Source: Mucilaginibacter terrae
Lineage (GTDB): Bacteria; Bacteroidota; Bacteroidia; Sphingobacteriales; Sphingobacteriaceae
Direction of reading: 5' to 3'
NCBI RefSeq assembly: GCF_031951985.1
Contig: NZ_JAVLVU010000001.1
Location: 868,001 to 932,000 of the forward strand
Length of the DNA stretch: 64,000 nt
Shown here piece by piece: positions 1-64,000 of this stretch. The position numbers and the translations under genes were made by a program. Each line of letters starts with the position of its first letter. The stretch's first letter is position 1. The notes beneath the pieces were generated by a model. The model was not told the DNA's origin. It did no database searches and was given only the letters and a program-made list of their open reading frames with translations.

Positions 1-800
1 AAGCTATTCACGAGCGTTCGTTACGGGCAAATAAGCCTTTTATTAAGGTTGACGTTGGTGCCCTTACCGATACGCTGTTTGAGAGCGAACTCTTCGGCCA
101 TAAAAAAGGTGCCTTTACCGATGCGCGCGAAGATCGCATGGGCCGCTTTGAAGAAGCCGAGGGTGGAACACTGTTTTTAGATGAGATTGGAAATATCTCC
201 CTTCAGCAACAGGCCAAGCTGCTTACCGTACTGCAAAACCGGCAGGTAACCCGTTTGGGAAACAATAAACCGGTAGATATAAATATCCGCCTAATTTGTG
301 CTACCAACGTGCCGTTGCAGGAATTGGCCAACGAAAACAAATTTCGTAAGGATTTGATATATCGCATTAATACCGTTGAAATAACCATGCCTGCACTGCG
401 CCGCCGCATTACCGATGTGCCTGTACTTGCCCGTCATTTTGCTAAAATGTATGCGGCCAAGTATATGAAACCATCGGTTGATTTTAGTGCGCAGGCTATT
501 AATAGATTGCAATCATATAGTTTTCCGGGTAATGTGCGCGAGTTACAGTATACCATTGAGCGCGCCGTAATTATGGCCGATGATACCACCCTGCAACCCG
601 ACGACCTTATATTTTCTTCGCTCGAAACGAACATACCGGCAGTTGCCGAATCGGAAGATAATGTGCCTTTGAGCGAAATGGAAAAGAATGCCATTCTACG
701 CGTTATCGAAAAACATAATGGTAATATAACCCGTGCCGCCAAAGAACTCGGGCTAACCCGTACCGCCCTATACCGCCGATTAAATAAGTATGATATTTAA
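1..800 (+). CDS. Sigma-54-dependent response regulator, 5' end outside window
   Basis: This is the C-terminal part of an NtrC-type activator that remodels sigma-54 RNA polymerase using ATP. The reading frame is open from base 3, so the receiver domain and Walker A lie outside the window. Visible in order are the GAFTDA loop that contacts sigma-54 (bases 108-125), Walker B GGTLFLDEIG, sensor I ICATN, the arginine-finger region FRKDLIYRIN, sensor II GNVRELQ, and a C-terminal Fis-type helix-turn-helix (ITRAAKELGLTRTALYRRL). Its last 11 bases overlap the histidine kinase start, so the two are almost certainly a translationally coupled two-component pair. In this phylum such pairs often sit beside ABC efflux genes; the left flank would show whether that holds here. 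Confidence 0.95.
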   Translation, partial: AIHERSLRANKPFIKVDVGALTDTLFESELFGHKKGAFTDAREDRMGRFEEAEGGTLFLDEIGNISLQQQAKLLTVLQNRQVTRLGNNKPVDINIRLICATNVPLQELANENKFRKDLIYRINTVEITMPALRRRITDVPVLARHFAKMYAAKYMKPSVDFSAQAINRLQSYSFPGNVRELQYTIERAVIMADDTTLQPDDLIFSSLETNIPAVAESEDNVPLSEMEKNAILRVIEKHNGNITRAAKELGLTRTALYRRLNKYDI

Positions 801-2133
801 ACGCTACGAGTGGCAGCTATTGCTGCGCGTGTTCATCTTGTTTGCCTTTTTATGCGGCGCTGCTTATGCTTTGGCCAATAAGCAATATGTCTATGCCATT
901 GCATCTGCTCCTTTTATAATTTATGTAATTGCGAGCATTTTAAAGCAATATACTAAAGTGCAGCAAGAGGTTCAGGAGTTTGCCGAGGCTGCCCAATACC
1001 GCGATTTTTCGCGGCATTACGCTATTCAAAGTGCACCGGCCAACGTACAGGTACTGCGCAAAGGATTTAACGAGATTAATACCACCTTTAAAACCATCAA
1101 TCGCGAACGCGAGACACAATACCACTACCTGCAAAAAATACTTGAACTGGTGGGTACCGGTATACTATCCTACGAACAAGAAACCGGCGATGTTGGCTGG
1201 ATCAATGAGTCATTTAAAAACATCATTAATGTTCCGTATTTAAAAAGCATCCATTCGCTCGAAAAACGAAATGATGAACTTTATCAAGAGATCATTCGCC
1301 TTAAATCGGGCGGTAGTAAGGTAATCACTATTATTAAAGACCAGCAAAGGGTTAAACTTCAATTAATGGCGAGTGTGCTGCGCAGCGAGGACAAAATATA
1401 TAAATTGGTTGCTTTTCAAAACGTGAGCGATGCCATGGACGAGTCGGAGTCAAACGCATGGTCGAAGCTTTTGAACGTAATGACGCATGAGATCATGAAC
1501 TCTGTTGCTCCAATTTCATCACTGGCCGATACGTTGAAAAATCGCCTCAAACGCCCCGATATTGCCAATAGTACCGCCGGCCATGATTTGGAGGATTTGG
1601 AACTTGGCATTGATACCATTAAACGCCGCAGCGAAGGCTTGCTCAAATTCACTGAGAGTTATCGCAGTTTAAATAAAATCACCAAGTTAGAGTTGCAAAG
1701 TGTGATGGTATATGATTTATTCGAGAACCTGAACACACTGATGTTGCCCACGCTCGACAAAAAGAACATTGAGCTTGATATCATATTGCGCGATTTGGGG
1801 ATGACCATTGATGTGGACGTTAACCTGCTCGATCAGGTGCTCATCAACCTGCTGGTAAATGCTATTGAAGCCGTAAAAGACCAGGCCGAACCTATGATTT
1901 CTCTTTCTGCAGAGATAGTTAATAACAAAGCTGTATTAAAAGTTAGCGATAACGGATTGGGTATGTCTCCAGAGGTAATGGAGAAAATTTTCATCCCGTT
2001 TTTTAGCACCCGCAAAACAGGTAGCGGTATAGGTTTGAGCTTGTGTAAGCAAATTATGCTGATGCACAAGGGTAACATTCAGGTACAGAGTACCGAGGGC
2101 GTGGGTACGGTGTTTATACTGCAATTCAACTAA
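790..2133 (+). CDS. Membrane sensor histidine kinase, partner of the sigma-54 regulator
   Basis: The 447-residue protein has two membrane segments near the N-terminus (about residues 9-28 and 33-52) with almost no periplasmic loop. A PAS-like region follows (about 110-215), then a HisKA-type H box THEIMNS with phospho-acceptor His about 233, an N box near 345-360 (LINLLVNAIEAV), G1 DNGLGM, F box FIPFFST and G2 GSGIGLSL. The short loop suggests it senses a membrane or cytoplasmic signal, by inference. It overlaps the upstream response regulator by 11 bases (ATGATATTTAA), which supports co-translation. The architecture resembles NtrY-like kinases that pair with Fis-type sigma-54 activators. The ligand is unknown. 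Confidence 0.93.
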   Translation: MIFKRYEWQLLLRVFILFAFLCGAAYALANKQYVYAIASAPFIIYVIASILKQYTKVQQEVQEFAEAAQYRDFSRHYAIQSAPANVQVLRKGFNEINTTFKTINRERETQYHYLQKILELVGTGILSYEQETGDVGWINESFKNIINVPYLKSIHSLEKRNDELYQEIIRLKSGGSKVITIIKDQQRVKLQLMASVLRSEDKIYKLVAFQNVSDAMDESESNAWSKLLNVMTHEIMNSVAPISSLADTLKNRLKRPDIANSTAGHDLEDLELGIDTIKRRSEGLLKFTESYRSLNKITKLELQSVMVYDLFENLNTLMLPTLDKKNIELDIILRDLGMTIDVDVNLLDQVLINLLVNAIEAVKDQAEPMISLSAEIVNNKAVLKVSDNGLGMSPEVMEKIFIPFFSTRKTGSGIGLSLCKQIMLMHKGNIQVQSTEGVGTVFILQFN

Positions 2134-2176
2134 AGGTCAAATAAAAATAAGGTAAGGCATTTTGCATTTAATCCCC

Positions 2177-2184
2177 TACTTTTG
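2177..2184 (+). promoter_or_regulatory. Putative Bacteroidota -7 element for nitroreductase
   Basis: TACTTTTG fits the Bacteroidota sigma-A -7 consensus TAnnTTTG and lies 20 bases before the ATG at 2205, which would give a leader of about 14 bases. A TTTG occurs upstream at 2161, somewhat closer than the usual -33 position. Seen by eye only. Confidence 0.45.
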
Positions 2185-2204
2185 GCGCAAAATCACACTA
2201 AAAC

Positions 2205-2783
2205 ATGAGCGAACAAAATTTCACTACCATAGCCGAAAACATTAAAACCCGCCGCACTATTAAGCCGGGTATGATGAACGGACAGAAGATACCGAACGGA
2301 CAAGTTGCTGCCTTATTAGAACTTGCAGATTGGGCTCCTACCCACGCATTTACCGAGCCATGGCGCTTTGTAGTTTACGAAGATCCTAAAGTTTTTTGCG
2401 CACAACACGCCGAAATTTATAAAGACGGCGCCGGTGAAAACTTTAATCCTGCTACTTATAACAACCTTGCAAACATGGGTGCCAATGTATCGCACGTGGT
2501 AATAGCTTACATGCACCGCAGCGAATTATCGAAAATACCTGTTGTTGAAGAAGTTGCCGCAGCATCATGTGCTATTCAAAACATTTTGTTAGGAGCCCAT
2601 TCCTTAAACATAGGTTCATTTTGGAGCACCGGTGGCGCTACCTTGAAGCCGGGCATGAAAGAGTTTTTAGGCTTGGGAGCAGAGGACCAGGTACTGGGCC
2701 TGCTTTACCTCGGTTACAGCGATGCCAAACCAGATGGTGTGCGTAAAACACCGCTTGAAGAGAAAGTTAAATGGGTGCAATAA
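2205..2783 (+). CDS. Nitroreductase family protein
   Basis: This 192-residue FMN-dependent oxidoreductase belongs to the nitroreductase fold (YdjA-like short subgroup). The N-terminal ENIKTRRTIKP motif carries the Arg residues that bind the FMN phosphate, followed by WAPTHAFTEPWRF, the usual WAPS-x-n-QPWRF-type segment, and a late GLGAEDQVLGLLYLGY that closes the FMN site. The physiological substrate of such proteins is generally unknown. It is monocistronic: a TAnnTTTG element lies just upstream, and the next gene converges with a 10-base gap. Confidence 0.93.
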   Translation: MSEQNFTTIAENIKTRRTIKPGMMNGQKIPNGQVAALLELADWAPTHAFTEPWRFVVYEDPKVFCAQHAEIYKDGAGENFNPATYNNLANMGANVSHVVIAYMHRSELSKIPVVEEVAAASCAIQNILLGAHSLNIGSFWSTGGATLKPGMKEFLGLGAEDQVLGLLYLGYSDAKPDGVRKTPLEEKVKWVQ

Positions 2784-2793
2784 GCATCCATTT

Positions 2794-3534
2794 TTACTTT
2801 TTAGCATTTTTCTTTGAAAAACCAAAGGTATATCCTATGCCTATATGTGTATTTAGCACATCATCACCTTTTAAAAACATATTTTGATAAGTATCGGCAT
2901 GAGAGTATATCCCATACTGTATCTCAAACATCAATTTTTTATACCCCGCCCGCAATCCTACAAAAGGCTCGATAGTGCCTGTATTTCCAGGATTGATTCT
3001 GTAGTATTCTTCATTTGTGTAAAAGTTGCTTGTTGTAATTAACGAAGTCCTCAATCCGCCATATAAATTAAAACCACGAGAAATAAGGACGTTGAAATAA
3101 GGTTGTAAATATATACTCCTGTAGTCAATCTGCGTGGAGTTATAATTTGTTACTTGGCCATCAGTAGTAGTGCTGTTATCTCGGCTTTTCCCCCATTTAT
3201 AGCCACCAGCAATAGCCCACTGCGTTTTTCGGTGTTTATAAATGTATCCGGCTCCTATTGAAGTTTGATGATGAACATGCCCATTAGTTTCATGTTTTTC
3301 CAGATTTGTGCTATATGTAGAACTGATAAAAATCCGATCAGATGCCATGTAAGCACCTTGTGCATTAAACGCCGACATACCCGTTAAAACATTTAAATGT
3401 AAATCACCCTTATCCTGTACAGCAGGCACATGATAGGGCGTTGGTACAATTAAAGGCGAACATGCTGAAAAGACGAAAAGTAAGGCAACATTATAAAATG
3501 CAAAGGGAAATAGACGGCGTATTCTTTTATTCAT
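2794..3534 (-). CDS. Outer-membrane beta-barrel lipoprotein, unknown function
   Basis: The 246-residue product begins with a basic N-region and hydrophobic core ending in a lipobox-like FSAC, predicting a lipidated Cys at about residue 25. The rest alternates short aromatic/polar strands (GAGYIYKHRKTQWAIAGG, SIYLQPYFNVLI, FEIQYGIYSH) and ends in IGIGYTFGF, as expected for a small outer-membrane barrel. I do not recognise a named family. It converges on the nitroreductase gene with 10 bases between stops and diverges from the L,D-transpeptidase-like gene across a 196-base region. Confidence 0.8.
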   Translation of the reverse strand: MNKRIRRLFPFAFYNVALLFVFSACSPLIVPTPYHVPAVQDKGDLHLNVLTGMSAFNAQGAYMASDRIFISSTYSTNLEKHETNGHVHHQTSIGAGYIYKHRKTQWAIAGGYKWGKSRDNSTTTDGQVTNYNSTQIDYRSIYLQPYFNVLISRGFNLYGGLRTSLITTSNFYTNEEYYRINPGNTGTIEPFVGLRAGYKKLMFEIQYGIYSHADTYQNMFLKGDDVLNTHIGIGYTFGFSKKNAKK

Positions 3535-3657
3535 GTAATAAGTGCTATCGGCAATAATAAAAAATTATTACTGTTTACTAAGTAGCTTACATGTTATGTT
3601 TCTGTTAAAACAAATGATAGACGAATGACGTATAAATGAGTGTGCTATATTTAAATT

Positions 3658-3673
3658 TGTGATACTAATCACA
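3658..3673. promoter_or_regulatory. CRP/FNR-like palindromic operator
   Basis: TGTGA-N6-TCACA is an exact match to the core of the CRP-type half-site pattern. It is centred 65 bases upstream of the ATG at 3731, in the region between two divergent envelope genes. Crp/Fnr-family regulators are common in this phylum, but no binding data exist here; assignment is by pattern only. Confidence 0.45.
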
Positions 3674-3730
3674 AGAGAGTAATAAAAAACTTTAACTTAA
3701 GCCTGTTGACCTTTTGAACGTATTAAAAAC

Positions 3731-4552
3731 ATGATTAAAACAATCAACGGACATATGAAAAGAAAATTCTGGTTAGCAGCTACACTGTTGGTAATACTTA
3801 GCGGAGCTATTATTAGTTCGCGCTCGGCTACCGTAAAAAAAGCAAGTGTTGCTATTAAAAAAGAAACTGTAGCTCCGGTTGCGTCTGCTTTTGCAGGTTA
3901 TGTAACTAATATTTACCAATTGGCCGGTTTAAAAACATCAGGTTTAGATTATGAGGTGTTTGAAAAAGCCCTCACCGGATATTACAATTTAAAGGAGAAC
4001 AATAAACTGGCTAAAAACAGCCAAATTGTTACCGTGGTTGATTTTAATAAGGCCAGCACTGTAAAACGTATGTGGATTGTAGATTTGGCAAAAAAGCAAT
4101 TATTGCTGAATACCTGGGTAGCACACGGACAAGGCAGTGGCGAATTGATGGCCACGCAGTTCTCTGATAAAAATGAATCACACCAAAGCAGTCTTGGTTT
4201 TTATGTAACTGATGATGTATATTACGGTAAACATGGTCGTTCATTAAAATTAGACGGCATGGACGCCGGCTTTAACAGCAATGCCCGTGCCCGTGCGGTA
4301 GTATTGCATGCTGCCGATTACGTATGCGAAAACACAATCAAACAATTAGGCCGTTTAGGTCGTAGCTATGGTTGCCCAGCAGTTTCTCCCGAGGTGTCAA
4401 ACAAAATTATTGATTTGATAAAGGGCAAAAACATGATCTACATTAATGCTGATGTAAATGGCTACACCTCCAAGTATCTTAACGAAGATTTTCTTACAGA
4501 GTTTAATGCTCCCGCAGATAGCTCTGTGAGTTTGACTAAAAATACTCAATAA
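3731..4552 (+). CDS. Murein L,D-transpeptidase catalytic-domain protein
   Basis: The protein is a 273-residue exported member of the YkuD-like L,D-transpeptidase superfamily (the subgroup annotated murein L,D-transpeptidase catalytic domain). The N-terminus has a basic stretch and hydrophobic helix, about residues 9-28, which would act as signal peptide or anchor. The catalytic motif is near residues 205-225: HAADYV followed by GRSYGCPAVSPE, with the nucleophilic Cys in S-x-GCP and a conserved upstream His. It probably cross-links or modifies peptidoglycan, or anchors protein to it. A second in-frame ATG at 3755 (MKRKFW) is an alternative start that gives a more standard signal peptide; 3731 was kept because of its A-rich upstream bases. 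A strong terminator follows. Confidence 0.88.
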   Translation: MIKTINGHMKRKFWLAATLLVILSGAIISSRSATVKKASVAIKKETVAPVASAFAGYVTNIYQLAGLKTSGLDYEVFEKALTGYYNLKENNKLAKNSQIVTVVDFNKASTVKRMWIVDLAKKQLLLNTWVAHGQGSGELMATQFSDKNESHQSSLGFYVTDDVYYGKHGRSLKLDGMDAGFNSNARARAVVLHAADYVCENTIKQLGRLGRSYGCPAVSPEVSNKIIDLIKGKNMIYINADVNGYTSKYLNEDFLTEFNAPADSSVSLTKNTQ

Positions 4553-4572
4553 CTGATAAAACATTAATTTAT

Positions 4573-4603
4573 GCCCTTGCAAATCAATTGCAAGGGCTTT
4601 TTT
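4573..4603 (+). terminator. Rho-independent terminator after L,D-transpeptidase gene
   Basis: A perfect 10-base stem gcccttgcaa/ttgcaagggc with a 5-base loop is followed by six T. It sits 21 bases past the stop codon and separates this gene from the pxp operon. Confidence 0.9.
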
Positions 4604-4691
4604 ACATTTATATTTGTGTGTAAACAGCAATAATGATGTTACATAAGGTATTATTGCTTTTTCGGTATCTAAACTGCTATATTAGCATTTC

Positions 4692-5426
4692 ATGCCGTTG
4701 CAATCCCCTATTTATAGTCAAGCCCTCAGCGTTTATTACTTGAGCGAGCAGGCCGTTACCGTAGAGTTTGGCAATGAGATTAGCGATGTGCTTTTACATC
4801 GTATCAGTAGCTTTAATGAGCGACTGCAACAAAACCCATTTCCCGGCTTGCAAACCACCGTACCGGCTTATACAACCTTGAGTGTTTTTTATGATGCGCT
4901 AACCGTTTTACAAGCAACACATATGCCGGGGAGATCGTGTTTTGAAAAAGTACAACATTACCTTTTGAATTTGGGTGAGAAAAACCTTAGCCAAACATCA
5001 TCAGAAACTCCTCCTATTAATATTCCCGTATGTTACGGTGATGATTTTGGACCCGATATTGCCGACCTTGCAAGCCAGCATAATCTCACTACGCAGCAAG
5101 TAATTAACCTGCATACCCAAGCCATTTACACAGTGTACATGATAGGTTTTGTACCAGGTTTTGCCTATATGGGCGGATTAAATGAGCAACTGGCTACACC
5201 ACGTAAAGCTACGCCAAGGCAAACAATTCCATTTGGGTCGGTAGGTATAGCGGACAAGCAAACCGGCATTTACCCTTTAGATACTCCTGGAGGATGGCAA
5301 ATTATTGGCCGTACCCCATTAAAGTTATTTGACGCCACCCGCAGCCAACCATCATTACTAAAAGCAGGAAATTTGGTAAACTTTAAATCGATCTCTCCAC
5401 AGGAGTTTGACATGTATAGTGCTTAA
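4692..5426 (+). CDS. pxpB: 5-oxoprolinase subunit PxpB (KipI-like)
   Basis: The 244-residue protein belongs to the PxpB/KipI/allophanate-hydrolase-subunit-1 family. With PxpC and PxpA it forms the prokaryotic ATP-dependent 5-oxoprolinase that opens pyroglutamate to glutamate. Recognisable segments include LTTQQVINLHTQ, the signature YMIGFVPGFAYMGGL about residues 150-168, RATPRQTIPFGSVGI-type text, and GGWQIIGRTPLKLFD near the C-terminus. It is the first gene of a co-directional run pxpB-pxpC-pxpA-transporter-aminopeptidase. The stop is only four bases before the pxpC ATG chosen here. Confidence 0.95.
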   Translation: MPLQSPIYSQALSVYYLSEQAVTVEFGNEISDVLLHRISSFNERLQQNPFPGLQTTVPAYTTLSVFYDALTVLQATHMPGRSCFEKVQHYLLNLGEKNLSQTSSETPPINIPVCYGDDFGPDIADLASQHNLTTQQVINLHTQAIYTVYMIGFVPGFAYMGGLNEQLATPRKATPRQTIPFGSVGIADKQTGIYPLDTPGGWQIIGRTPLKLFDATRSQPSLLKAGNLVNFKSISPQEFDMYSA

Positions 5427-5430
5427 TAAT

Positions 5431-6420
5431 ATGCGGATACGAATTACCAAACCAGGCGTATTAAGTACAGTACAAGATATGGGACGCAGGCTACATCTGT
5501 CGCAGGCTGTTCCGGTTTCGGGCGCTATGGATACCCTTTCGACTCGAATTGCCAATATTGCGGTAGGTAACGCACATGATGAAGCTGTTATTGAATTTAC
5601 TTACGCGGCAGCCGAATTTGTGACCGAAACTGATATATTGATCGCATATGCGGGTGATGGGGCTACATTAAAATCGGGCGAAGTAACCATACCAACCGAG
5701 CGCCCCGTTTTTATTCCGCAAGGAAGCGTTGTACGTTTAGTAAATAATCCGGCAGGAAGTCGTACTTACTTAGCCATTGCCTGCGGCTGGGATGTGCCCG
5801 ATGTGATGAGTAGTAAAAGCACATATACAACTGCAGGCATAGGCGGCCATGAAGGCCGCGCATTACAGGCTGGCGATATTTTGCAAAACACTAAAAAATG
5901 CTCGCCAACAACTGATGATCTTTTGTTAAAGCTACAGGGTACCGGCATCAATTACCCCAAATGGAATATTACCAGGCAAGCCCTCTTACCTATGGATAAA
6001 AAAAGCATCCGTGTTGTACCCGCCAACGAGTTTACCTGGTTTGATGGTTGCTCTATTTACGATTTTCTGTCATCGCCATATACCTTAAATATGCGCAGTA
6101 ACCGCATGGGTTATCATTTAGATGGTGTGCCCATACAACGGCTTATGCATAAAGAGTTATTGTCAACCGCAGTTACACCGGGTACTATACAAATTACGGG
6201 CAGCGGAACACCCGTGCTCCTAATGGCCGATTGCCAAACCACCGGCGGCTACCCTCGAATTGCCCAGGTGGCTGCAGTCGACCTGCCGCTGTGCGGCCAG
6301 CTTAAACCCGGCGACATTATAATTTTTAAGGAAACAAGCCGCCAGGAAGCCGAAATGCTGTATATTGAACGGGAAGAGCATTTGCAAAAGCTGGCCTTAG
6401 CCGTACGAAGTCATTTTTAA
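5431..6420 (+). CDS. pxpC: 5-oxoprolinase subunit PxpC (KipA-like biotin-dependent carboxyltransferase fold)
   Basis: The 329-residue PxpC/KipA/allophanate-hydrolase-subunit-2 protein begins [19 protein letters not shown], the family's usual opening (KPG-x-TtvQD-GR). [12 protein letters not shown] and [14 protein letters not shown] are also conserved landmarks. The start at 5431 was chosen over an upstream ATG at 5407 because it matches the family N-terminus and avoids an overlap with pxpB. PxpB and PxpC together form the subunit pair that acts with PxpA on 5-oxoproline in the cytoplasm. Confidence 0.94.
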
Positions 6421-6443
6421 AAAGTATTATCTTATTTAAAGCC

Positions 6444-7208
6444 ATGCAAACTATTGATTTAAACTGCGATATGGGCGAAGCATTTGGTAATTACCCCATG
6501 CCTAATGATGAAACCTTAATGGATTATATTACATCGGCCAACATAGCTTGCGGCTATCACGCGGGCGACCCCGAAGTAATGCAGCGAACCGTGAGCATGG
6601 CCATTAAAAAAGGTGTTGCCATAGGAGCACATCCCGGCCTGCCCGATTTGCAGGGCTTTGGTCGTCGCGAAATGAAAATTACAGCTAATGAGGCATACCA
6701 ATTTACCTTGTATCAAATTGGCGCTTTATACGGCTTTGTAAAAGCGGCCGGTGGCAAGCTACATCACGTAAAGGCACATGGGGCATTATACAACATGGCA
6801 GCTAAAGATGTGGCTTTAGCGCGGGCAATTGTTCAGGCAGTTCATGATTTTGATCCAACTTTAATTTTATACGGATTGGCCGGCAGCGAAATGATCAAAG
6901 CGGCGCAGAAATCAGGCTTAACATCAGCCTCCGAAGTTTTTGCCGACCGTACTTACCAAGATGATGGATCGCTAACTCCACGAAGTCAAAGCAATGCTTT
7001 AATTACCAATGAGCAAGATTCTGTAAAACAGGTATTAATAATGGTAAAAGAACAAAAGGTAGTATCGGCCAATAATAAAACTATTGCGCTTAAAGCCGAT
7101 ACCTTGTGCCTGCATGGCGATGGTGCTCATGCGGTAGATTTTGCCAAACTCATTAACCAAAAACTAAAGCAGGAAGGCATCATCCTTAAAGCCCCCGCAT
7201 CGGCATGA
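6444..7208 (+). CDS. pxpA: 5-oxoprolinase subunit PxpA (LamB/YcsF family)
   Basis: The 254-residue LamB/YcsF-family protein has the diagnostic N-terminus [45 protein letters not shown], and [11 protein letters not shown]. These carry the acidic and His residues of the family's active site. It completes a PxpABC set, so ATP-dependent cleavage of 5-oxoproline is strongly supported by context. The stop codon overlaps the ATG of the transporter gene by four bases (ATGA), indicating translational coupling. Confidence 0.96.
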
Positions 7209-8383
7209 AAAAGGTAAACTGGAGCATACTCATAGGTGCGGCTTTTTTAATGGCAAGTTCGGCCATTGGTCCGGGTTTTTTAACGCAAACCGCCGTTTTT
7301 ACGCAGGAACTCGGGGCAAGCTTTGGTTTTGTGATATTGCTTTCAGTAGTATTGGATGCCATTGCCCAGCTCAACATATGGCGCATAATAGCCGTGGCCG
7401 ACCAGCCCGCGCAGAATATTGCCAATAAGGTATTCCCAGGTTTGGGTTATCTCCTATCCTTTTTGGTTTTTTTAGGCGGAATGGCTTTTAATATTGGCAA
7501 CGTAGCCGGTGCTGGTTTGGGTTTAAATGTATTGCTGGGTGTTAGCGTTGGGCAAGGCGCGGTTATGAGCGCCATAATTGCAATAGGTATATTTATTTAC
7601 CGCGAAGCCGGTAAAGTGATGGACACCTTTGCCAAATGCATGGGTTTGCTCAAAATATGTCTGGCTTTGTACATAGCCTACAGCAGTAGTCCTCCATTGG
7701 CCGAGGCGGTAGTACGCTCGGTAAATCCATCAAAATTTAGCTTTGGCGCTGTTTTAACCATTGTGGGCGGAACGGTTGGCGGCTACATAACCTTTGCCGG
7801 TGCGCACCGTTTGCTGGATGCCCGACAAACCGGTATCGATAATCTTCCGGCTATTAATAAGGGTGCATTGAGTGCTATTGGTTTGGCTTCGGTGATGCGT
7901 ATATTATTGTTTATAGCAGCATTGGGCGTTATAAGTGCGGGCAACAAGTTAGATCCTGCCAATCCGGCGGCATCGGTTTTCCAGTTAGCAAGCGGACAGT
8001 TGGGCTATAAAATTTTTGGCCTGGTGATGTGGTCGGCGGGTATATCTTCTGTGGTGGGATCGGCTTATACCTCGGTATCATTCACCAAAAGCTTTCACCC
8101 GGTTATACTTAAACTCAATCGCGAAATAATTATAGGCTTCATTGTTATAGCTTGCATCATATTTTTACTAATCGGCAAACCTGTTAACATACTTATAGCG
8201 GTGGGTGCCATTAACGGGTTAATATTACCGCTGGCCCTGGGCGTAATGCTTATTGGCGCTTATCGCCACAACATTGTGGCCAACTACAAACAGCCGCTGT
8301 GGCTAACTATTTTGGGCATTACTGTTGTAGGCGTAATGACCTGGATGAGCTACGGGGCAATTATACAATTAATAGGATTATAA
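7205..8383 (+). CDS. NRAMP-family transporter lacking the canonical metal motif
   Basis: The 392-residue polytopic protein has about eleven membrane segments and NRAMP-like text ([15 protein letters not shown] at the first helix, [24 protein letters not shown]). True metal transporters of the family carry DPGN in the first helix and an MPH motif in the sixth; neither is visible here, where the first helix reads [10 protein letters not shown]. The protein therefore probably does not carry Mn or Fe. In Bacillus subtilis an NRAMP-like gene (ycsG) also lies in the kip/ycsF cluster, so a role in 5-oxoproline or related uptake is a reasonable inference. It overlaps pxpA by four bases. Confidence 0.85.
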
Positions 8384-8400
8384 GAATATTTCAATCATCA

Positions 8401-10965
8401 ATGATGAAAAAATACATTATATCATCAGTTTTATTTATTTTATATACAGCCGCTTATGCACAAAACAGTAACAAGCCTGTAAAGGTTGAACCCGGAGTTT
8501 CGCTCCAACTTGCTACTTACCGTGCACAGGTGATAAGCGATATACAATACAAGCTATCTTTTAACGTTACTAATAGCTCAAAGGTTGCAGTTAACGGGAT
8601 TGAAGATATTGATTTCAACCTTAAAGTTATCGACCAGCCCCTGCAATTAGATTTTAAGCAAACGACCGAAAATCTGCACAAAGTAACAGTTAACGGTAAA
8701 TTAGCTGTAGTAGACTTTAAAGACGAACACATTGTTATACCTGTTAAATACCTGCATGCCGGTCGAAATATCGCTCATCTCGAATTTACGCCCGCCCCGG
8801 CATCATTAAACATCAATACCGAATACCTGTACGCACTCTTTGTGCCCGATCATGCCCGTACCGTCTTCCCCTGTTTTGATCAGCCCGATTTAAAAGGGAA
8901 GTTTGAATTGAGTATGAATGTCCCCACCGGATGGAAAGTGTTAAGCAATGGCTTAAAGCGCGATTCGGTTGTGAACAAAATAGGAGTGACGTACAATTTT
9001 GCCAATTCGGATAAACTACCTACCTACTTATTCTCTTTCACGGCCGGTGAATATAAATCAGTAAAACAGAAGCTGGGTAAGCGTGAAGCTGAATTTTTGC
9101 ATCGCGAAACCGATGAGAAGAAAATCAAATTCAGCACCGATTCGATTTTCATCGCCCATCAAAATGCTATTAGCTTTTTAGAAGAATGGACTGGCATCCC
9201 CTTCCCGTTTCAAAAAATAGGTTTTGTGGCTATTCCCGATTTTCAGTTTGGAGGCATGGAACATCCCGGCGAGGTACAATACAAGGCATCGAGCTTGTTT
9301 TTGGATGAAGGTGCTACTAAAGACCAATTTATTGGTCGCGCTAACCTTATATCGCACGAAACGGCACACATGTGGTTTGGCGATTTGGTAACCATGCGGT
9401 GGTTTAACGATGTTTGGATGAAAGAGGTGTTTGCCAACTTTATGGCCGATAAGGTAACCGAAAAAATGATGGGCACCGAAACCTTCAATCTCAAATTTTT
9501 GCAAGACCACTACCCTGCCGCCTATGGTGTTGACCGCACCCAGGGCACTAATCCTATACGCCAGCAACTGGATAATTTACAGGAAGCAGGCTCCATGTAC
9601 GGTAATATTATCTACCACAAAGCGCCCATTATGATGCGCCAACTTGAGCTGCTGATGGGTAAGGAAAACTTTCAGGCCGGCATACGCGAGTATCTTAAAA
9701 AGTACGCTTACAGCAATGCCACCTGGCCCGATTTAATTGCCATTCTGAGCAAGCACACCAAATTTAACCTGTATGAGTGGAATAAGGTTTGGGTTAATCA
9801 GCCCGGCAGGCCGGTATTTAATTACGCGGTAAAATATAACGGAAGCAAGATAAGCAACCTTACTATTACGCAAACGCCCGAATATGGCGAAAACCGCCTG
9901 TGGCCACAGGCATTTGAAATTACTTTGGTTTATTCCAACCACAACCAATTTGTGCAAGTAAATATGAACAATGAGAAAGTGGTGTTAAAACAGGTTGAGG
10001 GTATGGAAAAACCATTGTACATCCTGTTTAATACTAATGGCATGGGTTACGGCTTATTCCCTACCGATAAAGAAGCCACGCTTCAATGGTATAATATTGA
10101 AAAACCCTTGCAACGGGCATCAACCTATATTGCAGCTTACGAAAATATGTTGGCCGGGCGCTATTTTAAACCCGATGAACTGCTAAACCTATTTAGTAAA
10201 GGCTTAACTTTGGAAACCAATGAAATGAACCTGCGGTTGATAAACGGCTACATAAGCAACATTTACTGGAATTTTACCGCGCCAGCCACGCGCTCATCTA
10301 TAGCTACCAAATTAGAACAAATGTTGTGGGATGCCATGCAACAACAATTTGCTGCTAATAACAAGAAAATAATGTTTAAAACCTACCAGGATATTGCCTT
10401 ATCGCCTGAGGCAAAAGCCAATATTTACAGCATCTGGCAAAAGCAACAAGCCCCCACAGGCGTAAAACTGGCCGAAGATGATTACACCTCCATGGCATTA
10501 TCTATTGCACTCAAAAGCGATACGGTAACATCGGTAATTAAGCAACAACAGGCCCGCATTACCAACGCCGACCGCAAAAAGCGTTTAGATTTTTTAATGC
10601 CTGCCCTTTCGTTAGATGTAAAGGAGCGTGACGCATTCTTCAACAGCCTGCACGAGCGCAGCAACCGCCAAAAAGAAGCATGGGTAACAACAGGATTGTC
10701 TTATTTAAACCATCCTTTAAGACAATCGACATCCATTAAACACCTGCCTGAAAGTTTAAACATGTTGGAGGAAATACAAAAGACCGGCGATATTTTCTTC
10801 CCGCAATCATGGTTGGGAAGCATATTTGGCAATTATCAAAGCAAAGATGCTGCACAAATAGTGCGTGACTTTATAAAAGCACATCCAAACTATAATCCAA
10901 AACTCAAAGGCAAAATTTTGCAGGCGGCCGATAATGTGTTCAGAGCGGAGAAGCTGGTGAATTAA
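8401..10965 (+). CDS. Secreted M1-family aminopeptidase
   Basis: The 854-residue zinc metallopeptidase starts with a signal peptide (MMKKYIISSVLFILYTAAYA). The gluzincin site is HETAH at about residues 319-323, followed 18 residues later by the third ligand Glu (about 342). The exopeptidase motif is GGMEHPG, a variant of GxMEN with His in place of Asn. The C-terminal half is helical, as in the family. The start at 8401 lies 17 bases after the transporter stop and gives a proper signal peptide; the open frame extends further upstream inside the transporter gene. As the last member of the pxp run, it may release N-terminal residues from external peptides. Confidence 0.94.
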   Translation: MMKKYIISSVLFILYTAAYAQNSNKPVKVEPGVSLQLATYRAQVISDIQYKLSFNVTNSSKVAVNGIEDIDFNLKVIDQPLQLDFKQTTENLHKVTVNGKLAVVDFKDEHIVIPVKYLHAGRNIAHLEFTPAPASLNINTEYLYALFVPDHARTVFPCFDQPDLKGKFELSMNVPTGWKVLSNGLKRDSVVNKIGVTYNFANSDKLPTYLFSFTAGEYKSVKQKLGKREAEFLHRETDEKKIKFSTDSIFIAHQNAISFLEEWTGIPFPFQKIGFVAIPDFQFGGMEHPGEVQYKASSLFLDEGATKDQFIGRANLISHETAHMWFGDLVTMRWFNDVWMKEVFANFMADKVTEKMMGTETFNLKFLQDHYPAAYGVDRTQGTNPIRQQLDNLQEAGSMYGNIIYHKAPIMMRQLELLMGKENFQAGIREYLKKYAYSNATWPDLIAILSKHTKFNLYEWNKVWVNQPGRPVFNYAVKYNGSKISNLTITQTPEYGENRLWPQAFEITLVYSNHNQFVQVNMNNEKVVLKQVEGMEKPLYILFNTNGMGYGLFPTDKEATLQWYNIEKPLQRASTYIAAYENMLAGRYFKPDELLNLFSKGLTLETNEMNLRLINGYISNIYWNFTAPATRSSIATKLEQMLWDAMQQQFAANNKKIMFKTYQDIALSPEAKANIYSIWQKQQAPTGVKLAEDDYTSMALSIALKSDTVTSVIKQQQARITNADRKKRLDFLMPALSLDVKERDAFFNSLHERSNRQKEAWVTTGLSYLNHPLRQSTSIKHLPESLNMLEEIQKTGDIFFPQSWLGSIFGNYQSKDAAQIVRDFIKAHPNYNPKLKGKILQAADNVFRAEKLVN

Positions 10966-10994
10966 GTTTTAAACTTTTTACTTAAAAGTTTGAG

Positions 10995-11300
10995 ATGAAA
11001 GAGCAATTTAAAACACATCCCATTGCCTCCGCTTGCTTTGTTATTTACTTAACAATTTGGTTATGGATGTTTTACGTTTGTTATAAAGATTATGCGGGTA
11101 ATGGAGATGGCGAAATATCGGGAATGTCCATATTGGGAACTGTTGTGCTTGCATTTATTCCTTACTTTGCAGCAATGGAACTTTTGGGATATTTGAAAAA
11201 GCAATACAAGAAGTTTTATTACCGCGTTGCTTTAATAAGTACAACCCCTATTCCATTAATAATTCTGTGGATAATTGCACTTAAACTAATATTTCAATAA
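10995..11300 (+). CDS. Small three-helix membrane protein, unknown
   Basis: The 101-residue protein has three likely membrane helices (about 12-28, 45-65 and 77-99) separated by short charged loops. I recognise no family. An AT-rich 8-base hairpin (10971-10991) lies directly before its ATG. Convergent with the chromate transporter gene, it could be the tail of the pxp transcript or a stand-alone gene. Coding status rests on the open frame, the A-rich upstream sequence and consistent hydrophobicity. Confidence 0.6.
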   Translation: MKEQFKTHPIASACFVIYLTIWLWMFYVCYKDYAGNGDGEISGMSILGTVVLAFIPYFAAMELLGYLKKQYKKFYYRVALISTTPIPLIILWIIALKLIFQ

Positions 11301-11347
11301 TAACAACTATCTAAGCCTTATTTTAATACAGGAGATGTATTTTTAAA

Positions 11348-12547
11348 TTAAAACATCAGTCCTAAAACAATACCAATAATTATTACCACAGGCGCCTTAA
11401 TCCGTGTAAAATAAAGTAGGCAAAATGCGTCGGCCATAATGAGGTACGACATCCAATCGGTGCCAAAGGGAGCAACCAATAAAATTAGCGCAGTGGCCAT
11501 AAAACCTACGGCCACTGCATTTATTCCGCTTAGTGAGTTTTTAATGCGGGTTATCTTTTTCAGATCTTCCCAAAAAGGTATAATAAAAAGAATAAGTATT
11601 AATCCCGGAAGATTGACACCTATAACCGCCACTATACTACCTACTATTTGGCCTGTAAGCCCATAGCCCTGGTTACCCAAGGTTATTGCGCCTACAAATG
11701 AGGTAAACGAAAATGTTGGCCCGGGTATAGCCTGCTGCAATGCATAGCCTGATAAAAACTCAGCATTGGTTAAGTAATGTTTAAGTTCCACAAACTCGGT
11801 GTACATGAGCGGAACCAGCACTTGTCCGCCGCCAAAAATCAGGATACCGTTGCGGTAAAAGTTCTCAAACAAGCGTATGGGCAAACTAAAAGGCGATGTG
11901 CGGTTAATTAGTGCACCCAATGCCGCAAAAAACAGCAGGATACCTATAAAATATCCCACCTTTTTAGGGTTTACGTTCGAGAATAATTTCACACGGATGG
12001 CATCCTCTGTAGGTTGGGTTTCCAAAGCAGATGAAATGATGCCACCCAATAATATCAACAATGGAAACGCATACGGATTTTGTAAGATAAGCGTGGCCAC
12101 TAATGAGCCTGTAGCCAAATAAGCGCTTACGCGGCTTTTGATGAACTTTTGCGCAAAAGTAACTGCTGCATAAGCCACAATACCCACTGCTACGGGCTTA
12201 ATAAAATGCAGTACCGAATCTATTTTACCTGTTGAAGCAAATGTTTTATAACTGATAGCCGCCGCACACATGATGGCAGCTGATGGCAAAACCCATATCA
12301 GGAAGGAAAGCAGCGCAAGCCGTAGCCCCCCCACCTTCCAGGCCACACCAATTAATGTTTGGGTGGATGATGGTCCGGGTAATATTTGCGACAAGGCGCT
12401 CAGCTCCATCAACTCACTCTCGGTAATGTAACCCCGTTTTTCTACAAACTCGCGCAGCAAAATAGCCACATGCGCCTGCGGCCCTCCAAATGTGGTGAAG
12501 GTATACACCAGCGTGTCGCGTAAAAAAAGGAGTTGACGGTTTTTCAA
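11348..12547 (-). CDS. chrA: Chromate transporter, CHR family (long, two-domain form)
   Basis: The roughly 399-residue ChrA-type exporter has the duplicated CHR domain: the first copy contains FTTFGGPQAHVAILLREFVE and LSALSQILPGPSSTQ, and the second ILIFGGGQVLVPLMYTEF and ALQQAIPGPTFSFTSFVG. These FGG-x2-a and pGP motifs define the family, whose studied members export chromate driven by the membrane potential. The frame is open back to a GTG at 12613, but that 5' stretch is made of an intergenic repeat. A TTG at 12547 (then LKNRQLLFLRDTL) fits the family N-terminus better and was used. Other anions are possible substrates. Confidence 0.85.
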   Translation of the reverse strand: MKNRQLLFLRDTLVYTFTTFGGPQAHVAILLREFVEKRGYITESELMELSALSQILPGPSSTQTLIGVAWKVGGLRLALLSFLIWVLPSAAIMCAAAISYKTFASTGKIDSVLHFIKPVAVGIVAYAAVTFAQKFIKSRVSAYLATGSLVATLILQNPYAFPLLILLGGIISSALETQPTEDAIRVKLFSNVNPKKVGYFIGILLFFAALGALINRTSPFSLPIRLFENFYRNGILIFGGGQVLVPLMYTEFVELKHYLTNAEFLSGYALQQAIPGPTFSFTSFVGAITLGNQGYGLTGQIVGSIVAVIGVNLPGLILILFIIPFWEDLKKITRIKNSLSGINAVAVGFMATALILLVAPFGTDWMSYLIMADAFCLLYFTRIKAPVVIIIGIVLGLMF

Positions 12548-12647
12548 GTTTAGTGAGTAGTTAAGTGGTTGATTGGTGAATAGTTGATATAAAGCAGCTA
12601 TTTTAAAAACCACTTAACTTAATCAACCAACCACCAATCAACTAAAA
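12548..12647. repeat. Intergenic word-hairpin, gttgattgg/ccaatcaac type
   Basis: The left arm carries agttaagtggtt followed by gattggtg; the right arm starts with aaccacttaact and contains caccaatcaac, so each left word has a complement on the right. The arms are built from shuffled copies of a few short words and flank about 25 bases. The right arm ends nine bases from the stop of the TPR gene, and the left arm runs into the 5' end of chrA. This is one of six such elements in the window, each with a different vocabulary. Confidence 0.8.
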
Positions 12648-12989
12648 TTAATAATCATCGTCATCATCATATAAACCTGCTGCCTGGTTATAGGCCGATT
12701 GCAGCTCTGATAAAGCATGGTTATCACGTTTTTGGCGGGTAATAAGCATTCCCTGCTGGTATATTTTTATGGCATCTTCCTTACGGTCAAGCTGTTCGTA
12801 CAGCTTACCCAAGTGGTAGTATGTGCCTGTGTAATTAGGATGATTAGCAACCAGTTTTTCGTAATACTCCAGGGCCTTTGCAGTGTCATTAAGTTTGAGG
12901 TATTCGGTAGCCAAAGCATATTGTACAAACTCATCGTTGGGTTCGCTCTCTAAAAATTCGAGCAGTTTTTGTAAGCGGTTGGCCTGCAT
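12648..12989 (-). CDS. Small tetratricopeptide-repeat protein
   Basis: The 113-residue protein has about two and a half TPR units: DEFVQYALATEYLKLNDT, ALEYYEKLVANHPNYTGTYY and LYEQLDRKEDAIKIYQQG. It ends in an acidic tail (GLYDDDDDY). Such proteins usually mediate protein contacts, and no specific partner is evident. The ATG at 12989 (MQANRLQKLLEF) was chosen over one at 13058 because the extra N-terminus does not resemble TPR sequence and the nearer start is A-rich upstream. It is upstream of chrA on the same strand but separated from it by the word-hairpin. Confidence 0.82.
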   Translation of the reverse strand: MQANRLQKLLEFLESEPNDEFVQYALATEYLKLNDTAKALEYYEKLVANHPNYTGTYYHLGKLYEQLDRKEDAIKIYQQGMLITRQKRDNHALSELQSAYNQAAGLYDDDDDY

Positions 12990-13253
12990 TGTAAACTGTT
13001 TGTTTTTTGTGTATTTTTGCGTGAGAAGCGCATTTGATAATGTGCATCTGCTGTGCAAATGTAACGTTTGGCAGCTATTGCATCAACCTTGTATTAGTTA
13101 TCACGTTTGTTTGAGGTGATTAATTTTTAAACACCTTAAATTCTACAAACTCACACCAATCAGGTTTATTGCTATAAATTATTATATAACACTCAAGTAC
13201 GGCATAAAAAATGCTATGTAACCGGTAAAGGTTTAGTTGTGATGGGTAATAAC

Positions 13254-13856
13254 ATGAAAAAAATTAAGCTCGATATTGTTGGTTTATCTTACAGCCAAAC
13301 ACAATCGGGCGCATATGCTTTGGTTTTAGGAGAAGTAAACGGCCGCCGTCGCCTTCCTATTATCATTGGTAGTTTTGAAGCTCAGGCCATTGCTATTGAA
13401 ATAGAAAAAATGACACCAAGCCGCCCTCTTACCCATGATCTATTTAAAAGCTTTGCCCAAGCTTATGATATTACCATTCAGGAAGTAATTATTTATAACC
13501 TGGTAGATGGTATTTTTTATGCCAAATTGATCTGTTCCGACGGTAAAAAAACTACCGAAATTGATGCCCGCACCTCTGATGCCATTGCCATGGCTGTACG
13601 TTTTGAATGCCCTATTTACACCCATGAATTTATCCTCTCAACCGCAGGTATTGTAATTGAAGGTAACGACTTTGTTTACCTGGAAAATTTAAGCGAAACT
13701 GCTGAAGAAAAACCAGCATCTACTGCAGTTGTAACCAACTATGCATCATTAAGTACAGACGAGCTAAAAAGTATGCTTAAAGACGCCCTGAATGAAGAAG
13801 CCTACGAAAAAGCCGCTAAAGTGCGTGATGAATTAAACAAACGAAAAGCATCTTAA
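13254..13856 (+). CDS. Bifunctional nuclease family protein (DUF151) with C-terminal UVR motif
   Basis: The roughly 200-residue protein has an N-terminal DUF151/BFN domain (KKIKLDIVGLSYSQTQSG, RRRLPIIIGSFEAQAIA, DARTSDAIAMAVR) and a C-terminal UVR-like helical hairpin (LSTDELKSMLKDALNEEAYE). This DUF151-UVR arrangement is standard in Bacteroidota; plant homologues are nucleases, while the bacterial role is unsettled. The ATG at 13254 matches the family N-terminus (MKKIKLDIVGL). An ATG five codons upstream (13239) is possible. Confidence 0.9.
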   Translation: MKKIKLDIVGLSYSQTQSGAYALVLGEVNGRRRLPIIIGSFEAQAIAIEIEKMTPSRPLTHDLFKSFAQAYDITIQEVIIYNLVDGIFYAKLICSDGKKTTEIDARTSDAIAMAVRFECPIYTHEFILSTAGIVIEGNDFVYLENLSETAEEKPASTAVVTNYASLSTDELKSMLKDALNEEAYEKAAKVRDELNKRKAS

Positions 13857-14032
13857 GCAACCTTCTATCTTCACTAACAAACAGCTTATTAATCATGAGG
13901 TCGCATGAAATCACCTAATTATCATGCTATTGCACCTTTGTTGCGCAAATACTTTTCCCATATCGCAATATTTCGCTAATTTTCGTTTTTAATTAACTAT
14001 TGACAATTACCCGTTAAACAAAGGCTCCGTGT

Positions 14033-15292
14033 ATGAATATTAAGTTCCGCTTAATACTAATGAACTTTATGCAATTTTTTATATGGGGAGCATGGCTGCT
14101 CACCGTAGGTGCATATTGGTTTCAAAATAAGCAATGGTCGGGTGCACAGTTTGGTGCCATATTTTCTACAATGGGTATTTCGGCCATATTTATGCCGGCT
14201 CTAACAGGCATCATCTCCGATCGTTTTGTAAATGCCGAAAAATTGTACGGCATCATGCACATTTTAGGTTCGGTAGCGTTGTTTTGCTTACCCATGGTAA
14301 CTGATCCATCAACCTTTTTCTGGGTGATGCTTATCAACATGATATTTTATATGCCCACACTGTCGTTATCTATCACAGTAGCATATTCGGCGCTTAAAGG
14401 GAGTGACCTTGATGTGGTAAAAGACTATCCCCCTATACGCATCTGGGGAACTATAGGCTTTATTGCTGCTTTGTGGGCCGTTAGCTTAACCCATAACGAA
14501 ACCTCTTCAAACCAATTTTATATTTCATCGGCGGTAGCTTTGGCTTTGGGTATCTATTCATTTACATTGCCAAAATGCCCCCCACAATTAAGGTTTGGCG
14601 AAAAAAGGTCATTAACCGAGCGTTTGGGATTGAATGCCTTTGCACTATTCAAAACGCCCCGTTTCGCCATCTTCTTTGCATTCTCGATGTTATTGGGTGC
14701 AGCCTTGCAGCTAACTAATGCCTATGGCGATACTTACCTGCACGATTTTGATAAGATTGCAGCTTATAAAGACACCATAGCGGTAAAATATCCTGCCATC
14801 ATTATGTCTATTTCGCAAATCTCTGAAACGCTGTTTATTCTGGCTATACCTTTCTTTTTGCGCAAGTTTGGAATAAAGTACGTGATGCTGTTTAGTATGC
14901 TGGCCTGGGTACTGCGCTTTGGCTTGTTTGCGTTTGGCAACCCTGCCGATGGCTTGTGGATGATCGTGCTATCATGCATTGTTTATGGAATGGCTTTCGA
15001 TTTCTTCAACATATCCGGATCGTTGTTTGTAGAAACACAAACCACCCCGGCCATCCGTGGCAGCGCACAAGGTTTGTTTATGATGATGGTTAACGGCTTT
15101 GGCGCACTGTTTGGCAGCTTTGCCAGTGGTTTTTTAATAGACCATTACTTTACTCTTGCCGATAAAACTAAAGACTGGCAAAACATATGGCTAACCTTTG
15201 CAGCGTATGCGCTGGTTATTGCCATTATATTTCCATTTATTTTCAGATACAAGCACAATGCGGCTTTGGAACATGCTATCAAACACGCTTAA
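14033..15292 (+). CDS. MFS nucleoside permease (NupG/XapB-type)
   Basis: The 419-residue permease has twelve predicted membrane segments and the nucleoside:H+ symporter signature at its start (FMQFFIWGAWLLTVGAYWF), plus the cytoplasmic loop ISDRFVNAEKLYG and the QGLFMMMVNGFGALFGS segment of the tenth or eleventh helix. Members import nucleosides using the proton gradient. It is monocistronic and ends at a very strong bidirectional terminator. Confidence 0.93.
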   Translation: MNIKFRLILMNFMQFFIWGAWLLTVGAYWFQNKQWSGAQFGAIFSTMGISAIFMPALTGIISDRFVNAEKLYGIMHILGSVALFCLPMVTDPSTFFWVMLINMIFYMPTLSLSITVAYSALKGSDLDVVKDYPPIRIWGTIGFIAALWAVSLTHNETSSNQFYISSAVALALGIYSFTLPKCPPQLRFGEKRSLTERLGLNAFALFKTPRFAIFFAFSMLLGAALQLTNAYGDTYLHDFDKIAAYKDTIAVKYPAIIMSISQISETLFILAIPFFLRKFGIKYVMLFSMLAWVLRFGLFAFGNPADGLWMIVLSCIVYGMAFDFFNISGSLFVETQTTPAIRGSAQGLFMMMVNGFGALFGSFASGFLIDHYFTLADKTKDWQNIWLTFAAYALVIAIIFPFIFRYKHNAALEHAIKHA

Positions 15293-15306
15293 ATAATTTA
15301 GCTTAA

Positions 15307-15349
15307 ACAAAAGTGGCCTCGGCAAATTTATTGCCGAGGCCACTTTTGT
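15307..15349. terminator. Long bidirectional terminator, 19-bp perfect stem
   Basis: Arms 15307-15325 and 15331-15349 are perfectly complementary over 19 bases around a 5-base loop. The inner GC core ggcctcggc is flanked by AAAA/TTTT on both sides, so it can terminate the permease from the left and the barrel-protein gene from the right. Confidence 0.92.
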
Positions 15350-15369
15350 TTACTGTGTTCTTTAGAATA

Positions 15370-15981
15370 TTACAGCGCAAATAAGCGGTAAGCTAAGGTA
15401 AGGTTAAACATATTTGGCCTAACATCAACAGTACCGTTGCCGTTACGTAGTTTGTTTATACCAGCTTCGTAACGAAGGTCGAGAGAAACTTTATACACAT
15501 CTAAACCGGCACCAAATACCCACGCATAATTCTGGTCTTTTACCCTTAAACGACTTGCATTACTAAAGGCATCGCCTACACTTTGATCGTGACTTACGGC
15601 AAATGATACCAGCGGACCTGTATTAATGCGGGCACCTACTCCAAACATTCCAAATTTTTTACCTACTAATAAAGGCAAATCAATACTTCTGAATTTAGCT
15701 GTATTTACCGACTTCGTTTGCGAATCTTCAACCCTTACTTCTTTTGAATTATAATATAATTCTGGCTGAAAATGTAATCCTCCCATACCAATTCTTGCCC
15801 ATGCACCTGCAAGGAAACCGGCCCTGTTATCGCTGCTCAGGGTCTTCTCGGTAGAGAAATTAGATAAGTTAACACCTGCTTTTATACCTATATTTACGTT
15901 AGGTAACAAAGGGACAGTTTGGGCGCTTGCGGATGCTATTATGCCCAAAGCGCATATGATTAAATAAAGATGTTTTTTCAT
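15370..15981 (-). CDS. Outer-membrane beta-barrel protein (PorT-like family)
   Basis: The 203-residue protein begins with a clear signal peptide (ending ASASA, then QTVPLLP). Barrel-like strands follow: NIGIKAGVNLSNF, AGFLAGAWARIG, LHFQPELYYNSKE and the terminal FNLTLAYRLFAL. The GIKAGVNLSNF opening is typical of the porin-family / PorT-like outer-membrane beta-barrel domain found in large numbers in Bacteroidota. The function of individual members is mostly unknown. The gene converges on the nucleoside permease at a shared terminator. Confidence 0.86.
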   Translation of the reverse strand: MKKHLYLIICALGIIASASAQTVPLLPNVNIGIKAGVNLSNFSTEKTLSSDNRAGFLAGAWARIGMGGLHFQPELYYNSKEVRVEDSQTKSVNTAKFRSIDLPLLVGKKFGMFGVGARINTGPLVSFAVSHDQSVGDAFSNASRLRVKDQNYAWVFGAGLDVYKVSLDLRYEAGINKLRNGNGTVDVRPNMFNLTLAYRLFAL

Positions 15982-16061
15982 ATTAAGTAGTGTGTAAATA
16001 TAGCTGTAACAACGTTTGTTAACTTTTGTGCTATATTTTTTTCAACTACTTAATAGTTAGC

Positions 16062-17489
16062 TTAAAAAGTTAAATTCCCTTGGTAATAAGCTAATATTTT
16101 GGTACGTATATAGTAATCATAACGGGCATTAATTAAATTGGTATTTGCCCTGTCGAGGTTGTTTTTAGCTACAATATAATCAACAGAATTAAGCACACCG
16201 GCATTGAAACGAATTTCGGCCGTACGAAAAGACTCTTTAAAGGCATCAACCTGTTCGGTATATATCTGGTAACGGTCATAAGCCGAGGTCATGTTAATAT
16301 AAGCTTGCTCCACATTTTGCTTTAGCTGCACACGGGTGTTTTCCTCAATATAACGAGCCTCCGATAAATCAATTTTAGCTAAAGCAACCCTGTTACGGTT
16401 TTGAAAAGCATTGAGGATAGGTATTTGCAAACCAATTCCCACCTGGGTGGAATAGTTGTTCTTAAACTGGTTATAATAGCCCACTTTCTCGCTGCCATAG
16501 TTTTGTGTATATCCGTACACAGATTGGTTGCCGGCTGGTGTTTTAATAAACATGCCGGTGTTAACTTCTGTTGAATCAAGAAACACCGATCGCCTTGCCG
16601 CACTCGAATAACGTGTACCTACCCCACCAAAAAGTGAAATAGTTGGGTATAACAGTCCTTTAGCGGCCTGCACTTTCTTCTCGGTGCTTTGACGACGCAA
16701 AGTTGCGGCTTTTACCAGGGGCAAACTGGCCAATGCCTGGTCGTACACCTGGTTGGCCGATTGGTTAAACTTCCCTGCAGGAAGTTCAGCTGCATTAAGG
16801 CGTTGTAAGCTAATACTGCGCGAATAGGGAACATTCATCAGCAATAATAAATTCAGTTTGGAGGCCTCCAAGGCATTCCTGGTATTAATAACCGATAACT
16901 GATCGGTTGACTGCTGGCCTTTTACATCGTAATAATCTGAGGGCTTTACGGCTCCATTGCTGTTCATTACCTGTAAGCGTTGTACTTGCTGTTTAGATAC
17001 CTCTAACTGGTTATTGGCCAATACCAGCAAGTCGGCATTATTAATAGCCTGAAAATAGGTAGTAATTACATTTAATGTAATATCATTTTTAGCCTGCTCA
17101 AAATCCATTTTACCGGCCTGGTAGGCTAATGATGTTTGCCGGATGCTGTTCTGAATCGTCATGCCGTTAAAAAGGATGAGGTTTGCATTCGCGCCGTAAT
17201 CGGCCGAAGTAATTTGCTGATTAAGGTAAGTATTGGTAAATGGGTCAATACTGCGCCCGGTGCTTATTCCATGATTAACATTGCCGCTAAAGGTTGGCAG
17301 CAGGTTGGCACGTTGCTGTTGCCAGTAAATACGGCTACGCTCCATGTCCAGTTCACTGCGTTTAACGGTAAGGTTATTTTTAATAGCAATATCAATGCAC
17401 TGCTGCAGTTTATAAACCGAATCGGCAGTTTGGCAGTAGCTGCTGTTAAGCCCGCCCAATAAAATTATCAGTATATAAAGATAACGCAT
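16062..17489 (-). CDS. TolC family outer-membrane efflux protein
   Basis: The 475-residue TolC-like protein has a signal peptide (ending SSYCQ) and two repeats of the outer-membrane efflux domain. The first opens YKLQQCIDIAIKNNLTVKRS; the second contains AAKGLLYPTISLFGGVG and QIPILNAFQNRNRVALAKI. The periplasmic coiled coils appear as long helices rich in Q, N and L. It would form the outer-membrane channel of a tripartite exporter. The gene lies eight bases downstream of an ABC ATPase gene on the same strand, forming a two-gene unit; no membrane-fusion or permease gene is adjacent. Confidence 0.93.
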   Translation of the reverse strand: MRYLYILIILLGGLNSSYCQTADSVYKLQQCIDIAIKNNLTVKRSELDMERSRIYWQQQRANLLPTFSGNVNHGISTGRSIDPFTNTYLNQQITSADYGANANLILFNGMTIQNSIRQTSLAYQAGKMDFEQAKNDITLNVITTYFQAINNADLLVLANNQLEVSKQQVQRLQVMNSNGAVKPSDYYDVKGQQSTDQLSVINTRNALEASKLNLLLLMNVPYSRSISLQRLNAAELPAGKFNQSANQVYDQALASLPLVKAATLRRQSTEKKVQAAKGLLYPTISLFGGVGTRYSSAARRSVFLDSTEVNTGMFIKTPAGNQSVYGYTQNYGSEKVGYYNQFKNNYSTQVGIGLQIPILNAFQNRNRVALAKIDLSEARYIEENTRVQLKQNVEQAYINMTSAYDRYQIYTEQVDAFKESFRTAEIRFNAGVLNSVDYIVAKNNLDRANTNLINARYDYYIRTKILAYYQGNLTF

Positions 17490-17497
17490 TACAGTTT

Positions 17498-18175
17498 TTA
17501 CAATATTACGGATGAATCAATTTTACCATCAAGCAGGTTGATGATGCGCGAACCGTATTGGGCATTTTTTTCGGAGTGGGTTACCTGTATAATGGTTACA
17601 TCGTCTTCCTTATTTAGCTTCTGGAACAGTTCCATTATTTCCTCACCTTGTTTTGAGTTGAGATTACCGGTAGGCTCATCGGCCAAAAGCAATTTAGGTT
17701 TAGCTATCAGTGCTCGCGCAATACCCACCAGCTGCTGCTGTCCGCCCGATAGTTGCGCCGGGAACAGATCTTTTTTGCCTACAATGTTAAAACGGTCTAA
17801 GCTATCGGCCACTAAGGCTTTTCGCTCGGCACTTTTTACATCCTGGTACAATAGCGGGGTTTCAATGTTTTCGTAAACGGTAAGCTCATCAATTAAATGG
17901 TAAGCCTGAAATACAAAGCCTATATTTTGTTTATACAATGCCGAACGCTGTTTTTCTTTAAGCTGATGCACAGGCTCGTTCATGAAATAATGATATCCTT
18001 CGGATGGCTGATCTAACATGCCGATAATATTCAGCAAAGTTGATTTACCCGAACCTGATGGCCCCATGATCGAAATAAACTCTCCCTGGTCAACATCAAG
18101 GTCTACCTTGTTTAGCACATAAGTTTTATTGCCGCCGCTGGTATAGTATTTTGATATTTGTTTAAGTGATAACAT
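17498..18175 (-). CDS. ABC transporter ATP-binding protein (LolD/MacB type)
   Basis: The 225-residue ATPase has Walker A GPSGSGKST (about residues 39-47), Q-loop in FVFQAYHLIDELTVYEN, signature LSGGQQQLVGIARALI, Walker B LLLADEPTGNL and switch His in VTHSE. The sequence style is that of the LolD/MacB/FtsE group, which partners DUF214/FtsX-type permeases. The next gene downstream, eight bases away, is tolC-like, so a MacB-type efflux role is likely. The cognate permease and adaptor are missing from the neighbourhood. Confidence 0.93.
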   Translation of the reverse strand: MLSLKQISKYYTSGGNKTYVLNKVDLDVDQGEFISIMGPSGSGKSTLLNIIGMLDQPSEGYHYFMNEPVHQLKEKQRSALYKQNIGFVFQAYHLIDELTVYENIETPLLYQDVKSAERKALVADSLDRFNIVGKKDLFPAQLSGGQQQLVGIARALIAKPKLLLADEPTGNLNSKQGEEIMELFQKLNKEDDVTIIQVTHSEKNAQYGSRIINLLDGKIDSSVIL

Positions 18176-18368
18176 CTTAATGTGAATTGACAGTGTGAAC
18201 AGATAATGATTTATTAGCTGTTAATATAGGGCTTAAACCTCAATTTCGTACCAAAACATTAAAACGCTTATTTTAAAGCAATTAGGCACATTTAGCACAA
18301 TATTGATGTTCGCTTGTGCAACAAACATTGTTCGGTTGTGATACAGTTTTGTTGGGGAGTTCATGATA

Positions 18369-18514
<146 letters not shown>

Positions 18515-18525
18515 AAAAAACTTCC

Positions 18526-18533
18526 TACCTTTG
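18526..18533 (+). promoter_or_regulatory. -7 promoter element almost touching aminotransferase ATG
   Basis: TACCTTTG is a perfect TAnnTTTG. Its last G is five bases from the ATG at 18538, so transcription would start at or within the start codon, predicting a leaderless mRNA or a slightly later translation start. Confidence 0.5.
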
Positions 18534-18537
18534 CCTC

Positions 18538-19725
18538 ATGCTTACCCTTCGCCAACTTTTCCTTGCTAATAATGCCCAAACTACCGATTTTCCTTTATGC
18601 CTGGAATTTGAACGAGCCGAAGGCGTGTACATGTATAATGCCGAGGGAAAGGCTTGGATAGACTTGATTTCGGGCATTGGCGTTAGCAATATTGGTCATG
18701 GCAACCCTAAAGTTATTGAGGCCATAAAGCAGCAACTGGATAAGTATATGCACCTGATGGTGTATGGCGAATACGTGCAAACCCCACAAGTGCGCTTTGC
18801 CGAAAAGTTAACCTCGCTCCTGCCCCAAAACCTGGAATCGGTTTATTTTACCAATTCGGGTGCTGAGGCTATTGAAGGAGCTTTAAAATTAGCTAAGCGT
18901 TATACAGGGCGCAGCGGAATGATTTCCTGCTATCATTCATACCATGGCAGTACGCATGGTGCACTTAGTTTAATGGGGAACGAGGAATTTAAACAAGCCT
19001 ACCGCCCGTTATTACCTGATGTACATTTCATCAGCTTTAATAATACTGATGATTTGGACTATATAACCAAAGAAACTGCATGTGTAATTATTGAAACCGT
19101 ACAGGGTGAAGCCGGAATACGCGTACCCGATATGGAATATATGCAGTTACTGCGCAAGCGTTGCACCCAAACCGGAACATTGCTTATTTTAGATGAAAAT
19201 CAAACCGCATTTGGGCGCACCGGTAAGCTGTTTGCTTTTGAACATTTTGGCATTGTAGCCGATATATTGGTTTTAGGTAAGGCTTTAGGCGGAGGTATGC
19301 CGTTAGGGGCTTTTATTGCATCAACAGAAATCATGAGCGCCTTAAAAAACAATCCTATTTTAGGGCATATCACTACGTTTGGAGGCCACCCGGTTTGTTG
19401 CGCATCGGGCATGGCATCGTTGGAGGTATTATTGAATGAAGACCTTATTAACACGGTACCAGAAAAAGAAGCCCTGTTTAGAAAGCTACTTACCCAACCC
19501 GCTATAAAACAGGTGCGTGGCAAAGGACTGATGCTGGCTGCTGAATTTGATAGCTTCGAACTCAATAAGAAAATAATAGATACCTGTATTGAACAAGGCG
19601 TAGTTACCGATTGGTTTTTACATTGCAGCAACTCTATGCGTATAGCCCCACCGCTTATTATTACTAAAGAACAGATAGAGCACGCTTGTTCGGTAATTTT
19701 GAATGCTGTAAATCAGCATGTTTAA
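18538..19725 (+). CDS. Class III PLP aminotransferase (acetylornithine aminotransferase-like)
   Basis: The 395-residue fold-type I PLP enzyme of class III carries FTNSGAEAIEGALKLAKRYTGR (phosphate and substrate binding), HSYHGSTHGALSLMG, LILDENQTAFGRTGKLFAFE with the PLP-contacting Asp region, and LGKALGGGMPLGAF with the Schiff-base Lys in LGKALGGG. One variation is DENQT where most relatives have DEVQT. Acetylornithine, ornithine and other omega-amino donors are all possible; substrate cannot be set from sequence alone. The gene stands alone, downstream of the heptamer array. Confidence 0.9.
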   Translation: MLTLRQLFLANNAQTTDFPLCLEFERAEGVYMYNAEGKAWIDLISGIGVSNIGHGNPKVIEAIKQQLDKYMHLMVYGEYVQTPQVRFAEKLTSLLPQNLESVYFTNSGAEAIEGALKLAKRYTGRSGMISCYHSYHGSTHGALSLMGNEEFKQAYRPLLPDVHFISFNNTDDLDYITKETACVIIETVQGEAGIRVPDMEYMQLLRKRCTQTGTLLILDENQTAFGRTGKLFAFEHFGIVADILVLGKALGGGMPLGAFIASTEIMSALKNNPILGHITTFGGHPVCCASGMASLEVLLNEDLINTVPEKEALFRKLLTQPAIKQVRGKGLMLAAEFDSFELNKKIIDTCIEQGVVTDWFLHCSNSMRIAPPLIITKEQIEHACSVILNAVNQHV

Positions 19726-20012
19726 AGCATTTATTTGTATTTTTATAAGTTTGTCAGCTAAGTCGTCGTCACTACCATTTACATCAAAAATTATCAATTT
19801 CATAAAAAACAAGCCTTAGTGTACTATCAACACCATTTTTAGGTATTTCTTGGTATAGTTTATGCAATGTTAAGGGTGAAAATAAACGTTTAAAGGGTTT
19901 AGCTTAGATACCATAGGTTCTAATATTCAAATTGCCCTTTTTTTTAGTCAGAAGTGTATATTTCTAACTATAAGTTCATTCTCAAATAACATACAACTAT
20001 CTATCTATAAAA

Positions 20013-22289
20013 ATGAAAATTGCCTACATCTCCACCTATCCACCGCGCGAATGCGGAATAGCTACGTTCAACCAAAACTTAATGCGTGCTATCAGTGCTA
20101 ATTTTCCCGAACGAAAGTCATTGTCACAGGGTGGTTTTGTTGTAGCTGTAAACGATTCGGAAAATTTACAGGAATACGAATATCCACAAGAGGTAAAATA
20201 CGTTATACGCCAAAACCATCAAAAAGACTACATACGCGCTGCTAACTACATAAACACCAGCATTGCAGATGTTTGTATTATGGAGCATGAGTTTGGCATA
20301 TATGGCGGCGAAAGTGGCATATATATACTGCCGTTACTTAATCGTCTTGAGAAACCATTAATATCTATTCTGCACACTGTATTGCGCGAGCCAAGTTATG
20401 TTCAGCGCATTATTGTGCGTGAAATTGCCGAGCAGTCTTCAAAAATTATAGTGATGAGCCATCGTGCAGTTGAGTTCCTCACTACCATTTACGAAATCCC
20501 TGCAGAGAAAATACAAATTATTGAGCACGGTGTTCCTGATTTGGAAGCCCCTGAAGATAATCCGGTGAATGCTATTAGTGCGTTTAAAAATAAGAAAGTT
20601 ATGTTAACCTTTGGCTTAATAAGCCGTAACAAAGGTTTAGAGGTAGTGGTTAAAGCATTGCCTAAAATTGTTGCCAAACATCCCGATGTGATGTACGTGG
20701 TATTGGGCAACACCCACCCTGGCGTGGTAAAACATTCGGGCGAAGAATATCGCGATTATTTGAAAAGCCTGGCAGCACAACTCAAGGTATCAAACCACCT
20801 TACCTTTATAAATAAGTTTGTAGCCGAAGAAGAGCTGATAAACTACCTTACTGCTGCCACAGTTTACGTTACACCTTACCATAACGAAGCGCAAATTACC
20901 AGTGGTACATTATCATACGCTGTTGGTGCGGGTGCTGCAGTGGTATCAACCCCATACTGGCATGCCACCGAACTTTTAGCTGATAACCGTGGCCGTTTAT
21001 TTGATTTTAAAGATGCCGATGCTTTAGCCGATACTGTAAATGGTTTGCTGGATAATGAAGCGGCACTAAATGAAGTAAAACAAAATGCTTATGAATATGG
21101 CTTGCACCTGCGTTGGCCGGTAATTGGCGCCGAATATATACGTGTTGCACAGGAATCGGCTAACCGTCATGATTTCAGGGACAAAATTTTGCGTAACAGT
21201 ATTGTTGATCCGGAAGTTATGCCAGCCTTTAATCTGGCACACATACTGCGTTTAACAGATGATACCGGTATCGTTCAGCATGCTAAATATGGCATTCCTA
21301 ACCTTAAAGAAGGTTATTGCTTAGATGATAACGCGCGCGCATTAATTATGGCCTTGATGGCATACCAGCGTAACAAAAGTCCCGAGGCTTTAAACCTGTT
21401 GCCTATTTACCTGAGCTATATACACTATATGCAAACCGATGATGGCAACTTCCGCAACTTCCTGAGTTTCGACCGCCGTTATTTAGATGAGGTTGGTTCC
21501 GAGGATTCATTCGGCCGTACAATCTGGGCATTAGGTCATTTAATTGGCTGCGCAGCTCACAACTCATACCGCGAGTTTGCCATGGAGTTATTCCACCGCT
21601 CGTATCCACACTTCCAAAAACTGGAGCATATACGCGGTATGGCTAACACCATCATCGGTATATCATTATACCTCAAAGCTATACCAACTGATGAGGGTAT
21701 GATAAATGAGTTAATGCGTTTAACCACACCATTGGTAGAGGCTTACAAACGCACCTCAACTCCTGAATGGCAATGGTTTGAAGATGTAATGACATATGAT
21801 AACGCTATACTTCCTTTAGCATTATTGCATTCATGCGAAATCACAGGTAATGAAGAAGTAAGAAAAATTGCCATGGAATCAATGGGCTTCCTTGATAAAC
21901 TAACCTTATCAAATGGTTATTTAAGCCCTATTGGTAATGATGGCTGGTATTATCGTGGTGGTACTTTCCCAACATTCGATCAGCAGGCTATTGAAACTAT
22001 GGCTATGGTATTGATGTACTTCCAGGCTTATGAAACTTTGCGCGAACCGGAGTATATTGAAAAGATGTTCCTCAGCTACAAATGGTTCCTGGGCGAAAAC
22101 ACACTACGTGCACCTCTTTATGATCATGAAACCAAAGGTTGCTGTGATGGCCTGATGCCTACCGGTATTAACCGCAACCAAGGTGCCGAAAGTACTTTAG
22201 CCTACATGATATCGCACCTTACCGTACTCAAAGCATTTGAACTTGAGTATGAGTATAACAAATACGGACAGAAGATAGAGGTTTGTTAA
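20013..22289 (+). CDS. GT4 glycosyltransferase fused to a C-terminal alpha/alpha-barrel-like domain
   Basis: The 758-residue protein has two parts. Residues 1 to about 395 form a GT-B glycosyltransferase of family 4 (ISTYPPRECGIATFNQNL at the start; TFGLISRNKGLEVVVKALP; HNEAQITSGTLSYAVGAGAA near the donor site). Residues 400-758 are all-helical with GYCLDDNARALIMA, SEDSFGRTIWALGH, WFEDVMTYDNAI and NQGAESTLAYM, which resembles a six-hairpin glycosidase-type toroid. No signal peptide is present, so it acts in the cytoplasm. The stop overlaps the next GT gene (TAATG). With the facing GH130 gene it suggests mannose-type oligosaccharide metabolism, an inference. Confidence 0.87.
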   Translation: MKIAYISTYPPRECGIATFNQNLMRAISANFPERKSLSQGGFVVAVNDSENLQEYEYPQEVKYVIRQNHQKDYIRAANYINTSIADVCIMEHEFGIYGGESGIYILPLLNRLEKPLISILHTVLREPSYVQRIIVREIAEQSSKIIVMSHRAVEFLTTIYEIPAEKIQIIEHGVPDLEAPEDNPVNAISAFKNKKVMLTFGLISRNKGLEVVVKALPKIVAKHPDVMYVVLGNTHPGVVKHSGEEYRDYLKSLAAQLKVSNHLTFINKFVAEEELINYLTAATVYVTPYHNEAQITSGTLSYAVGAGAAVVSTPYWHATELLADNRGRLFDFKDADALADTVNGLLDNEAALNEVKQNAYEYGLHLRWPVIGAEYIRVAQESANRHDFRDKILRNSIVDPEVMPAFNLAHILRLTDDTGIVQHAKYGIPNLKEGYCLDDNARALIMALMAYQRNKSPEALNLLPIYLSYIHYMQTDDGNFRNFLSFDRRYLDEVGSEDSFGRTIWALGHLIGCAAHNSYREFAMELFHRSYPHFQKLEHIRGMANTIIGISLYLKAIPTDEGMINELMRLTTPLVEAYKRTSTPEWQWFEDVMTYDNAILPLALLHSCEITGNEEVRKIAMESMGFLDKLTLSNGYLSPIGNDGWYYRGGTFPTFDQQAIETMAMVLMYFQAYETLREPEYIEKMFLSYKWFLGENTLRAPLYDHETKGCCDGLMPTGINRNQGAESTLAYMISHLTVLKAFELEYEYNKYGQKIEVC

Positions 22290-23299
22290 TGAAGGTTGCC
22301 GTACTATCTCCCGTTGCCTGGCGCACACCGCCCAGACATTACGGACCGTGGGAACAAGTAGCATCAAATATTGCCGAAGGTATGGTTAAAAAGGGTGTTG
22401 AAGTCACCCTTTTTGCCACCGGCGACTCATTGACTGCCGGAAAACTCGAATCTATTTGTGAAATCGGATATGAAGAAGACCGCTCGCAAGATGCCAAAGT
22501 GCTGGAATGCCTACACATCAGTAACCTGATGGAAAATGCAGGTGAGTTTGACCTCATCCATAATAATTTCGATTTCCTGCCCCTTACCTATTCAGGGGTT
22601 ATAAAAACACCTGTAATAACTACTATCCACGGTTTTTCCTCTCAGCGCATTATTCCCGTTTATAAAAAGTATAACGCTACTTCGCACTACGTTTCTATTA
22701 GTAATGCTGACCGCAGTACTGAACTGGAATACCTTGCTACAGTATACAATGGTTTAGATGCTAAAGATTTCACCTTTAATGCCGATGCAGAAGATTATCT
22801 TTTATATTTTGGCCGTATACATCATGATAAGGGTACCGCTGAAGCCATAGAGATTGCGAAGAAAAGCGGGCGCAAACTTTTAATTGCAGGTATTATACAA
22901 GATGCCAACTATTATCGAGAACGTGTAGAACCGTTTATTGATAACGAGCAGATTGTATATGTTGGCCATGCCGGACCCGAAAAACGACAAGAGCTTTTGA
23001 GTAAAGCTTCTACCCTACTTCATCCTATTAACTTTAACGAGCCTTTTGGCATGAGCGTAGCCGAATCAATGCTTTGCGGCACGCCGGTTATTGCTTTCAA
23101 TAAAGGCTCGATGCCTGAGTTAATCAAACATCAGGAAACCGGTTTTTTGGTCAAAAATATTGATGAGGCGGTTGAAGCTGTTAAGCAGTTAAATACTATA
23201 GAGCGTAACACCTGCCGCGAATGGGCATTGGCTCAATTCAGCAGCGAAAAAATGGTTGATGATTACTACAAACTTTATCAGCAGATTTTAGGGCTTTGA
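22289..23299 (+). CDS. GT4 family glycosyltransferase
   Basis: The 336-residue GT-B enzyme opens KVAVLSPVAWRTPPRHYGPW (acceptor side, glycine-poor variant of the usual P-x-GG) and has YFGRIHHDKGTAEAIEIAKK and the donor-binding E-x7-E segment FNEPFGMSVAESMLCGTPVIAF. The ATG at 22289 shares one base with the stop of the upstream gene, a typical coupled junction; a TTG two codons earlier is less likely. It is followed by a strong terminator. The acceptor and donor are not known. Confidence 0.92.
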   Translation: MKVAVLSPVAWRTPPRHYGPWEQVASNIAEGMVKKGVEVTLFATGDSLTAGKLESICEIGYEEDRSQDAKVLECLHISNLMENAGEFDLIHNNFDFLPLTYSGVIKTPVITTIHGFSSQRIIPVYKKYNATSHYVSISNADRSTELEYLATVYNGLDAKDFTFNADAEDYLLYFGRIHHDKGTAEAIEIAKKSGRKLLIAGIIQDANYYRERVEPFIDNEQIVYVGHAGPEKRQELLSKASTLLHPINFNEPFGMSVAESMLCGTPVIAFNKGSMPELIKHQETGFLVKNIDEAVEAVKQLNTIERNTCREWALAQFSSEKMVDDYYKLYQQILGL

Positions 23300-23313
23300 A
23301 AAGTCTATAAAAC

Positions 23314-23344
23314 AAAAAAGCTTGCCGATTGGCAAGCTTTTTTT
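23314..23344. terminator. Terminator between GT4 and GH130 genes
   Basis: A 13-base stem (aaaaaagcttgcc / ggcaagctttttt) with loop gatt is AT-flanked on both sides. It ends the GT operon from the left and is placed to stop readthrough from the convergent GH130 gene. Confidence 0.9.
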
Positions 23345-23378
23345 ATGCGTTGTATTTTCATTCTCCTTCTCGCTTTGC

Positions 23379-23455
23379 CATTTCGATCATAGGGGAGGAT
23401 TTTTCAAAGTGATTATCTTATAAATTTAAAAAGCCTTATTCCTATGGTCGAGATG
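23379..23455. repeat. TTTCGA-type inverted repeat
   Basis: catttcgatcatagg (23379-23393) pairs with cctatggtcgagatg (23441-23455) over 15 bases with two G-U pairs, around a 47-base AT-rich spacer. The words match a dispersed repeat also seen at 27218 and 30922. It lies between convergent genes. Confidence 0.65.
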
Positions 23456-23485
23456 AAATAAGTGTGGATTTCATTTGAGCAATCC

Positions 23486-24952
23486 TTACACTCCATCTTC
23501 TTTTAATCTCTTTAACAATAACGACATATCAACCTCGGCAAACGATGAAGAATAGTCGGATAAGCCGTATGGTAAAATAAGTTTGTTGTTATGTACAATT
23601 GAACCACATGAATAAATAACGTTAGGTACATAACCCTCGCGCTCGTCACTGTTTGGAATAAGCAGGGGCTCCTTTAAGCGGCCTATTTCCACAGTAGGGT
23701 CGTCTAACTTTAACAAGCTGGCACCTAATACGTATTTACGCATAGGACCCACGCCGTGACTTATAATTAACCAGCCGTCTTCGGTTTCAATGGGTGAACC
23801 ACAGTTACCTATTTGTACAAACTCCCATGCAAACTTAGGTTTTTGCAATAATTGAGGATTTTCCCATATATTAATCTTGTCAGAGTACATGATGTAGTTA
23901 TTACATCCGTCTATACGTGACAGCATAGCGTATTTGCCATTAATCTTGCGTGGAAACAATGCCAGGTTTTTGTTTTGCGAACCTGCACCATACAATGGCA
24001 TAATTCTAAAATTCACAAAATCATTGGTTTGTAACAGCTTAGGCATAATTAAAGAGCCGTCATAAGCGGTGTAGGTAGCGTAGTATGATGAACTGCCATC
24101 TTCGTTATAAAATTTAACAAAGCGTGCATCTTCAATTCCTTTGCGTTCGTACTCTGATATAGGGAAGATAACCCGGTCAGATATATCCGTATCCAGCGAA
24201 AATACAATCTCGTAATACGAGTCGGCCAGCCAAAGAACTTTATCGTACTCTAAACGGCGCGAATCGTTTTGCTGTAGTTTTTGCGAGTCGAGAATTAAAC
24301 GGCGAAGGTTAGAATACTCAAAATGATGATCAAGTTTGTCTTCGAGCTCTTTTAATACATCAACGCTAATTTGCGTGGTAACAGCTTTATCAAAAAATAA
24401 TTTTTTATTGTAAACGGCATTACGCACAATTTCGGCTTCATCAATATAATCGCCGGCAGGCAGTACTGTAATATTGTTGTTTTTATCGAATAAAGCCCTG
24501 CGGAACGTAATAGATGATATGTGGCCTTCGCCAACAGCTCTAAAACTCATAATTACCCGGCGTTCGCCTTCTTCCAAATCACTTTGGTCGGGATCGTCAA
24601 CAATTGATGGGTTAAAAAATGCAGCCGATTCAATAGAATACTCGTGAGTAAAGTATGAGCCAATAAGCAACTTACGATAAACACTTAGCGCATCAAAGTC
24701 AATCCCTAATTCGGTAAAAAGGTTTTTGAGTTTTGCGCAATGACGATTAAGTACCCTGGTAATATTACGGTGACGGCGGGAATATTCCTGTAATAACGGA
24801 GAAATGAGACCGAATACATCTTCTTCCGGTACATTCATAACCCGCTGTATTACTTCTTTTGAACGTTCGTTACCGTTAAAAAAGAAACGGGCAATAACAC
24901 GCTTAGAATCGGGGTTTACTTTTACAGCCTTACGCTCGATAGAAAGTCTCAT
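23486..24952 (-). CDS. GH130-family glycoside phosphorylase/hydrolase, long form
   Basis: The 488-residue protein is longer than typical GH130 enzymes (about 330-390) because of a helical N-terminal extension of roughly 95 residues. Family landmarks are GIEDAR at 272-277 (usual GxEDPR), NLALFPRKINGKYAML at 329-344, GSPIETEDGWLIISHGVG at 385-402 and GYVPNVIYSCG at 440-450. GH130 members are five-blade propellers that phosphorolyse or hydrolyse beta-mannosides. Phosphorylase and hydrolase activity cannot be told apart by eye. No signal peptide is visible, so it is cytoplasmic. It faces the two GT4 genes. Database entries of this clade are sometimes mislabelled as pesticidal proteins. Confidence 0.87.
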   Translation of the reverse strand: MRLSIERKAVKVNPDSKRVIARFFFNGNERSKEVIQRVMNVPEEDVFGLISPLLQEYSRRHRNITRVLNRHCAKLKNLFTELGIDFDALSVYRKLLIGSYFTHEYSIESAAFFNPSIVDDPDQSDLEEGERRVIMSFRAVGEGHISSITFRRALFDKNNNITVLPAGDYIDEAEIVRNAVYNKKLFFDKAVTTQISVDVLKELEDKLDHHFEYSNLRRLILDSQKLQQNDSRRLEYDKVLWLADSYYEIVFSLDTDISDRVIFPISEYERKGIEDARFVKFYNEDGSSSYYATYTAYDGSLIMPKLLQTNDFVNFRIMPLYGAGSQNKNLALFPRKINGKYAMLSRIDGCNNYIMYSDKINIWENPQLLQKPKFAWEFVQIGNCGSPIETEDGWLIISHGVGPMRKYVLGASLLKLDDPTVEIGRLKEPLLIPNSDEREGYVPNVIYSCGSIVHNNKLILPYGLSDYSSSFAEVDMSLLLKRLKEDGV

Positions 24953-25127
24953 ATGAGGGATATAAATTTTGTAATTATCATAGCAATTAAGCCTTTTTCT
25001 AAATAAATAAAGGCTTTAATATTTTGCTCTATTTACACAATTTATATTACGTATAGTTTTATGTTTTTTACAATTTTAAAAATGCTGTTTTAAAATAAAA
25101 CTACGGTTCAATAAAATTTCTAAGTAA

Positions 25128-26048
25128 TTAAATAACTTTATTACGTTTTACAAGATAGGTTTTCAGTAAATGGTTATATCCCTCATTTATATTAGCATCC
25201 ACAATATCAATTTTGTACTGGGCACATTTAAGTTCCAGTTCATGGCGGTATTCATTTAAGGCGTTACGGTAGCTGTCGCGCACACGGCTGGGGTGTACTT
25301 TAACTTCTTCTCCGCTTTCCATATCCACAAAATGATGCGGGCGGTTATCAAACTTAAAATCAATCTCGTGGCAATAATCGCTTACATTAAAAATGATCAC
25401 CTCGTGCTTATTATACTTGAGGTGCTGAAGTGCTGCAAACAGTGATTGCGATCTTTCGGCATTCATGCTATTTTCCAGCATATCGCTAAAAATAATGATC
25501 ATGGAGCGCTGGTGCACTTCCTCTGCTATATGATGTATTACGTTTGAGAGGTTAGTTTGAGTATTAACCCGGGGTTGATTATATGCCTTCTCTAATTCGG
25601 CAAATAAGTAAAACAAGTGCGTTGAAGTAGAACGTACAGGGCTCAGCCAATCGATCTGGTCTGAAAACAAACCCAGCCCAAAAGCATCGCGTTGCTTTTT
25701 AAACAGGTACATGAGCGAAGCTATAGCATATACCGAAAATTGTAACTTGCTTAATCCCTTTTGCGGATAGTTCATAGATGATGAAGTATCAAGCAGTAAA
25801 TAGCTGCGCAGATTGGTTTCCTCTTCATACTGCTTTACAAACAGCTTATCTGTTTTGGCAAATAGTTTCCAATCGATGTTTTTTACCGATTCGCCATTGT
25901 TATATAGCCTGTGCTCAGCAAACTCTACCGAAAAACCATGGAAAGGGCTTTGGTGCAAGCCGGTTATAAAACCTTCAACCACCTGCCGGGCAAGCAACTC
26001 AAGGTTGGCTAACTGACGTATTTCCTGATTGGTATTTAACTCGGCCAT
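25128..26048 (-). CDS. DUF58 domain protein (von Willebrand A-like)
   Basis: The 306-residue DUF58 protein has the family core GFSVEFAEHRLYNNGESVKNIDWKLFAKTDKL followed by a von Willebrand A-like metal site DTSSSMNYP and SDMLEN. The usual role is that of partner for a MoxR AAA+ ATPase in envelope stress or metallo-enzyme maturation, often with BatA-E genes. None of those partners is adjacent here. It has its own start 16 bases from the terminator that follows the thioredoxin gene. Confidence 0.9.
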   Translation of the reverse strand: MAELNTNQEIRQLANLELLARQVVEGFITGLHQSPFHGFSVEFAEHRLYNNGESVKNIDWKLFAKTDKLFVKQYEEETNLRSYLLLDTSSSMNYPQKGLSKLQFSVYAIASLMYLFKKQRDAFGLGLFSDQIDWLSPVRSTSTHLFYLFAELEKAYNQPRVNTQTNLSNVIHHIAEEVHQRSMIIIFSDMLENSMNAERSQSLFAALQHLKYNKHEVIIFNVSDYCHEIDFKFDNRPHHFVDMESGEEVKVHPSRVRDSYRNALNEYRHELELKCAQYKIDIVDANINEGYNHLLKTYLVKRNKVI

Positions 26049-26064
26049 TGCAACTAAAGTAAAT

Positions 26065-26100
26065 AAAAAAAGCGTTACTGTTTAAGGTAACGCTTTTTTT
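26065..26100. terminator. Terminator downstream of thioredoxin gene
   Basis: Stem aaaaaaagcgttac / gtaacgcttttttt with an 8-base loop. It lies 22 bases past the thioredoxin stop on the minus strand and just before the DUF58 start. Confidence 0.88.
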
Positions 26101-26121
26101 ATATAGTTTATTGGCCGCTGC

Positions 26122-26442
26122 TTATGCAAGCTGTTTGCCTAATTTTTCGGTTAGTACCGATTTTGGCACAGCACCAATTTGTTTGTCAACAATTTCGCCG
26201 TTTTTAAAGAATAATAAGGCAGGGATATTACGGATACCGAATTTCATTGAAATACCGGGGTTATTATCTACGTTAACTTTGCCTACAACTGCCTGGCCGT
26301 CATATTCTTTGGCAATTTCCTCTACAACCGGACCTACCATACGACACGGACCACACCATTCTGCCCAAAAGTCAACTAATACCGGTTTATCTGATTTTAA
26401 TACTAACTCATCAAAGTTAGCATCGGTAATTTCTAAAGCCAT
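26122..26442 (-). CDS. trxA: Thioredoxin
   Basis: The 106-residue classical thioredoxin has the redox motif WCGPC in FWAEWCGPCRMVGPV (Cys about residues 30 and 33), the buried Asp in VLVDFWAEW, and the cis-Pro segment RNIPALLFF. It is a general cytoplasmic disulfide reductase that depends on thioredoxin reductase. The length is standard. It has its own terminator; the 5' side is flanked by a word-hairpin. Confidence 0.96.
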   Translation of the reverse strand: MALEITDANFDELVLKSDKPVLVDFWAEWCGPCRMVGPVVEEIAKEYDGQAVVGKVNVDNNPGISMKFGIRNIPALLFFKNGEIVDKQIGAVPKSVLTEKLGKQLA

Positions 26443-26537
26443 GTTTTTAAATGTTTATGTTTTAACAAATATAGAATAATCAAATTGCTTGCCACAAATA
26501 CCAACTGACAAACTGACAAATAAATTACTTCTTAATT

Positions 26538-26624
26538 AGTTCATGGATCATAGTCGATAGGTGATAGCAAAAATGGTAATTCAAGGCCTGCTATGAACTA
26601 TGAACCATCAACCATGAACTAATT
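26538..26624. repeat. Intergenic word-hairpin, ttcatgg/ccatgaa type
   Basis: The outer arms ttagttcatgg and ccatgaactaa are perfectly complementary over 11 bases. The interior is shuffled words of the same kind (atcatagtcgatagg; tatgaactatgaaccatcaacc). The stop codon of the acetyltransferase gene lies inside the right arm. Confidence 0.85.
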
Positions 26625-27173
26625 CAACTTACGTATCACTCTTGCCGGATTACCCACTGCTAATGAATCATCAGGTATATCTTTAGTTACCACAGCCCCT
26701 GCCCCTATTACACAACGGTTGCCAACGGTTACTCCGGGACAGATAATGGCTCCGCCCCCTATCCAGCAATCATGGCCAATGGTTACGGGTTCGGCATTTT
26801 CCTGGCTGCGGCGTTGTTCGGCATTAAGCGGATGGGTTGCCGTATATATTTGTACACCGGGAGCACAAAACACGTTACTGCCAATATTTACTGCCATTAC
26901 GTCGAGCACCACACAGTTTACGTTGAAGTACACATTATCGCCACAGGTTATGTTGTAGCCATAATCGCAGTGAAACGGTGGCTCAATGTATAAGTTAGCC
27001 GGTGCGTTGGGTATGAGCTTATCCAGTATAGCTTTAGTTTTATCGCTCGCCACATACTCGGTCACGTTGAGTTGATGTAACAGGCGTTTACAATCGGTAC
27101 GATCCTTAACCAGTTCAGGATCATTGGCGAGGTAGTATTCGCCGCTGAGCATTTTTTGCTTTTCGGTTTTCAT
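26619..27173 (-). CDS. Maltose/galactoside O-acetyltransferase-like protein
   Basis: The 184-residue left-handed beta-helix acetyltransferase opens with the maltose acetyltransferase cap (KQKMLSGEYYLANDPEL) followed by hexapeptide repeats (INITCGDNVYFNVNCVV style turns, IGHDCWIGGGAIICPGVTVGNRCVIGAGAVVTKDI). The catalytic His is expected in TATHPLNAEQR. It transfers acetyl from acetyl-CoA to a sugar; the acceptor is unknown. The ATG at 27173 was preferred over 27194 because MKTEKQKMLSGEYY matches the family start. Its stop codon falls inside a repeat element. Confidence 0.92.
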   Translation of the reverse strand: MKTEKQKMLSGEYYLANDPELVKDRTDCKRLLHQLNVTEYVASDKTKAILDKLIPNAPANLYIEPPFHCDYGYNITCGDNVYFNVNCVVLDVMAVNIGSNVFCAPGVQIYTATHPLNAEQRRSQENAEPVTIGHDCWIGGGAIICPGVTVGNRCVIGAGAVVTKDIPDDSLAVGNPARVIRKLN

Positions 27174-27217
27174 AGGTGAGATAGGTAGTAGCAATTATAA
27201 AACTATCCGGGCTTATA

Positions 27218-27243
27218 AGATTTCTCCTAAAGTCGAAATGACA
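27218..27243. repeat. TTTCGA/GAAATGAC-type dispersed repeat, single arm
   Basis: gatttctcctaaagtcgaaa plus tgac fits the dispersed word pair GATTTCTC-n-GTCGAAATGAC. It lies between the acetyltransferase and gatC genes. Related copies occur at 23379-23455 and 30922-31007. Confidence 0.6.
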
Positions 27244-27296
27244 ACAATAGAAGTATTTTTCATCTGCACATCATCAATCTGCACATCCACACATTT

Positions 27297-27596
27297 TTAT
27301 GCTTTCTTCTGCTCAATCACTTTAGCCACCAAAAAGTGCTTACCATCCTGCTCGGGTGCGTTGGATAGTGCTTCCTCGTGGGTAATTTCCTGCCTAACCG
27401 CATCTTCGCGCAATACATTTACATCGCTGGTCATGTAAATGAGGGGTTCCACATTCTCAGTATCAACCTCGTTTAGCTTGGCCATAAAGTCGAGTATCTT
27501 ATTCATGTCGCCAACCAATTCGGTGGTTTCCTGCTCGGTAACTTCCAGGCGGGCAAGGTGGGCAACTTTGGCAACGGTATCTTTATCTATTTGCAT
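27297..27596 (-). CDS. gatC: Asp-tRNA(Asn)/Glu-tRNA(Gln) amidotransferase subunit C
   Basis: The 99-residue GatC contains KVAHLARLEVTEQETTEL, the classic helical start, and NVLREDAVRQE with the following PEQDGKHFLVAKVIE tail. It stabilises the GatCAB complex that makes Gln-tRNA(Gln) and Asn-tRNA(Asn) from misacylated precursors. The start at 27596 matches the family; an ATG at 27605 is also in frame. The start overlaps the plsC 3' end by 14 bases, so the two are co-expressed. Confidence 0.94.
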   Translation of the reverse strand: MQIDKDTVAKVAHLARLEVTEQETTELVGDMNKILDFMAKLNEVDTENVEPLIYMTSDVNVLREDAVRQEITHEEALSNAPEQDGKHFLVAKVIEQKKA

Positions 27597-28323
27597 AGCT
27601 TTCAAATTTATGGTTTATTATCGCAAAAACCTCATCGCGCAGGGCATCGGCATCGGCCACGGTGAGGTGTGCGGTCTCAATAGGTTTGTGTACATGTATT
27701 TTGCAAAGGCCTGGTCTGCTTCCGCGCTCAAGGCCGGTATCCCACAATACCTCCCAGTTGTTTAACTGCGTAACAGGTATAATAGGCACTTTATGCTCAA
27801 TAGCCAACCGGAACGGACCGTTCTTAAATTCATGCAATTTAGGCGGAAAATCGTCTGGTATTTTTCCTTCGGGAAAGATCACCAGTGTCATGCCTTGCTG
27901 TAAACGTTCGGCGGCCGTTTTAAATGCCCGGAACGACGACATCTTGCTGTTGCGGTTTACGGGTATATCAACCGTTTGGAATGATAAACGGGTAACAAAA
28001 TTATTCAACAGTTCTTCTTTACCAATAAAGCAATAGTTGTTTTTAACCATAATGCTCATGGCCGAAATATCGAGGTTGGAAGTATGGTTGGGGCATATAA
28101 TGTAAGCACGGCTCCAGTCTATGGCCTGCTCATATTCAAAGCTGTAAAATATGCCCGATATGGTCGAACTCAATATCCCCCATATTCTCCTGAAAGCATT
28201 CATAGTAGGATAACGCTCCGGCTTTTGGGAAAAATAATATAGGAAAGGCCATAATATAATGAAGAAAGCGGCCACGCTGTAACGGTAAAAATAAGCGTGT
28301 ACTTTCTTCAATAGTATTTTCAT
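27583..28323 (-). CDS. plsC: 1-acyl-sn-glycerol-3-phosphate acyltransferase
   Basis: The 246-residue PlsC-type acyltransferase has an N-terminal membrane helix (VAAFFIILWPFLYYF, about residues 15-30), catalytic NHTSNLD (HX4D, near 88-94) and the phosphate-binding FPEGKI motif, followed by PIIPVTQLNNWEVL. It adds the second acyl chain of phosphatidic acid at the inner membrane. The start was set at 28323 (MKILLKK). It overlaps gatC downstream and diverges from trpS with 40 bases between starts. Confidence 0.93.
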   Translation of the reverse strand: MKILLKKVHAYFYRYSVAAFFIILWPFLYYFSQKPERYPTMNAFRRIWGILSSTISGIFYSFEYEQAIDWSRAYIICPNHTSNLDISAMSIMVKNNYCFIGKEELLNNFVTRLSFQTVDIPVNRNSKMSSFRAFKTAAERLQQGMTLVIFPEGKIPDDFPPKLHEFKNGPFRLAIEHKVPIIPVTQLNNWEVLWDTGLERGSRPGLCKIHVHKPIETAHLTVADADALRDEVFAIINHKFESYANR

Positions 28324-28348
28324 CGATGCCAAAAATATAAAAAATCCT

Positions 28349-28356
28349 TACTTTCG
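28349..28356 (+). promoter_or_regulatory. -7-like element close to the trpS ATG
   Basis: TACTTTCG differs from TAnnTTTG at one base and ends eight bases before the ATG at 28364. The predicted transcript would have essentially no leader, as also seen at the aminotransferase. Confidence 0.35.
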
Positions 28357-28363
28357 CCCCATT

Positions 28364-29359
28364 ATGGAAACTGTTGTAAGTGGTATTCGTTCAACCGGTA
28401 AATTGCATTTAGGTAATTATTATGGTGCTATCCAGAATTTTATCAAAATGCAGCACGAATACAATTGTTACTTTTTTATTGCCGACCTGCACTCGCTCAC
28501 CACTCACCCCACCCCCGGCGACCTTCATGGTAACGTGAAACAAGTGCTGGTAGAGTATCTGGCAGCAGGCATCGATCCTGAGCAAGCCACCATCTACATA
28601 CAAAGTGATGTACCCGAAGTAGCCGAACTTTATTTATACTTAAATATGAACGCCTATTTGGGCGAACTGGAACGTGCCACCTCTTTTAAAGATAAGGTAC
28701 GCGCCAACCCCGATAACGTGAACGCCGGCCTGTTAACCTACCCGGTTTTAATGGCTGCCGACATCATCATTCACAAAGCTACTAAAGTGCCTGTAGGTAA
28801 AGACCAGGAACAGCATTTAGAAATGGCCCGCACATTTGGTAACCGTTTTAACCGCTTATATAACAACGAGTATTTCCCGGAGCCTTACGCGTTTAGCTAT
28901 GGCGATAAACTGGTAAAAATTCCGGGATTGGATGGTAAGGGTAAAATGGGTAAATCGGAAGGCGAAAGCAACGCGGTATACCTGAGCGATAGCCCGGAGG
29001 TGATACGCAAAAAAGTAATGAAAGCCGTAACCGATGGCGGCCCTACTGTTGAGAACCAGCAAAAACCTGATGAGATACAGAACTTGTTCGATTTGATGAA
29101 AGTAGTATCGACACAAGATACTTACCATCATTTTGACAACCTGTACAACACCATGCAAATGCGTTACGGCGACTTTAAAAAGCAACTGGCCGAGGATATG
29201 GTATTGGCAACAGCCCCCATACGCGAAAAAATAAACGATATAGCTAATGATAGCGAATACCTGAGTCGCGTTGCCCGTTTAGGAGCCGACAAAGCCCGCG
29301 AAAGCGCCCAAAGAACCATTAAGGAAGTACGCGAAATAATAGGGTTCAGAGGCTTTTAA
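28364..29359 (+). CDS. trpS: Tryptophanyl-tRNA synthetase
   Basis: The 331-residue class I aminoacyl-tRNA synthetase has a HIGH-type signature in GIRSTGKLHLGNYYGA and a KMSKS-type loop GKGKMGKSEGESNAV. The tryptophan pocket segment is YPVLMAADIIIHKATKVPVGKDQEQHLE-like text about residues 125-155. The length is normal for the bacterial enzyme. The gene starts a rightward run trpS - deoxynucleoside kinase - kdsB in which each junction holds a word-hairpin. Confidence 0.97.
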   Translation: METVVSGIRSTGKLHLGNYYGAIQNFIKMQHEYNCYFFIADLHSLTTHPTPGDLHGNVKQVLVEYLAAGIDPEQATIYIQSDVPEVAELYLYLNMNAYLGELERATSFKDKVRANPDNVNAGLLTYPVLMAADIIIHKATKVPVGKDQEQHLEMARTFGNRFNRLYNNEYFPEPYAFSYGDKLVKIPGLDGKGKMGKSEGESNAVYLSDSPEVIRKKVMKAVTDGGPTVENQQKPDEIQNLFDLMKVVSTQDTYHHFDNLYNTMQMRYGDFKKQLAEDMVLATAPIREKINDIANDSEYLSRVARLGADKARESAQRTIKEVREIIGFRGF

Positions 29360-29362
29360 TTT

Positions 29363-29468
29363 GGGTTCATAGTTGATGGTTCAGGGTTCGTAGTGTATCT
29401 TAGCAATAAGAGCTAACTTAAACCTACCTTTTTACTATGAACTATCAACTAATAACTATCAACTAAAA
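29363..29468. repeat. Intergenic word-hairpin, gttcatagt/actatgaac type
   Basis: The left arm has gttcatagttgatggttc; the right arm has actatgaactatcaact and a second copy aactatcaact. The complement gttcatagt/actatgaac is exact, and the tgat/atca words recur. The right arm runs to the base before the deoxynucleoside kinase ATG. Confidence 0.8.
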
Positions 29469-29469
29469 T

Positions 29470-30084
29470 ATGCACATTGCAATTGTTGGAAATATAGGCG
29501 CAGGCAAGACCACTTTAACCACCTTGCTGGCCAAAAATTACGGTTGGGAACCACAGTTTGAAGCGGTAGATAACAACCCTTACCTGGAAGATTTTTACAA
29601 GGACATGAAGCGCTGGAGCTTCAACCTGCAGATCTATTTCCTCAATAGCCGTTTCCGCCAGATTAGTGAGATACAGAATGGCGAGCGCGACGTGATACAA
29701 GACCGTACCATTTACGAGGATGCCTACATATTTGCTGAGAACCTGCACGATATGGATTTGATGGATACGCGCGATTACGAGAACTATCAATCTATATTCG
29801 AGAACATTACCTCATTCATCAAACCACCCGATCTGTTGGTTTACTTAAAAGCTTCTATACCTAAGTTGGTCAATAACATACATCGCCGCGGTCGGGAGTA
29901 CGAAATTGGCATTAGGCTTGATTATCTGTCAAAGCTGAACGAGAAGTACGAAAAATGGATAGACAACTATAAACTGGGCAAATTGCTTATTGTAGACATG
30001 GACAACCTCGATTTTGCCAACAACACCGAAGACTTAGGCACCATTATAAACCTGATAGAACGCGATATACACGGTCTATTTTAG
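29470..30084 (+). CDS. Deoxynucleoside kinase
   Basis: The 204-residue kinase of the dNK/dGK/dAK family has P-loop GNIGAGKTT at residues 7-15, the substrate-specifying DRTIYEDAYIF, and the LID RRGREYEIGIRLDYL with its Arg residues. It phosphorylates salvaged deoxynucleosides, feeding dNTP pools along with thymidylate synthase further downstream. Specificity (purine versus pyrimidine) is not clear from the sequence. It is directly preceded and followed by word-hairpins. Confidence 0.93.
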   Translation: MHIAIVGNIGAGKTTLTTLLAKNYGWEPQFEAVDNNPYLEDFYKDMKRWSFNLQIYFLNSRFRQISEIQNGERDVIQDRTIYEDAYIFAENLHDMDLMDTRDYENYQSIFENITSFIKPPDLLVYLKASIPKLVNNIHRRGREYEIGIRLDYLSKLNEKYEKWIDNYKLGKLLIVDMDNLDFANNTEDLGTIINLIERDIHGLF

Positions 30085-30166
30085 TTTTGTGTTGTGTGTT
30101 GTCAGTTGTTAGATTTTTATTGCAACAGTTACACACAACTCACAACCGACAACACACAACTCAAAA
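30085..30166. repeat. Intergenic word-hairpin, gttgtgtgttgtc type, long stem
   Basis: The left arm (about 30084-30112) and right arm (about 30139-30166) align as a 28-base inverted repeat with about three mismatches, made of gttgt/tgtgt words. Its right arm ends in ctcaaaa directly before the kdsB ATG at 30167, and its left arm begins at the kinase stop. This is the cleanest long stem of the class in the window. Confidence 0.9.
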
Positions 30167-30895
30167 ATGAAAATACTCGGCGTTATACCTGCCCGTTATG
30201 CTTCTACCCGTTTTCCGGGTAAACCGCTTGTTGATATTACCGGGAAGGTAATGATACGGCGTACCTATGAGCAGTGTGTAAAGTGTTTAAGTTTAGATGA
30301 GGTAATTGTAGCCACCGATGATGAGCGCATACTGAACCACATAAACGACTTTGGCGGCAAAGCAGTAATGACCTCGGTTGACCATCAAAGTGGTACCGAC
30401 CGCTGTGCCGAAGTTGCAGCCAGTTATCCTGAATATGATGTGGTAATTAATATTCAGGGCGATGAACCGTACATTGATCCGGTGCAAATTAGCAAGGTAG
30501 CCGCTTGTTTTAATGCGCCTGATACGCAGATAGCAACGCTGATTAAGAAAATTACCAGGGCTGAAGATTTACACAATATCAACTCGCCCAAGGTAATTAT
30601 CAATAAACTGGCCGAAGCTATCTATTTTTCGCGCGCTGCTATACCCTACATACGCGGACAAGAGCCGGAACAATGGCTACAACACTTTACATATTTTAAA
30701 CACATCGGCATTTATGGTTTCCGTTCTGAAGTACTGCAGCAGGTAACCAAGCTCCCCATATCACCATTAGAAAAAGCCGAAAGTTTAGAGCAGCTCCGCT
30801 GGATAGAAAACGGTTATCGCATTAAAGTTGCCGAGACGGACTTAGAAACCCAGGCCGTTGATACACCCGAGGATTTAAAGAAATTGCCGGTTTAA
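30167..30895 (+). CDS. kdsB: 3-deoxy-manno-octulosonate cytidylyltransferase
   Basis: The 242-residue CMP-Kdo synthetase has GVIPARYASTRFPGKPL at the N-terminus (nucleotide binding), VVINIQGDEPYIDP with the metal-binding Asp, and HIGIYGFRSEVL and SLEQLRWIENGYRI toward the C-terminus. It activates Kdo for lipopolysaccharide core assembly in the cytoplasm, consistent with a Gram-negative envelope. The translation start abuts the stem of a word-hairpin. Confidence 0.97.
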   Translation: MKILGVIPARYASTRFPGKPLVDITGKVMIRRTYEQCVKCLSLDEVIVATDDERILNHINDFGGKAVMTSVDHQSGTDRCAEVAASYPEYDVVINIQGDEPYIDPVQISKVAACFNAPDTQIATLIKKITRAEDLHNINSPKVIINKLAEAIYFSRAAIPYIRGQEPEQWLQHFTYFKHIGIYGFRSEVLQQVTKLPISPLEKAESLEQLRWIENGYRIKVAETDLETQAVDTPEDLKKLPV

Positions 30896-30921
30896 TTTTT
30901 CAATAAATTACGCCACCTATC

Positions 30922-31007
30922 GTTTCGAGGAACGAGAAATTCTTTTAAGGCGACCGACTAATAATACAATAATTTCGGGAGCCCAATAACCAAGTTCGAG
31001 ATGATAT
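30922..31007. repeat. TTTCGAGGAACGAGAAAT-type imperfect inverted repeat
   Basis: The left part cgtttcgaggaacgagaaat and right part aagttcgagatgat resemble the dispersed TTTCGA words seen at 23379 and 27218. Pairing is imperfect. It occupies the space between the convergent kdsB and xerD genes. Confidence 0.5.
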
Positions 31008-31036
31008 TTTACTAAAATCGCGAAATATTATTCATC

Positions 31037-31936
31037 CTAACTCCTCGGGTGAAACTGAATAATTGTACTTTTCAGGTAGTCCCTATCCAAATGCGTGTAA
31101 ATTTCGGTGGTGGTTATACTCTCATGGCCTAACATCTCCTGCACGGCACGCAAATCGGCCCCACCTTCAATTAAATGAGTAGCAAACGAATGCCTGAATG
31201 TATGCGGACTGATCTTCTTTTTTAACCCAATACTTTCAGCCAGCTTTTTAATCAGCATAAAAATAAATACGCGTGTAAGCCTGCTTCCCCTGCGGTTAAG
31301 AAAAACTAAATCCTCCTCTCCCTTTTTAATGTTCACATGTACCCGGCTAAATTCAAGCCATTGTTTTAAAGCATTGATAGCTGTGCTACTGATAGGTACC
31401 AGGCGTTCTTTGTTGCCTTTACCGGTTACTTTAATAAATTCAATATCGAGATACAGGTTTGATATTTTTAGTTCGGTTAGTTCTGACACACGCAGTCCGC
31501 AGCTGTACAGCATTTCGAGCATCGCTTTATTGCGTGATCCATCAGGTTTTGACAAGTCGATAGCGGCAATGAGCTTGTTTATTTCATCGTAGCTTAGCGT
31601 ATCGGGCAGCTTACGCTGTATTTTGGGTGATTCCAGCAGCTCAGACGGGTCGCTCAATATAATATCTTCAATGAGCATATATTTGTAAAACGCTTTAATG
31701 CCCGAGAGGATACGTGCTTGAGTTGAAGGTATCATTCCCAGCTCATTCACCCACTGTAAAAAACTTCTCAAATCGTTAAGTACAATAACATCGGGCTTCA
31801 GTACTGGCAATAACGTTTCGGCATATTGCTTTAGCTTATCTATATCGCGGGTATATGCCTCAATAGAGTTTTCCGAAAGCGATTTTTCGAGTTTAAGATA
31901 GTTCCTGAAACCTTTTATTGCCGACTGCCAATCCAC
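31037..31936 (-). CDS. xerD: Tyrosine recombinase XerD
   Basis: The 299-residue site-specific recombinase has an N-terminal SAM-like DNA-binding domain (LKLEKSLSENSIEAYTRD), then the catalytic domain with Arg in SCGLRVSELTEL, Lys in TGKGNKERLVP, the H-x-x-R box SPHTFRHSFATHL, His in MLGHESITTTEIY and nucleophilic Tyr in IYTHLD. It resolves chromosome dimers at dif with FtsK. Length and motifs are those of the housekeeping enzyme, so it is not evidence for an integrated element. It diverges from aroQ. Confidence 0.94.
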   Translation of the reverse strand: MDWQSAIKGFRNYLKLEKSLSENSIEAYTRDIDKLKQYAETLLPVLKPDVIVLNDLRSFLQWVNELGMIPSTQARILSGIKAFYKYMLIEDIILSDPSELLESPKIQRKLPDTLSYDEINKLIAAIDLSKPDGSRNKAMLEMLYSCGLRVSELTELKISNLYLDIEFIKVTGKGNKERLVPISSTAINALKQWLEFSRVHVNIKKGEEDLVFLNRRGSRLTRVFIFMLIKKLAESIGLKKKISPHTFRHSFATHLIEGGADLRAVQEMLGHESITTTEIYTHLDRDYLKSTIIQFHPRS

Positions 31937-31979
31937 CCTGTTTTACTTTTAACGTTTTTAATATTATGTTTGACCTGCA

Positions 31980-32399
31980 ATGAAAATACAAATCATCAAC
32001 GGCCCAAATTTAAACCTGCTTGGCGTAAGAGAGAAATCTATTTACGGTGACAGCAGTTTCGAAACTTATTTTGCTACTCTAAAAGAACTTTTTGTGGGTC
32101 ATGAGCTATATTATTTTCAAAGTAATAAAGAGGGTGAAATTATTGATAAACTCCATGAGGTAGGCTTCGAATTTGACGGCGTAGTACTGAATGCCGGAGC
32201 ATACACCCACACCTCTATTGCCATTGCCGATGCTATTGCAGCCATTAATACCCCGGTTATTGAAGTGCATATATCTAATGTACACAAACGCGAAGAATTT
32301 CGCCATAAATCAATGCTGGCTGCCAGTTGCCGTGGGGTAATTGCCGGTTTTGGCATGGATTCGTACAGGTTAGCGTTAGAAAATATTGTAGCTGGATAA
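31980..32399 (+). CDS. aroQ: Type II 3-dehydroquinate dehydratase
   Basis: The 139-residue dodecameric type II dehydroquinase contains IINGPNLNLLGVREKSIYG with the catalytic Tyr loop, FQSNKEGEIIDKLHE, LNAGAYTHTSIAIADA and VIEVHISNVHKREEFR with the active-site His. It catalyses the third step of the shikimate pathway. Divergent from xerD, a frequent neighbour arrangement in this phylum, with 43 bases between the starts. Confidence 0.97.
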   Translation: MKIQIINGPNLNLLGVREKSIYGDSSFETYFATLKELFVGHELYYFQSNKEGEIIDKLHEVGFEFDGVVLNAGAYTHTSIAIADAIAAINTPVIEVHISNVHKREEFRHKSMLAASCRGVIAGFGMDSYRLALENIVAG

Positions 32400-32426
32400 C
32401 TAATTAATCTTACCATCCGCAACGGT

Positions 32427-32759
32427 TTATTTACCAGTAAGCTTTTCCAACCACGATTTTACCTGTACATAAATACCGTCTGCTCTATTTTCAACCGGGT
32501 AAATACGTACATAATCGTTTTGACCGGGCGCTCCCCTTCCTGTTTTTAAATCATAAGCGTAACGGTGAAATGGGCAAATAAGTCTTCCGTTTTCGCACCA
32601 GCCCTGGCTTAAATCAGCTCCGGCATGGGGGCATTTAGCAGCGGTTACAGATAACTCTCCATCAGCATTTACTAAACAAAGTGATTTGCCTCCGGCTGAA
32701 ATTTTTTTTAAAAATGGTTTTGATAAATCAGATGGCTCGGCAATCTTATACCAGGCCAT
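32427..32759 (-). CDS. Rieske [2Fe-2S] ferredoxin-like protein
   Basis: The 110-residue soluble Rieske protein carries both cluster boxes: CPHAGADLSQGWC (C-x-H) and CPFHRYAYDLKTG (C-x2-H). It is the size of the small Rieske ferredoxins that feed dioxygenases or act as general electron carriers; no oxygenase gene is adjacent. Its ATG shares one base with the stop of the upstream lipoprotein gene (TAATG), so the two are translated together. Confidence 0.93.
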   Translation of the reverse strand: MAWYKIAEPSDLSKPFLKKISAGGKSLCLVNADGELSVTAAKCPHAGADLSQGWCENGRLICPFHRYAYDLKTGRGAPGQNDYVRIYPVENRADGIYVQVKSWLEKLTGK

Positions 32760-33517
32760 TATTCAAAATCAATTCTTAAGTTCATTAATGTTGGGTTTTT
32801 TATCAGTTCATCCATATTGGTTTGAATAATTACCTGCTTACGGTCGGCCGAAACCATGGCACGTTTATTATCAATTTTTTTAACCGGTTTGGCAAAGTTG
32901 ATCACAACCTTATAAGGCGTTTCAATTAATAATGATTTAGCCGCGGCAAAGGCCGAACCTGTTTTTTTGAGAAAGTTGTTAAACTTATCTTTATCAATAA
33001 TGCGGCAAAACTTGCTCGAGGTAACCTGGTATGAATAACACTCCTGCCCGGCTATCAATTGCTGGGCATTAAACATGCTCATACTTGTTTTTTGTTTACT
33101 TTGACTGCCGTAGTTAGCCAGTTTAGACATTTGTTGCAAGTAGTACTCCAAATCGGCCGGACTTTCTGCCTGGTGCTTAATGCTCACCTTCATTAAATCA
33201 CGTTTCAGGTTCATATTAATAGCCAGGTTGCTACTTTGCGCCAGTTTTGCCTCATCGCGGCTCATTTTGTGTTGGGTACTATCGGGCAGGGCGCTATACA
33301 GGTTCATTACCGTATCTTTAGTCATGGCAAATTGCGGGGTAGCCGTTATAGAATCAGATAGCAGGTTGTGTAGTATGGAAACGGCCTTGCTCATATCAAA
33401 ATCGTAAATAACTTCGCATGTGCCGTTTGCTTTAAAGTTATACCGCTCTACAATATCAACGCATGAGGTAAACGTGCAGGCTAAAAAAATAGTGATAATA
33501 AGGTAAAGTCTTTTCAT
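32759..33517 (-). CDS. Lipoprotein of unknown function
   Basis: The 252-residue protein starts with a short signal peptide ending in FTSC (lipidated Cys about residue 18), then CVDIVERYNFKANGTCEVIYDFDMS. The body is mixed alpha/beta with no domain I can name. The ATG at 33517 was chosen because an upstream ATG (33580) would put 21 residues before the signal peptide. It is coupled to the Rieske gene by a one-base overlap, so an envelope role linked to redox is possible but unproven. Confidence 0.82.
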   Translation of the reverse strand: MKRLYLIITIFLACTFTSCVDIVERYNFKANGTCEVIYDFDMSKAVSILHNLLSDSITATPQFAMTKDTVMNLYSALPDSTQHKMSRDEAKLAQSSNLAINMNLKRDLMKVSIKHQAESPADLEYYLQQMSKLANYGSQSKQKTSMSMFNAQQLIAGQECYSYQVTSSKFCRIIDKDKFNNFLKKTGSAFAAAKSLLIETPYKVVINFAKPVKKIDNKRAMVSADRKQVIIQTNMDELIKNPTLMNLRIDFE

Positions 33518-33737
33518 ATAACTTATTTTCAGGTAATTATAATAAAAATATTTAGTTGTATCAATTTTAAAGCAAAACACGTATTAACCAAAAGTTCATA
33601 TCAGCTTATCTTAACAAGCCAACTATCGTACAAGTTAACTAAACTGCTTGTTTTATATTCTAAACTTTAAATATTAACCCCAGAAACAAAATCTGTTTAT
33701 AATACGTAAAAAGTTTATTTTAGTGCTTAATAATACT

Positions 33738-35642
33738 ATGTTTAGAAGGATTAGCATCTTTTGGATTATTATGGTGTTTGTTGTACTCAACACAAGTGCA
33801 CAATTAAAATATAGCACCACCAATGCAGCTGCTATTACTTATTACAAAAAAGCTGGCGCATTTTTAGATCGCCAGGATAAGGCTAATGCCATCCAGCAGC
33901 TACAAAGCGCCCTTGCTGCCGATGAAAACTTTGCCGAGGCGCATGTTCAGTTAGCCGATCTGCAGAAAAGTTTACAACAAAACAAGGACGCCATAACCCA
34001 CTACCGCAAGGCTCTCGATTTGTCACCCGAATTAAGTCGCAGCATCTATTTAAAATTAGGTGAGTTGGAGGTTAATAACGGCGAATATGATCAAGCTAAA
34101 ATCCATCTCGAAAAGTATATTACTTACGCTAACCTTACGCCCGAAAACCGCTTTTATGCCCGCAAACTTATTGCCGATGCCGATTTTAGCATTGTGGCCA
34201 TCAAAAATCCGGTATCATTCAAACCCATTAACCTTGGGCCCGAAATAAACTCTGCTAATGACGAATATATGCCCGTTTCGGCGGCTGATGATAATACACT
34301 CATTTTCACCCGTAAAATTCAAAACAATGAAGACTTTTACAAAAGCGTCAGGTTTAATAATCAATGGGGGGCAGCAACTTACCTAAGCAAATTCATCAAT
34401 ACTTCCGAATATAATGAAGGAGCACAGTCGCTTTCGCAAGATGGTAAATACCTGTTTTTTACCGGTTGTAATCGACCTGATGGTATGGGCCGATGCGATA
34501 TTTATGTAACGCAGCGCAAGGGTGATGACTGGGGCAAACCTTTCAACTTAGGCGCACCGGTAAATAGTTCAGGCTGGGAATCGCAGCCATCTATATCTGC
34601 CGATGGACATACGCTGTATTTTGTGAGCAACCGCAAAGGTGGTTATGGTGGTTATGATATTTGGAAGTGCCGCCTAACAGACAAAGGATGGGCCGAACCC
34701 GAAAACCTCGGGCCCAACATTAATACACCGTACGATGAACAATCGCCCTACATTCATCCAGATGATAGCACCCTGTATTTTTGCTCTAATGGATGGCCGG
34801 GATTGGGTAATAAAGATTTATTTGTAAGTCGCATTAACAAGGCTGGCAAATGGCAAAAGCCCGAAAATTTGGGTTACCCCGTTAACACTTGCGGTGATGA
34901 AAACGGCATGAGTATAAGTACCAGTGGAGGGTTTGCTTATTTTGCATCAAACACATTAAACGGCTACGGTGGCTTTGATATTTACATGTTCGAGCTTCCT
35001 GAAAAATCGAAGCCACACTCGGTCACATATGTTAAGGGTTCAATTGTTGACGCTACAACCAAGAAGCCAATTGAAGCTAATGTGGAGATAGTGGATTTAG
35101 TAACCAACACACCTGTTTACCAAAACACAAGTTCGGCTACGAGTGGCGACTTTTTGGTTCCGCTGGTTACCGGCCGTAATTACGGATTAACCATTATCAA
35201 AAACGGTTATTTGTTTGCGTCCGAAAATTTCTCGCTGACCAAGGGTGAAGCCCATAAGCCATTTCATATTGAAGTGCCTTTAAACACCATTGAAATAGGC
35301 AGATCGGCCATTCTCAAAAATATATTTTTTGATGTTAACCGCTATGATTTGCGTCCCGAGTCACAATCTGCCTTGCAATACCTGATAGATTTTATGGCCA
35401 TGAACCCAACAGTGTCTATTGAAATTGCGGGTTACACTGATAATTCTGGAAATGATGCCATGAATCAAATGCTATCGGCTAACCGGGCAAAATCGGTTTA
35501 CCAGTACTTAATTAATCACGGCGTAAAAACAGATAAGCTGCAGTTTAAAGGTTATGGTAAAAACGATCCGGTTGCGCCAAACACCACCGAAGATGGCAAG
35601 GCCAAAAACCGGCGTACGGAATTTAGAATTACGGCTAAGTAG
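33738..35642 (+). CDS. OmpA-family protein with TPR, PD40 propeller and CarboxypepD-like domains (PorE-like)
   Basis: The roughly 634-residue protein has a signal peptide, TPR repeats (about 25-145), a WD40/PD40 propeller (about 155-430; PSISADGHTLYFVSNRKGGYGG and four related blades), a carboxypeptidase-regulatory-like domain (about 435-520) and a C-terminal OmpA peptidoglycan-binding domain with NRAKSVYQYLINHG and KNRRTEFRI. This order matches PorE, a type IX secretion periplasmic component, but the phylum has many paralogues of this architecture, so PorE identity is uncertain. The ATG at 33738 was preferred over a GTG at 33723. Confidence 0.9.
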   Translation: MFRRISIFWIIMVFVVLNTSAQLKYSTTNAAAITYYKKAGAFLDRQDKANAIQQLQSALAADENFAEAHVQLADLQKSLQQNKDAITHYRKALDLSPELSRSIYLKLGELEVNNGEYDQAKIHLEKYITYANLTPENRFYARKLIADADFSIVAIKNPVSFKPINLGPEINSANDEYMPVSAADDNTLIFTRKIQNNEDFYKSVRFNNQWGAATYLSKFINTSEYNEGAQSLSQDGKYLFFTGCNRPDGMGRCDIYVTQRKGDDWGKPFNLGAPVNSSGWESQPSISADGHTLYFVSNRKGGYGGYDIWKCRLTDKGWAEPENLGPNINTPYDEQSPYIHPDDSTLYFCSNGWPGLGNKDLFVSRINKAGKWQKPENLGYPVNTCGDENGMSISTSGGFAYFASNTLNGYGGFDIYMFELPEKSKPHSVTYVKGSIVDATTKKPIEANVEIVDLVTNTPVYQNTSSATSGDFLVPLVTGRNYGLTIIKNGYLFASENFSLTKGEAHKPFHIEVPLNTIEIGRSAILKNIFFDVNRYDLRPESQSALQYLIDFMAMNPTVSIEIAGYTDNSGNDAMNQMLSANRAKSVYQYLINHGVKTDKLQFKGYGKNDPVAPNTTEDGKAKNRRTEFRITAK

Positions 35643-35645
35643 GCT

Positions 35646-36452
35646 TTAAAGGTTGTAGAAAACCTGGTTGCCAGTTTCAAGGTGCTTCAAATCGGGCTGT
35701 TTATCAAATATCCCGAATACCGATGCCCCGCTCCCGCTCATGCAAGCATACAATGCACCTGCATCATATAAAGCTGTTTTTACCTCTCCAATGATTGGGA
35801 ATGCTTCGAAAATATGTTTCTCAAAATCGTTTTTGATATGGTGCTTCCATTCGGCAACAGGTAGCTTAACCAGTTCTTTTAAAGAGGTGGTAGAAAGTTG
35901 AGGTTTGATTCCTCCATAAGCCTGGGCGGTTGACACGTGTGCCGGCGGCATTACCAATGCCAGTTGGTACGCTGATAAATCAAGTTCTGCAGGTTCAAAC
36001 TCATCGCCCTTATTAAAGGCATATACAGGTTTGTTGTTAATGAAGAATGCACAGTCGGCCCCTAAGCGGCGAGCATAGTCCATCATATCTTCCGCATCAA
36101 GGCCCAACTTAAATAGGTCGTTCATCAACCTGATAAAAAATGCCGCGTCACTCGAGCCTCCCCCCAAACCCGCGCCAATAGGTGTGTGCTTATGCAAATG
36201 AATACTAACAGCTGGCAAATCCGTAAAATCCTGCTTAAGCAGATGATAGGCTTTAAGGCAAAGATTGCTTTCAGTGCTGCCGGGTATTTCTATGCCTGAT
36301 GATTGGAACTTGAGTTTATCGCTTTCTACAACTTCAAGCGCATCTTTAATCATCAGCGGATAAAAAATGGTTTCGAGATTGTGATAGCCATCGGGTCGGC
36401 GTTCGGTAATGTTAAGTCCGATATTAATTTTGGCGTTGGGGAAAACAATCAT
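35646..36452 (-). CDS. ispE: 4-diphosphocytidyl-2-C-methyl-D-erythritol kinase
   Basis: The 268-residue GHMP kinase contains FPNAKINIGLNITERRPDGYHNLET-type N-terminus, the ATP-binding PIGAGLGGGSSDAA (about residues 90-103), and CMSGSGASVFGIF near the C-terminus. It catalyses the fourth step of the MEP isoprenoid pathway. It converges on the OmpA-like gene with only three bases between stops. Confidence 0.97.
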   Translation of the reverse strand: MIVFPNAKINIGLNITERRPDGYHNLETIFYPLMIKDALEVVESDKLKFQSSGIEIPGSTESNLCLKAYHLLKQDFTDLPAVSIHLHKHTPIGAGLGGGSSDAAFFIRLMNDLFKLGLDAEDMMDYARRLGADCAFFINNKPVYAFNKGDEFEPAELDLSAYQLALVMPPAHVSTAQAYGGIKPQLSTTSLKELVKLPVAEWKHHIKNDFEKHIFEAFPIIGEVKTALYDAGALYACMSGSGASVFGIFDKQPDLKHLETGNQVFYNL

Positions 36453-36473
36453 AGCAGCGTTAAAAACCTACCC

Positions 36474-36481
36474 TATTTTTG
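36474..36481 (+). promoter_or_regulatory. Putative -7 element for thyA
   Basis: TATTTTTG fits TAnnTTTG in the divergent ispE-thyA region and would give a leader of about 80 bases for thyA. No clear -33 box was found. Confidence 0.35.
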
Positions 36482-36570
36482 CACATTAATAGGAAAGCCA
36501 AAATAGATTAATTTTATTTGTATCCGCAAGCATTTTTGATGATGTGTAACGCGCTTGCAAACACGCTTAT

Positions 36571-37392
36571 ATGAAACAATATCTCGACCTGATGCGCCAC
36601 GTGCTCGAAAACGGCGCCCAAAAACACGATCGTACCGGAACAGGAACTATCAGTGTTTTTGGTTACCAGATGCGCTTTAACTTAAAGGAAGGCTTTCCGT
36701 TGGTGACTACCAAAAAGCTTCACCTCAAGTCGATTATACATGAGCTTATATGGTTTTTAAGCGGCGATACCAACATCAAGTACCTTAAAGATAACGGTGT
36801 GCGTATATGGGACGAGTGGGCCGATGCCGATGGTAATTTAGGTCCGGTTTATGGTTACCAGTGGCGCTCATGGCCAACGCCCGATGGCCGCCATATTGAC
36901 CAGATCAGCCAGGTAATTAATCAACTGAAAAACAACCCGGATTCGCGCCGCATCATGGTTTCGGCCTGGAATGTTGCCGATGTGGATAATATGGCGTTGC
37001 CACCCTGCCACAGCTTGTTCCAGTTTTATGTTGAGCCCCCTAACCCCCTAAAGGGGGAACTAAAAGGCAAGTTGTCTTGTCAGTTGTACCAGCGCAGTGC
37101 CGATATATTTTTGGGCGTACCTTTCAATATAGCCTCATACGCCCTGCTTACCATGATGATGGCACAGGTATGCGATTTGGACTATGGCGATTTCATCCAC
37201 ACATTTGGCGATGCCCACCTGTACAATAATCACCTGGAGCAAACCCAATTACAATTGAGCCGTGAGCCACGACCGCTGCCTAAAATGAAAATTAACCCCG
37301 AGGTTAAGGATATTTTTGGCTTTAAGTTTGAAGATTTTAGCCTGGAAAATTACGAGCCATGGCCGCATATTAAAGGCGCAGTAGCGGTTTAA
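36571..37392 (+). CDS. thyA: Thymidylate synthase with a repeat-derived 9-residue insertion
   Basis: The 273-residue ThyA is colinear with the 264-residue Escherichia coli enzyme except for a net nine-residue insertion at about residues 155-165. Core motifs are [25 protein letters not shown], the catalytic Cys146 in [33 protein letters not shown] and HLYNNHLEQ. It methylates dUMP to dTMP using methylene-tetrahydrofolate, the dihydrofolate product being recycled by the adjacent folA product. The insertion [11 protein letters not shown] is encoded by a CCCCCT-AGGGGG palindromic repeat and lies in the turn after the active-site strand. All catalytic residues are intact, so activity is expected. 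Confidence 0.96.
37034..37062. repeat. CCCCCT-AA-AGGGGG palindromic repeat inside thyA
   Basis: The element reads agccccctaaccccctaaag followed by ggggaacta. Its core ccccctaaaggggg is a 6-base stem with 2-base loop, preceded by a direct copy of the left half (ccccctaa). It accounts for the net 27-base insertion in thyA and preserves the frame. A related degenerate copy follows thyA at 37390. Confidence 0.85.
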
Positions 37393-37424
37393 CCCCCCGG
37401 CCCCCCTGAAGGGAGAGTTTTAAC
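37391..37424. repeat. Degenerate copy of the CCCCCT/AGGGG repeat after thyA
   Basis: aaccccccggcccccctgaa continues as gggagagtttt, a decayed relative of the element inside thyA, beginning at the stop codon. It may double as a weak terminator. Confidence 0.7.
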
Positions 37425-37531
37425 TTTGCTTAATTACTTTAGACACAAGACAAAATAATCATATCGAAAAGATTTTTGAAGAAGATAAAGAACTTCTTCA
37501 TAGATTGGCTCACTATGATTCTATCCCATTC

Positions 37532-38014
37532 ATGAATATCAACATCGTAGTAGCCATAGCTGCCAACAACGCCATCGGCAAAAATAATGAGTTGCTTTGG
37601 CATCTGCCTAACGACCTTAAACACTTTAAGCAAATGACTACCGGCCACAGTGTTATCATGGGCCGTAAAACTTTCGATTCTGTGGGCAGGCCTTTGCCCA
37701 AACGACGCAATATTGTGGTTACGAGGCATCAAATGAGTATTGAAGGGTGCGAAGTAGTACATTCATTGCAAGACGCTTTGGCATTATGCCAGGGTGAGGC
37801 GGAAGTTGATATAATTGGCGGTGCAGAAATTTATAAACTGGCTATGCCTGTTGTTAACCGCATACATTTAACCATTGTGCATCAAGCTTTTGAGGCTGAT
37901 ACTTATTTTCCGGAAATAAACATGGAGGAATGGCAGGAAACCAGCCGTGAGGATTATCAGGCTGATGACAAGCATACCTACCCCTACTCCTTCATCACTC
38001 TTGAGCGGCGCTAA
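37532..38014 (+). CDS. folA: Dihydrofolate reductase
   Basis: The 160-residue DHFR reads NINIVVAIAANNAIGKNNEL at the N-terminus, LLWHLPNDLKHFK with the active-site Asp, MGRKTFDSVGRPLPKRRNIV (NADPH binding) and IIGGAEIY. The ATG at 37532 was chosen because it matches the universal N-terminus; an open frame starts 27 bases earlier. It regenerates tetrahydrofolate consumed by ThyA, and the thyA-folA neighbour pair is a standard arrangement. Confidence 0.96.
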   Translation: MNINIVVAIAANNAIGKNNELLWHLPNDLKHFKQMTTGHSVIMGRKTFDSVGRPLPKRRNIVVTRHQMSIEGCEVVHSLQDALALCQGEAEVDIIGGAEIYKLAMPVVNRIHLTIVHQAFEADTYFPEINMEEWQETSREDYQADDKHTYPYSFITLERR

Positions 38015-38126
38015 CAGCTATCAACTTTATTTTGTTTTAATTAAACTGTTTCGCTTACGAAATTTTATTAGATTTGCCTCCTTATTTTAAAAAGCTTATA
38101 AATTAATTTTACACATAGATTACACC

Positions 38127-41099
38127 ATGCAAGGTAAAGGGGTTATTAAATTTTTTGCCATTATTGTGGCAGTTGTTTGCTTATACCAGCTTTCGTTCAC
38201 GTGGGTTACCAACAGCGTGGAAGACGACGCGAGAGCTTATGCCAAAGGAAACCTGGACAAAGAAAAAGCTTATCTCGACTCAATAGCGTCGCAACCGGTA
38301 TATCCGTTATTCGGTCACAATTATCAATACTGTAAAGAACGCGAACTTGCATTAGGTTTGGATCTTAAAGGTGGTATGAACGTAACCATGCAGGTTTCGT
38401 TAAGCGAGTTAATCAAATCGTTATCAAGCGATAATAACGATGTAACTTTTAACCAGGCACTGCACAATGCCGATGTTGTGGCTAAAACCAGCCCCGATAA
38501 CTACATCGACATTTTTATGCGTGAGTATAAAAAGTTAAGCCCTAATGGTAAACTGGCTCCTATTTTTTCAACCCAGTCAAATCAAAGCAACTTAAAGTTT
38601 GATGCCAGCAACAGCGATGTTGAAAAATACCTGCGCGATCAATCATCTACAGCAGTTACCCAATCATTCAACATTCTGCGTAACCGTATCGATAAGTTTG
38701 GCGTAACCTCTCCTAACATTCAGTTACAGGCAGGCAACCGCATCCAAATCGAGCTTCCGGGTGTTTCTGAAGCCAGCAAAGAGCGTGTGCGTAAACTGTT
38801 ACAGGGTTCGGCTAAATTGGAGTTCTATGCAACGTTTGATAACTCAGAGGTTTTCCAGCTATTGAGTAACATCAACGGTATATTAGCTGCAAAAAACAAA
38901 GGCGCTAAAAAAGATACTGCTGCTGCACCAGTTGCCGCTTCAACCGACTCTGCTAAAAAAGGAGGTTCGTTATTAAGCAAGGTTAAACAAAATGCCGCTA
39001 AAGACACTTCGGCATCTGCCCTTAAAAATAAAAACCAACTGGCCGAAACCATGCCATTATTTGCTGTGTTAACACCTGCATTTGGTCAGGGTCCTAACGG
39101 CCCACAGGCCTATCCGGGTCCGGTTGTTGGTTATTCGGCAATAAAAGATACTGCTAAAGTTAACAACTACCTTAACAGCGCAGATATACAAGCAGTATTG
39201 CCTAAAAACCTGCGTTTACTTTGGGCTGCTAAACCAAATGATTTAGCCGACAAACGTTTATCATTATACGCTATCAAACTTTCGGGTGCCGAAAACGGTC
39301 CGGTTTTAAGTGGCGAAGTTATTACCGATGCTAAAGACGATATTGACCAAAGCAACGGTGGCCGTGAAGTGAGCATGGAAATGAACTCGGAAGGTGCTAA
39401 AACCTGGAGAAGAGTTACTGCCGAAGCCGCCGGTAACCCAAGTGACGAAAATGATAATCGTTGCATCGCTATCGTACTTGACGATAACGTAGTATCAGCT
39501 CCACGTGTAAGTAACGAAATTTCGGGTGGCCGTTCATCAATCAGCGGTAACTTTACCCAGGATGAAACTAAAGATTTGGCCAACGTATTAAAGGCCGGTC
39601 GTTTACCTGCTCCGGCACGTATCGTGTCTGAAGACATCGTAGGTCCGTCATTAGGTCAGGAAGCCATTAACGATGGTTTAATGTCATGTGCCGTTGGTTT
39701 AGTGATCGTGTTAGTGTTCATGATACTGTACTACAACAGCGCTGGTGCCGTGGCTGATGCTGCTGTATTTGTTAACGTATTCTTTTTGATGGGTGTACTT
39801 ACAAGTATTGGTGCGGTATTAACGCTGCCGGGTATTGCGGGTATCGTGCTCATCTTAGGTATATCGGTTGATGCCAACGTGTTAATTTACGAACGTGTGC
39901 GTGAAGAGCTTGCCTTAGGCAAATCAAAACGTATTGCCATTGCCGATGGTTACAAACATGCTTTATCTTCTATTCTCGATTCGCAGATAAGTAGCTTCTT
40001 AACCGGTGTTATCCTGTTCATCTTCGGTTCAGGTCCTATCCAGGGCTTTGCTACCACGTTGATGATCGGTATTATAACTTCGTTGTTCTGTTCGTTACTA
40101 ATAACACGCGTTATTTTTGAATGGATGTTAGACAAAAACATGGATATTAAGTTCTCTAATCCATGGAGCTCTAAACTGTTCAAAAACGCAAACTTTGCAT
40201 TCGTTAAAAACCGCTATAAATTCTATGCATTCTCTGCGATCTTCATTTTGGCAGGTATAGTATCAATGGCTACCCGTGGTTTTAGCTACGGTGTAGATTT
40301 CCAGGGCGGTCGTAGCTATGTGGTTCGTTTTGAAGAAAACACAAGCACAGAAACTGTACGTGATGCCATTGAAAAAACGTTAGGAGTAGGTAAAGCCGAA
40401 GTAAAATCTTTTGGCGGCGAGAAACAAGTTCGTGTTACCACCAACTTTATGCTCGACGAAAACACCACTGCTGCAGATAATAAAGTAGAATCAACCCTGC
40501 GCAGCGGTTTATCTCAAATTTCGCCTAAATACACCATTCTTAGCTCACAAAAAGTAGGTCCAACCATTGCCAATGATATTAAAACATCGGCTGTATGGAC
40601 GGTTATCTTTGCTATTGTTGCCATCTCGGTTTATATCTTGATCCGTTTCCGCAAGTGGCAATATAGCTTGGGAGCTATGGTGGCCACCGCTCACGATGCG
40701 CTGCTGGTATTATCGTTCTTCTCACTGTTTAATGGTATTATGCCGTTTTCATTAGATATCGATCAGGCGTTCATTGCAGCTATCCTTACCGTAATTGGTT
40801 ACTCCATTAATGATACTGTGGTAGTGTTTGACCGTATCCGCGAGTTCCTGAACCATAGCCATGCTAAAACTGATGATACTGCTGTAGTAGTTAACCAGGC
40901 AATTAACAGCACTTTGAGCCGTACAATTATTACTGCATTAACCGTAGTGTTTGTGTTAATTGTATTGTTTATCTTTGGTGGCGATGTTATCCGCGGATTC
41001 TCGTTTGCCTTATTAGTGGGTGTGTGCTTCGGTACTTACTCGTCTATCTGTGTTGCAACCCCGGTTATGCTCGATTTTGGCAAGAAGCTTAACGCATAA
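38127..41099 (+). CDS. secDF: Fused protein translocase subunit SecDF
   Basis: The 990-residue natural fusion of SecD and SecF is the usual form in Bacteroidota. The SecD part has an N-terminal helix (about 7-25), the D1 motif GLDLKGGMNV, a large periplasmic domain with a low-complexity A/K/S-rich stretch (about 255-310), and D4-D6 text (ANVLIYERVREELALGKSKR). SecF follows from about residue 690 with GVDFQGGRSYVVRF and SINDTVVVFDRIREF. Twelve membrane helices are expected. It uses the proton gradient to complete Sec export. A terminator follows. Confidence 0.97.
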   Translation: MQGKGVIKFFAIIVAVVCLYQLSFTWVTNSVEDDARAYAKGNLDKEKAYLDSIASQPVYPLFGHNYQYCKERELALGLDLKGGMNVTMQVSLSELIKSLSSDNNDVTFNQALHNADVVAKTSPDNYIDIFMREYKKLSPNGKLAPIFSTQSNQSNLKFDASNSDVEKYLRDQSSTAVTQSFNILRNRIDKFGVTSPNIQLQAGNRIQIELPGVSEASKERVRKLLQGSAKLEFYATFDNSEVFQLLSNINGILAAKNKGAKKDTAAAPVAASTDSAKKGGSLLSKVKQNAAKDTSASALKNKNQLAETMPLFAVLTPAFGQGPNGPQAYPGPVVGYSAIKDTAKVNNYLNSADIQAVLPKNLRLLWAAKPNDLADKRLSLYAIKLSGAENGPVLSGEVITDAKDDIDQSNGGREVSMEMNSEGAKTWRRVTAEAAGNPSDENDNRCIAIVLDDNVVSAPRVSNEISGGRSSISGNFTQDETKDLANVLKAGRLPAPARIVSEDIVGPSLGQEAINDGLMSCAVGLVIVLVFMILYYNSAGAVADAAVFVNVFFLMGVLTSIGAVLTLPGIAGIVLILGISVDANVLIYERVREELALGKSKRIAIADGYKHALSSILDSQISSFLTGVILFIFGSGPIQGFATTLMIGIITSLFCSLLITRVIFEWMLDKNMDIKFSNPWSSKLFKNANFAFVKNRYKFYAFSAIFILAGIVSMATRGFSYGVDFQGGRSYVVRFEENTSTETVRDAIEKTLGVGKAEVKSFGGEKQVRVTTNFMLDENTTAADNKVESTLRSGLSQISPKYTILSSQKVGPTIANDIKTSAVWTVIFAIVAISVYILIRFRKWQYSLGAMVATAHDALLVLSFFSLFNGIMPFSLDIDQAFIAAILTVIGYSINDTVVVFDRIREFLNHSHAKTDDTAVVVNQAINSTLSRTIITALTVVFVLIVLFIFGGDVIRGFSFALLVGVCFGTYSSICVATPVMLDFGKKLNA

Positions 41100-41122
41100 A
41101 ATTTCAACATAAATTTTTTTCT

Positions 41123-41155
41123 AAAAGGCTTCAAAGAACATTTGAGGCCTTTTTT
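41123..41155 (+). terminator. Terminator after secDF
   Basis: Stem aaaaggcttcaaa / tttgaggcctttt (one wobble) with 5-base loop, followed by a T run. Confidence 0.87.
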
Positions 41156-41203
41156 GTTATTATAATACAAGAATCACCCTACACACAAACTGTGAATACA
41201 AAC

Positions 41204-42523
41204 ATGGATTCAAAACAAAACACAAAATTTCCGCTCGTTGTAATTGTTGGCGGCGGATTTGGCGGTGTTGAATTAGCCAGCCGACTTGCAAAAGAACCGG
41301 TTGAAATTCTGCTACTTGATAAACATAACTATCATTCATTTCCTCCCCTGCTGTACCAGGTAGCTACCGGAAGCCTGGAGTGTGAATCAATTGCCTTCTC
41401 GCTTCGCAAAAACTTTCAGGGACAAAAAAACCTGCGTTTCCGTGTAGCCGAAGTAAACGGTGTGAATACTGCACAAAATACTATTGATACCACCATTGGT
41501 GAAATTGCATATGATTACCTTGTAATTGCTACCGGCTCTACCACCAACTTTTTTGGCAACAAGGATATTGAGCAATATGCCATGCCAATGAAAACTATAC
41601 CCGAGGCACTTAACCTGAGGTATATGTTTTTGCAAAATTTAGAGCAGGCCGTTATTGCTAAAACCAAAGAGGAACGCGACCCTTACCTTACCTTTGTAAT
41701 GGTGGGTGCCGGACCTACCGGTGTGGAGCTTGCAGGATCGTTTGCCGAATTACGTAACCACGTGCTTTCTAAAGATTATCCTGAACTCAAAAAAGAAGAC
41801 ATGAAAGTTTACCTTGTCGACTTTTTGCCAAGGGTATTAGGTCCTATGTCTGAAGAGGCTTCGGCTAAGGCCAAAGAAGCGCTGTTGGGCATGGGCGTTG
41901 AAGTTTTGCTGAATGTAAAAGTACAAAGTTACGATGGTACAGAGCTTAAATTTGAAGACGGACGGGTAATACCAACGCGCAACGTGGTATGGTCGGCAGG
42001 TGTTATGGGTATTGTACCTAAAGGCATTGCCAAAGACAATATTGTGCGTGGCAACCGTATTAAAACCGATGAAATTAACCGCGTGGTAGGTACTGATAAC
42101 GTTTTTGCCATAGGCGACGTTGGCGCTATTATTACCGAAGCTACGCCAAACGGTTACCCTGGTGTGGCACAGGTGGCCATACAACAAGGTAAAAAATTGG
42201 CCGAAAATATTGCAAACCTTGTTCAAGGTAAACCTACCGAACCCTTTAAATATAAAGACTTAGGCTCTATGGCTACCATTGGCCGTAACAAAGCGGTAGC
42301 CGATTTAGGAAAGATCAAATTAAGCGGGTTCATAGCCTGGTTAATATGGATGTTTATCCACTTAATATCGCTTTTGGGCTTCCGTAATAAAGTGGTAACC
42401 TTTATTAACTGGTTAGGCAGCTATATTACTTATAATGGCGGTACACGCTTAATTATCCGTCGTTACGTACGCGAAGCCATACCTGAGGCCGATGAAGCCG
42501 TACAGTTGCCTAAAACGGACTGA
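41204..42523 (+). CDS. ndh: Type II NADH dehydrogenase (NAD(P)/FAD-dependent oxidoreductase)
   Basis: The roughly 439-residue NDH-2 flavoprotein has the FAD-binding VIVGGGFGGVELASRL, the NADH-binding VMVGAGPTGVELAGSFAEL, the second FAD segment NVFAIGDVGAI, and the quinone-side QVAIQQGKKLAENI. A C-terminal amphipathic/hydrophobic stretch (FIAWLIWMFIHLISLLGF) anchors it to the membrane. It passes electrons from NADH to quinone without pumping protons, presumably to menaquinone made through mqnA. The ATG at 41204 was preferred over a GTG at 41192. Confidence 0.93.
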   Translation: MDSKQNTKFPLVVIVGGGFGGVELASRLAKEPVEILLLDKHNYHSFPPLLYQVATGSLECESIAFSLRKNFQGQKNLRFRVAEVNGVNTAQNTIDTTIGEIAYDYLVIATGSTTNFFGNKDIEQYAMPMKTIPEALNLRYMFLQNLEQAVIAKTKEERDPYLTFVMVGAGPTGVELAGSFAELRNHVLSKDYPELKKEDMKVYLVDFLPRVLGPMSEEASAKAKEALLGMGVEVLLNVKVQSYDGTELKFEDGRVIPTRNVVWSAGVMGIVPKGIAKDNIVRGNRIKTDEINRVVGTDNVFAIGDVGAIITEATPNGYPGVAQVAIQQGKKLAENIANLVQGKPTEPFKYKDLGSMATIGRNKAVADLGKIKLSGFIAWLIWMFIHLISLLGFRNKVVTFINWLGSYITYNGGTRLIIRRYVREAIPEADEAVQLPKTD

Positions 42524-42531
42524 GCTAAGCT

Positions 42532-42656
42532 AAAAGGATAAAGGCTCCATTTAGGATGAAAGGTAAAAGGCCAAAGGTGAAGGGTTTGAAAAACGCTTGC
42601 CTTTGGCCTTTTGTTTGGGAAATAGACAAAAACCTTTCGCCCTTATCCTTTATCCA
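42532..42656. repeat. Intergenic word-hairpin, aaaggccaaagg / ggataaagg type
   Basis: There are two nested complementary pairs: ggataaagg (42536-42544) with cctttatcc (42647-42655), and aaaaggccaaagg (42565-42577) with cctttggcctttt (42600-42612). Between them lie further aagg/cctt words. The last residues and stop of the GNAT gene (MDKG-stop) are encoded inside the right arm. It lies between convergent genes and may terminate both. Confidence 0.88.
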
Positions 42657-43086
42657 TTGCCTTATTCAGAATCATCTTGTAATGTTGTATTCCGGCTTCT
42701 TCAAACATAGGGCCGGTTTTTTCAAAGCCAAATTTCTCATATAAAGATACGGCCTGAACCTGGGCATGCAGGTATACATAAACGGCATCATCAGGTAAAT
42801 CATTCAGCACGGCTTGTACCAGTGCCTGCCCCACTCCTTGTCCACGGTATTCTTTTGATACAGCAAACCGCTCTAACTTATAGCCCCTCTCGGTTTTGCG
42901 CCAACGTGCGGCTCCAGCCGGTTCACCATTAACTTCGCCTAAAAAGTGGTTCGATTCATCTTCAAATTCCCATTCCAACTCGGGTGGACAGTTTTGTTCA
43001 TCAACAAACACAACCCGGCGTACGGCAAATACCTTATCGAGGTCAAGCTGCTCAGTTACTTTTCTTACGTTTACTATGGTATTCAT
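42643..43086 (-). CDS. GNAT-family N-acetyltransferase
   Basis: The 147-residue acetyltransferase contains the A-motif RFAVSKEYRGQGVGQALVQAV (R/Q-x2-G-x-G/A, about residues 72-92) that binds the acetyl-CoA pyrophosphate, and a B-motif VSLYEKFGFEKTG. The N-terminal VRRVVFVDEQNCP resembles the YjcF/ElaA-like branch. The substrate is unknown. The start at 43086 overlaps the upstream membrane-protein gene by 35 bases; a start at 43131 would lengthen this to 80. The 3' end is built from a word-hairpin arm. Confidence 0.9.
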   Translation of the reverse strand: MNTIVNVRKVTEQLDLDKVFAVRRVVFVDEQNCPPELEWEFEDESNHFLGEVNGEPAGAARWRKTERGYKLERFAVSKEYRGQGVGQALVQAVLNDLPDDAVYVYLHAQVQAVSLYEKFGFEKTGPMFEEAGIQHYKMILNKAMDKG

Positions 43087-43552
43087 GTATTCTTTGTGAA
43101 GTGCTTTTTGATCGTTGAGACTTTTCTTCATGATTTAGCTCTGCTGCATCAATAGTATGCGTACATCCTAAATCATCTTCGGTTTTAGCCAATGCAGCCA
43201 GGCGCACATAAAAATTATGTATTTGCTCCAGCTCTTTTTCACTTAATTCCTCAATATTCACCATTTGGTTACTGGCACCCTGCATAGCGGCAATTAACTC
43301 ATTCAGTTTCATATGCACGGCTCTCGAATCTTTATTTTGAGCTTTTTGAATAAGGAACACCATTAAAAATGTAATGATGGTTGTACCGGTATTAATCACC
43401 AACTGCCAGGTTTCTGAGTAATTAAAAATGGGGCCGCTGGCTGCCCATACAACAACAACTAAAGCTGCTCCAATAAATGCCGCCGAACTACCGGTGGCTG
43501 CGGTAGCCCAATTGGCAAAGCGCTCAAAAATACCACTCTTTTTATCAGCCAT
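43052..43552 (-). CDS. Low-affinity iron permease-like membrane protein
   Basis: The 166-residue protein has two close membrane helices (about 21-40 and 50-68; SAAFIGAALVVVVWAASG and INTGTTIITFLMVFLIQKAQNKD) followed by a cytoplasmic helix with KLNELIAAMQGASNQMVNIEELSE. The text IQKAQNKDSRAVHMKLNELI is the hallmark of the low-affinity iron permease family (fungal Fet4-related name, bacterial function unproven). A basic tail ends in RIHEYHSKRKKSN. It overlaps the GNAT gene. Confidence 0.9.
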   Translation of the reverse strand: MADKKSGIFERFANWATAATGSSAAFIGAALVVVVWAASGPIFNYSETWQLVINTGTTIITFLMVFLIQKAQNKDSRAVHMKLNELIAAMQGASNQMVNIEELSEKELEQIHNFYVRLAALAKTEDDLGCTHTIDAAELNHEEKSQRSKSTSQRIHEYHSKRKKSN

Positions 43553-43587
43553 GTTTTAAAAAATTTGTGCTTGTAATATGATAAAAA

Positions 43588-43615
43588 AACGCCGATACCT
43601 CGGGGTACCGGCGTT
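43588..43615 (-). terminator. Terminator after fructose-bisphosphate aldolase gene
   Basis: Stem aacgccgatacc / ggtaccggcgtt (one mismatch) with a 4-base loop; on the minus strand it runs into seven T. It lies 22 bases past the aldolase stop. Confidence 0.88.
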
Positions 43616-43637
43616 ATGTTTAAACACAAAAACTTTG

Positions 43638-44717
43638 TTACAGTTTGCTGTTTACATCTAAGCAATTTAAATCGGCAAAAGCCTGTGTTAAACGCTTAAC
43701 AAATTGTTCTTCGCCTTTGCGTAACCAAACGCGCGGGTCGTAATATTTTTTGTTTGGTGAGTCTTCACCTTCAGGGTTGCCAATTTGCGATTGCAGGTAA
43801 CCTTCTTTTGATTGATAGAAATCTTTAATACCTTCCCAAAATGCCCACTGCATATCGGTATCTATATTCATTTTGATAGCACCGTATGAGATTGCCTCAC
43901 GAATTTCCTCCTGGCTCGAGCCCGAACCACCGTGGAATACGAAGTTGATCGGCTTCTCAGCAGCAATACCATGTTTTTGTTTCAGGAACTCCTGTGAATT
44001 ATGCAATATTACTGGCTGTAGTTTTACGTTACCCGGTTTGTACACACCGTGTACGTTACCAAAGGCAGCAGCTACAGTAAAGCGATGGCTAACAGCCGAT
44101 AAATGCTCATAAGCATAAGCAACTTCTTCAGGCTGGGTATATAAACGTGAGCTGTCTACGTCGCTGTTGTCTACACCATCTTCTTCGCCACCGGTTACAC
44201 CTAACTCAATTTCAATGGTCATGCCCATTTTAGCCATACGCTCCAGGTACTTGGCCGAAATTTCGATATTTTCTTCGATCGGCTCTTCTGATAGATCGAG
44301 CATGTGCGATGAGAATAATGGTTTTCCGGTTTCGGCAAAATGTTTTTCACCGTGCTCTAACAGGCCATCAATCCATGGTAATAATTTTTTGGCAGCATGG
44401 TCGGTATGTAAAATAACCGCAACGCCATAATGCTCGGCTAACAAGTGTACGTGTTTAGCGGCTGATACACCACCTAAAATACAAGCCTGTAGTTTAGAGT
44501 TATCTAATGATTTACCTGCATAAAACTGCGCACCACCGTTTGACAGCTGAATGATAACCGGAGAGTTTACGGCTTTGGCTGTTTCCATAACTGCGTTTAC
44601 AGTGTTGGTGCCAATTACGTTTACAGCCGGTAAAGCAAACTGGTGCTTTTTGGCTGCTTCAAACATTTCCTGCACCTGATCGCCGTGCAGTACGCCTTTA
44701 TAATTTTTTAAATCCAT
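43638..44717 (-). CDS. fbaA: Class II fructose-bisphosphate aldolase
   Basis: The 359-residue zinc-dependent aldolase has FALPAVNVIGTNTVNAV near the start, the Zn ligand segment VILHTDHAAKKLLPW, the second ligand in AAFGNVHGVYKPGNVKL and the phosphate-binding FHGGSGSSQEEIREAISYG plus MNIDTDMQWAFWEG. It is the long class IIA form. The reaction is glycolytic and gluconeogenic cleavage of fructose 1,6-bisphosphate. Monocistronic, divergent from accD across a 187-base spacer. Confidence 0.97.
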   Translation of the reverse strand: MDLKNYKGVLHGDQVQEMFEAAKKHQFALPAVNVIGTNTVNAVMETAKAVNSPVIIQLSNGGAQFYAGKSLDNSKLQACILGGVSAAKHVHLLAEHYGVAVILHTDHAAKKLLPWIDGLLEHGEKHFAETGKPLFSSHMLDLSEEPIEENIEISAKYLERMAKMGMTIEIELGVTGGEEDGVDNSDVDSSRLYTQPEEVAYAYEHLSAVSHRFTVAAAFGNVHGVYKPGNVKLQPVILHNSQEFLKQKHGIAAEKPINFVFHGGSGSSQEEIREAISYGAIKMNIDTDMQWAFWEGIKDFYQSKEGYLQSQIGNPEGEDSPNKKYYDPRVWLRKGEEQFVKRLTQAFADLNCLDVNSKL

Positions 44718-44904
44718 AGTACTTGGTTGGTTTACTGCACGAATGTATAAAATTTATGCGTTGGTGTGATAAATACACTGTTAAATTGATGAAAATTGTT
44801 CAATTATTAATCTTCATATAATAAACGTAATTTGGCTTTAACGGTTTAAATAAGATAATTTTTGTTTCTTTGCACCTTTATTATAATCATTGATGGAATT
44901 ACCA

Positions 44905-45750
44905 ATGGCGTGGTTTAAGAGAGAATCGAAGGGGATCACCACCTCTACCGAAGATAAAAAGGAAGCACCTGACGGCGTTTGGAATAAATGCCCAGACTGT
45001 AAACGTCCGCTGCATTACACTGAACAAGTTGAAAACCAATACGTTTGCCATTACTGCGGTTATCACCTGCGTATAGGCTCTAAAGAATATTTTTCGGTAC
45101 TGTTTGATAATAATGAGTTTACCGAATTGTTTGCAAACCTGCGCTCGGGCGACCCGCTGGAGTTTGTGGATACCAAAAAATACAGTGACCGCCTGAAAGA
45201 AACAATGGCCAAAACCGGCTTAAAGGATGCCATTCGCGCCGCTCATGGACTCGTTGACGGTATGCCGCTAATGGTGGCCTGTATGGATTTTAACTTCATA
45301 GGCGGCTCAATGGGTTCAGTAGTAGGCGAAAAAATTGCCCGCTCTATTGATTACAGCATTCAAAACAAAGTGCCTTTCCTGATGATCTCAAAATCGGGTG
45401 GTGCACGTATGATGGAAGCTGCATTTTCATTGATGCAAATGGCCAAAACATCGGCTAAACTGGCTTTATTGGGCCAGGCTGGGGTACCTTACATCTCCTT
45501 GCTTACCGACCCAACCACAGGCGGTGTAACCGCATCATACGCTATGCTGGGCGATATTAATATTGCCGAACCAGGTGCGTTGATAGGCTTTGCCGGTCCG
45601 CGGGTTATTAAAGAAACCATTAAGAAAGACCTGCCTAAAGGTTTCCAAACTGCAGAGTTTTTACAAGAACACGGTTTCCTTGACTTTATAGTTGACCGCC
45701 GTGAAATGAAAGAGAAACTGGCTTCGTTCCTTAAAATGATGGCTAATTAA
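44905..45750 (+). CDS. accD: Acetyl-CoA carboxylase carboxyltransferase subunit beta
   Basis: The 281-residue AccD has an N-terminal zinc ribbon ([10 protein letters not shown] ... CHYCGYH, about residues 33-57), then the carboxyltransferase fold with [56 protein letters not shown] and [12 protein letters not shown]. It transfers carboxyl from biotin to acetyl-CoA with AccA. The ATG at 44905 gives [11 protein letters not shown], the usual family start; an ATG at 44893 and a TTG at 44890 are in frame upstream. A terminator follows 15 bases later. Confidence 0.96.
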
Positions 45751-45765
45751 GCATATTATATTCAT

Positions 45766-45795
45766 AAAAATGCCCTGTATATCAGGGCATTTTTT
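45766..45795 (+). terminator. Terminator after accD
   Basis: Stem aaaaatgccctg / cagggcattttt with a 5-base loop followed by T residues. Confidence 0.9.
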
Positions 45796-45863
45796 GTTGA
45801 GTGCTACTCTCCCATTTTTACTTTTGAAAACCGCGAAATTGCGCGATTTTACCCCGGTGTTTC

Positions 45864-45884
45864 ACTGACACAATCCCTGTCAGT
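45864..45884. other. Small hairpin in the accD downstream region
   Basis: actgaca / tgtcagt form a perfect 7-base stem with a 7-base loop between convergent genes. No T run follows; function unknown. Confidence 0.3.
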
Positions 45885-45961
45885 AGTTTAATTTTAAAAT
45901 TGGTTGAGCAATTTGAAGTTGCGTGATTAATATGTGGTAGTTCCCATTAGGCAAACGGGGA

Positions 45962-47176
45962 TTACTGCCCTTTGCCTTTGGCTAAACTTGAAAGAAGTAC
46001 CGAGTAACCGAACTGAAATTGCACAAACTGGTTTGAAGAATCAACATGATCGGTTGCTACAAAATAGTTAAAGCGGGCAAATAACCGGTTAGCTTTATTT
46101 TCAAATGCATTCCAATATAATTCAGCACCCAACTTCCAGAAATTCTTTTTTAAATTTTGGATTTCACCGGCTGCATTTGTAAAATTTGTTTGTGCACTAT
46201 ACTGTTTAATAAACCTTGCATAAAGGTCGGCACCAATATTATCACTTGTTTTAAGATTAGCTCCTGCCTCAAAAAACAGGTTTGGAGTGGTTACCGATAC
46301 GGTATCAACCTTTTTTGCAAGGTAGCCCATGTTTAAGCCCACTCCTGCATCAAGATATAATGAACTAAGTGATTTTTTTCCTGCCCAACCGCTAATTAAA
46401 TTTACAGCTACCTCAGCTGAGATATAACTTTTTTGTAGAAGTTTGCTTCTCGAAAATTTAGCCGAATCAGCGTATTTCAATTGGCTGTCAAATTTTGCAG
46501 CATTAAAATTCACCTTAACATAGTGCCCCGGAATAAACACTCCGGAATTACGATAATTGTATTTATAAATAATATGCTTAAACCTTGCATCTGTTTGTGC
46601 TATGGCATTAGGCTTCCCGCCAAACAAGCCTAACGCATCACTATATAATCGCAAATCCAACACGTTGTTAATTCCTACATTTCTTTTCAACACAATTTCT
46701 TTATTTGTTGGAGTAAGCCAGTATAAGCCATCATCTACCGCAAAATTGTTATAAAATTTCCACTGAAAAACATCTTTAATACCTATGTATTCATCGCGGT
46801 TTAGAAGCCCTTGCAGCCTGTCATTTTTAGAAAAACGGCGGGACGTAATATCAATAGGAGAATTTGAATTACTAAAACTGTTGTCGGCCGAGTAAACATT
46901 AATGTCAATGATGTATCCATCTTTAACTAAAAATGAAATACTATCAACTCTTATCGTAATATTTGATTTAATACCTCCGTAGTTTAAATTAATTTTTTTG
47001 TTAGGATCGTACCTTAATGATGCAACCGGCTGATGTTTATCATTATTATCTTTAATATACTCCTCAAATTTGGCACGATAAACAGAATCCTGCGCATTAG
47101 TTACACTACAAAATGACGTGATGAAGCATAACAATATCACTAACCTTTGTGAGGTTACACTTATTAAATGTTTCAT
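45962..47176 (-). CDS. Secreted outer-membrane protein, unknown
   Basis: The 404-residue protein has a signal peptide (LVILLCFITSFCSVTNA, then QDSVYR). The C-terminal half reads like a beta-barrel: GLNMGYLAKKVD, LFFEAGANLKTSD, GADLYARFIKQY, GAELYWNAFENK, FVQFQFGYSVLL. The N-terminal half (to about 170) is different, with KINLNYGGIKSNITIRVDSI. I do not recognise it. Its start lies four bases after the stop of the 47181-47801 gene on the same strand, so the two form one operon and may act as a pair, the small protein periplasmic and this one in the outer membrane. Confidence 0.78.
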   Translation of the reverse strand: MKHLISVTSQRLVILLCFITSFCSVTNAQDSVYRAKFEEYIKDNNDKHQPVASLRYDPNKKINLNYGGIKSNITIRVDSISFLVKDGYIIDINVYSADNSFSNSNSPIDITSRRFSKNDRLQGLLNRDEYIGIKDVFQWKFYNNFAVDDGLYWLTPTNKEIVLKRNVGINNVLDLRLYSDALGLFGGKPNAIAQTDARFKHIIYKYNYRNSGVFIPGHYVKVNFNAAKFDSQLKYADSAKFSRSKLLQKSYISAEVAVNLISGWAGKKSLSSLYLDAGVGLNMGYLAKKVDTVSVTTPNLFFEAGANLKTSDNIGADLYARFIKQYSAQTNFTNAAGEIQNLKKNFWKLGAELYWNAFENKANRLFARFNYFVATDHVDSSNQFVQFQFGYSVLLSSLAKGKGQ

Positions 47177-47180
47177 ATGA

Positions 47181-47801
47181 TTATTTATTTATGCTTAATG
47201 TAGACCGCTTTTTGGACGTAGTTAGCAGTACCGGGGTAGATTTTACGTTATCGTCATCATTTATAGGGATAAAACCTAAAACATCTGAAAGCTTTAAATT
47301 ACGTTCGGGATTATTAGAGACTAATAAAATTGGAGAATTGGTGGCATTGAGGTCTTTGAAATCAAATTCCTTATCAACCCAAAAAAGCTCTTTTCCGGTC
47401 ATTAATATTAAGCGGGTTATTTTGTTCTTTTTAATTACAGCTCTTACACTATCAACACTGGCAAAAACATACTTTGCGTTTTCGTTCTTCAACTTTAATT
47501 TTTCAGTAGCACTTAGTTTTGCAAATTGTGGGTTTTCAACCGGTTTACCTTTATCATCATAAACCTTAATGTTTATGTTTTTTAAATCAAGATAACCAAA
47601 TACATCATCGGCTTTTACTTTATTGGCTGCGTTTACAGAGTCGATAACCTGTTGTTTAAACTCTTTAAGATTTTGTGCTGCTTCCAAGATCTGCTTCTGC
47701 AACTCAGAAAGTGTGGGCTTTTTTTCGGCCGGTTTTGTGCTGGTTTGCGCGCATACAATAATGGGCAGTAACAGCAACAGTAAGGTATAGATTTTTTTCA
47801 T
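47181..47801 (-). CDS. Secreted protein of unknown function, operon partner of the barrel protein
   Basis: The 206-residue product has a signal peptide ending IIVCAQTS, an alanine/lysine-rich helix (about 25-65; KQILEAAQNLKEFKQQVIDS), then a mixed region containing NIKVYDDKGKPVENPQF and NKITRLILMTGKELFWVD. No family recognised. Upstream lies an 11-base direct repeat gtatatattaa (47842 and 47861). The gene is followed after four bases by the barrel gene. Confidence 0.72.
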   Translation of the reverse strand: MKKIYTLLLLLLPIIVCAQTSTKPAEKKPTLSELQKQILEAAQNLKEFKQQVIDSVNAANKVKADDVFGYLDLKNINIKVYDDKGKPVENPQFAKLSATEKLKLKNENAKYVFASVDSVRAVIKKNKITRLILMTGKELFWVDKEFDFKDLNATNSPILLVSNNPERNLKLSDVLGFIPINDDDNVKSTPVLLTTSKKRSTLSINK

Positions 47802-47841
47802 GTGTGTTTGAGATTAAAGTGTTTGGTAACAACTGGTAGAA

Positions 47842-47871
47842 GTATATATTAAAGTTCGGGGTATATATTAA
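47842..47871. promoter_or_regulatory. Direct repeat gtatatattaa upstream of secreted-protein operon
   Basis: Two identical 11-base copies start 19 bases apart, about two helical turns, 41-70 bases before the ATG at 47801. They could be paired operator sites or part of a promoter. Pattern only. Confidence 0.3.
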
Positions 47872-47993
47872 GCTCTAACATGTGTTATTAACTTATTTAC
47901 ACTTAGTGTTTTAACGGTAATAAGCTTTAATAAACAGCTATTGCCATTTGTTAGTTAAAACTTCGTGGGGTAACTCTCCACTTCCTAAAACTG

Positions 47994-48031
47994 AAAAAGC
48001 CCTGCAAGTAATTTACCTGCAAGACTTTTTT
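47994..48031. terminator. Bidirectional terminator beside the 821-residue lipoprotein gene
   Basis: Arms aaaaagccctgcaagtaa and ttacctgcaagacttttt pair throughout if G-U pairs are allowed. A-tract and T-tract flank both sides. It serves the leftward gene ending at 48058. Confidence 0.85.
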
Positions 48032-48057
48032 ATATCCCTTTTCTTTTCAATTTCACC

Positions 48058-50523
48058 TCATCTCATCCCTAAAAAATCGCTAAAATAACTGCATTCATTT
48101 ATAGCAGTTTTATAAAATCTGGTCTTGCTATAGCTGGCTTTTAATTGAGCAAAGTATGTGTTTTGTCTTATGGTACGGCTGTACAGGTTCTCTGCTTTAT
48201 TGTATCTATCACTATTATCATAACCGTAATAAGCATATGATGGCATTACCATTTGCTTTTGCTGGCACTTGGCAGCCATGAAAGTACATTTAGCTTTAAA
48301 TTCAGGGTCGCGACTTAATTCGCGCGCTTTCAGGTAATACTTTTCGGCATTAGTGCTTTGTATATAATCGTCGTCGTAATAGTTTTCCTTTTCACGGCCT
48401 GCATCGCTTGCAGCCCAACTGTAGCTTATAAAACACCACGAATTGCCATGCATGCCAGTATTATACAGAGCCGTTGCGTACTTGAAATAATCTGCCGCAT
48501 TAGGCAAAGTTTTCATTCTTTGCTGCAAACGGTTCATAGTCTGGGCAAATTCCAGTTTATTATAACTGCGCGATTTTGGTGTGAGCCATACCTTAGGATA
48601 ATCGGCCAGGCGGCTTATAAAAGGGTCGCTCCCCTGCCCGGTGTCGTAAAAATTACTTCTTAACGAATCGAGCTTTGTTTTACTCACATTTTTAAAAGCA
48701 GTAGCGGCTTTATCATATTCATGGTGGCGCAAGTAAGTAGTACCCAGTAATTCATAAAGTTCATCAGCCGGATGCTTGCGCAAGTTTTGGGTTAGCAATT
48801 TTAAATAAGCGTCTTTAGACGGATTGTTGCGCCAACTGATAAGTTTAGCTACCGATGAGGGGTGAAGGCTGTTTTGCCAAAAGCTCAGGGTTACCGGGGC
48901 CGTGTACACATCAGTATTTCCAGTACCATCGCCTTTTGATAATGCCACCGCAGCTTTGCTTACTGCACCTTGTTTATAATACGCAGGAGCCAGTATAGTT
49001 TGGTAAAAATTCCGTGCCGATGTAGCAAACGGCCGCTGGCTATAATGGCTCCACGAGTACATATTTTCTATGCTTACTTTGACTTTGGCCTCGGCCTCAA
49101 CCTTTTTATCAAGCCATTGCAAAGATGGTAACAAGGATTGCTCGTTAACCGCATTTAACTGCCGTATGCTTTGAGAAGTAAGTAACAGGTTAATGAGTTG
49201 CTTTTGGTCGTTAAGTTTATCACGTAGGTTTACCCCTTTTAAAGCAGCTAAATGGTTCCAACCTGCTTTGGTAGCATTTTGCATCCAGGCTAAATAGGCC
49301 GGCACCAGCTTACCAAGGCCGTAATCAGGACTTTTACGATCATTAAATAATTGGCTGCAAAAATTATTGAGCGCAATAATGTGGTTGACTGATGACCGGC
49401 GAACGCTATCATAGTTTGAATCGTACCCCCAATAATTGTAAGAATATACCGGGCTGGCAATAGATGTTCGTTGCCTACTTAACTTACGGTCAAGAAAAGT
49501 TTCTTCTAACTTGTTAACCTCGCGTGCCAGCAATATGCTAATAACAGGCGATTGGGGTTCGCAACTGTAAATTTCTTTCAGGTACTGTGTGTTATAAACA
49601 GGGTCGCCAAATCCTTTAATGCCATATAAAACTGCTCGCTCATGATTGTTTTTGGCTATAGCTAACACTTGCCCAAACGGAGCATGCGTCCAATTGTAGC
49701 ATCGGTAAGCCTGTATGCGCCGCTCAGGATATTGTTCAAATACACGTGAAAACAAGTATGCCGATTTTACACTGTCTGGTTCGGTACCAGCCTGTTGGGC
49801 AAGCGCCCATCCCTTCACATGGCTTTTAGAGTTGTTGTTTTGAATAAATTGGGCGTAAACTTTGCGGGCTGCATCGTGCTCGCCGGCATATCGTAGTAAA
49901 CGCTGCGCCTGATAGGCGTAACGCAGTTTTAAAAAGCTGCTTTTGGCTGATTTCGCTTCCAAGATAGCCTCATTGCCCAGTCGCGATAATTCAGCAGTAT
50001 CGCGCGGAGCGGGGTCCCAACTGCTTTCAACCGTTGCATAGGGCTCGGCACGTTTGGCAAAGCGGTAATACGTTAAAGCATCGTTATGTTGCTTTTGATG
50101 TAAGGCCAGCAAAAACGTGTTCATCTTCAGGCTGTCGGCCAATTGAGTTTTTCCGGTTAAGTAACCTGCCTGTAGTACAGAATCGGTCTTATCATTAAGC
50201 CCGTACATGGCTTCTTCAACGTGAGTAGCTTTTACATTTTTTCCTAAATATTCTGCCCATTCAGCGCTATTAATGGCCTGTTCGTTTGCAGGTTCCTGCT
50301 CATCATACAAAAATGCCATGCCGGTGAAATTGAACGGCTTATATTCATCAGTAACCGACAGGTTATTATGAAAAAAGGAAATATAATAATCATACGGGTC
50401 AACATCGGGTCCACAGGCTATATTTACGGCAACGTCGGCAAAAAATATAATGATAAAGCTAACGCAATATATCCGCAGTTTCCTGTAATTGCCGGGGCGT
50501 GTAGTTTTTAATGATGTTTTCAT
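48058..50523 (-). CDS. Large TPR-like lipoprotein of unknown function
   Basis: The 821-residue protein has a basic N-terminus, a hydrophobic helix (about 18-35) and a lipobox-like NIAC-G with Cys about residue 37. The mature start CGPDVDPYDYYISFFHNN is distinctive. The remainder is largely helical with repeat-like pairs (FLKLRYAYQAQRLLRYAGEH, HPADELYELLGTTYLRHH, YYLKARELSRDPEFKAKC), resembling TPR or Sel1-type solenoids. No enzyme motif seen. The start overlaps the upstream DUF3142-like lipoprotein gene by 65 bases, so the two are coupled and probably act together on the cell surface or in the periplasm. Confidence 0.78.
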   Translation of the reverse strand: MKTSLKTTRPGNYRKLRIYCVSFIIIFFADVAVNIACGPDVDPYDYYISFFHNNLSVTDEYKPFNFTGMAFLYDEQEPANEQAINSAEWAEYLGKNVKATHVEEAMYGLNDKTDSVLQAGYLTGKTQLADSLKMNTFLLALHQKQHNDALTYYRFAKRAEPYATVESSWDPAPRDTAELSRLGNEAILEAKSAKSSFLKLRYAYQAQRLLRYAGEHDAARKVYAQFIQNNNSKSHVKGWALAQQAGTEPDSVKSAYLFSRVFEQYPERRIQAYRCYNWTHAPFGQVLAIAKNNHERAVLYGIKGFGDPVYNTQYLKEIYSCEPQSPVISILLAREVNKLEETFLDRKLSRQRTSIASPVYSYNYWGYDSNYDSVRRSSVNHIIALNNFCSQLFNDRKSPDYGLGKLVPAYLAWMQNATKAGWNHLAALKGVNLRDKLNDQKQLINLLLTSQSIRQLNAVNEQSLLPSLQWLDKKVEAEAKVKVSIENMYSWSHYSQRPFATSARNFYQTILAPAYYKQGAVSKAAVALSKGDGTGNTDVYTAPVTLSFWQNSLHPSSVAKLISWRNNPSKDAYLKLLTQNLRKHPADELYELLGTTYLRHHEYDKAATAFKNVSKTKLDSLRSNFYDTGQGSDPFISRLADYPKVWLTPKSRSYNKLEFAQTMNRLQQRMKTLPNAADYFKYATALYNTGMHGNSWCFISYSWAASDAGREKENYYDDDYIQSTNAEKYYLKARELSRDPEFKAKCTFMAAKCQQKQMVMPSYAYYGYDNSDRYNKAENLYSRTIRQNTYFAQLKASYSKTRFYKTAINECSYFSDFLGMR

Positions 50524-51481
50524 CCAGGTGGAAATAAATCAGCTTGAGGTTATCATTTTTAAACAAAGGCGAAAGATACCTGGCGAGTGTATTGATGTTG
50601 TTTATGCCTGTATCTTCCCACCGTATTTCATCATTTTTAAGCAGGTAAAATTGTGGCAAATTGGCAATAGCCCGGTACCTGTTATCTCCTATAAATATAA
50701 ACTGATTTTTGTTCTGCAGCTGCGCTAATTTTATAGTTCTTGAAATACCCGCATACTGTTTATTACGAAACACAACTGCCCAGTTAAACAACGGAAAGCC
50801 CACATCTAAAGGCAGCGGATATTGGGTAACGTTGTTATGGGCATACTTCTTAAACTCCTCAATATCCAGTATAGAGTTTTGGTTGCCATGTTTACGCAAA
50901 TTGCCCATGTTATAGCACATGAGCATTGCCTTATTTACCGGCAGTATACCGTTTCTTTTCAAGTTTTTAAGCTGGTGCAGGCGTAATGTGGCCGATAGTG
51001 CCTTCCCTTTTAAAGCAGGATGCTCCAATAGCTTATGAAGCAGATAAAAATAGTTATTCTTTGTGGTTACTGTCCAATCGCAGTCTATTTGCAGTTCGGG
51101 GTAACTGGTTTTACCCGCTTGTTTTACCTTACCATTTACAAAAGAGGTTATATGTTGCGCCAAGGCATCTAACTCAATTTTAGTTAAATTTCGTAAAGCA
51201 TCATTAACAATAAAAACCACGGGGATGATTTGAACACTATCGGGCAGTTTAACTTTAAATATGATGGGTGATACAGGTATTAGCCGGCCGCTTACCTTAT
51301 CAATATCCACATCCATTATACGCGTGTATAGCGCAGAAGCATGCAAACTTTTGATGTAGTTTGTTTCGGTATTGTTGTCCTTATAAACGGTTTTCCAATA
51401 ATAAAAAGCAGTGTCTATCTTTCTTTCGTGCCGGCACGAGGTAAATACAAATAACAACAGTAATAGCAGGCGGTAATTCAT
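50459..51481 (-). CDS. Lipoprotein resembling DUF3142 TIM-barrel proteins
   Basis: The 340-residue lipoprotein has signal peptide LLLLLLFVFTSC with lipidated Cys about residue 16. Conserved-looking parts are the strand YPELQIDCDWT (about 130-140), LSATLRLHQLKN and AMLMCYNMGNLR, which follow the strand-acidic-residue spacing of TIM-barrel glycosidase-like DUF3142 proteins. The family assignment is tentative and no activity is known. The 3' end overlaps the 821-residue lipoprotein gene by 65 bases. The 51489 membrane-protein gene lies seven bases upstream, possibly making a three-gene operon. Confidence 0.72.
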   Translation of the reverse strand: MNYRLLLLLLFVFTSCRHERKIDTAFYYWKTVYKDNNTETNYIKSLHASALYTRIMDVDIDKVSGRLIPVSPIIFKVKLPDSVQIIPVVFIVNDALRNLTKIELDALAQHITSFVNGKVKQAGKTSYPELQIDCDWTVTTKNNYFYLLHKLLEHPALKGKALSATLRLHQLKNLKRNGILPVNKAMLMCYNMGNLRKHGNQNSILDIEEFKKYAHNNVTQYPLPLDVGFPLFNWAVVFRNKQYAGISRTIKLAQLQNKNQFIFIGDNRYRAIANLPQFYLLKNDEIRWEDTGINNINTLARYLSPLFKNDNLKLIYFHLDENIIKNYTPRQLQETADILR

Positions 51482-51488
51482 TACGAAT

Positions 51489-51845
51489 TTAAGCTAACTG
51501 CATTAGTGAGATCATCCCACCAACCCCCATCAACACAGCCCAGTACCTCATATCAATCCACAAAACTGTGTTTTTGCCACTTTGTATCTTTCCGGTAAGC
51601 TGAATTAAGCCGGTGTTAACGTTTTCGCGCTTGTAATCTAAATAGAACAGTATAATAGCCGAGGTAATAAGCGTAGTTCCGGCAACACAATTGTCGTTAA
51701 TATTTAATGCATTAAAAATTATGAACAATACAAATGCAATTAGCATGGGCAGCACAATTACTAACGCACCTTTACCTTTAAAATGAATAAAATGCCCTAA
51801 CATGCAGTGGGGTTTATGTTTACCGAAATTAATAAAATAGCTCAT
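51489..51845 (-). CDS. Small membrane protein, unknown
   Basis: The roughly 118-residue protein has an N-terminal segment rich in His and Cys (FGKHKPHCMLGHFIHFKGKG) followed by three hydrophobic helices (about 30-48, 52-70 and 98-115). I do not recognise the family. The start at 51845 is preferred to 51860. It precedes the two lipoprotein genes by seven bases on the same strand and diverges from the TonB receptor across a 23-base palindrome. Confidence 0.6.
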   Translation of the reverse strand: MSYFINFGKHKPHCMLGHFIHFKGKGALVIVLPMLIAFVLFIIFNALNINDNCVAGTTLITSAIILFYLDYKRENVNTGLIQLTGKIQSGKNTVLWIDMRYWAVLMGVGGMISLMQLA

Positions 51846-51876
51846 AAATCTTACTATCAAATACCTTCAATAGCTT

Positions 51877-51899
51877 TTATTTAGATTAATTATAAATAA
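51877..51899. promoter_or_regulatory. AT-rich palindrome upstream of TonB-dependent receptor
   Basis: TTATTTA-N9-TAAATAA, an inverted repeat with perfect 7-base arms, lies 61 bases before the receptor ATG and 32 bases before the divergent membrane-protein start. Its position fits a metal-responsive operator (Fur-type or similar), but AT-richness makes chance occurrence plausible. Confidence 0.35.
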
Positions 51900-51959
51900 T
51901 TTGATTATTATAGATTTTTCATGTTACTTCGGCCTTTATTTAGAATGATTAAAAATAAC

Positions 51960-54347
51960 ATGAAAAAAATCTTACTTATCTTAATTTTATTCACCTCGCT
52001 TACGGCAGTTTATGCCCAGCAAGCGGGCAGCATGAGTGGCGTAGTAACAGCTACCGATGGTAGCCCCGTAGCTTTTGTAAGTATTGTATTAAAAGGAACT
52101 TCGCATGGCACCTCAACTAATGATAAGGGCCATTTTCGTATTGGCCGTATTAAGCCGGGTACTTACACGGTAACTGTTGCTGCCATCAATATTGTTTCGC
52201 AGGAGAAAGAGGTAAGCATAGCTGCCGGGCAAAATACCATAATAAACTTCAACCTTGATCTTAATACCTCTCAATTGCAAGAAGTTAGGGTAAACGCCCG
52301 CACCAACAGCGTAAAGATGGATAACCCTTCACAATCTTTACGTTTGCAAGAGCCCTTGTTACAGGTACCCCAAAACGTGCAGGTTATCTCCAATCAATCA
52401 CTTCGCGAGCAGCAAATCATCAGCATGAGCGATGGCTTGATACGTAACGTGAGCGGTGCTGTACGCTTAGAGCACTGGGGCGATTTATATACTAATATTA
52501 CCATGCGTGGTTCGCAGGTTCAGGCTTTTCGTAACGGCTTTAATGTAGTTAGCTCGTACTGGGGGCCGCTAACCGAAGATATGAGCTTTGTTGATCATAT
52601 TGAGTTTGTAAAAGGTCCGGCAGGTTTCATGCTGTCAAACGGCGATCCAAGCGGCCTGTACAACGTGGTGACCAAGAAGCCAACCGGCCAAACCAAGGGT
52701 GAGGTGAGCTTTACCACCGGCAGTTTTAACTTAAACCGTGCCACTTTAGACCTTGATGGCAAACTAAACAAAGATGGCCGCTTACTATACCGTTTAAATG
52801 TTTCGGCACAAAACAAGGGCTCGTTTCGCCCAAATGAGTTTAACGACCGTTATGCTATTGCCCCGGTAATTTCGTACCAGGTTGATGACAAAACCAAGGT
52901 TACTTTCGAGTACAATTATCAACGTGCAAAAATGTCTGACGTTGGCTCGTACTATCTTTTCAGCAAAAAAGGTTATGCTTCCTTGCCGCAAAATGCTACG
53001 CAGCTGCCGTCGGGTTTGCAGCCAACCATAATTAACGATCATAGTTTTACCATTAACTTACAGCACCAATTGAGTAATAACTGGCGCTTAACCGCACAGG
53101 CTGCCCGTTACATATATTCGCAAAATGGTACCTCTATGTGGGCCGATACCGTATTTGCTGATGGCCGCTATGTGCGTACCGCCGGCATTTGGGAAGCCGA
53201 AAGTAATTTATCATTAGCCCAGGCATTCATTAATGGTAAAGTGGTAACCGGAAGCGTGGTACATAAAATTTTAGGTGGGATTGACATGGCCGACAAAAAA
53301 TACGTGGCCGATTATGCTCAAACCAAATCGTTAGATACCAAGGCCAATCCATTTAACCCTAACGACCCTGCTCAATTCAGCCTTAATAATCCGGCAAACG
53401 GGTACCCAACTTTTGATCGCACTTTGAACCTGGAAGCACGTGCTGCCGCCGGGTTTGGTTTAATAAATTCGCGCTATACCAGTTTATATATACAGGATGA
53501 ACTGGGCTTTTTTGAAAACAAAATAAGGTTAACCCTTGCCGGCAGATATACCTATGTGCAAAATTCGGATTTTGGAGCTACCGTAAGCGCCAAACACTTT
53601 ACCCCGCGTGTAGGTTTAAGCGTATCTGTTGATGATCAAACCTCTTTTTACGGTTTGTACGACCAGGCCTTTACGCCGCAGGCTGGTGCCCGTTTAATTA
53701 ATGGCGGCACTGTAAAACCATTAACCGGCAACAACCTGGAGTTTGGCTTAAAACGTGATTGGGCTGATGGAAAGTGGAACACCACATTTGCAGTATACCG
53801 CATACTCAAAAACAACGAAGCCGCTGCCGATGTAAGTAGCACACCACAAAACCCGGTAAGCTTTTTATTGGGTCAAAAACGCGCTCAAGGCTTGGAGTTT
53901 GATTTACGCGGCGAAATTTTACCCGGCTTAAACCTCACCGCTAACTATGCCTTAACCGATTCGAAAGTAACCAAGGTTGGCGATGCGCCTTCAACCATTG
54001 AGGTTGGTGCCGTAGTACCGGGTTATGCCAAACACGTGGCTAATGCCTGGTTAACTTATAAATTGCAGGGCGGCGTATTAAGAGGTACAGGTATATCGGC
54101 AGGTACAACTTACCTGGCCGGCCGCCAAACCGATACCTGGAGTGTAGGCTTGCAACGTTTGCCTGATTATGCCAAACTCGACGGTGGGTTATTTTGGGAA
54201 GGCAGCAAAATGCGCATAACCGCAAATGCCTTTAACATTCTAAACAAGTTTACTTACAGTGGTTCGTATTACGCTTATTTGCAAGCCTACTACTGGCAGG
54301 CCGATGCCCCACGCAATTATCGCCTTTCAATAGCCTACAGATTTTAA
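51960..54347 (+). CDS. TonB-dependent siderophore receptor
   Basis: The 795-residue outer-membrane receptor starts with a signal peptide (KKILLILILFTSLTAVYA) and a carboxypeptidase-regulatory-like domain (about 25-105; SGVVTATDGSPVAFVSIVLKG). A plug (about 120-240; VPQNVQVISNQSLREQQ, VRLEHWGDLYTNITMRG, VEFVKGPAGFML-like) and a 22-strand barrel ending in YRLSIAYRF follow. The plug text matches the siderophore (FhuE/FpvA-type) branch. It imports ferric chelates using TonB. The ATG at 51960 was chosen over one at 51921 because it begins the signal peptide. No inner-membrane partner is adjacent. Confidence 0.93.
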   Translation: MKKILLILILFTSLTAVYAQQAGSMSGVVTATDGSPVAFVSIVLKGTSHGTSTNDKGHFRIGRIKPGTYTVTVAAINIVSQEKEVSIAAGQNTIINFNLDLNTSQLQEVRVNARTNSVKMDNPSQSLRLQEPLLQVPQNVQVISNQSLREQQIISMSDGLIRNVSGAVRLEHWGDLYTNITMRGSQVQAFRNGFNVVSSYWGPLTEDMSFVDHIEFVKGPAGFMLSNGDPSGLYNVVTKKPTGQTKGEVSFTTGSFNLNRATLDLDGKLNKDGRLLYRLNVSAQNKGSFRPNEFNDRYAIAPVISYQVDDKTKVTFEYNYQRAKMSDVGSYYLFSKKGYASLPQNATQLPSGLQPTIINDHSFTINLQHQLSNNWRLTAQAARYIYSQNGTSMWADTVFADGRYVRTAGIWEAESNLSLAQAFINGKVVTGSVVHKILGGIDMADKKYVADYAQTKSLDTKANPFNPNDPAQFSLNNPANGYPTFDRTLNLEARAAAGFGLINSRYTSLYIQDELGFFENKIRLTLAGRYTYVQNSDFGATVSAKHFTPRVGLSVSVDDQTSFYGLYDQAFTPQAGARLINGGTVKPLTGNNLEFGLKRDWADGKWNTTFAVYRILKNNEAAADVSSTPQNPVSFLLGQKRAQGLEFDLRGEILPGLNLTANYALTDSKVTKVGDAPSTIEVGAVVPGYAKHVANAWLTYKLQGGVLRGTGISAGTTYLAGRQTDTWSVGLQRLPDYAKLDGGLFWEGSKMRITANAFNILNKFTYSGSYYAYLQAYYWQADAPRNYRLSIAYRF

Positions 54348-54366
54348 TCACACCAAAATAGCTTTT

Positions 54367-54400
54367 AAAAGCCGCCTTTTTAATAATGAGGCGGCTTTTT
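54367..54400. terminator. Terminator after TonB-dependent receptor
   Basis: An 11-base stem aaaagccgcct / aggcggctttt with an 11-base loop, followed by T. Confidence 0.88.
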
Positions 54401-54522
54401 AAGTTGTATAAAATACCGTTTACTTTAAAATACTTTTACAAACCGTATGTTTTAACACCTGATAATTTTGGTAGTAAGAAAATGATTTTATTTTTGCTGT
54501 TTGTTTACGCTTCTACCTCTTG

Positions 54523-57033
54523 ATGACTGACATTACCCGTTCTACAATTACAGATAGCGCACTTATTGATGTGCTGATACAATCAAATCAGGCTACTGCC
54601 ATTTATGATAGCGAAGATCTGCATATACGCTTTGTAAATGATGCCATGCTAAATATTTGGGGTAAAGACCGAAGCGTTATTGGTAAAACCTTTGAACAAG
54701 CTATTCCCGAAATTATTGGCCAGCCCTTTACTGAATTACTTAAAAACGTATGGTGCACCGGCGAAACCTATATAGCAAAAAGCACTGCTGCACAATTAGT
54801 TATTAACGGCCAGCTTACTACTTCTTATTTTGATTTTGAATATAGAGCGATAATAAATACAGAGGGTAAAACCTATTGTTTACTGCACACGGCAACAGAT
54901 GTTACCCAAAAGCTAAAAGATTGGAACAAAATTCAGGAACGCTTTGAAAACGAGCAGCAGTTAACTGAAGAATTAACGGCAGGTAATGAAGAGCTTCGCT
55001 CGCTGAATGAAGAGCTATCGGTTATCACTCAAGAAAACAAAACTGCGTTAGAGCAGTTGGCCATGGCCAAACAAGCTGGTGGCGTAGGTTTATTTGACCT
55101 TGATGTACCCAACGATCATTTGGTTTGGGATGAACGTTGTAAGGAGCTATTTGGCGTTTCGGCCAAGCAGTTGGTTACTTACTCATCAGATTTTGTAAAC
55201 GGACTACATCCAGATGATCGCGAGCAAACCGTGCAAGCGGTAAACAATGCTTTTAATAAAGCGCTTACAGGTGGCCGTTACAACGTAAAATACCGTACTG
55301 TTGGTGTTGATGACGGACTTATACGCTGGGTGCATGCCGTTGGGCAGGTACATTTTGATGAGCAGGATAAGCCAAAGCGTTTTATAGGCACTGTTACTGA
55401 TTTAACTGATGAAATAACAGCACGCATTGAGCTTGAGGAAAGCGAAATCAAATTACAGGATGCTAACGAAGAGCTTTCGGCCATAAACGAAGAGCAGGCA
55501 TCAATTAACGAAGAGTTACGTGCTACCAACGAAGAATTGGCCGATACCCAGGCACAACTACTCAACTCTAATAGTTTATTATTAGAAAGCCAGAACCGCC
55601 TGCGCGACGTGCTTGAACAAGCCCCCGTAGGCATGTGCGTATTGCGCGGCCCCAACCATGTAATTGAAATTGCCAACGAAGCTATATTAAATATATGGGG
55701 ACGTAAACGTGAGGACATCATTAATAAACCGCACCGCACTGCCCGCCCCGAGTTAGAAGGACAACCTGTATTTGACTGGCTCGATAAGGTGTACAGTACA
55801 GGCCAACGGCAGGTTAACCGCGAATTTAAAGTGATGCTGCGGCATGGAGACGGCTTGCGTCAGGCCATCGTAAATTCCGTATACGAGGCATTAAGAGACG
55901 CTTCGGGTGCTATTTATGGTGTATTGATAGTTTTGGAAGATATTACCGAGGCGGTTAAGCAGCGCGAAGAGGCGCACCGCATACAGGAAATGTTTAACCT
56001 GGCTATTGATGCTGGCGAACTGGGCGCATTTTATTACGACCCGCAGAGCAACCAGTTTACCGGCAATGATATACTGAAGAAATGGTTTGGTGTAGGTACC
56101 GATGAATTTATACACCTTGATATTGCCATAAATGTGATTGCCGATGAAGACCGGGAGCGGGTAACAAAGGCTATTACCGATGCATTAAACCCCGAATATG
56201 GCGGTGTTTACGATATTGAATATACCATAATAAACCCTGTAACTCAGTTTCCGCGCATAGTTAAGGCAAAGGGTAAAACTACTTTTGATGCAGTAAACAG
56301 ACCGGTTAGCCTCAATGGTATGCTGCTGGATATTACAGAGCGTAAGCAGGATGAACAACGCAAAAACGACTTTATAGGCATGGTTAGCCATGAGTTGAAA
56401 ACTCCGTTAACATCAGTGAATGCCTATATACAAATGCTGCAGGGCAGGGCTGTACGTAATGAGGATAGTTTTACCGGCGGCGCATTGGATAAGGTAGCCA
56501 ACCAGATCAGGAAAATGACGGTAATGATCAATGGATTCCTCAATGTGTCGAGGTTTGAATCGGGCAAAATTCATATTGATAAGCAATGCTTTGATATGGC
56601 CTCACTGTTAAAAGACATTGAAGAAGAGTATGTAGCAACCACCAACAGCCATGATATAATTTTTGCTCCTGTGCCTGATGTTGAAGTTGTAGCAGACCGT
56701 GATAAAATTGGACAGGTAATTAATAATTTAATTAGCAATGCAATTAAGTACTCGCCGCAAGGCAGTGCAATAAATGTTGATTGTGCAGTAAATAACGGCC
56801 AGGTAAAAATATTTGTAAAAGACCAGGGCATGGGTGTTAAGCCCGACGATCAGCAACGATTGTTTGATCGCTATTACCGGGTAAAAGGTGAGCACATGCG
56901 TTCAATCAGTGGTTTTGGCATAGGCCTTTACCTTTGTGCCGAAATTGTTACCCGCCATGATGGTAAAATATGGGTTGAAAGTGAATTTGGTAACGGCTCA
57001 ACATTTTGCTTCAGCATACCAGCAGCAAATTAA
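54523..57033 (+). CDS. Cytoplasmic multi-PAS sensor histidine kinase
   Basis: The 836-residue kinase has no membrane segment. About four PAS domains are visible: residues ~15-125 (SEDLHIRFVNDAMLNIWG), ~185-300, ~365-480 (LRGPNHVIEIANEAILNIWG; near copy of the first) and ~485-600. Glu/Asn-rich coiled coils with NEEL heptads join them (~140-180 and ~305-360). HisKA carries SHELKTPL with His623; HATPase has NNLISNAIKYSP, DQGMGVKP and GFGIGLYL. The start is the ATG at 54523, one codon after a TTG. No response regulator is adjacent, so it is an orphan kinase. The repeated PAS text suggests internal duplication. Confidence 0.93.
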   Translation: MTDITRSTITDSALIDVLIQSNQATAIYDSEDLHIRFVNDAMLNIWGKDRSVIGKTFEQAIPEIIGQPFTELLKNVWCTGETYIAKSTAAQLVINGQLTTSYFDFEYRAIINTEGKTYCLLHTATDVTQKLKDWNKIQERFENEQQLTEELTAGNEELRSLNEELSVITQENKTALEQLAMAKQAGGVGLFDLDVPNDHLVWDERCKELFGVSAKQLVTYSSDFVNGLHPDDREQTVQAVNNAFNKALTGGRYNVKYRTVGVDDGLIRWVHAVGQVHFDEQDKPKRFIGTVTDLTDEITARIELEESEIKLQDANEELSAINEEQASINEELRATNEELADTQAQLLNSNSLLLESQNRLRDVLEQAPVGMCVLRGPNHVIEIANEAILNIWGRKREDIINKPHRTARPELEGQPVFDWLDKVYSTGQRQVNREFKVMLRHGDGLRQAIVNSVYEALRDASGAIYGVLIVLEDITEAVKQREEAHRIQEMFNLAIDAGELGAFYYDPQSNQFTGNDILKKWFGVGTDEFIHLDIAINVIADEDRERVTKAITDALNPEYGGVYDIEYTIINPVTQFPRIVKAKGKTTFDAVNRPVSLNGMLLDITERKQDEQRKNDFIGMVSHELKTPLTSVNAYIQMLQGRAVRNEDSFTGGALDKVANQIRKMTVMINGFLNVSRFESGKIHIDKQCFDMASLLKDIEEEYVATTNSHDIIFAPVPDVEVVADRDKIGQVINNLISNAIKYSPQGSAINVDCAVNNGQVKIFVKDQGMGVKPDDQQRLFDRYYRVKGEHMRSISGFGIGLYLCAEIVTRHDGKIWVESEFGNGSTFCFSIPAAN

Positions 57034-57130
57034 AACACAGAAATTTCTTTATTTTTCATAATATCCCCTACCCGCTTATAAAGCAGTTAGTATAGCTTAT
57101 CATTGGCGGACTGCCAATCAAAATAATTTG

Positions 57131-57201
57131 TTTTCCTGCATGGATTCGAACCACGATCTTCTGAACCAAAATCAGACGTGCTACCTTTGCACCACAGGAA
57201 A
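57131..57201 (-). tRNA. tRNA-Gln (anticodon UUG), divergent
   Basis: A 71-base cloverleaf: acceptor TTTCCTG/CAGGAAA, U8, D stem GTGC/GCAC with GG in the loop, anticodon stem TCTGA/TCAGA around loop TTTTGGT (anticodon TTG), 4-base variable region, T stem CGTGG/CCATG around TTCGAAT. All stems pair. The weak U1-A72 pair fits Gln identity. CCA is not encoded. The body looks unlike typical Bacteroidota tRNA-Gln, which usually starts TGG; it may be an extra or acquired copy. Confidence 0.85.
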
Positions 57202-57208
57202 ATTATTG

Positions 57209-57282
57209 TAGAATGTAAAGGACTTGAACCTTTAGCCATCACCGTATAAGGGTGCCGCTCTTACAAATTGAGCTAACGTTCC
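57209..57282 (-). tRNA. tRNA-Ile (anticodon UAU), unusual
   Basis: A 74-base cloverleaf: acceptor GGAACGT/ACATTCT with one mismatch and one wobble, TA at 8-9, D stem GCTC/GAGC, anticodon arm GCACC-CTTATAC-GGTGA with the outer pair mismatched, 5-base variable loop, T arm AAAGG-TTCAAGT-CCTTT. The anticodon is TAT. Most bacteria decode AUA with a CAU tRNA modified to lysidine, so UAU is rare. Imperfect stems could mean decay, a low-expression copy or a mobile origin. It lies seven bases upstream of the tRNA-Gln. Confidence 0.75.
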
Positions 57283-57294
57283 GGTTGATTATCA

Positions 57295-57367
57295 CAGGTT
57301 AACTCGAACCAGCCCCCCTGCATATCCGACAGCTGTCGGATAATCTAACCAATTGATATACTACCCT
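57295..57367 (-). pseudogene. Degenerate tRNA-like sequence, third member of the array
   Basis: In register with the two tRNAs (12-base gap), it has a possible acceptor AGGGTAG/TTAACCT (one mismatch), TA at 8-9, D loop AATTGGTTA, and TTCGAGT T loop. The anticodon arm is an 18-base perfect palindrome (atccgacagctgtcggat), giving an 8-base loop or a 6-base one, and the 3' strand of the T stem (complement of GCTGG) is absent. It cannot form a normal cloverleaf. The palindrome may be an inserted repeat. Confidence 0.5.
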
Positions 57368-57388
57368 GAAATTCTATTAAAAACAAAA

Positions 57389-57417
57389 AATCCCCTTAGA
57401 GCTAACTAAGAGGATTC
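57389..57417 (-). terminator. Terminator-like hairpin between small transcript and tRNA array
   Basis: aatccccttag / ctaagaggatt pair with one mismatch around a 7-base loop; on the minus strand the stem is followed by a run of six T. It would end transcripts coming from 57506 or from the dienelactone hydrolase gene. Confidence 0.75.
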
Positions 57418-57506
57418 TGAATAATGCTATATTTTTTTCAATACATACCCATTCACCTCCGATAGTTCGGTTGCGGTAATTGCATTTGTATTGTTGTTGT
57501 TCTCAT
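57418..57506 (-). ncRNA. Putative small RNA or leader with 17-codon ORF
   Basis: On the minus strand a TTG (57536-57538) and TATACTTG (57511-57518) resemble -33 and -7 promoter elements with 17 bases between. Transcription would begin near 57504, at an ATG (57504-57506) opening a 17-codon frame MRTTTIQMQLPQPNYRR that stops at 57453. A GGAGGTGA follows, then a terminator hairpin at 57389-57417, so the RNA would be about 120 bases. It may be a small RNA, a small-protein mRNA or a leader for the tRNA array. No known family recognised. Confidence 0.35.
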
Positions 57507-57557
57507 AGCGCAAGTATACAGCTATTTTTTAAAATCAAGAAATTTTCTTTATTTTTA

Positions 57558-58445
57558 TTATTTCAGATTTTCGGCAAAGAAATCAATGGTGCGTTTCCAG
57601 GCCAGTTCGGCGGCGGCTTTATCATACCTTGGTGTGGTATCGTTATGAAAACCGTGGTTGGCACCTTCGTAAATAAAGGCCTGATATTTTTTGTTATTGG
57701 CCTTTAAAGCCGCTTCATACGCCGGCCAACCTGCGGTTATGCGTGTATCGAGCGAGGCATAATGCAGCATTAACGGCGCATTTATTTTAGGAACATCCTC
57801 AACCGCCGGTTGGCTGCCGTAAAAGGGAACGGCTGCAGCCAAATCAGGCACACGCACGGCCATCATGTTTGAAATACCTCCGCCATAGCAAAAGCCCACT
57901 ACCCCTACTTTACCATTACAGTCTTTGTGGTTTTTAAGATAAGTATAGGCATCGATGAAATTCTGTTCCATTTCGCCTTTGTCGCGTTTGGATTGCATGA
58001 TACGGCCTTCATCATCATTACCCGGGTAACCGCCCAGTGGCGTAAGCGCATCGGGTGCCAACGATATAAAACCAGCCAAGGCTGCGCGGCGGCCTACATC
58101 TTCTATGTAAGGGTTAAGTCCGCGGTTTTCGTGTACAACTATTACTCCGCCTAATTTCTTTTTAGCATCAGCCGGTTTTGATAGCAGGCCTTTAATGTCT
58201 CCTCCACCCTTAGGCGATGGATATTTAATGTATTCTGATTTAAGTCTTGTATCGTCGGGCTTAATTTGCAGCGTGGTTTCATAATTGGGCATAAGGAAAC
58301 TCATGAGCGACGGCACGGTTAACCCGCCAACGGCGTAGAGCGATAATTTCTGCATAAATCCCCGCCTGTCTAAACGGTTATGCGCATAGTCATCATACAA
58401 ATCAAATACTTCCTGTTTAATGTCGTTTTTGTCTATCTGGCTCAT
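57558..58445 (-). CDS. Dienelactone hydrolase family protein with Tat-type signal
   Basis: The 295-residue alpha/beta hydrolase has the nucleophile elbow GFCYGGG (Cys, about residue 176, typical of dienelactone hydrolases), an acid in HYASLDTRI and the His in [10 protein letters not shown]. The N-terminal [17 protein letters not shown] carries a twin-arginine motif before a hydrophobic stretch, so it is probably Tat-exported. Natural substrates are uncertain. The gene stands alone; a possible terminator lies 140 bases further on at 57389. Confidence 0.9.
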
Positions 58446-58675
58446 AATGGTAATTGGCTTTTCTCAAAATTAATTATTTGGTGTATATGGTTTATTTACA
58501 GCCGGTAACACTCTCGTTACCTGTACGATTTTGTTTAACACCGTTGATAATATAAAAGCGAGGCTCTTTGCAATACATCTCATCAAAAAATATATTATTG
58601 GCAATACCTGTGCTTAATTTTTGCAACAATTTTTTTATAAAATCACTTAGATTAGTACTACCAATTATAAACATT

Positions 58676-59125
58676 ATGAAGTTAATATCCCGCATCCAAT
58701 TATGGGGTGACAAAAATCATCCTATATGGTTAGATTTATTTCGCATAGCTTTAGGCATAGTACTTATTTGGAAGGGCGTATCATTTGCGCTTAATCTGCA
58801 TGCCTTTACAGCGTTAATGGCGCAAAGCAGGTTTCCTACGGCATTATCATTAAGCATTATTGCACATGCAATAATTATGCTGCACGTTATTGGCGGTTTC
58901 TTTATTGCCATAGGTTCGCACACGCGTATGTTTTGTTTGTTAAACCTGCCTATATTAATTGTAGCAGTTTTATTTGTAAACCTGTCTCAGCACATTTTTA
59001 GGCCTTACGCCGAGTTTTGGTTATCATGCGCGGTACTGGCAGGTTTAGCTTGTTTCTTAATTGAAGGCAATGGCAAGCTATCTGTGGAGAATATTAAAAA
59101 CAATGATACGCAAGCTATTTCTTAA
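58676..59125 (+). CDS. DoxX family membrane protein
   Basis: The 149-residue protein has four membrane helices (about 20-40, 55-80, 88-108, 112-130) and DoxX-like text: WLDLFRIALGIVLIWKGVSF, LHVIGGFFIAIGSHTRMF and FWLSCAVLAGLACFLIEG. DoxX proteins are small quinone-site-like membrane proteins of varied role. The start at 58676 was chosen because the upstream open frame (from 58568) does not match the family. A terminator shared with the cold-shock gene follows. Confidence 0.88.
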   Translation: MKLISRIQLWGDKNHPIWLDLFRIALGIVLIWKGVSFALNLHAFTALMAQSRFPTALSLSIIAHAIIMLHVIGGFFIAIGSHTRMFCLLNLPILIVAVLFVNLSQHIFRPYAEFWLSCAVLAGLACFLIEGNGKLSVENIKNNDTQAIS

Positions 59126-59159
59126 AGGAGTTTTTTAATAAGTGTCCCCTGTAAACGCA

Positions 59160-59190
59160 AAAAGCACCTACCGTAATGGCAGGTGCTTTT
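59160..59190. terminator. Bidirectional terminator between doxX-like and cold-shock genes
   Basis: Arms aaaagcacctacc / ggcaggtgctttt pair with one mismatch around a 5-base loop, and are A/T-flanked on both sides. Confidence 0.88.
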
Positions 59191-59215
59191 GTTTTTTAAC
59201 GACTTATATAGTGAG

Positions 59216-59410
59216 TTAAACTAATTTTACGTTTACCGCGTTAGGACCTTTACGGCCTTCTTCAACTTCAAATGTTACATTGTCATTTTCGCGAACCTGG
59301 TCAATAAGACCGGTTGTGTGTACAAATACGTCGCTGCCATTGTCAGCTTGTGTGATGAATCCAAAACCTTTTTCGGTATTGAAAAACTTTACTGTTCCTT
59401 CTTTTTGCAT
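59216..59410 (-). CDS. Cold-shock domain protein
   Basis: The 64-residue CspA-type protein contains both RNA-binding motifs, RNP1 KGFGFI and RNP2 DVFVHT. Sequence and size are typical of the Csp family, which bind single-stranded nucleic acid. The start at 59410 gives MQKEGTVKFF. The longer frame (59431) adds seven unrelated residues. Probably monocistronic. Confidence 0.95.
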   Translation of the reverse strand: MQKEGTVKFFNTEKGFGFITQADNGSDVFVHTTGLIDQVRENDNVTFEVEEGRKGPNAVNVKLV

Positions 59411-59476
59411 TATATTATAATAAGCACGCAAGGTAGGTATAATTATCGGGCTATTAATTATTTAAGCAAAAAACTG

Positions 59477-61666
59477 CTAATATACAGGCTCACCCACAGT
59501 TAATGAGCGTAGTAATCCCCTCACCTCTTTAGGGTTACGTACATAAAACTTAGCTACCGAAGCGCCTGTACCCACCTTTATAGTAACCGAGCTTTCGGGC
59601 AATGAACGGAAAAGGTCTTCGTCTGTAAAGTCATCACCCAAGGCCATTATAAAATCATAATCAGTTTGCTGCACTACGCTTAGAGCGGCTTTGCCTTTGT
59701 TTATTTCCATGTTTTTAACCTCTACCACCTTATCGCCCGGTAGCAGTTGTAAACCTTTATCAGTGGCTAAAAACTTGAGGGTATTCATCAGTTCGTTGGC
59801 CCGCAGCTCTCCCAAACCACGCTGAGCTTTGCGGTAATGCCACACCAGTGAGTAAGTTTTTTCTTCGATGAACGAGCCGGGTGTACGGTCTACAAACTTT
59901 TCGAGCACCAACTGAATATCCTTTTTCCACGAAGTTGACAAGCCATTTATTTTGTGCCATTCCATGCTTTGCTGTTTAAACCAGGCACCGTGCTCTGCTA
60001 CTAAATATATATTACGGTCGGCAAACCAGTTACCCAGATTTTCATGCTTACGGCCACTAATAATTACAACATGATTGTTAGGGTCGGCCGAGAGTTGATC
60101 TAACAAAGTATACAGTTCCCGGTCGGGACTGGCCTGGTCTACATTGGGTTTAAAATCAACCAGGGTACCATCATAATCTAAAAATATTATGCGCTTTGAA
60201 GTATTGTGATACCTGTTGATGATTGACTGTGCGGTAGATGATTGTACATGACGTGTTTGCATGGAACGCTGCAGTAGCTTTACTTCATTTAAACGTTCCA
60301 TAAATATTTGCACCCAATGATTTACATTAAATTTAGCTACCAGCTGGCGCATTTGTTTCATGCGGCGCTGCTGCTCCTCTAAAGGCATGTTCAGCGCCTC
60401 AATAATAGCATCCTTCACTTGTATAACGTTATTAGGGTTAACCAAAATTGCATCTATCAACTCGCGCGATGCTCCGGCCATTTCGCTCAGCACCAACACA
60501 CCATCATTATTGGTACGGCTGGCTACATATTCTTTACTTACCAGGTTCATGCCATCGCGCATAGGGTTAACTAAACAAACATCAGCAGCACTGTACAATG
60601 CCGATAATGTTTCGATACTCAACGAACGATAATAGTAGCTTACCGGCGTCCAGTCGATGGTGCGGTATTTGGCGTTAATGTTGCCCACCTTTTTATCGAT
60701 CTGGTCGTGCAGGTGCATGTATTGCGGAACGGTATCTCGCGATGGCACCACCACCATGTATAAGGTTAATTGTCCTACATATTCCGGGTGCTCTTCTAAC
60801 AATAACTCTAAAGCCTGCAAACGCTGCAAAATACCTTTGCTGTAATCCAACCTGTCGATTGACAAAATCAACCTGTTGTTTTTATAGATCTCGCGTATCT
60901 GATCTGCATGTTCAATTACCTCGGGCAAGCGCGTTAAACCGGCATATTTTTGCTCGTCTATACCCATCGGGAATGATTCTACCACGATGGAGCGTTCGCC
61001 ACAGGTAATAACATTTGATGAAACCGGTGTTGGTAATATACGGCTAACCGAACTCAGGAAGTGGCGCACATCATCAAACGTATGAAAGCCTATCAAATCG
61101 GCACCTAACATACCCCGCAATAACTCGGCACGCCAAGGTATAAGCCTGTACATTTCGTGCGATGGAAAAGGTATATGTAAAAAAAAGCCAATAGAAATAT
61201 CGGGTCGTTGTTTGCGTATAAGCGCGGGCAGCAACAATAATTGGTAATCATGTATCCAAATGGTGTCGCCGGGTTCGCAGTGCTGTAAAATAACATCGGC
61301 AAACTTTTGATTTACCGTTTGGTAATAATCCCAGTTTGATGGTTTATAGGTGGTGTAGGTAGATGCATAGTAATGAAATACCGGCCACAATACGTCGTTA
61401 GAAAAACCTTCATAAAACTCCAGTACATCTTCCTGTGTAAGATATACCGGTACAAGGCTTAAATCTTTTAGCTTCCCGGCTACTTCATCTTTACGTTCAT
61501 CGGCAATTACTTGTCCGGGCCAGCCTATCCAAATGTTGTTATCCGTTTTATAAACCGACCCTAACCCCGTAGCAAGCCCGCCTTCGCTGGGCATGAGGTT
61601 AAATTCGTTGTTATTTTCCTGTATTTTAACAGGTAAGCGGTTGGCAACAATAATAGTTTTCGGCAT
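59477..61666 (-). CDS. otsAB: Fused trehalose-6-phosphate synthase/phosphatase
   Basis: The 729-residue bifunctional enzyme has a GT20 trehalose-6-phosphate synthase domain (about 1-475: IVANRLPVKIQENN, IHDYQLLLLPALIRKQRPD, RLDYSKGILQRL, NPMRDGMNLVSKEYV) followed by a HAD-type phosphatase (about 495-725) with motif I FLDYDGTLVDF, motif II VIISGRKHENL and motif III GDDFTDEDLF. It makes trehalose from UDP-glucose and glucose-6-phosphate in one polypeptide. No regulator or treT/treY genes are next to it, so it is a single-gene unit; stress protection is a family-based inference. Confidence 0.95.
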   Translation of the reverse strand: MPKTIIVANRLPVKIQENNNEFNLMPSEGGLATGLGSVYKTDNNIWIGWPGQVIADERKDEVAGKLKDLSLVPVYLTQEDVLEFYEGFSNDVLWPVFHYYASTYTTYKPSNWDYYQTVNQKFADVILQHCEPGDTIWIHDYQLLLLPALIRKQRPDISIGFFLHIPFPSHEMYRLIPWRAELLRGMLGADLIGFHTFDDVRHFLSSVSRILPTPVSSNVITCGERSIVVESFPMGIDEQKYAGLTRLPEVIEHADQIREIYKNNRLILSIDRLDYSKGILQRLQALELLLEEHPEYVGQLTLYMVVVPSRDTVPQYMHLHDQIDKKVGNINAKYRTIDWTPVSYYYRSLSIETLSALYSAADVCLVNPMRDGMNLVSKEYVASRTNNDGVLVLSEMAGASRELIDAILVNPNNVIQVKDAIIEALNMPLEEQQRRMKQMRQLVAKFNVNHWVQIFMERLNEVKLLQRSMQTRHVQSSTAQSIINRYHNTSKRIIFLDYDGTLVDFKPNVDQASPDRELYTLLDQLSADPNNHVVIISGRKHENLGNWFADRNIYLVAEHGAWFKQQSMEWHKINGLSTSWKKDIQLVLEKFVDRTPGSFIEEKTYSLVWHYRKAQRGLGELRANELMNTLKFLATDKGLQLLPGDKVVEVKNMEINKGKAALSVVQQTDYDFIMALGDDFTDEDLFRSLPESSVTIKVGTGASVAKFYVRNPKEVRGLLRSLTVGEPVY

Positions 61667-61783
61667 AATGTAGAATTAGTTTCGAGAAAATATGTTTTAA
61701 TAATAAGGCAAAAAACAACCATATTGTTTGCTTTTTTTGCTTTGAGGTTATATAACCTACTATATATGAGTAGGTATAAAAAC

Positions 61784-61805
61784 AAAAAAAGCCGCACCTT
61801 GCGGC
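61784..61805 (-). terminator. Terminator after the 167-residue secreted-protein gene
   Basis: gccgca / tgcggc with a 3-base loop; on the minus strand it is followed by seven T. Confidence 0.85.
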
Positions 61806-61837
61806 GCAGCTTTAAAGAAAAATGTAATAGGTATTTC

Positions 61838-62341
61838 TTAGTTCTTGCTCAGCAATTCAACTGCCGAAGAAGGTGTAATGCGTAGCGTAGCTTGTTTATC
61901 GGCTTTGTATAAGGTTAACAAATAAACCTCATCATCAAATGCATTAATAGCAGTTAAACGGGTTAAAGCTGATGAAGGAGTTTCGGCATATTGAAAACGG
62001 ATCAACTCTTTTACGTGGTAGCCTTCGTACTCGCGTGCAATTTGTTTTTTAGCGTGAGATGGCAATACGTTATAAGTAACAGCTTCGGTATGACCTAAAT
62101 ATTTGCCGTTGGTATCAAAGTAAGCAGCCATTTTTACGTTATCAACAGTGAAGTCTGCTTTTTCAAAACCTTCAGTTACCGTCCAGGTAATATCTTTTGC
62201 ACTGTAAAACTCAGATTCGAACTGACGGATAACATAAGATGATACTTTGCTTACGTCGTCATTTTTTTTGCCACCATCGGCAGCTATAGCGCTTAAACTT
62301 AAAATTGCGAATAATGCGCTTAGTAAGGTTAACTTTTTCAT
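61838..62341 (-). CDS. Small secreted protein of unknown function (PepSY-like)
   Basis: The 167-residue product has a signal peptide KKLTLLSALFAILSLSAIA, then two similar halves: VIRQFESEFYSAKDITWTVTE with FTVDNVKMAAYFDTNGKYLGHTE, and AKKQIAREYEGYHVKELIRF with DEVYLLTLYKADKQATLRI. That pattern (helix then beta-hairpin with Y-F-D) is seen in PepSY/BLIP-like secreted proteins common in Bacteroidota. The start at 62341 was chosen because it begins the signal peptide; the longer frame adds 19 residues. Upstream is a 237-base AT-rich spacer. Confidence 0.82.
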   Translation of the reverse strand: MKKLTLLSALFAILSLSAIAADGGKKNDDVSKVSSYVIRQFESEFYSAKDITWTVTEGFEKADFTVDNVKMAAYFDTNGKYLGHTEAVTYNVLPSHAKKQIAREYEGYHVKELIRFQYAETPSSALTRLTAINAFDDEVYLLTLYKADKQATLRITPSSAVELLSKN

Positions 62342-62578
62342 GTTGTTGTAAATATTAATTGTCTTAAATTTTAAATCCGCAACAAATTTACAACACAAAT
62401 ATCATTTTGGTAAATATATTTTAACTTTTATAACAATTTCATAAAATACTATCAAACATTTTATGATTTTAAAATTTAACCGATTTCAATAACCAATTAA
62501 TTACAATTTGTTAATTTTATAAAACAATTGTAATTATATTGTCAATGGAAATACGTTTCTATTGACAATATTTCAATG
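62342..62578. other. AT-rich intergenic spacer
   Basis: This 237-base spacer between the secreted-protein gene and mqnA is very AT-rich. The word attgacaat appears near 62536 and 62565 as an inverted pair (attgtcaat / attgacaat); otherwise I see no gene. Confidence 0.4.
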
Positions 62579-63322
62579 CTATAATTCTTTTATCAGTTTC
62601 AGAAACAGTTGCAAAGCCTCCTTTTTAGCCTCGGTAAGCGGGTAATCTATTTTATGCATCAAATAGTCGCGTAAATCAAAATCTTCCCGCATTTCCATTT
62701 CAGTAAATAGCTCCTCACGGTGGTCAAGTCCATATTGTAATGATTGGTTAAACTCATCAATAAAGCTTTGAGGTATAGGCTTATTGGCTATCCAGGCGGC
62801 AAATGTAAATGGGAGGCCGGTAAATTTGCCCCACTCTTCGGCCAAATCATATACATAGGTGTAATTACCGGTTTTGCCAAAGGTGCGATCGCCTATTTGT
62901 ACAAAGGCAGTGTTGGCATCGGTTAACACACCGTAATCATGAGCATCAACAATCATTTGTGGTTGCAGCTTCCAGTAGTTTTTTAGCAGCACCTTTGCCA
63001 GGTTGTTTGATGAGCGCGATTGCGGATCTAACTGCAACACCTTCACCTCCTCAATAGGACAATTGCTAAATATAAAAACCGAATTTACCGCACCTACCGC
63101 CCCAATGCAATAGGCAGAAACTAAATGCCACTCAGGTAAATTTAAGGTAGCCGCAACCGGAATCAAGCCAATATCAACCTTATCATCTATGAGTTTTTGA
63201 GCGCACTCGGCAGGAATGTCGAGGCTAAGATCAATCTTATTTACAATATCGGTATGCTGAATACCGTAAAGGAAGGGTTTGGTGTTAGTATAACTAACCG
63301 CCGATATTCTTATTTTTTCCAA
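62579..63322 (-). CDS. mqnA: Chorismate dehydratase MqnA (futalosine pathway)
   Basis: The 247-residue MqnA-type periplasmic-binding-fold protein begins KIRISAVSYTNTKPFLYGI, contains the conserved DPQSRSSNNLAKVLL (about residues 97-111) and VDIGLIPVAATLN. MqnA dehydrates chorismate to 3-enolpyruvylbenzoate, first committed step of futalosine-dependent menaquinone synthesis. It implies the organism uses the futalosine route rather than the MenFDHC route. It is eight bases downstream of the histidine phosphatase gene on the same strand, so the two are likely co-transcribed. Confidence 0.95.
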   Translation of the reverse strand: MEKIRISAVSYTNTKPFLYGIQHTDIVNKIDLSLDIPAECAQKLIDDKVDIGLIPVAATLNLPEWHLVSAYCIGAVGAVNSVFIFSNCPIEEVKVLQLDPQSRSSNNLAKVLLKNYWKLQPQMIVDAHDYGVLTDANTAFVQIGDRTFGKTGNYTYVYDLAEEWGKFTGLPFTFAAWIANKPIPQSFIDEFNQSLQYGLDHREELFTEMEMREDFDLRDYLMHKIDYPLTEAKKEALQLFLKLIKEL

Positions 63323-63330
63323 AAGAACAA

Positions 63331-63951
63331 TTAATGAATTTGTAAATGGATGGCGTTGTTAAACTCGGCTATCTCAAACCGGCTGCCATCATAAGTAACC
63401 TTGTATAATACCAGGTTTTGGTGTGGAAACTCGTCCATATGAATAAGCGATTTTTCGGTAAGCAGGCACAGCAGCAAACGCATGGCGCGACCGTGCATGC
63501 ATATCAACACTGTTTTTTCTTCGGGATGGCTCATAATGGTAGCCATCGCCTCTTTTTGTCGGGCCTGTACTTCGTTGGGGCTCTCCCCTTTTTCAAACTT
63601 TTCGTCGAGGTTACCGGCAGTCCATTCGCGCATCATATATAAAAATGCAGCTTTGGTTTCGGGTGTACTTGGCGCACCTTCATGTATTCCCCAGGCCAGC
63701 TCATCAAGCCCCGAAAGCTTTTGGTAAGGAATGCCCAGATCAATAAACTGCTGTATGCTTTGCTGCGTACGTTTCAACTCAGATATATATATCTTATCAA
63801 ACGCAATATCTTTATAAGCCTCAAAAAACATGTTGGCCTGTGCGCGGCCATCTGCATTTAAATCGGTATTCATGCCGCGGCCCTGTACTACACCTTGCTT
63901 ATTTAAATCAGTTTGCCCATGGCGGACAATGTATAACGTTTTTTGAATCAT
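63331..63951 (-). CDS. Histidine phosphatase family protein
   Basis: The 206-residue phosphoglycerate-mutase-like phosphatase carries the RHG motif YIVRHGQTDLNKQG at the N-terminus (phospho-His about residue 11), the acidic catalytic ELAWGIHEG region and the second His in VLICMHGRAMRLLL. Substrates in this family are broad (phospho-sugars, nucleotides, cobalamin intermediates) and cannot be settled here. It sits immediately upstream of mqnA and five bases after the stop of the partial gene at the window edge. Confidence 0.93.
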   Translation of the reverse strand: MIQKTLYIVRHGQTDLNKQGVVQGRGMNTDLNADGRAQANMFFEAYKDIAFDKIYISELKRTQQSIQQFIDLGIPYQKLSGLDELAWGIHEGAPSTPETKAAFLYMMREWTAGNLDEKFEKGESPNEVQARQKEAMATIMSHPEEKTVLICMHGRAMRLLLCLLTEKSLIHMDEFPHQNLVLYKVTYDGSRFEIAEFNNAIHLQIH

Positions 63952-63956
63952 TTATA

Positions 63957-64000
63957 TTAATTGATAACCGGCAGTTTGTAAAACTGTGGCTTAGGTGCAT
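63957..64000 (-). CDS. 3' end of a gene continuing past the right edge
   Basis: Read on the minus strand the last 44 bases are open in one frame and end APKPQFYKLPVIN-stop, with the TAA at 63957-63959, five bases before the phosphatase ATG. The tight spacing suggests an operon with the phosphatase and mqnA. Too short to name. Confidence 0.4.
   Translation of the reverse strand, partial: APKPQFYKLPVIN

Follow-up and report, generated by a model that had tools for sequence, protein, structure and literature searches.

Palindromic repeats resembling REPs appear to have been captured recurrently in a tolerant β-hairpin turn of thymidylate synthase (ThyA), and then to have decayed or been exchanged: we give this reading roughly three chances in four. 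A dispersed 24-nt element, often present as head-to-head pairs, would enter thyA at the hairpin turn, a site where such additions may be nearly neutral; because the frame used (PPNPLKGE) has no stop, the enzyme would be lengthened and not broken. Capture would have happened more than once: many species have the repeat in this loop, or sequence resembling decayed remnants of it, and another family has a different palindrome there. Loop states would switch quickly, probably by decay together with the exchange of short tracts between thyA alleles.

The thyA gene lies at positions 36571–37392 on the forward strand of the window (the whole 64-kb stretch of DNA analyzed) and encodes 273 residues. 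Its assignment draws on the open reading frame, on the E. coli structures, on the NCBIfam profile NF002497 (491 bits against a cut-off of 327) and on Cys146, which is invariant in 45 aligned sequences. The original prediction, that the protein is colinear with the 264-residue E. coli enzyme save for about nine residues, is borne out by alignment with PDB 1aob: there is one gap, of exactly nine residues, and the extra residues are PPNPLKGEL (156–164). The extra DNA is, as was also predicted, the palindrome CCCCCT-AA-AGGGGG (CCCCCTAAAGGGGG), whose core, found by pattern search, occupies 37044–37057 within the 273-codon frame. The REP-like unit to which it belongs (CCCCCTAACCCCCTAAAGGGGGAA; 37036–37059, forward strand) is translated in frame +0 of its TAA variant as PPNPLKGE (residues 156–163). 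A repeat is thus present in the interval first proposed, 37034–37062, but the unit itself is slightly shorter, at 24 nt.

A second, slightly decayed copy, likewise anticipated, is found directly 3′ of the thyA stop codon (TAA, 37390–37392), at 37394–37417 on the forward strand (core 37402–37415, one mismatch). Its CCCCCCGG arm and GAGTTTTA tail are common to the genomic copy L035, and from its letters this post-stop copy looks real. Among 117 unique thyA sequences from the genus and its nearest relatives, two have a core (at least 12 of 14 positions) within 150 nt downstream of the gene.

The position of the insert in the folded protein was predicted by an AlphaFold2 single-chain model (45 aligned sequences, mean pLDDT 87.5). 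Residues 156–166 are modelled as an ordered turn between strands 147–155 and 167–178, a block with pLDDT of 93–94. The insert had been described as near the active site, which holds along the sequence but probably not in space: Cys146 is placed at the opposite end of the first, nine-residue strand, and from this strand geometry the insert would be distant from the nucleophile.

The palindrome is one of a family dispersed through the genome. Exact cores number 23, against none for the reversed pattern that served as control. The window alone, searched with up to two mismatches, contains two matches against 0.95 expected, and 23 of 100 shuffles reach two; the repeat nature of the element therefore rests on the whole-genome count, the window by itself not being significant. 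From 22 copies in this genome and 30 in genome G127 we obtained a unit consensus of 24 nt, [GA]CCCCC[CT][AG][AG]CCCCCT[AG]AAGGGGGAG, with little conservation beyond it in either set. The features are those of REP-like palindromes in general: a palindromic unit, here of 24 nt, in the 20–40 bp range, many dispersed copies, mostly intergenic, and a predominance of head-to-head dimers. Among 34 own copies there are eight neighbor pairs less than 250 bp apart, every one of them head-to-head, and inverted pairs are spaced 63–188 bp. Across the genus the core load ranges from 0 to 115 per genome, with at least one core in 129 of 149 genomes.

When 30 own copies were set against long ORFs (frames open for 40 codons or more to each side of the copy), 26 fell outside and four inside. 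The four are distributed over three genes, namely thyA, radA and a gene matching TIGR02757, the last with a head-to-head pair. In all three the unit stands in frame in a conserved gene and is missing from homologues, as expected of an intragenic REP. The genome search suggested at the outset for the CCCCCT-AGGGGG element thus yields a dispersed family that is mostly intergenic and also in frame in three genes, and the view of the thyA insert as a small repeat read as protein in a conserved, presumably essential gene holds. Open frames and conservation in the remainder of ThyA are consistent with a protein that still works. That the unit arrived by insertion is inferred, and no target-site duplication was seen to accompany it.

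The named genomes whose ThyA is nearest to that of the window point to Mucilaginibacter, and in this genus a ThyA match was obtained in 145 of 149 genomes. The longer loop is present in 101, 42 are without insert, and two are broken or partial. The matches span 819 bp in 99 genomes, 825 bp in two and 792 bp (the E. coli length) in 42; the remaining two are a frameshifted gene (G027) and a fragment (G113). The former (C1:3794162–3794984) is in three pieces with stops. These counts give no support to a simple insertion limited to one lineage: the longer loop is widespread, and within it the palindrome is gained and lost. Neither is the insert common to all Bacteroidota, given the 42 of 145 genomes that have none and the fact that, among the matches listed in a survey of the class, most ThyA proteins are of E. 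coli length.

Loop DNA from all 101 longer-loop genomes was scored against 23-nt variants of the repeat. Scores of at least 22 (repeat-identical or nearly so) were found in 22 genomes, intermediate scores of 18–21 in 15, and scores below 18 (ordinary) in 64; the lower-scoring loops mostly read xP(A/P)(D/N)xxKGET(K/R)G in ordinary codons. In two Mucilaginibacter genomes (G112 and G131) the loop is +11 and contains the usual repeat in a GG-spacer form. With the thyA copy excluded, the 22 repeat-type genomes contain 8–98 exact cores (median 43.5, none with zero) and the 64 ordinary +9 genomes 0–105 (median 27, ten with none), a difference with a Mann–Whitney p of 0.011, not corrected for relatedness. 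Many-copy genomes with an ordinary loop are common, so repeat load alone does not set the loop state.

Outside the genus, +9 loops were seen in at least 17 genomes of other genera of the family plus at least two of genus g16, in two Chitinophaga, in one Parapedobacter and, among the matches listed, in families f10, f52 and f53. Two members of genus g14 (L169 and L171) have a perfect core. Overall, +9 loops are frequent within the genus and scattered in other families, and most have no palindrome.

The palindrome-free loops of Chitinophaga, of f10, f52 and f53, and of most longer-loop Mucilaginibacter are alike in length and in a PxDxxKGE-like pattern, so an older +9 loop is possible. The loop (xPxDxxKGETxG) would then be an old feature of some Bacteroidota ThyA, overwritten by the palindrome in some lineages through template switching or conversion from genomic copies. 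We regard this as unlikely, although it accommodates a case in which a repeat allele is nested among ordinary +9 alleles with no change in length. That case emerged from a tree of rpoB and loop-less thyA for 29 genomes, picked for their repeat-type alleles and with neighbors included (G114 was dropped, having no rpoB). G082, with a repeat loop, is nested in a clade with G010, G001, G059 and G060, all of which read EPADASKGET (support 100/100 for rpoB plus thyA). On rpoB alone the alternative grouping of G082 is rejected (AU p = 2.6e-46); on thyA alone it is not (AU p = 0.072, above 0.05), the five-genome clade nevertheless receiving 100/98. The G082 assembly is a draft, with 87% completeness and 4% contamination. 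The repeat appears to have replaced an ordinary +9 loop in this genome, a conclusion that is strong on rpoB and weaker on thyA alone.

The sister genomes G126 and G127 differ at 3.1% of positions outside the loop against 14 of 36 bases inside it; in five closer pairs of like type, 1–5 of the 36 loop bases differ. G126 and G127 also show extra silent differences in the roughly 24 nt that follow the loop, with none such upstream. The same asymmetry is seen on a broader scale: in a comparison of 26 alleles scoring at least 20 with 57 scoring at most 16, repeat state is associated with the loop codons and with downstream codons 167–169 and 172 (counted from 0), and codons immediately upstream of the loop have no clear association with it. 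Silent codons downstream that are linked to repeat state fit a short exchanged tract; insertion of the unit would not by itself account for them. For an old, overwritten loop these data are awkward in three respects: the frame of the repeat would have to coincide exactly with a pre-existing P-x-x-x-x-K-G-E register, the differing tract runs about 24 nt past the repeat, and the two GG-spacer alleles are +11, not +9. Under recurrent capture the ordinary +9 loops may themselves be of repeat ancestry, with exchange between alleles as the probable route of switching; none of the sampled thyA genes was identified as the donor of the tracts switched in G127 or G082.

One further detail concerns window 37072–37092 and the equivalent codons of relatives: the serine three codons past the loop is encoded by TCC in none of 22 repeat-type alleles and in 23 of 64 ordinary +9 alleles. 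Near this serine the repeat-type alleles favor TTG and TAT, an association found downstream only.

It is also conceivable, if improbable, that selection retains the hairpin for a role at the DNA or mRNA level, such as adjusting how well the thyA message is translated or how stable it is, and that it is more than a tolerated piece of protein. At 4-fold sites of 19 repeat-type alleles a median of 0.54 differ outside the loop and 110 of 849 comparisons (0.13) inside it, but these alleles were selected by repeat identity and their mutual similarity is therefore partly circular and suggestive only. In 59 ordinary +9 alleles (score at most 16) 4216 of 6222 comparisons differ inside the loop. The association of repeat state with silent codons just downstream could likewise be taken to favor such a function. 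Against it, 64 of the 101 longer-loop genomes do with an ordinary loop and 42 genomes with no insert, and, folded as RNA, the element does no better than shuffles (z = −0.5), on which ground we rejected an RNA hairpin beyond what base composition gives.

That the repeat was inserted just once, ancestrally for the genus, and has since only decayed or been lost is less probable still. Intermediate alleles in 15 of 101 genomes, the small loop differences within the five close like-type pairs and a tree signal above that of shuffles are all compatible with it. On the thyA tree of 117 tips, the three loop states require 28 changes, where 300 shuffles average 35 and never fall below 31: the states are spread broadly over the tree and yet not at random. 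Whether the insert is present at all is strongly clustered: it needs 10 changes in one count and 23 in another, the latter to be compared with a mean of 68 in shuffles. A model without gains is, however, about 13–18 log-likelihood units worse than one with gains, and barring gain of the repeat from ordinary +9 loops costs about 16 log units with the repeat threshold at 22 or more and about 5 at 18 or more; these figures come from an imperfect optimizer, which gave overflow warnings and left one model where it started. The dependence on the threshold and the tree signal slightly reduce our confidence in recurrent capture. Together with the nesting of G082 among ordinary +9 genomes, the poor fit of the no-gain model led us to reject one old insertion with decay only. 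A chance run of C-rich and G-rich codons with no relation to a repeat, to which the unremarkable pair of matches within the window might have pointed, has a negligible probability and is refuted by the 23:0 genome count and by identity over 24 nt that includes arm and spacer.

Recurrent capture receives a separate illustration from G449, a genome of family f8, in which the DNA of a +11 ThyA loop includes another palindrome, CTCCCCCCAAGGGGGGGAG, whose stem is 8 bp long. Allowing at most one mismatch and counting overlaps, this palindrome has 32 forward and 40 reverse matches in its genome, against 3 and 1 for the control. At 15 loci examined it lies in an open frame (40 codons either side) in three: thyA (284 codons), a frame of 595 codons and one of 100 codons. 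In the 595-codon frame (L396) it is translated as SSPLGGDLKG.

The two other genes of the Mucilaginibacter genome provide parallels to thyA. RadA (TIGR00416, 591 bits, cut-off 403; L033:518–1954, G000:C1 about 3476051) carries the in-frame unit TPLPPEGGVSGYGGTG; the TIGR02757 gene (202 bits, cut-off 139; L024:1090–1992) carries a whole in-frame head-to-head pair (G000:C1 1942051 and 1942120). Thirty ORFs were read for each. The RAER-ILTETS loop of RadA holds cores in four of 18 genus members, three of them as pairs, and in none of 12 outside; within the genus this loop is highly variable and often filled by other sequence, and outside it is often short, being long in L323 and L334. For TIGR02757 a core of at least 12/14 was present in 10 of the 30. 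It lies in the loop after LE(D/E/S)AF in eight of 18 genus members (L343 with only 12/14); in one more of the 18, L346, the sole core is near the start of the stop-to-stop frame and possibly outside the gene. Outside the genus it is present in one of 12 (G449), whose palindromes in that loop differ in form. The contents of this loop in relatives include single units, pairs or, in some, other inserts.

In G127, where 30 of 93 copies were examined, the long-ORF test was passed by the thyA copy and by one in a 99-codon frame, which we take to be spurious. Few copies lie inside long ORFs and the loops nevertheless recur: in-frame capture is rare per copy and recurrent per site. Two to five of the six frames of the unit are open, depending on the spacer and loop bases. 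The TAA/AA variant found in thyA has only two, of which the one in use encodes PPNPLKGE; RadA copies are read in a PPEGG-type frame and second copies there as PPSGG or PPLGG, and TIGR02757 copies use PLKGE, PPSGG, LPLQG and SPFRG frames. So many usable frames suggest a filter on tolerance more than on one peptide.

Four RadA loops (L308, L309, L317 and L319) are filled with other peptides that repeat internally (SEVGSQKSEVGS, VGSKQLAVGS) and may be translated from further dispersed repeats. A repeat search with the odd RadA loop sequence AAGTCGGAAGTC matched two of 410 loci, both RadA.

More generally, and only tentatively, Bacteroidota ThyA, RadA and TIGR02757 proteins may possess ‘landing loops’ that are repeatedly refilled by whichever palindromic repeat is active in the host, turnover and exchange then generating loop diversity. 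If so, core DNA-metabolism enzymes would have a steady source of loop diversity, perhaps under selection. The roughly 100 species form a natural series from selfish DNA to protein at one loop of a well-studied enzyme, with stages of no insert, fresh repeat, decaying repeat and ordinary loop; it makes testable whether inserts are tolerated or used, and whether repeats are a general seed of length variation in surface loops. Going by the sequences, repeats of this kind seem to be a continuing source of new segments in working proteins.

In-frame intragenic REPs are already known (PMC3733652). As set out in that paper's main text, GTAG and CGTC REPs are short palindromes, mostly intergenic and predominantly head-to-head dimers; some are in frame within genes, many of these of DNA synthesis and repair, and different REPs occupy about the same recB site in two Xanthomonas species. 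The thyA unit is alike in its short palindromes, its head-to-head arrangement and its in-frame copies in DNA-metabolism genes. It differs in having no GTAG or CGTC tag (22 own and 30 G127 copies) and in its Bacteroidota host, and would therefore work like an intragenic REP from outside the two tagged superfamilies. The same main text names Bacteroidetes once, as holding CGTC repeats; thymidylate, radA, Pedobacter and Mucilaginibacter are absent from it, and we found in it no turnover over about 100 species. Within the open-licence literature we likewise found no earlier description of this host group, these loops or this turnover. Rickettsia palindromic elements, which also stand in frame in unrelated metabolic genes, are about 150 bp long in the account given by part of a review (PMC10969869), against 24 nt here; the likeness is one of description.

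REPINs and BIMEs associated with RAYT, as covered in part of PMC6006769, resemble the present family in two ways: it forms inverted pairs 63–188 bp apart, and there is a RAYT in the genome. They differ in that little is conserved here beyond the unit and that the RAYT is flanked, judged by eye, by another repeat. This RAYT (NF047646, 97.3 bits, cut-off 80; L016:1360–2090, G000:C1 about 3789400) is the one Y1_Tnp match in the genome, and its flanks hold GGCGCAAGTATGTAGGGCAG .. CTACTTGTGCC. We accordingly rejected it as the mobilizer of the unit, and the search of this genome for Y1 transposases gave no other candidate. A second palindrome subfamily in the same genome, CCCCTGCCCCTCTCAAGAGG, has a like arm-plus-hairpin layout (for example at G000 C1:1394956, 3715858, 4554967 and 4567889).
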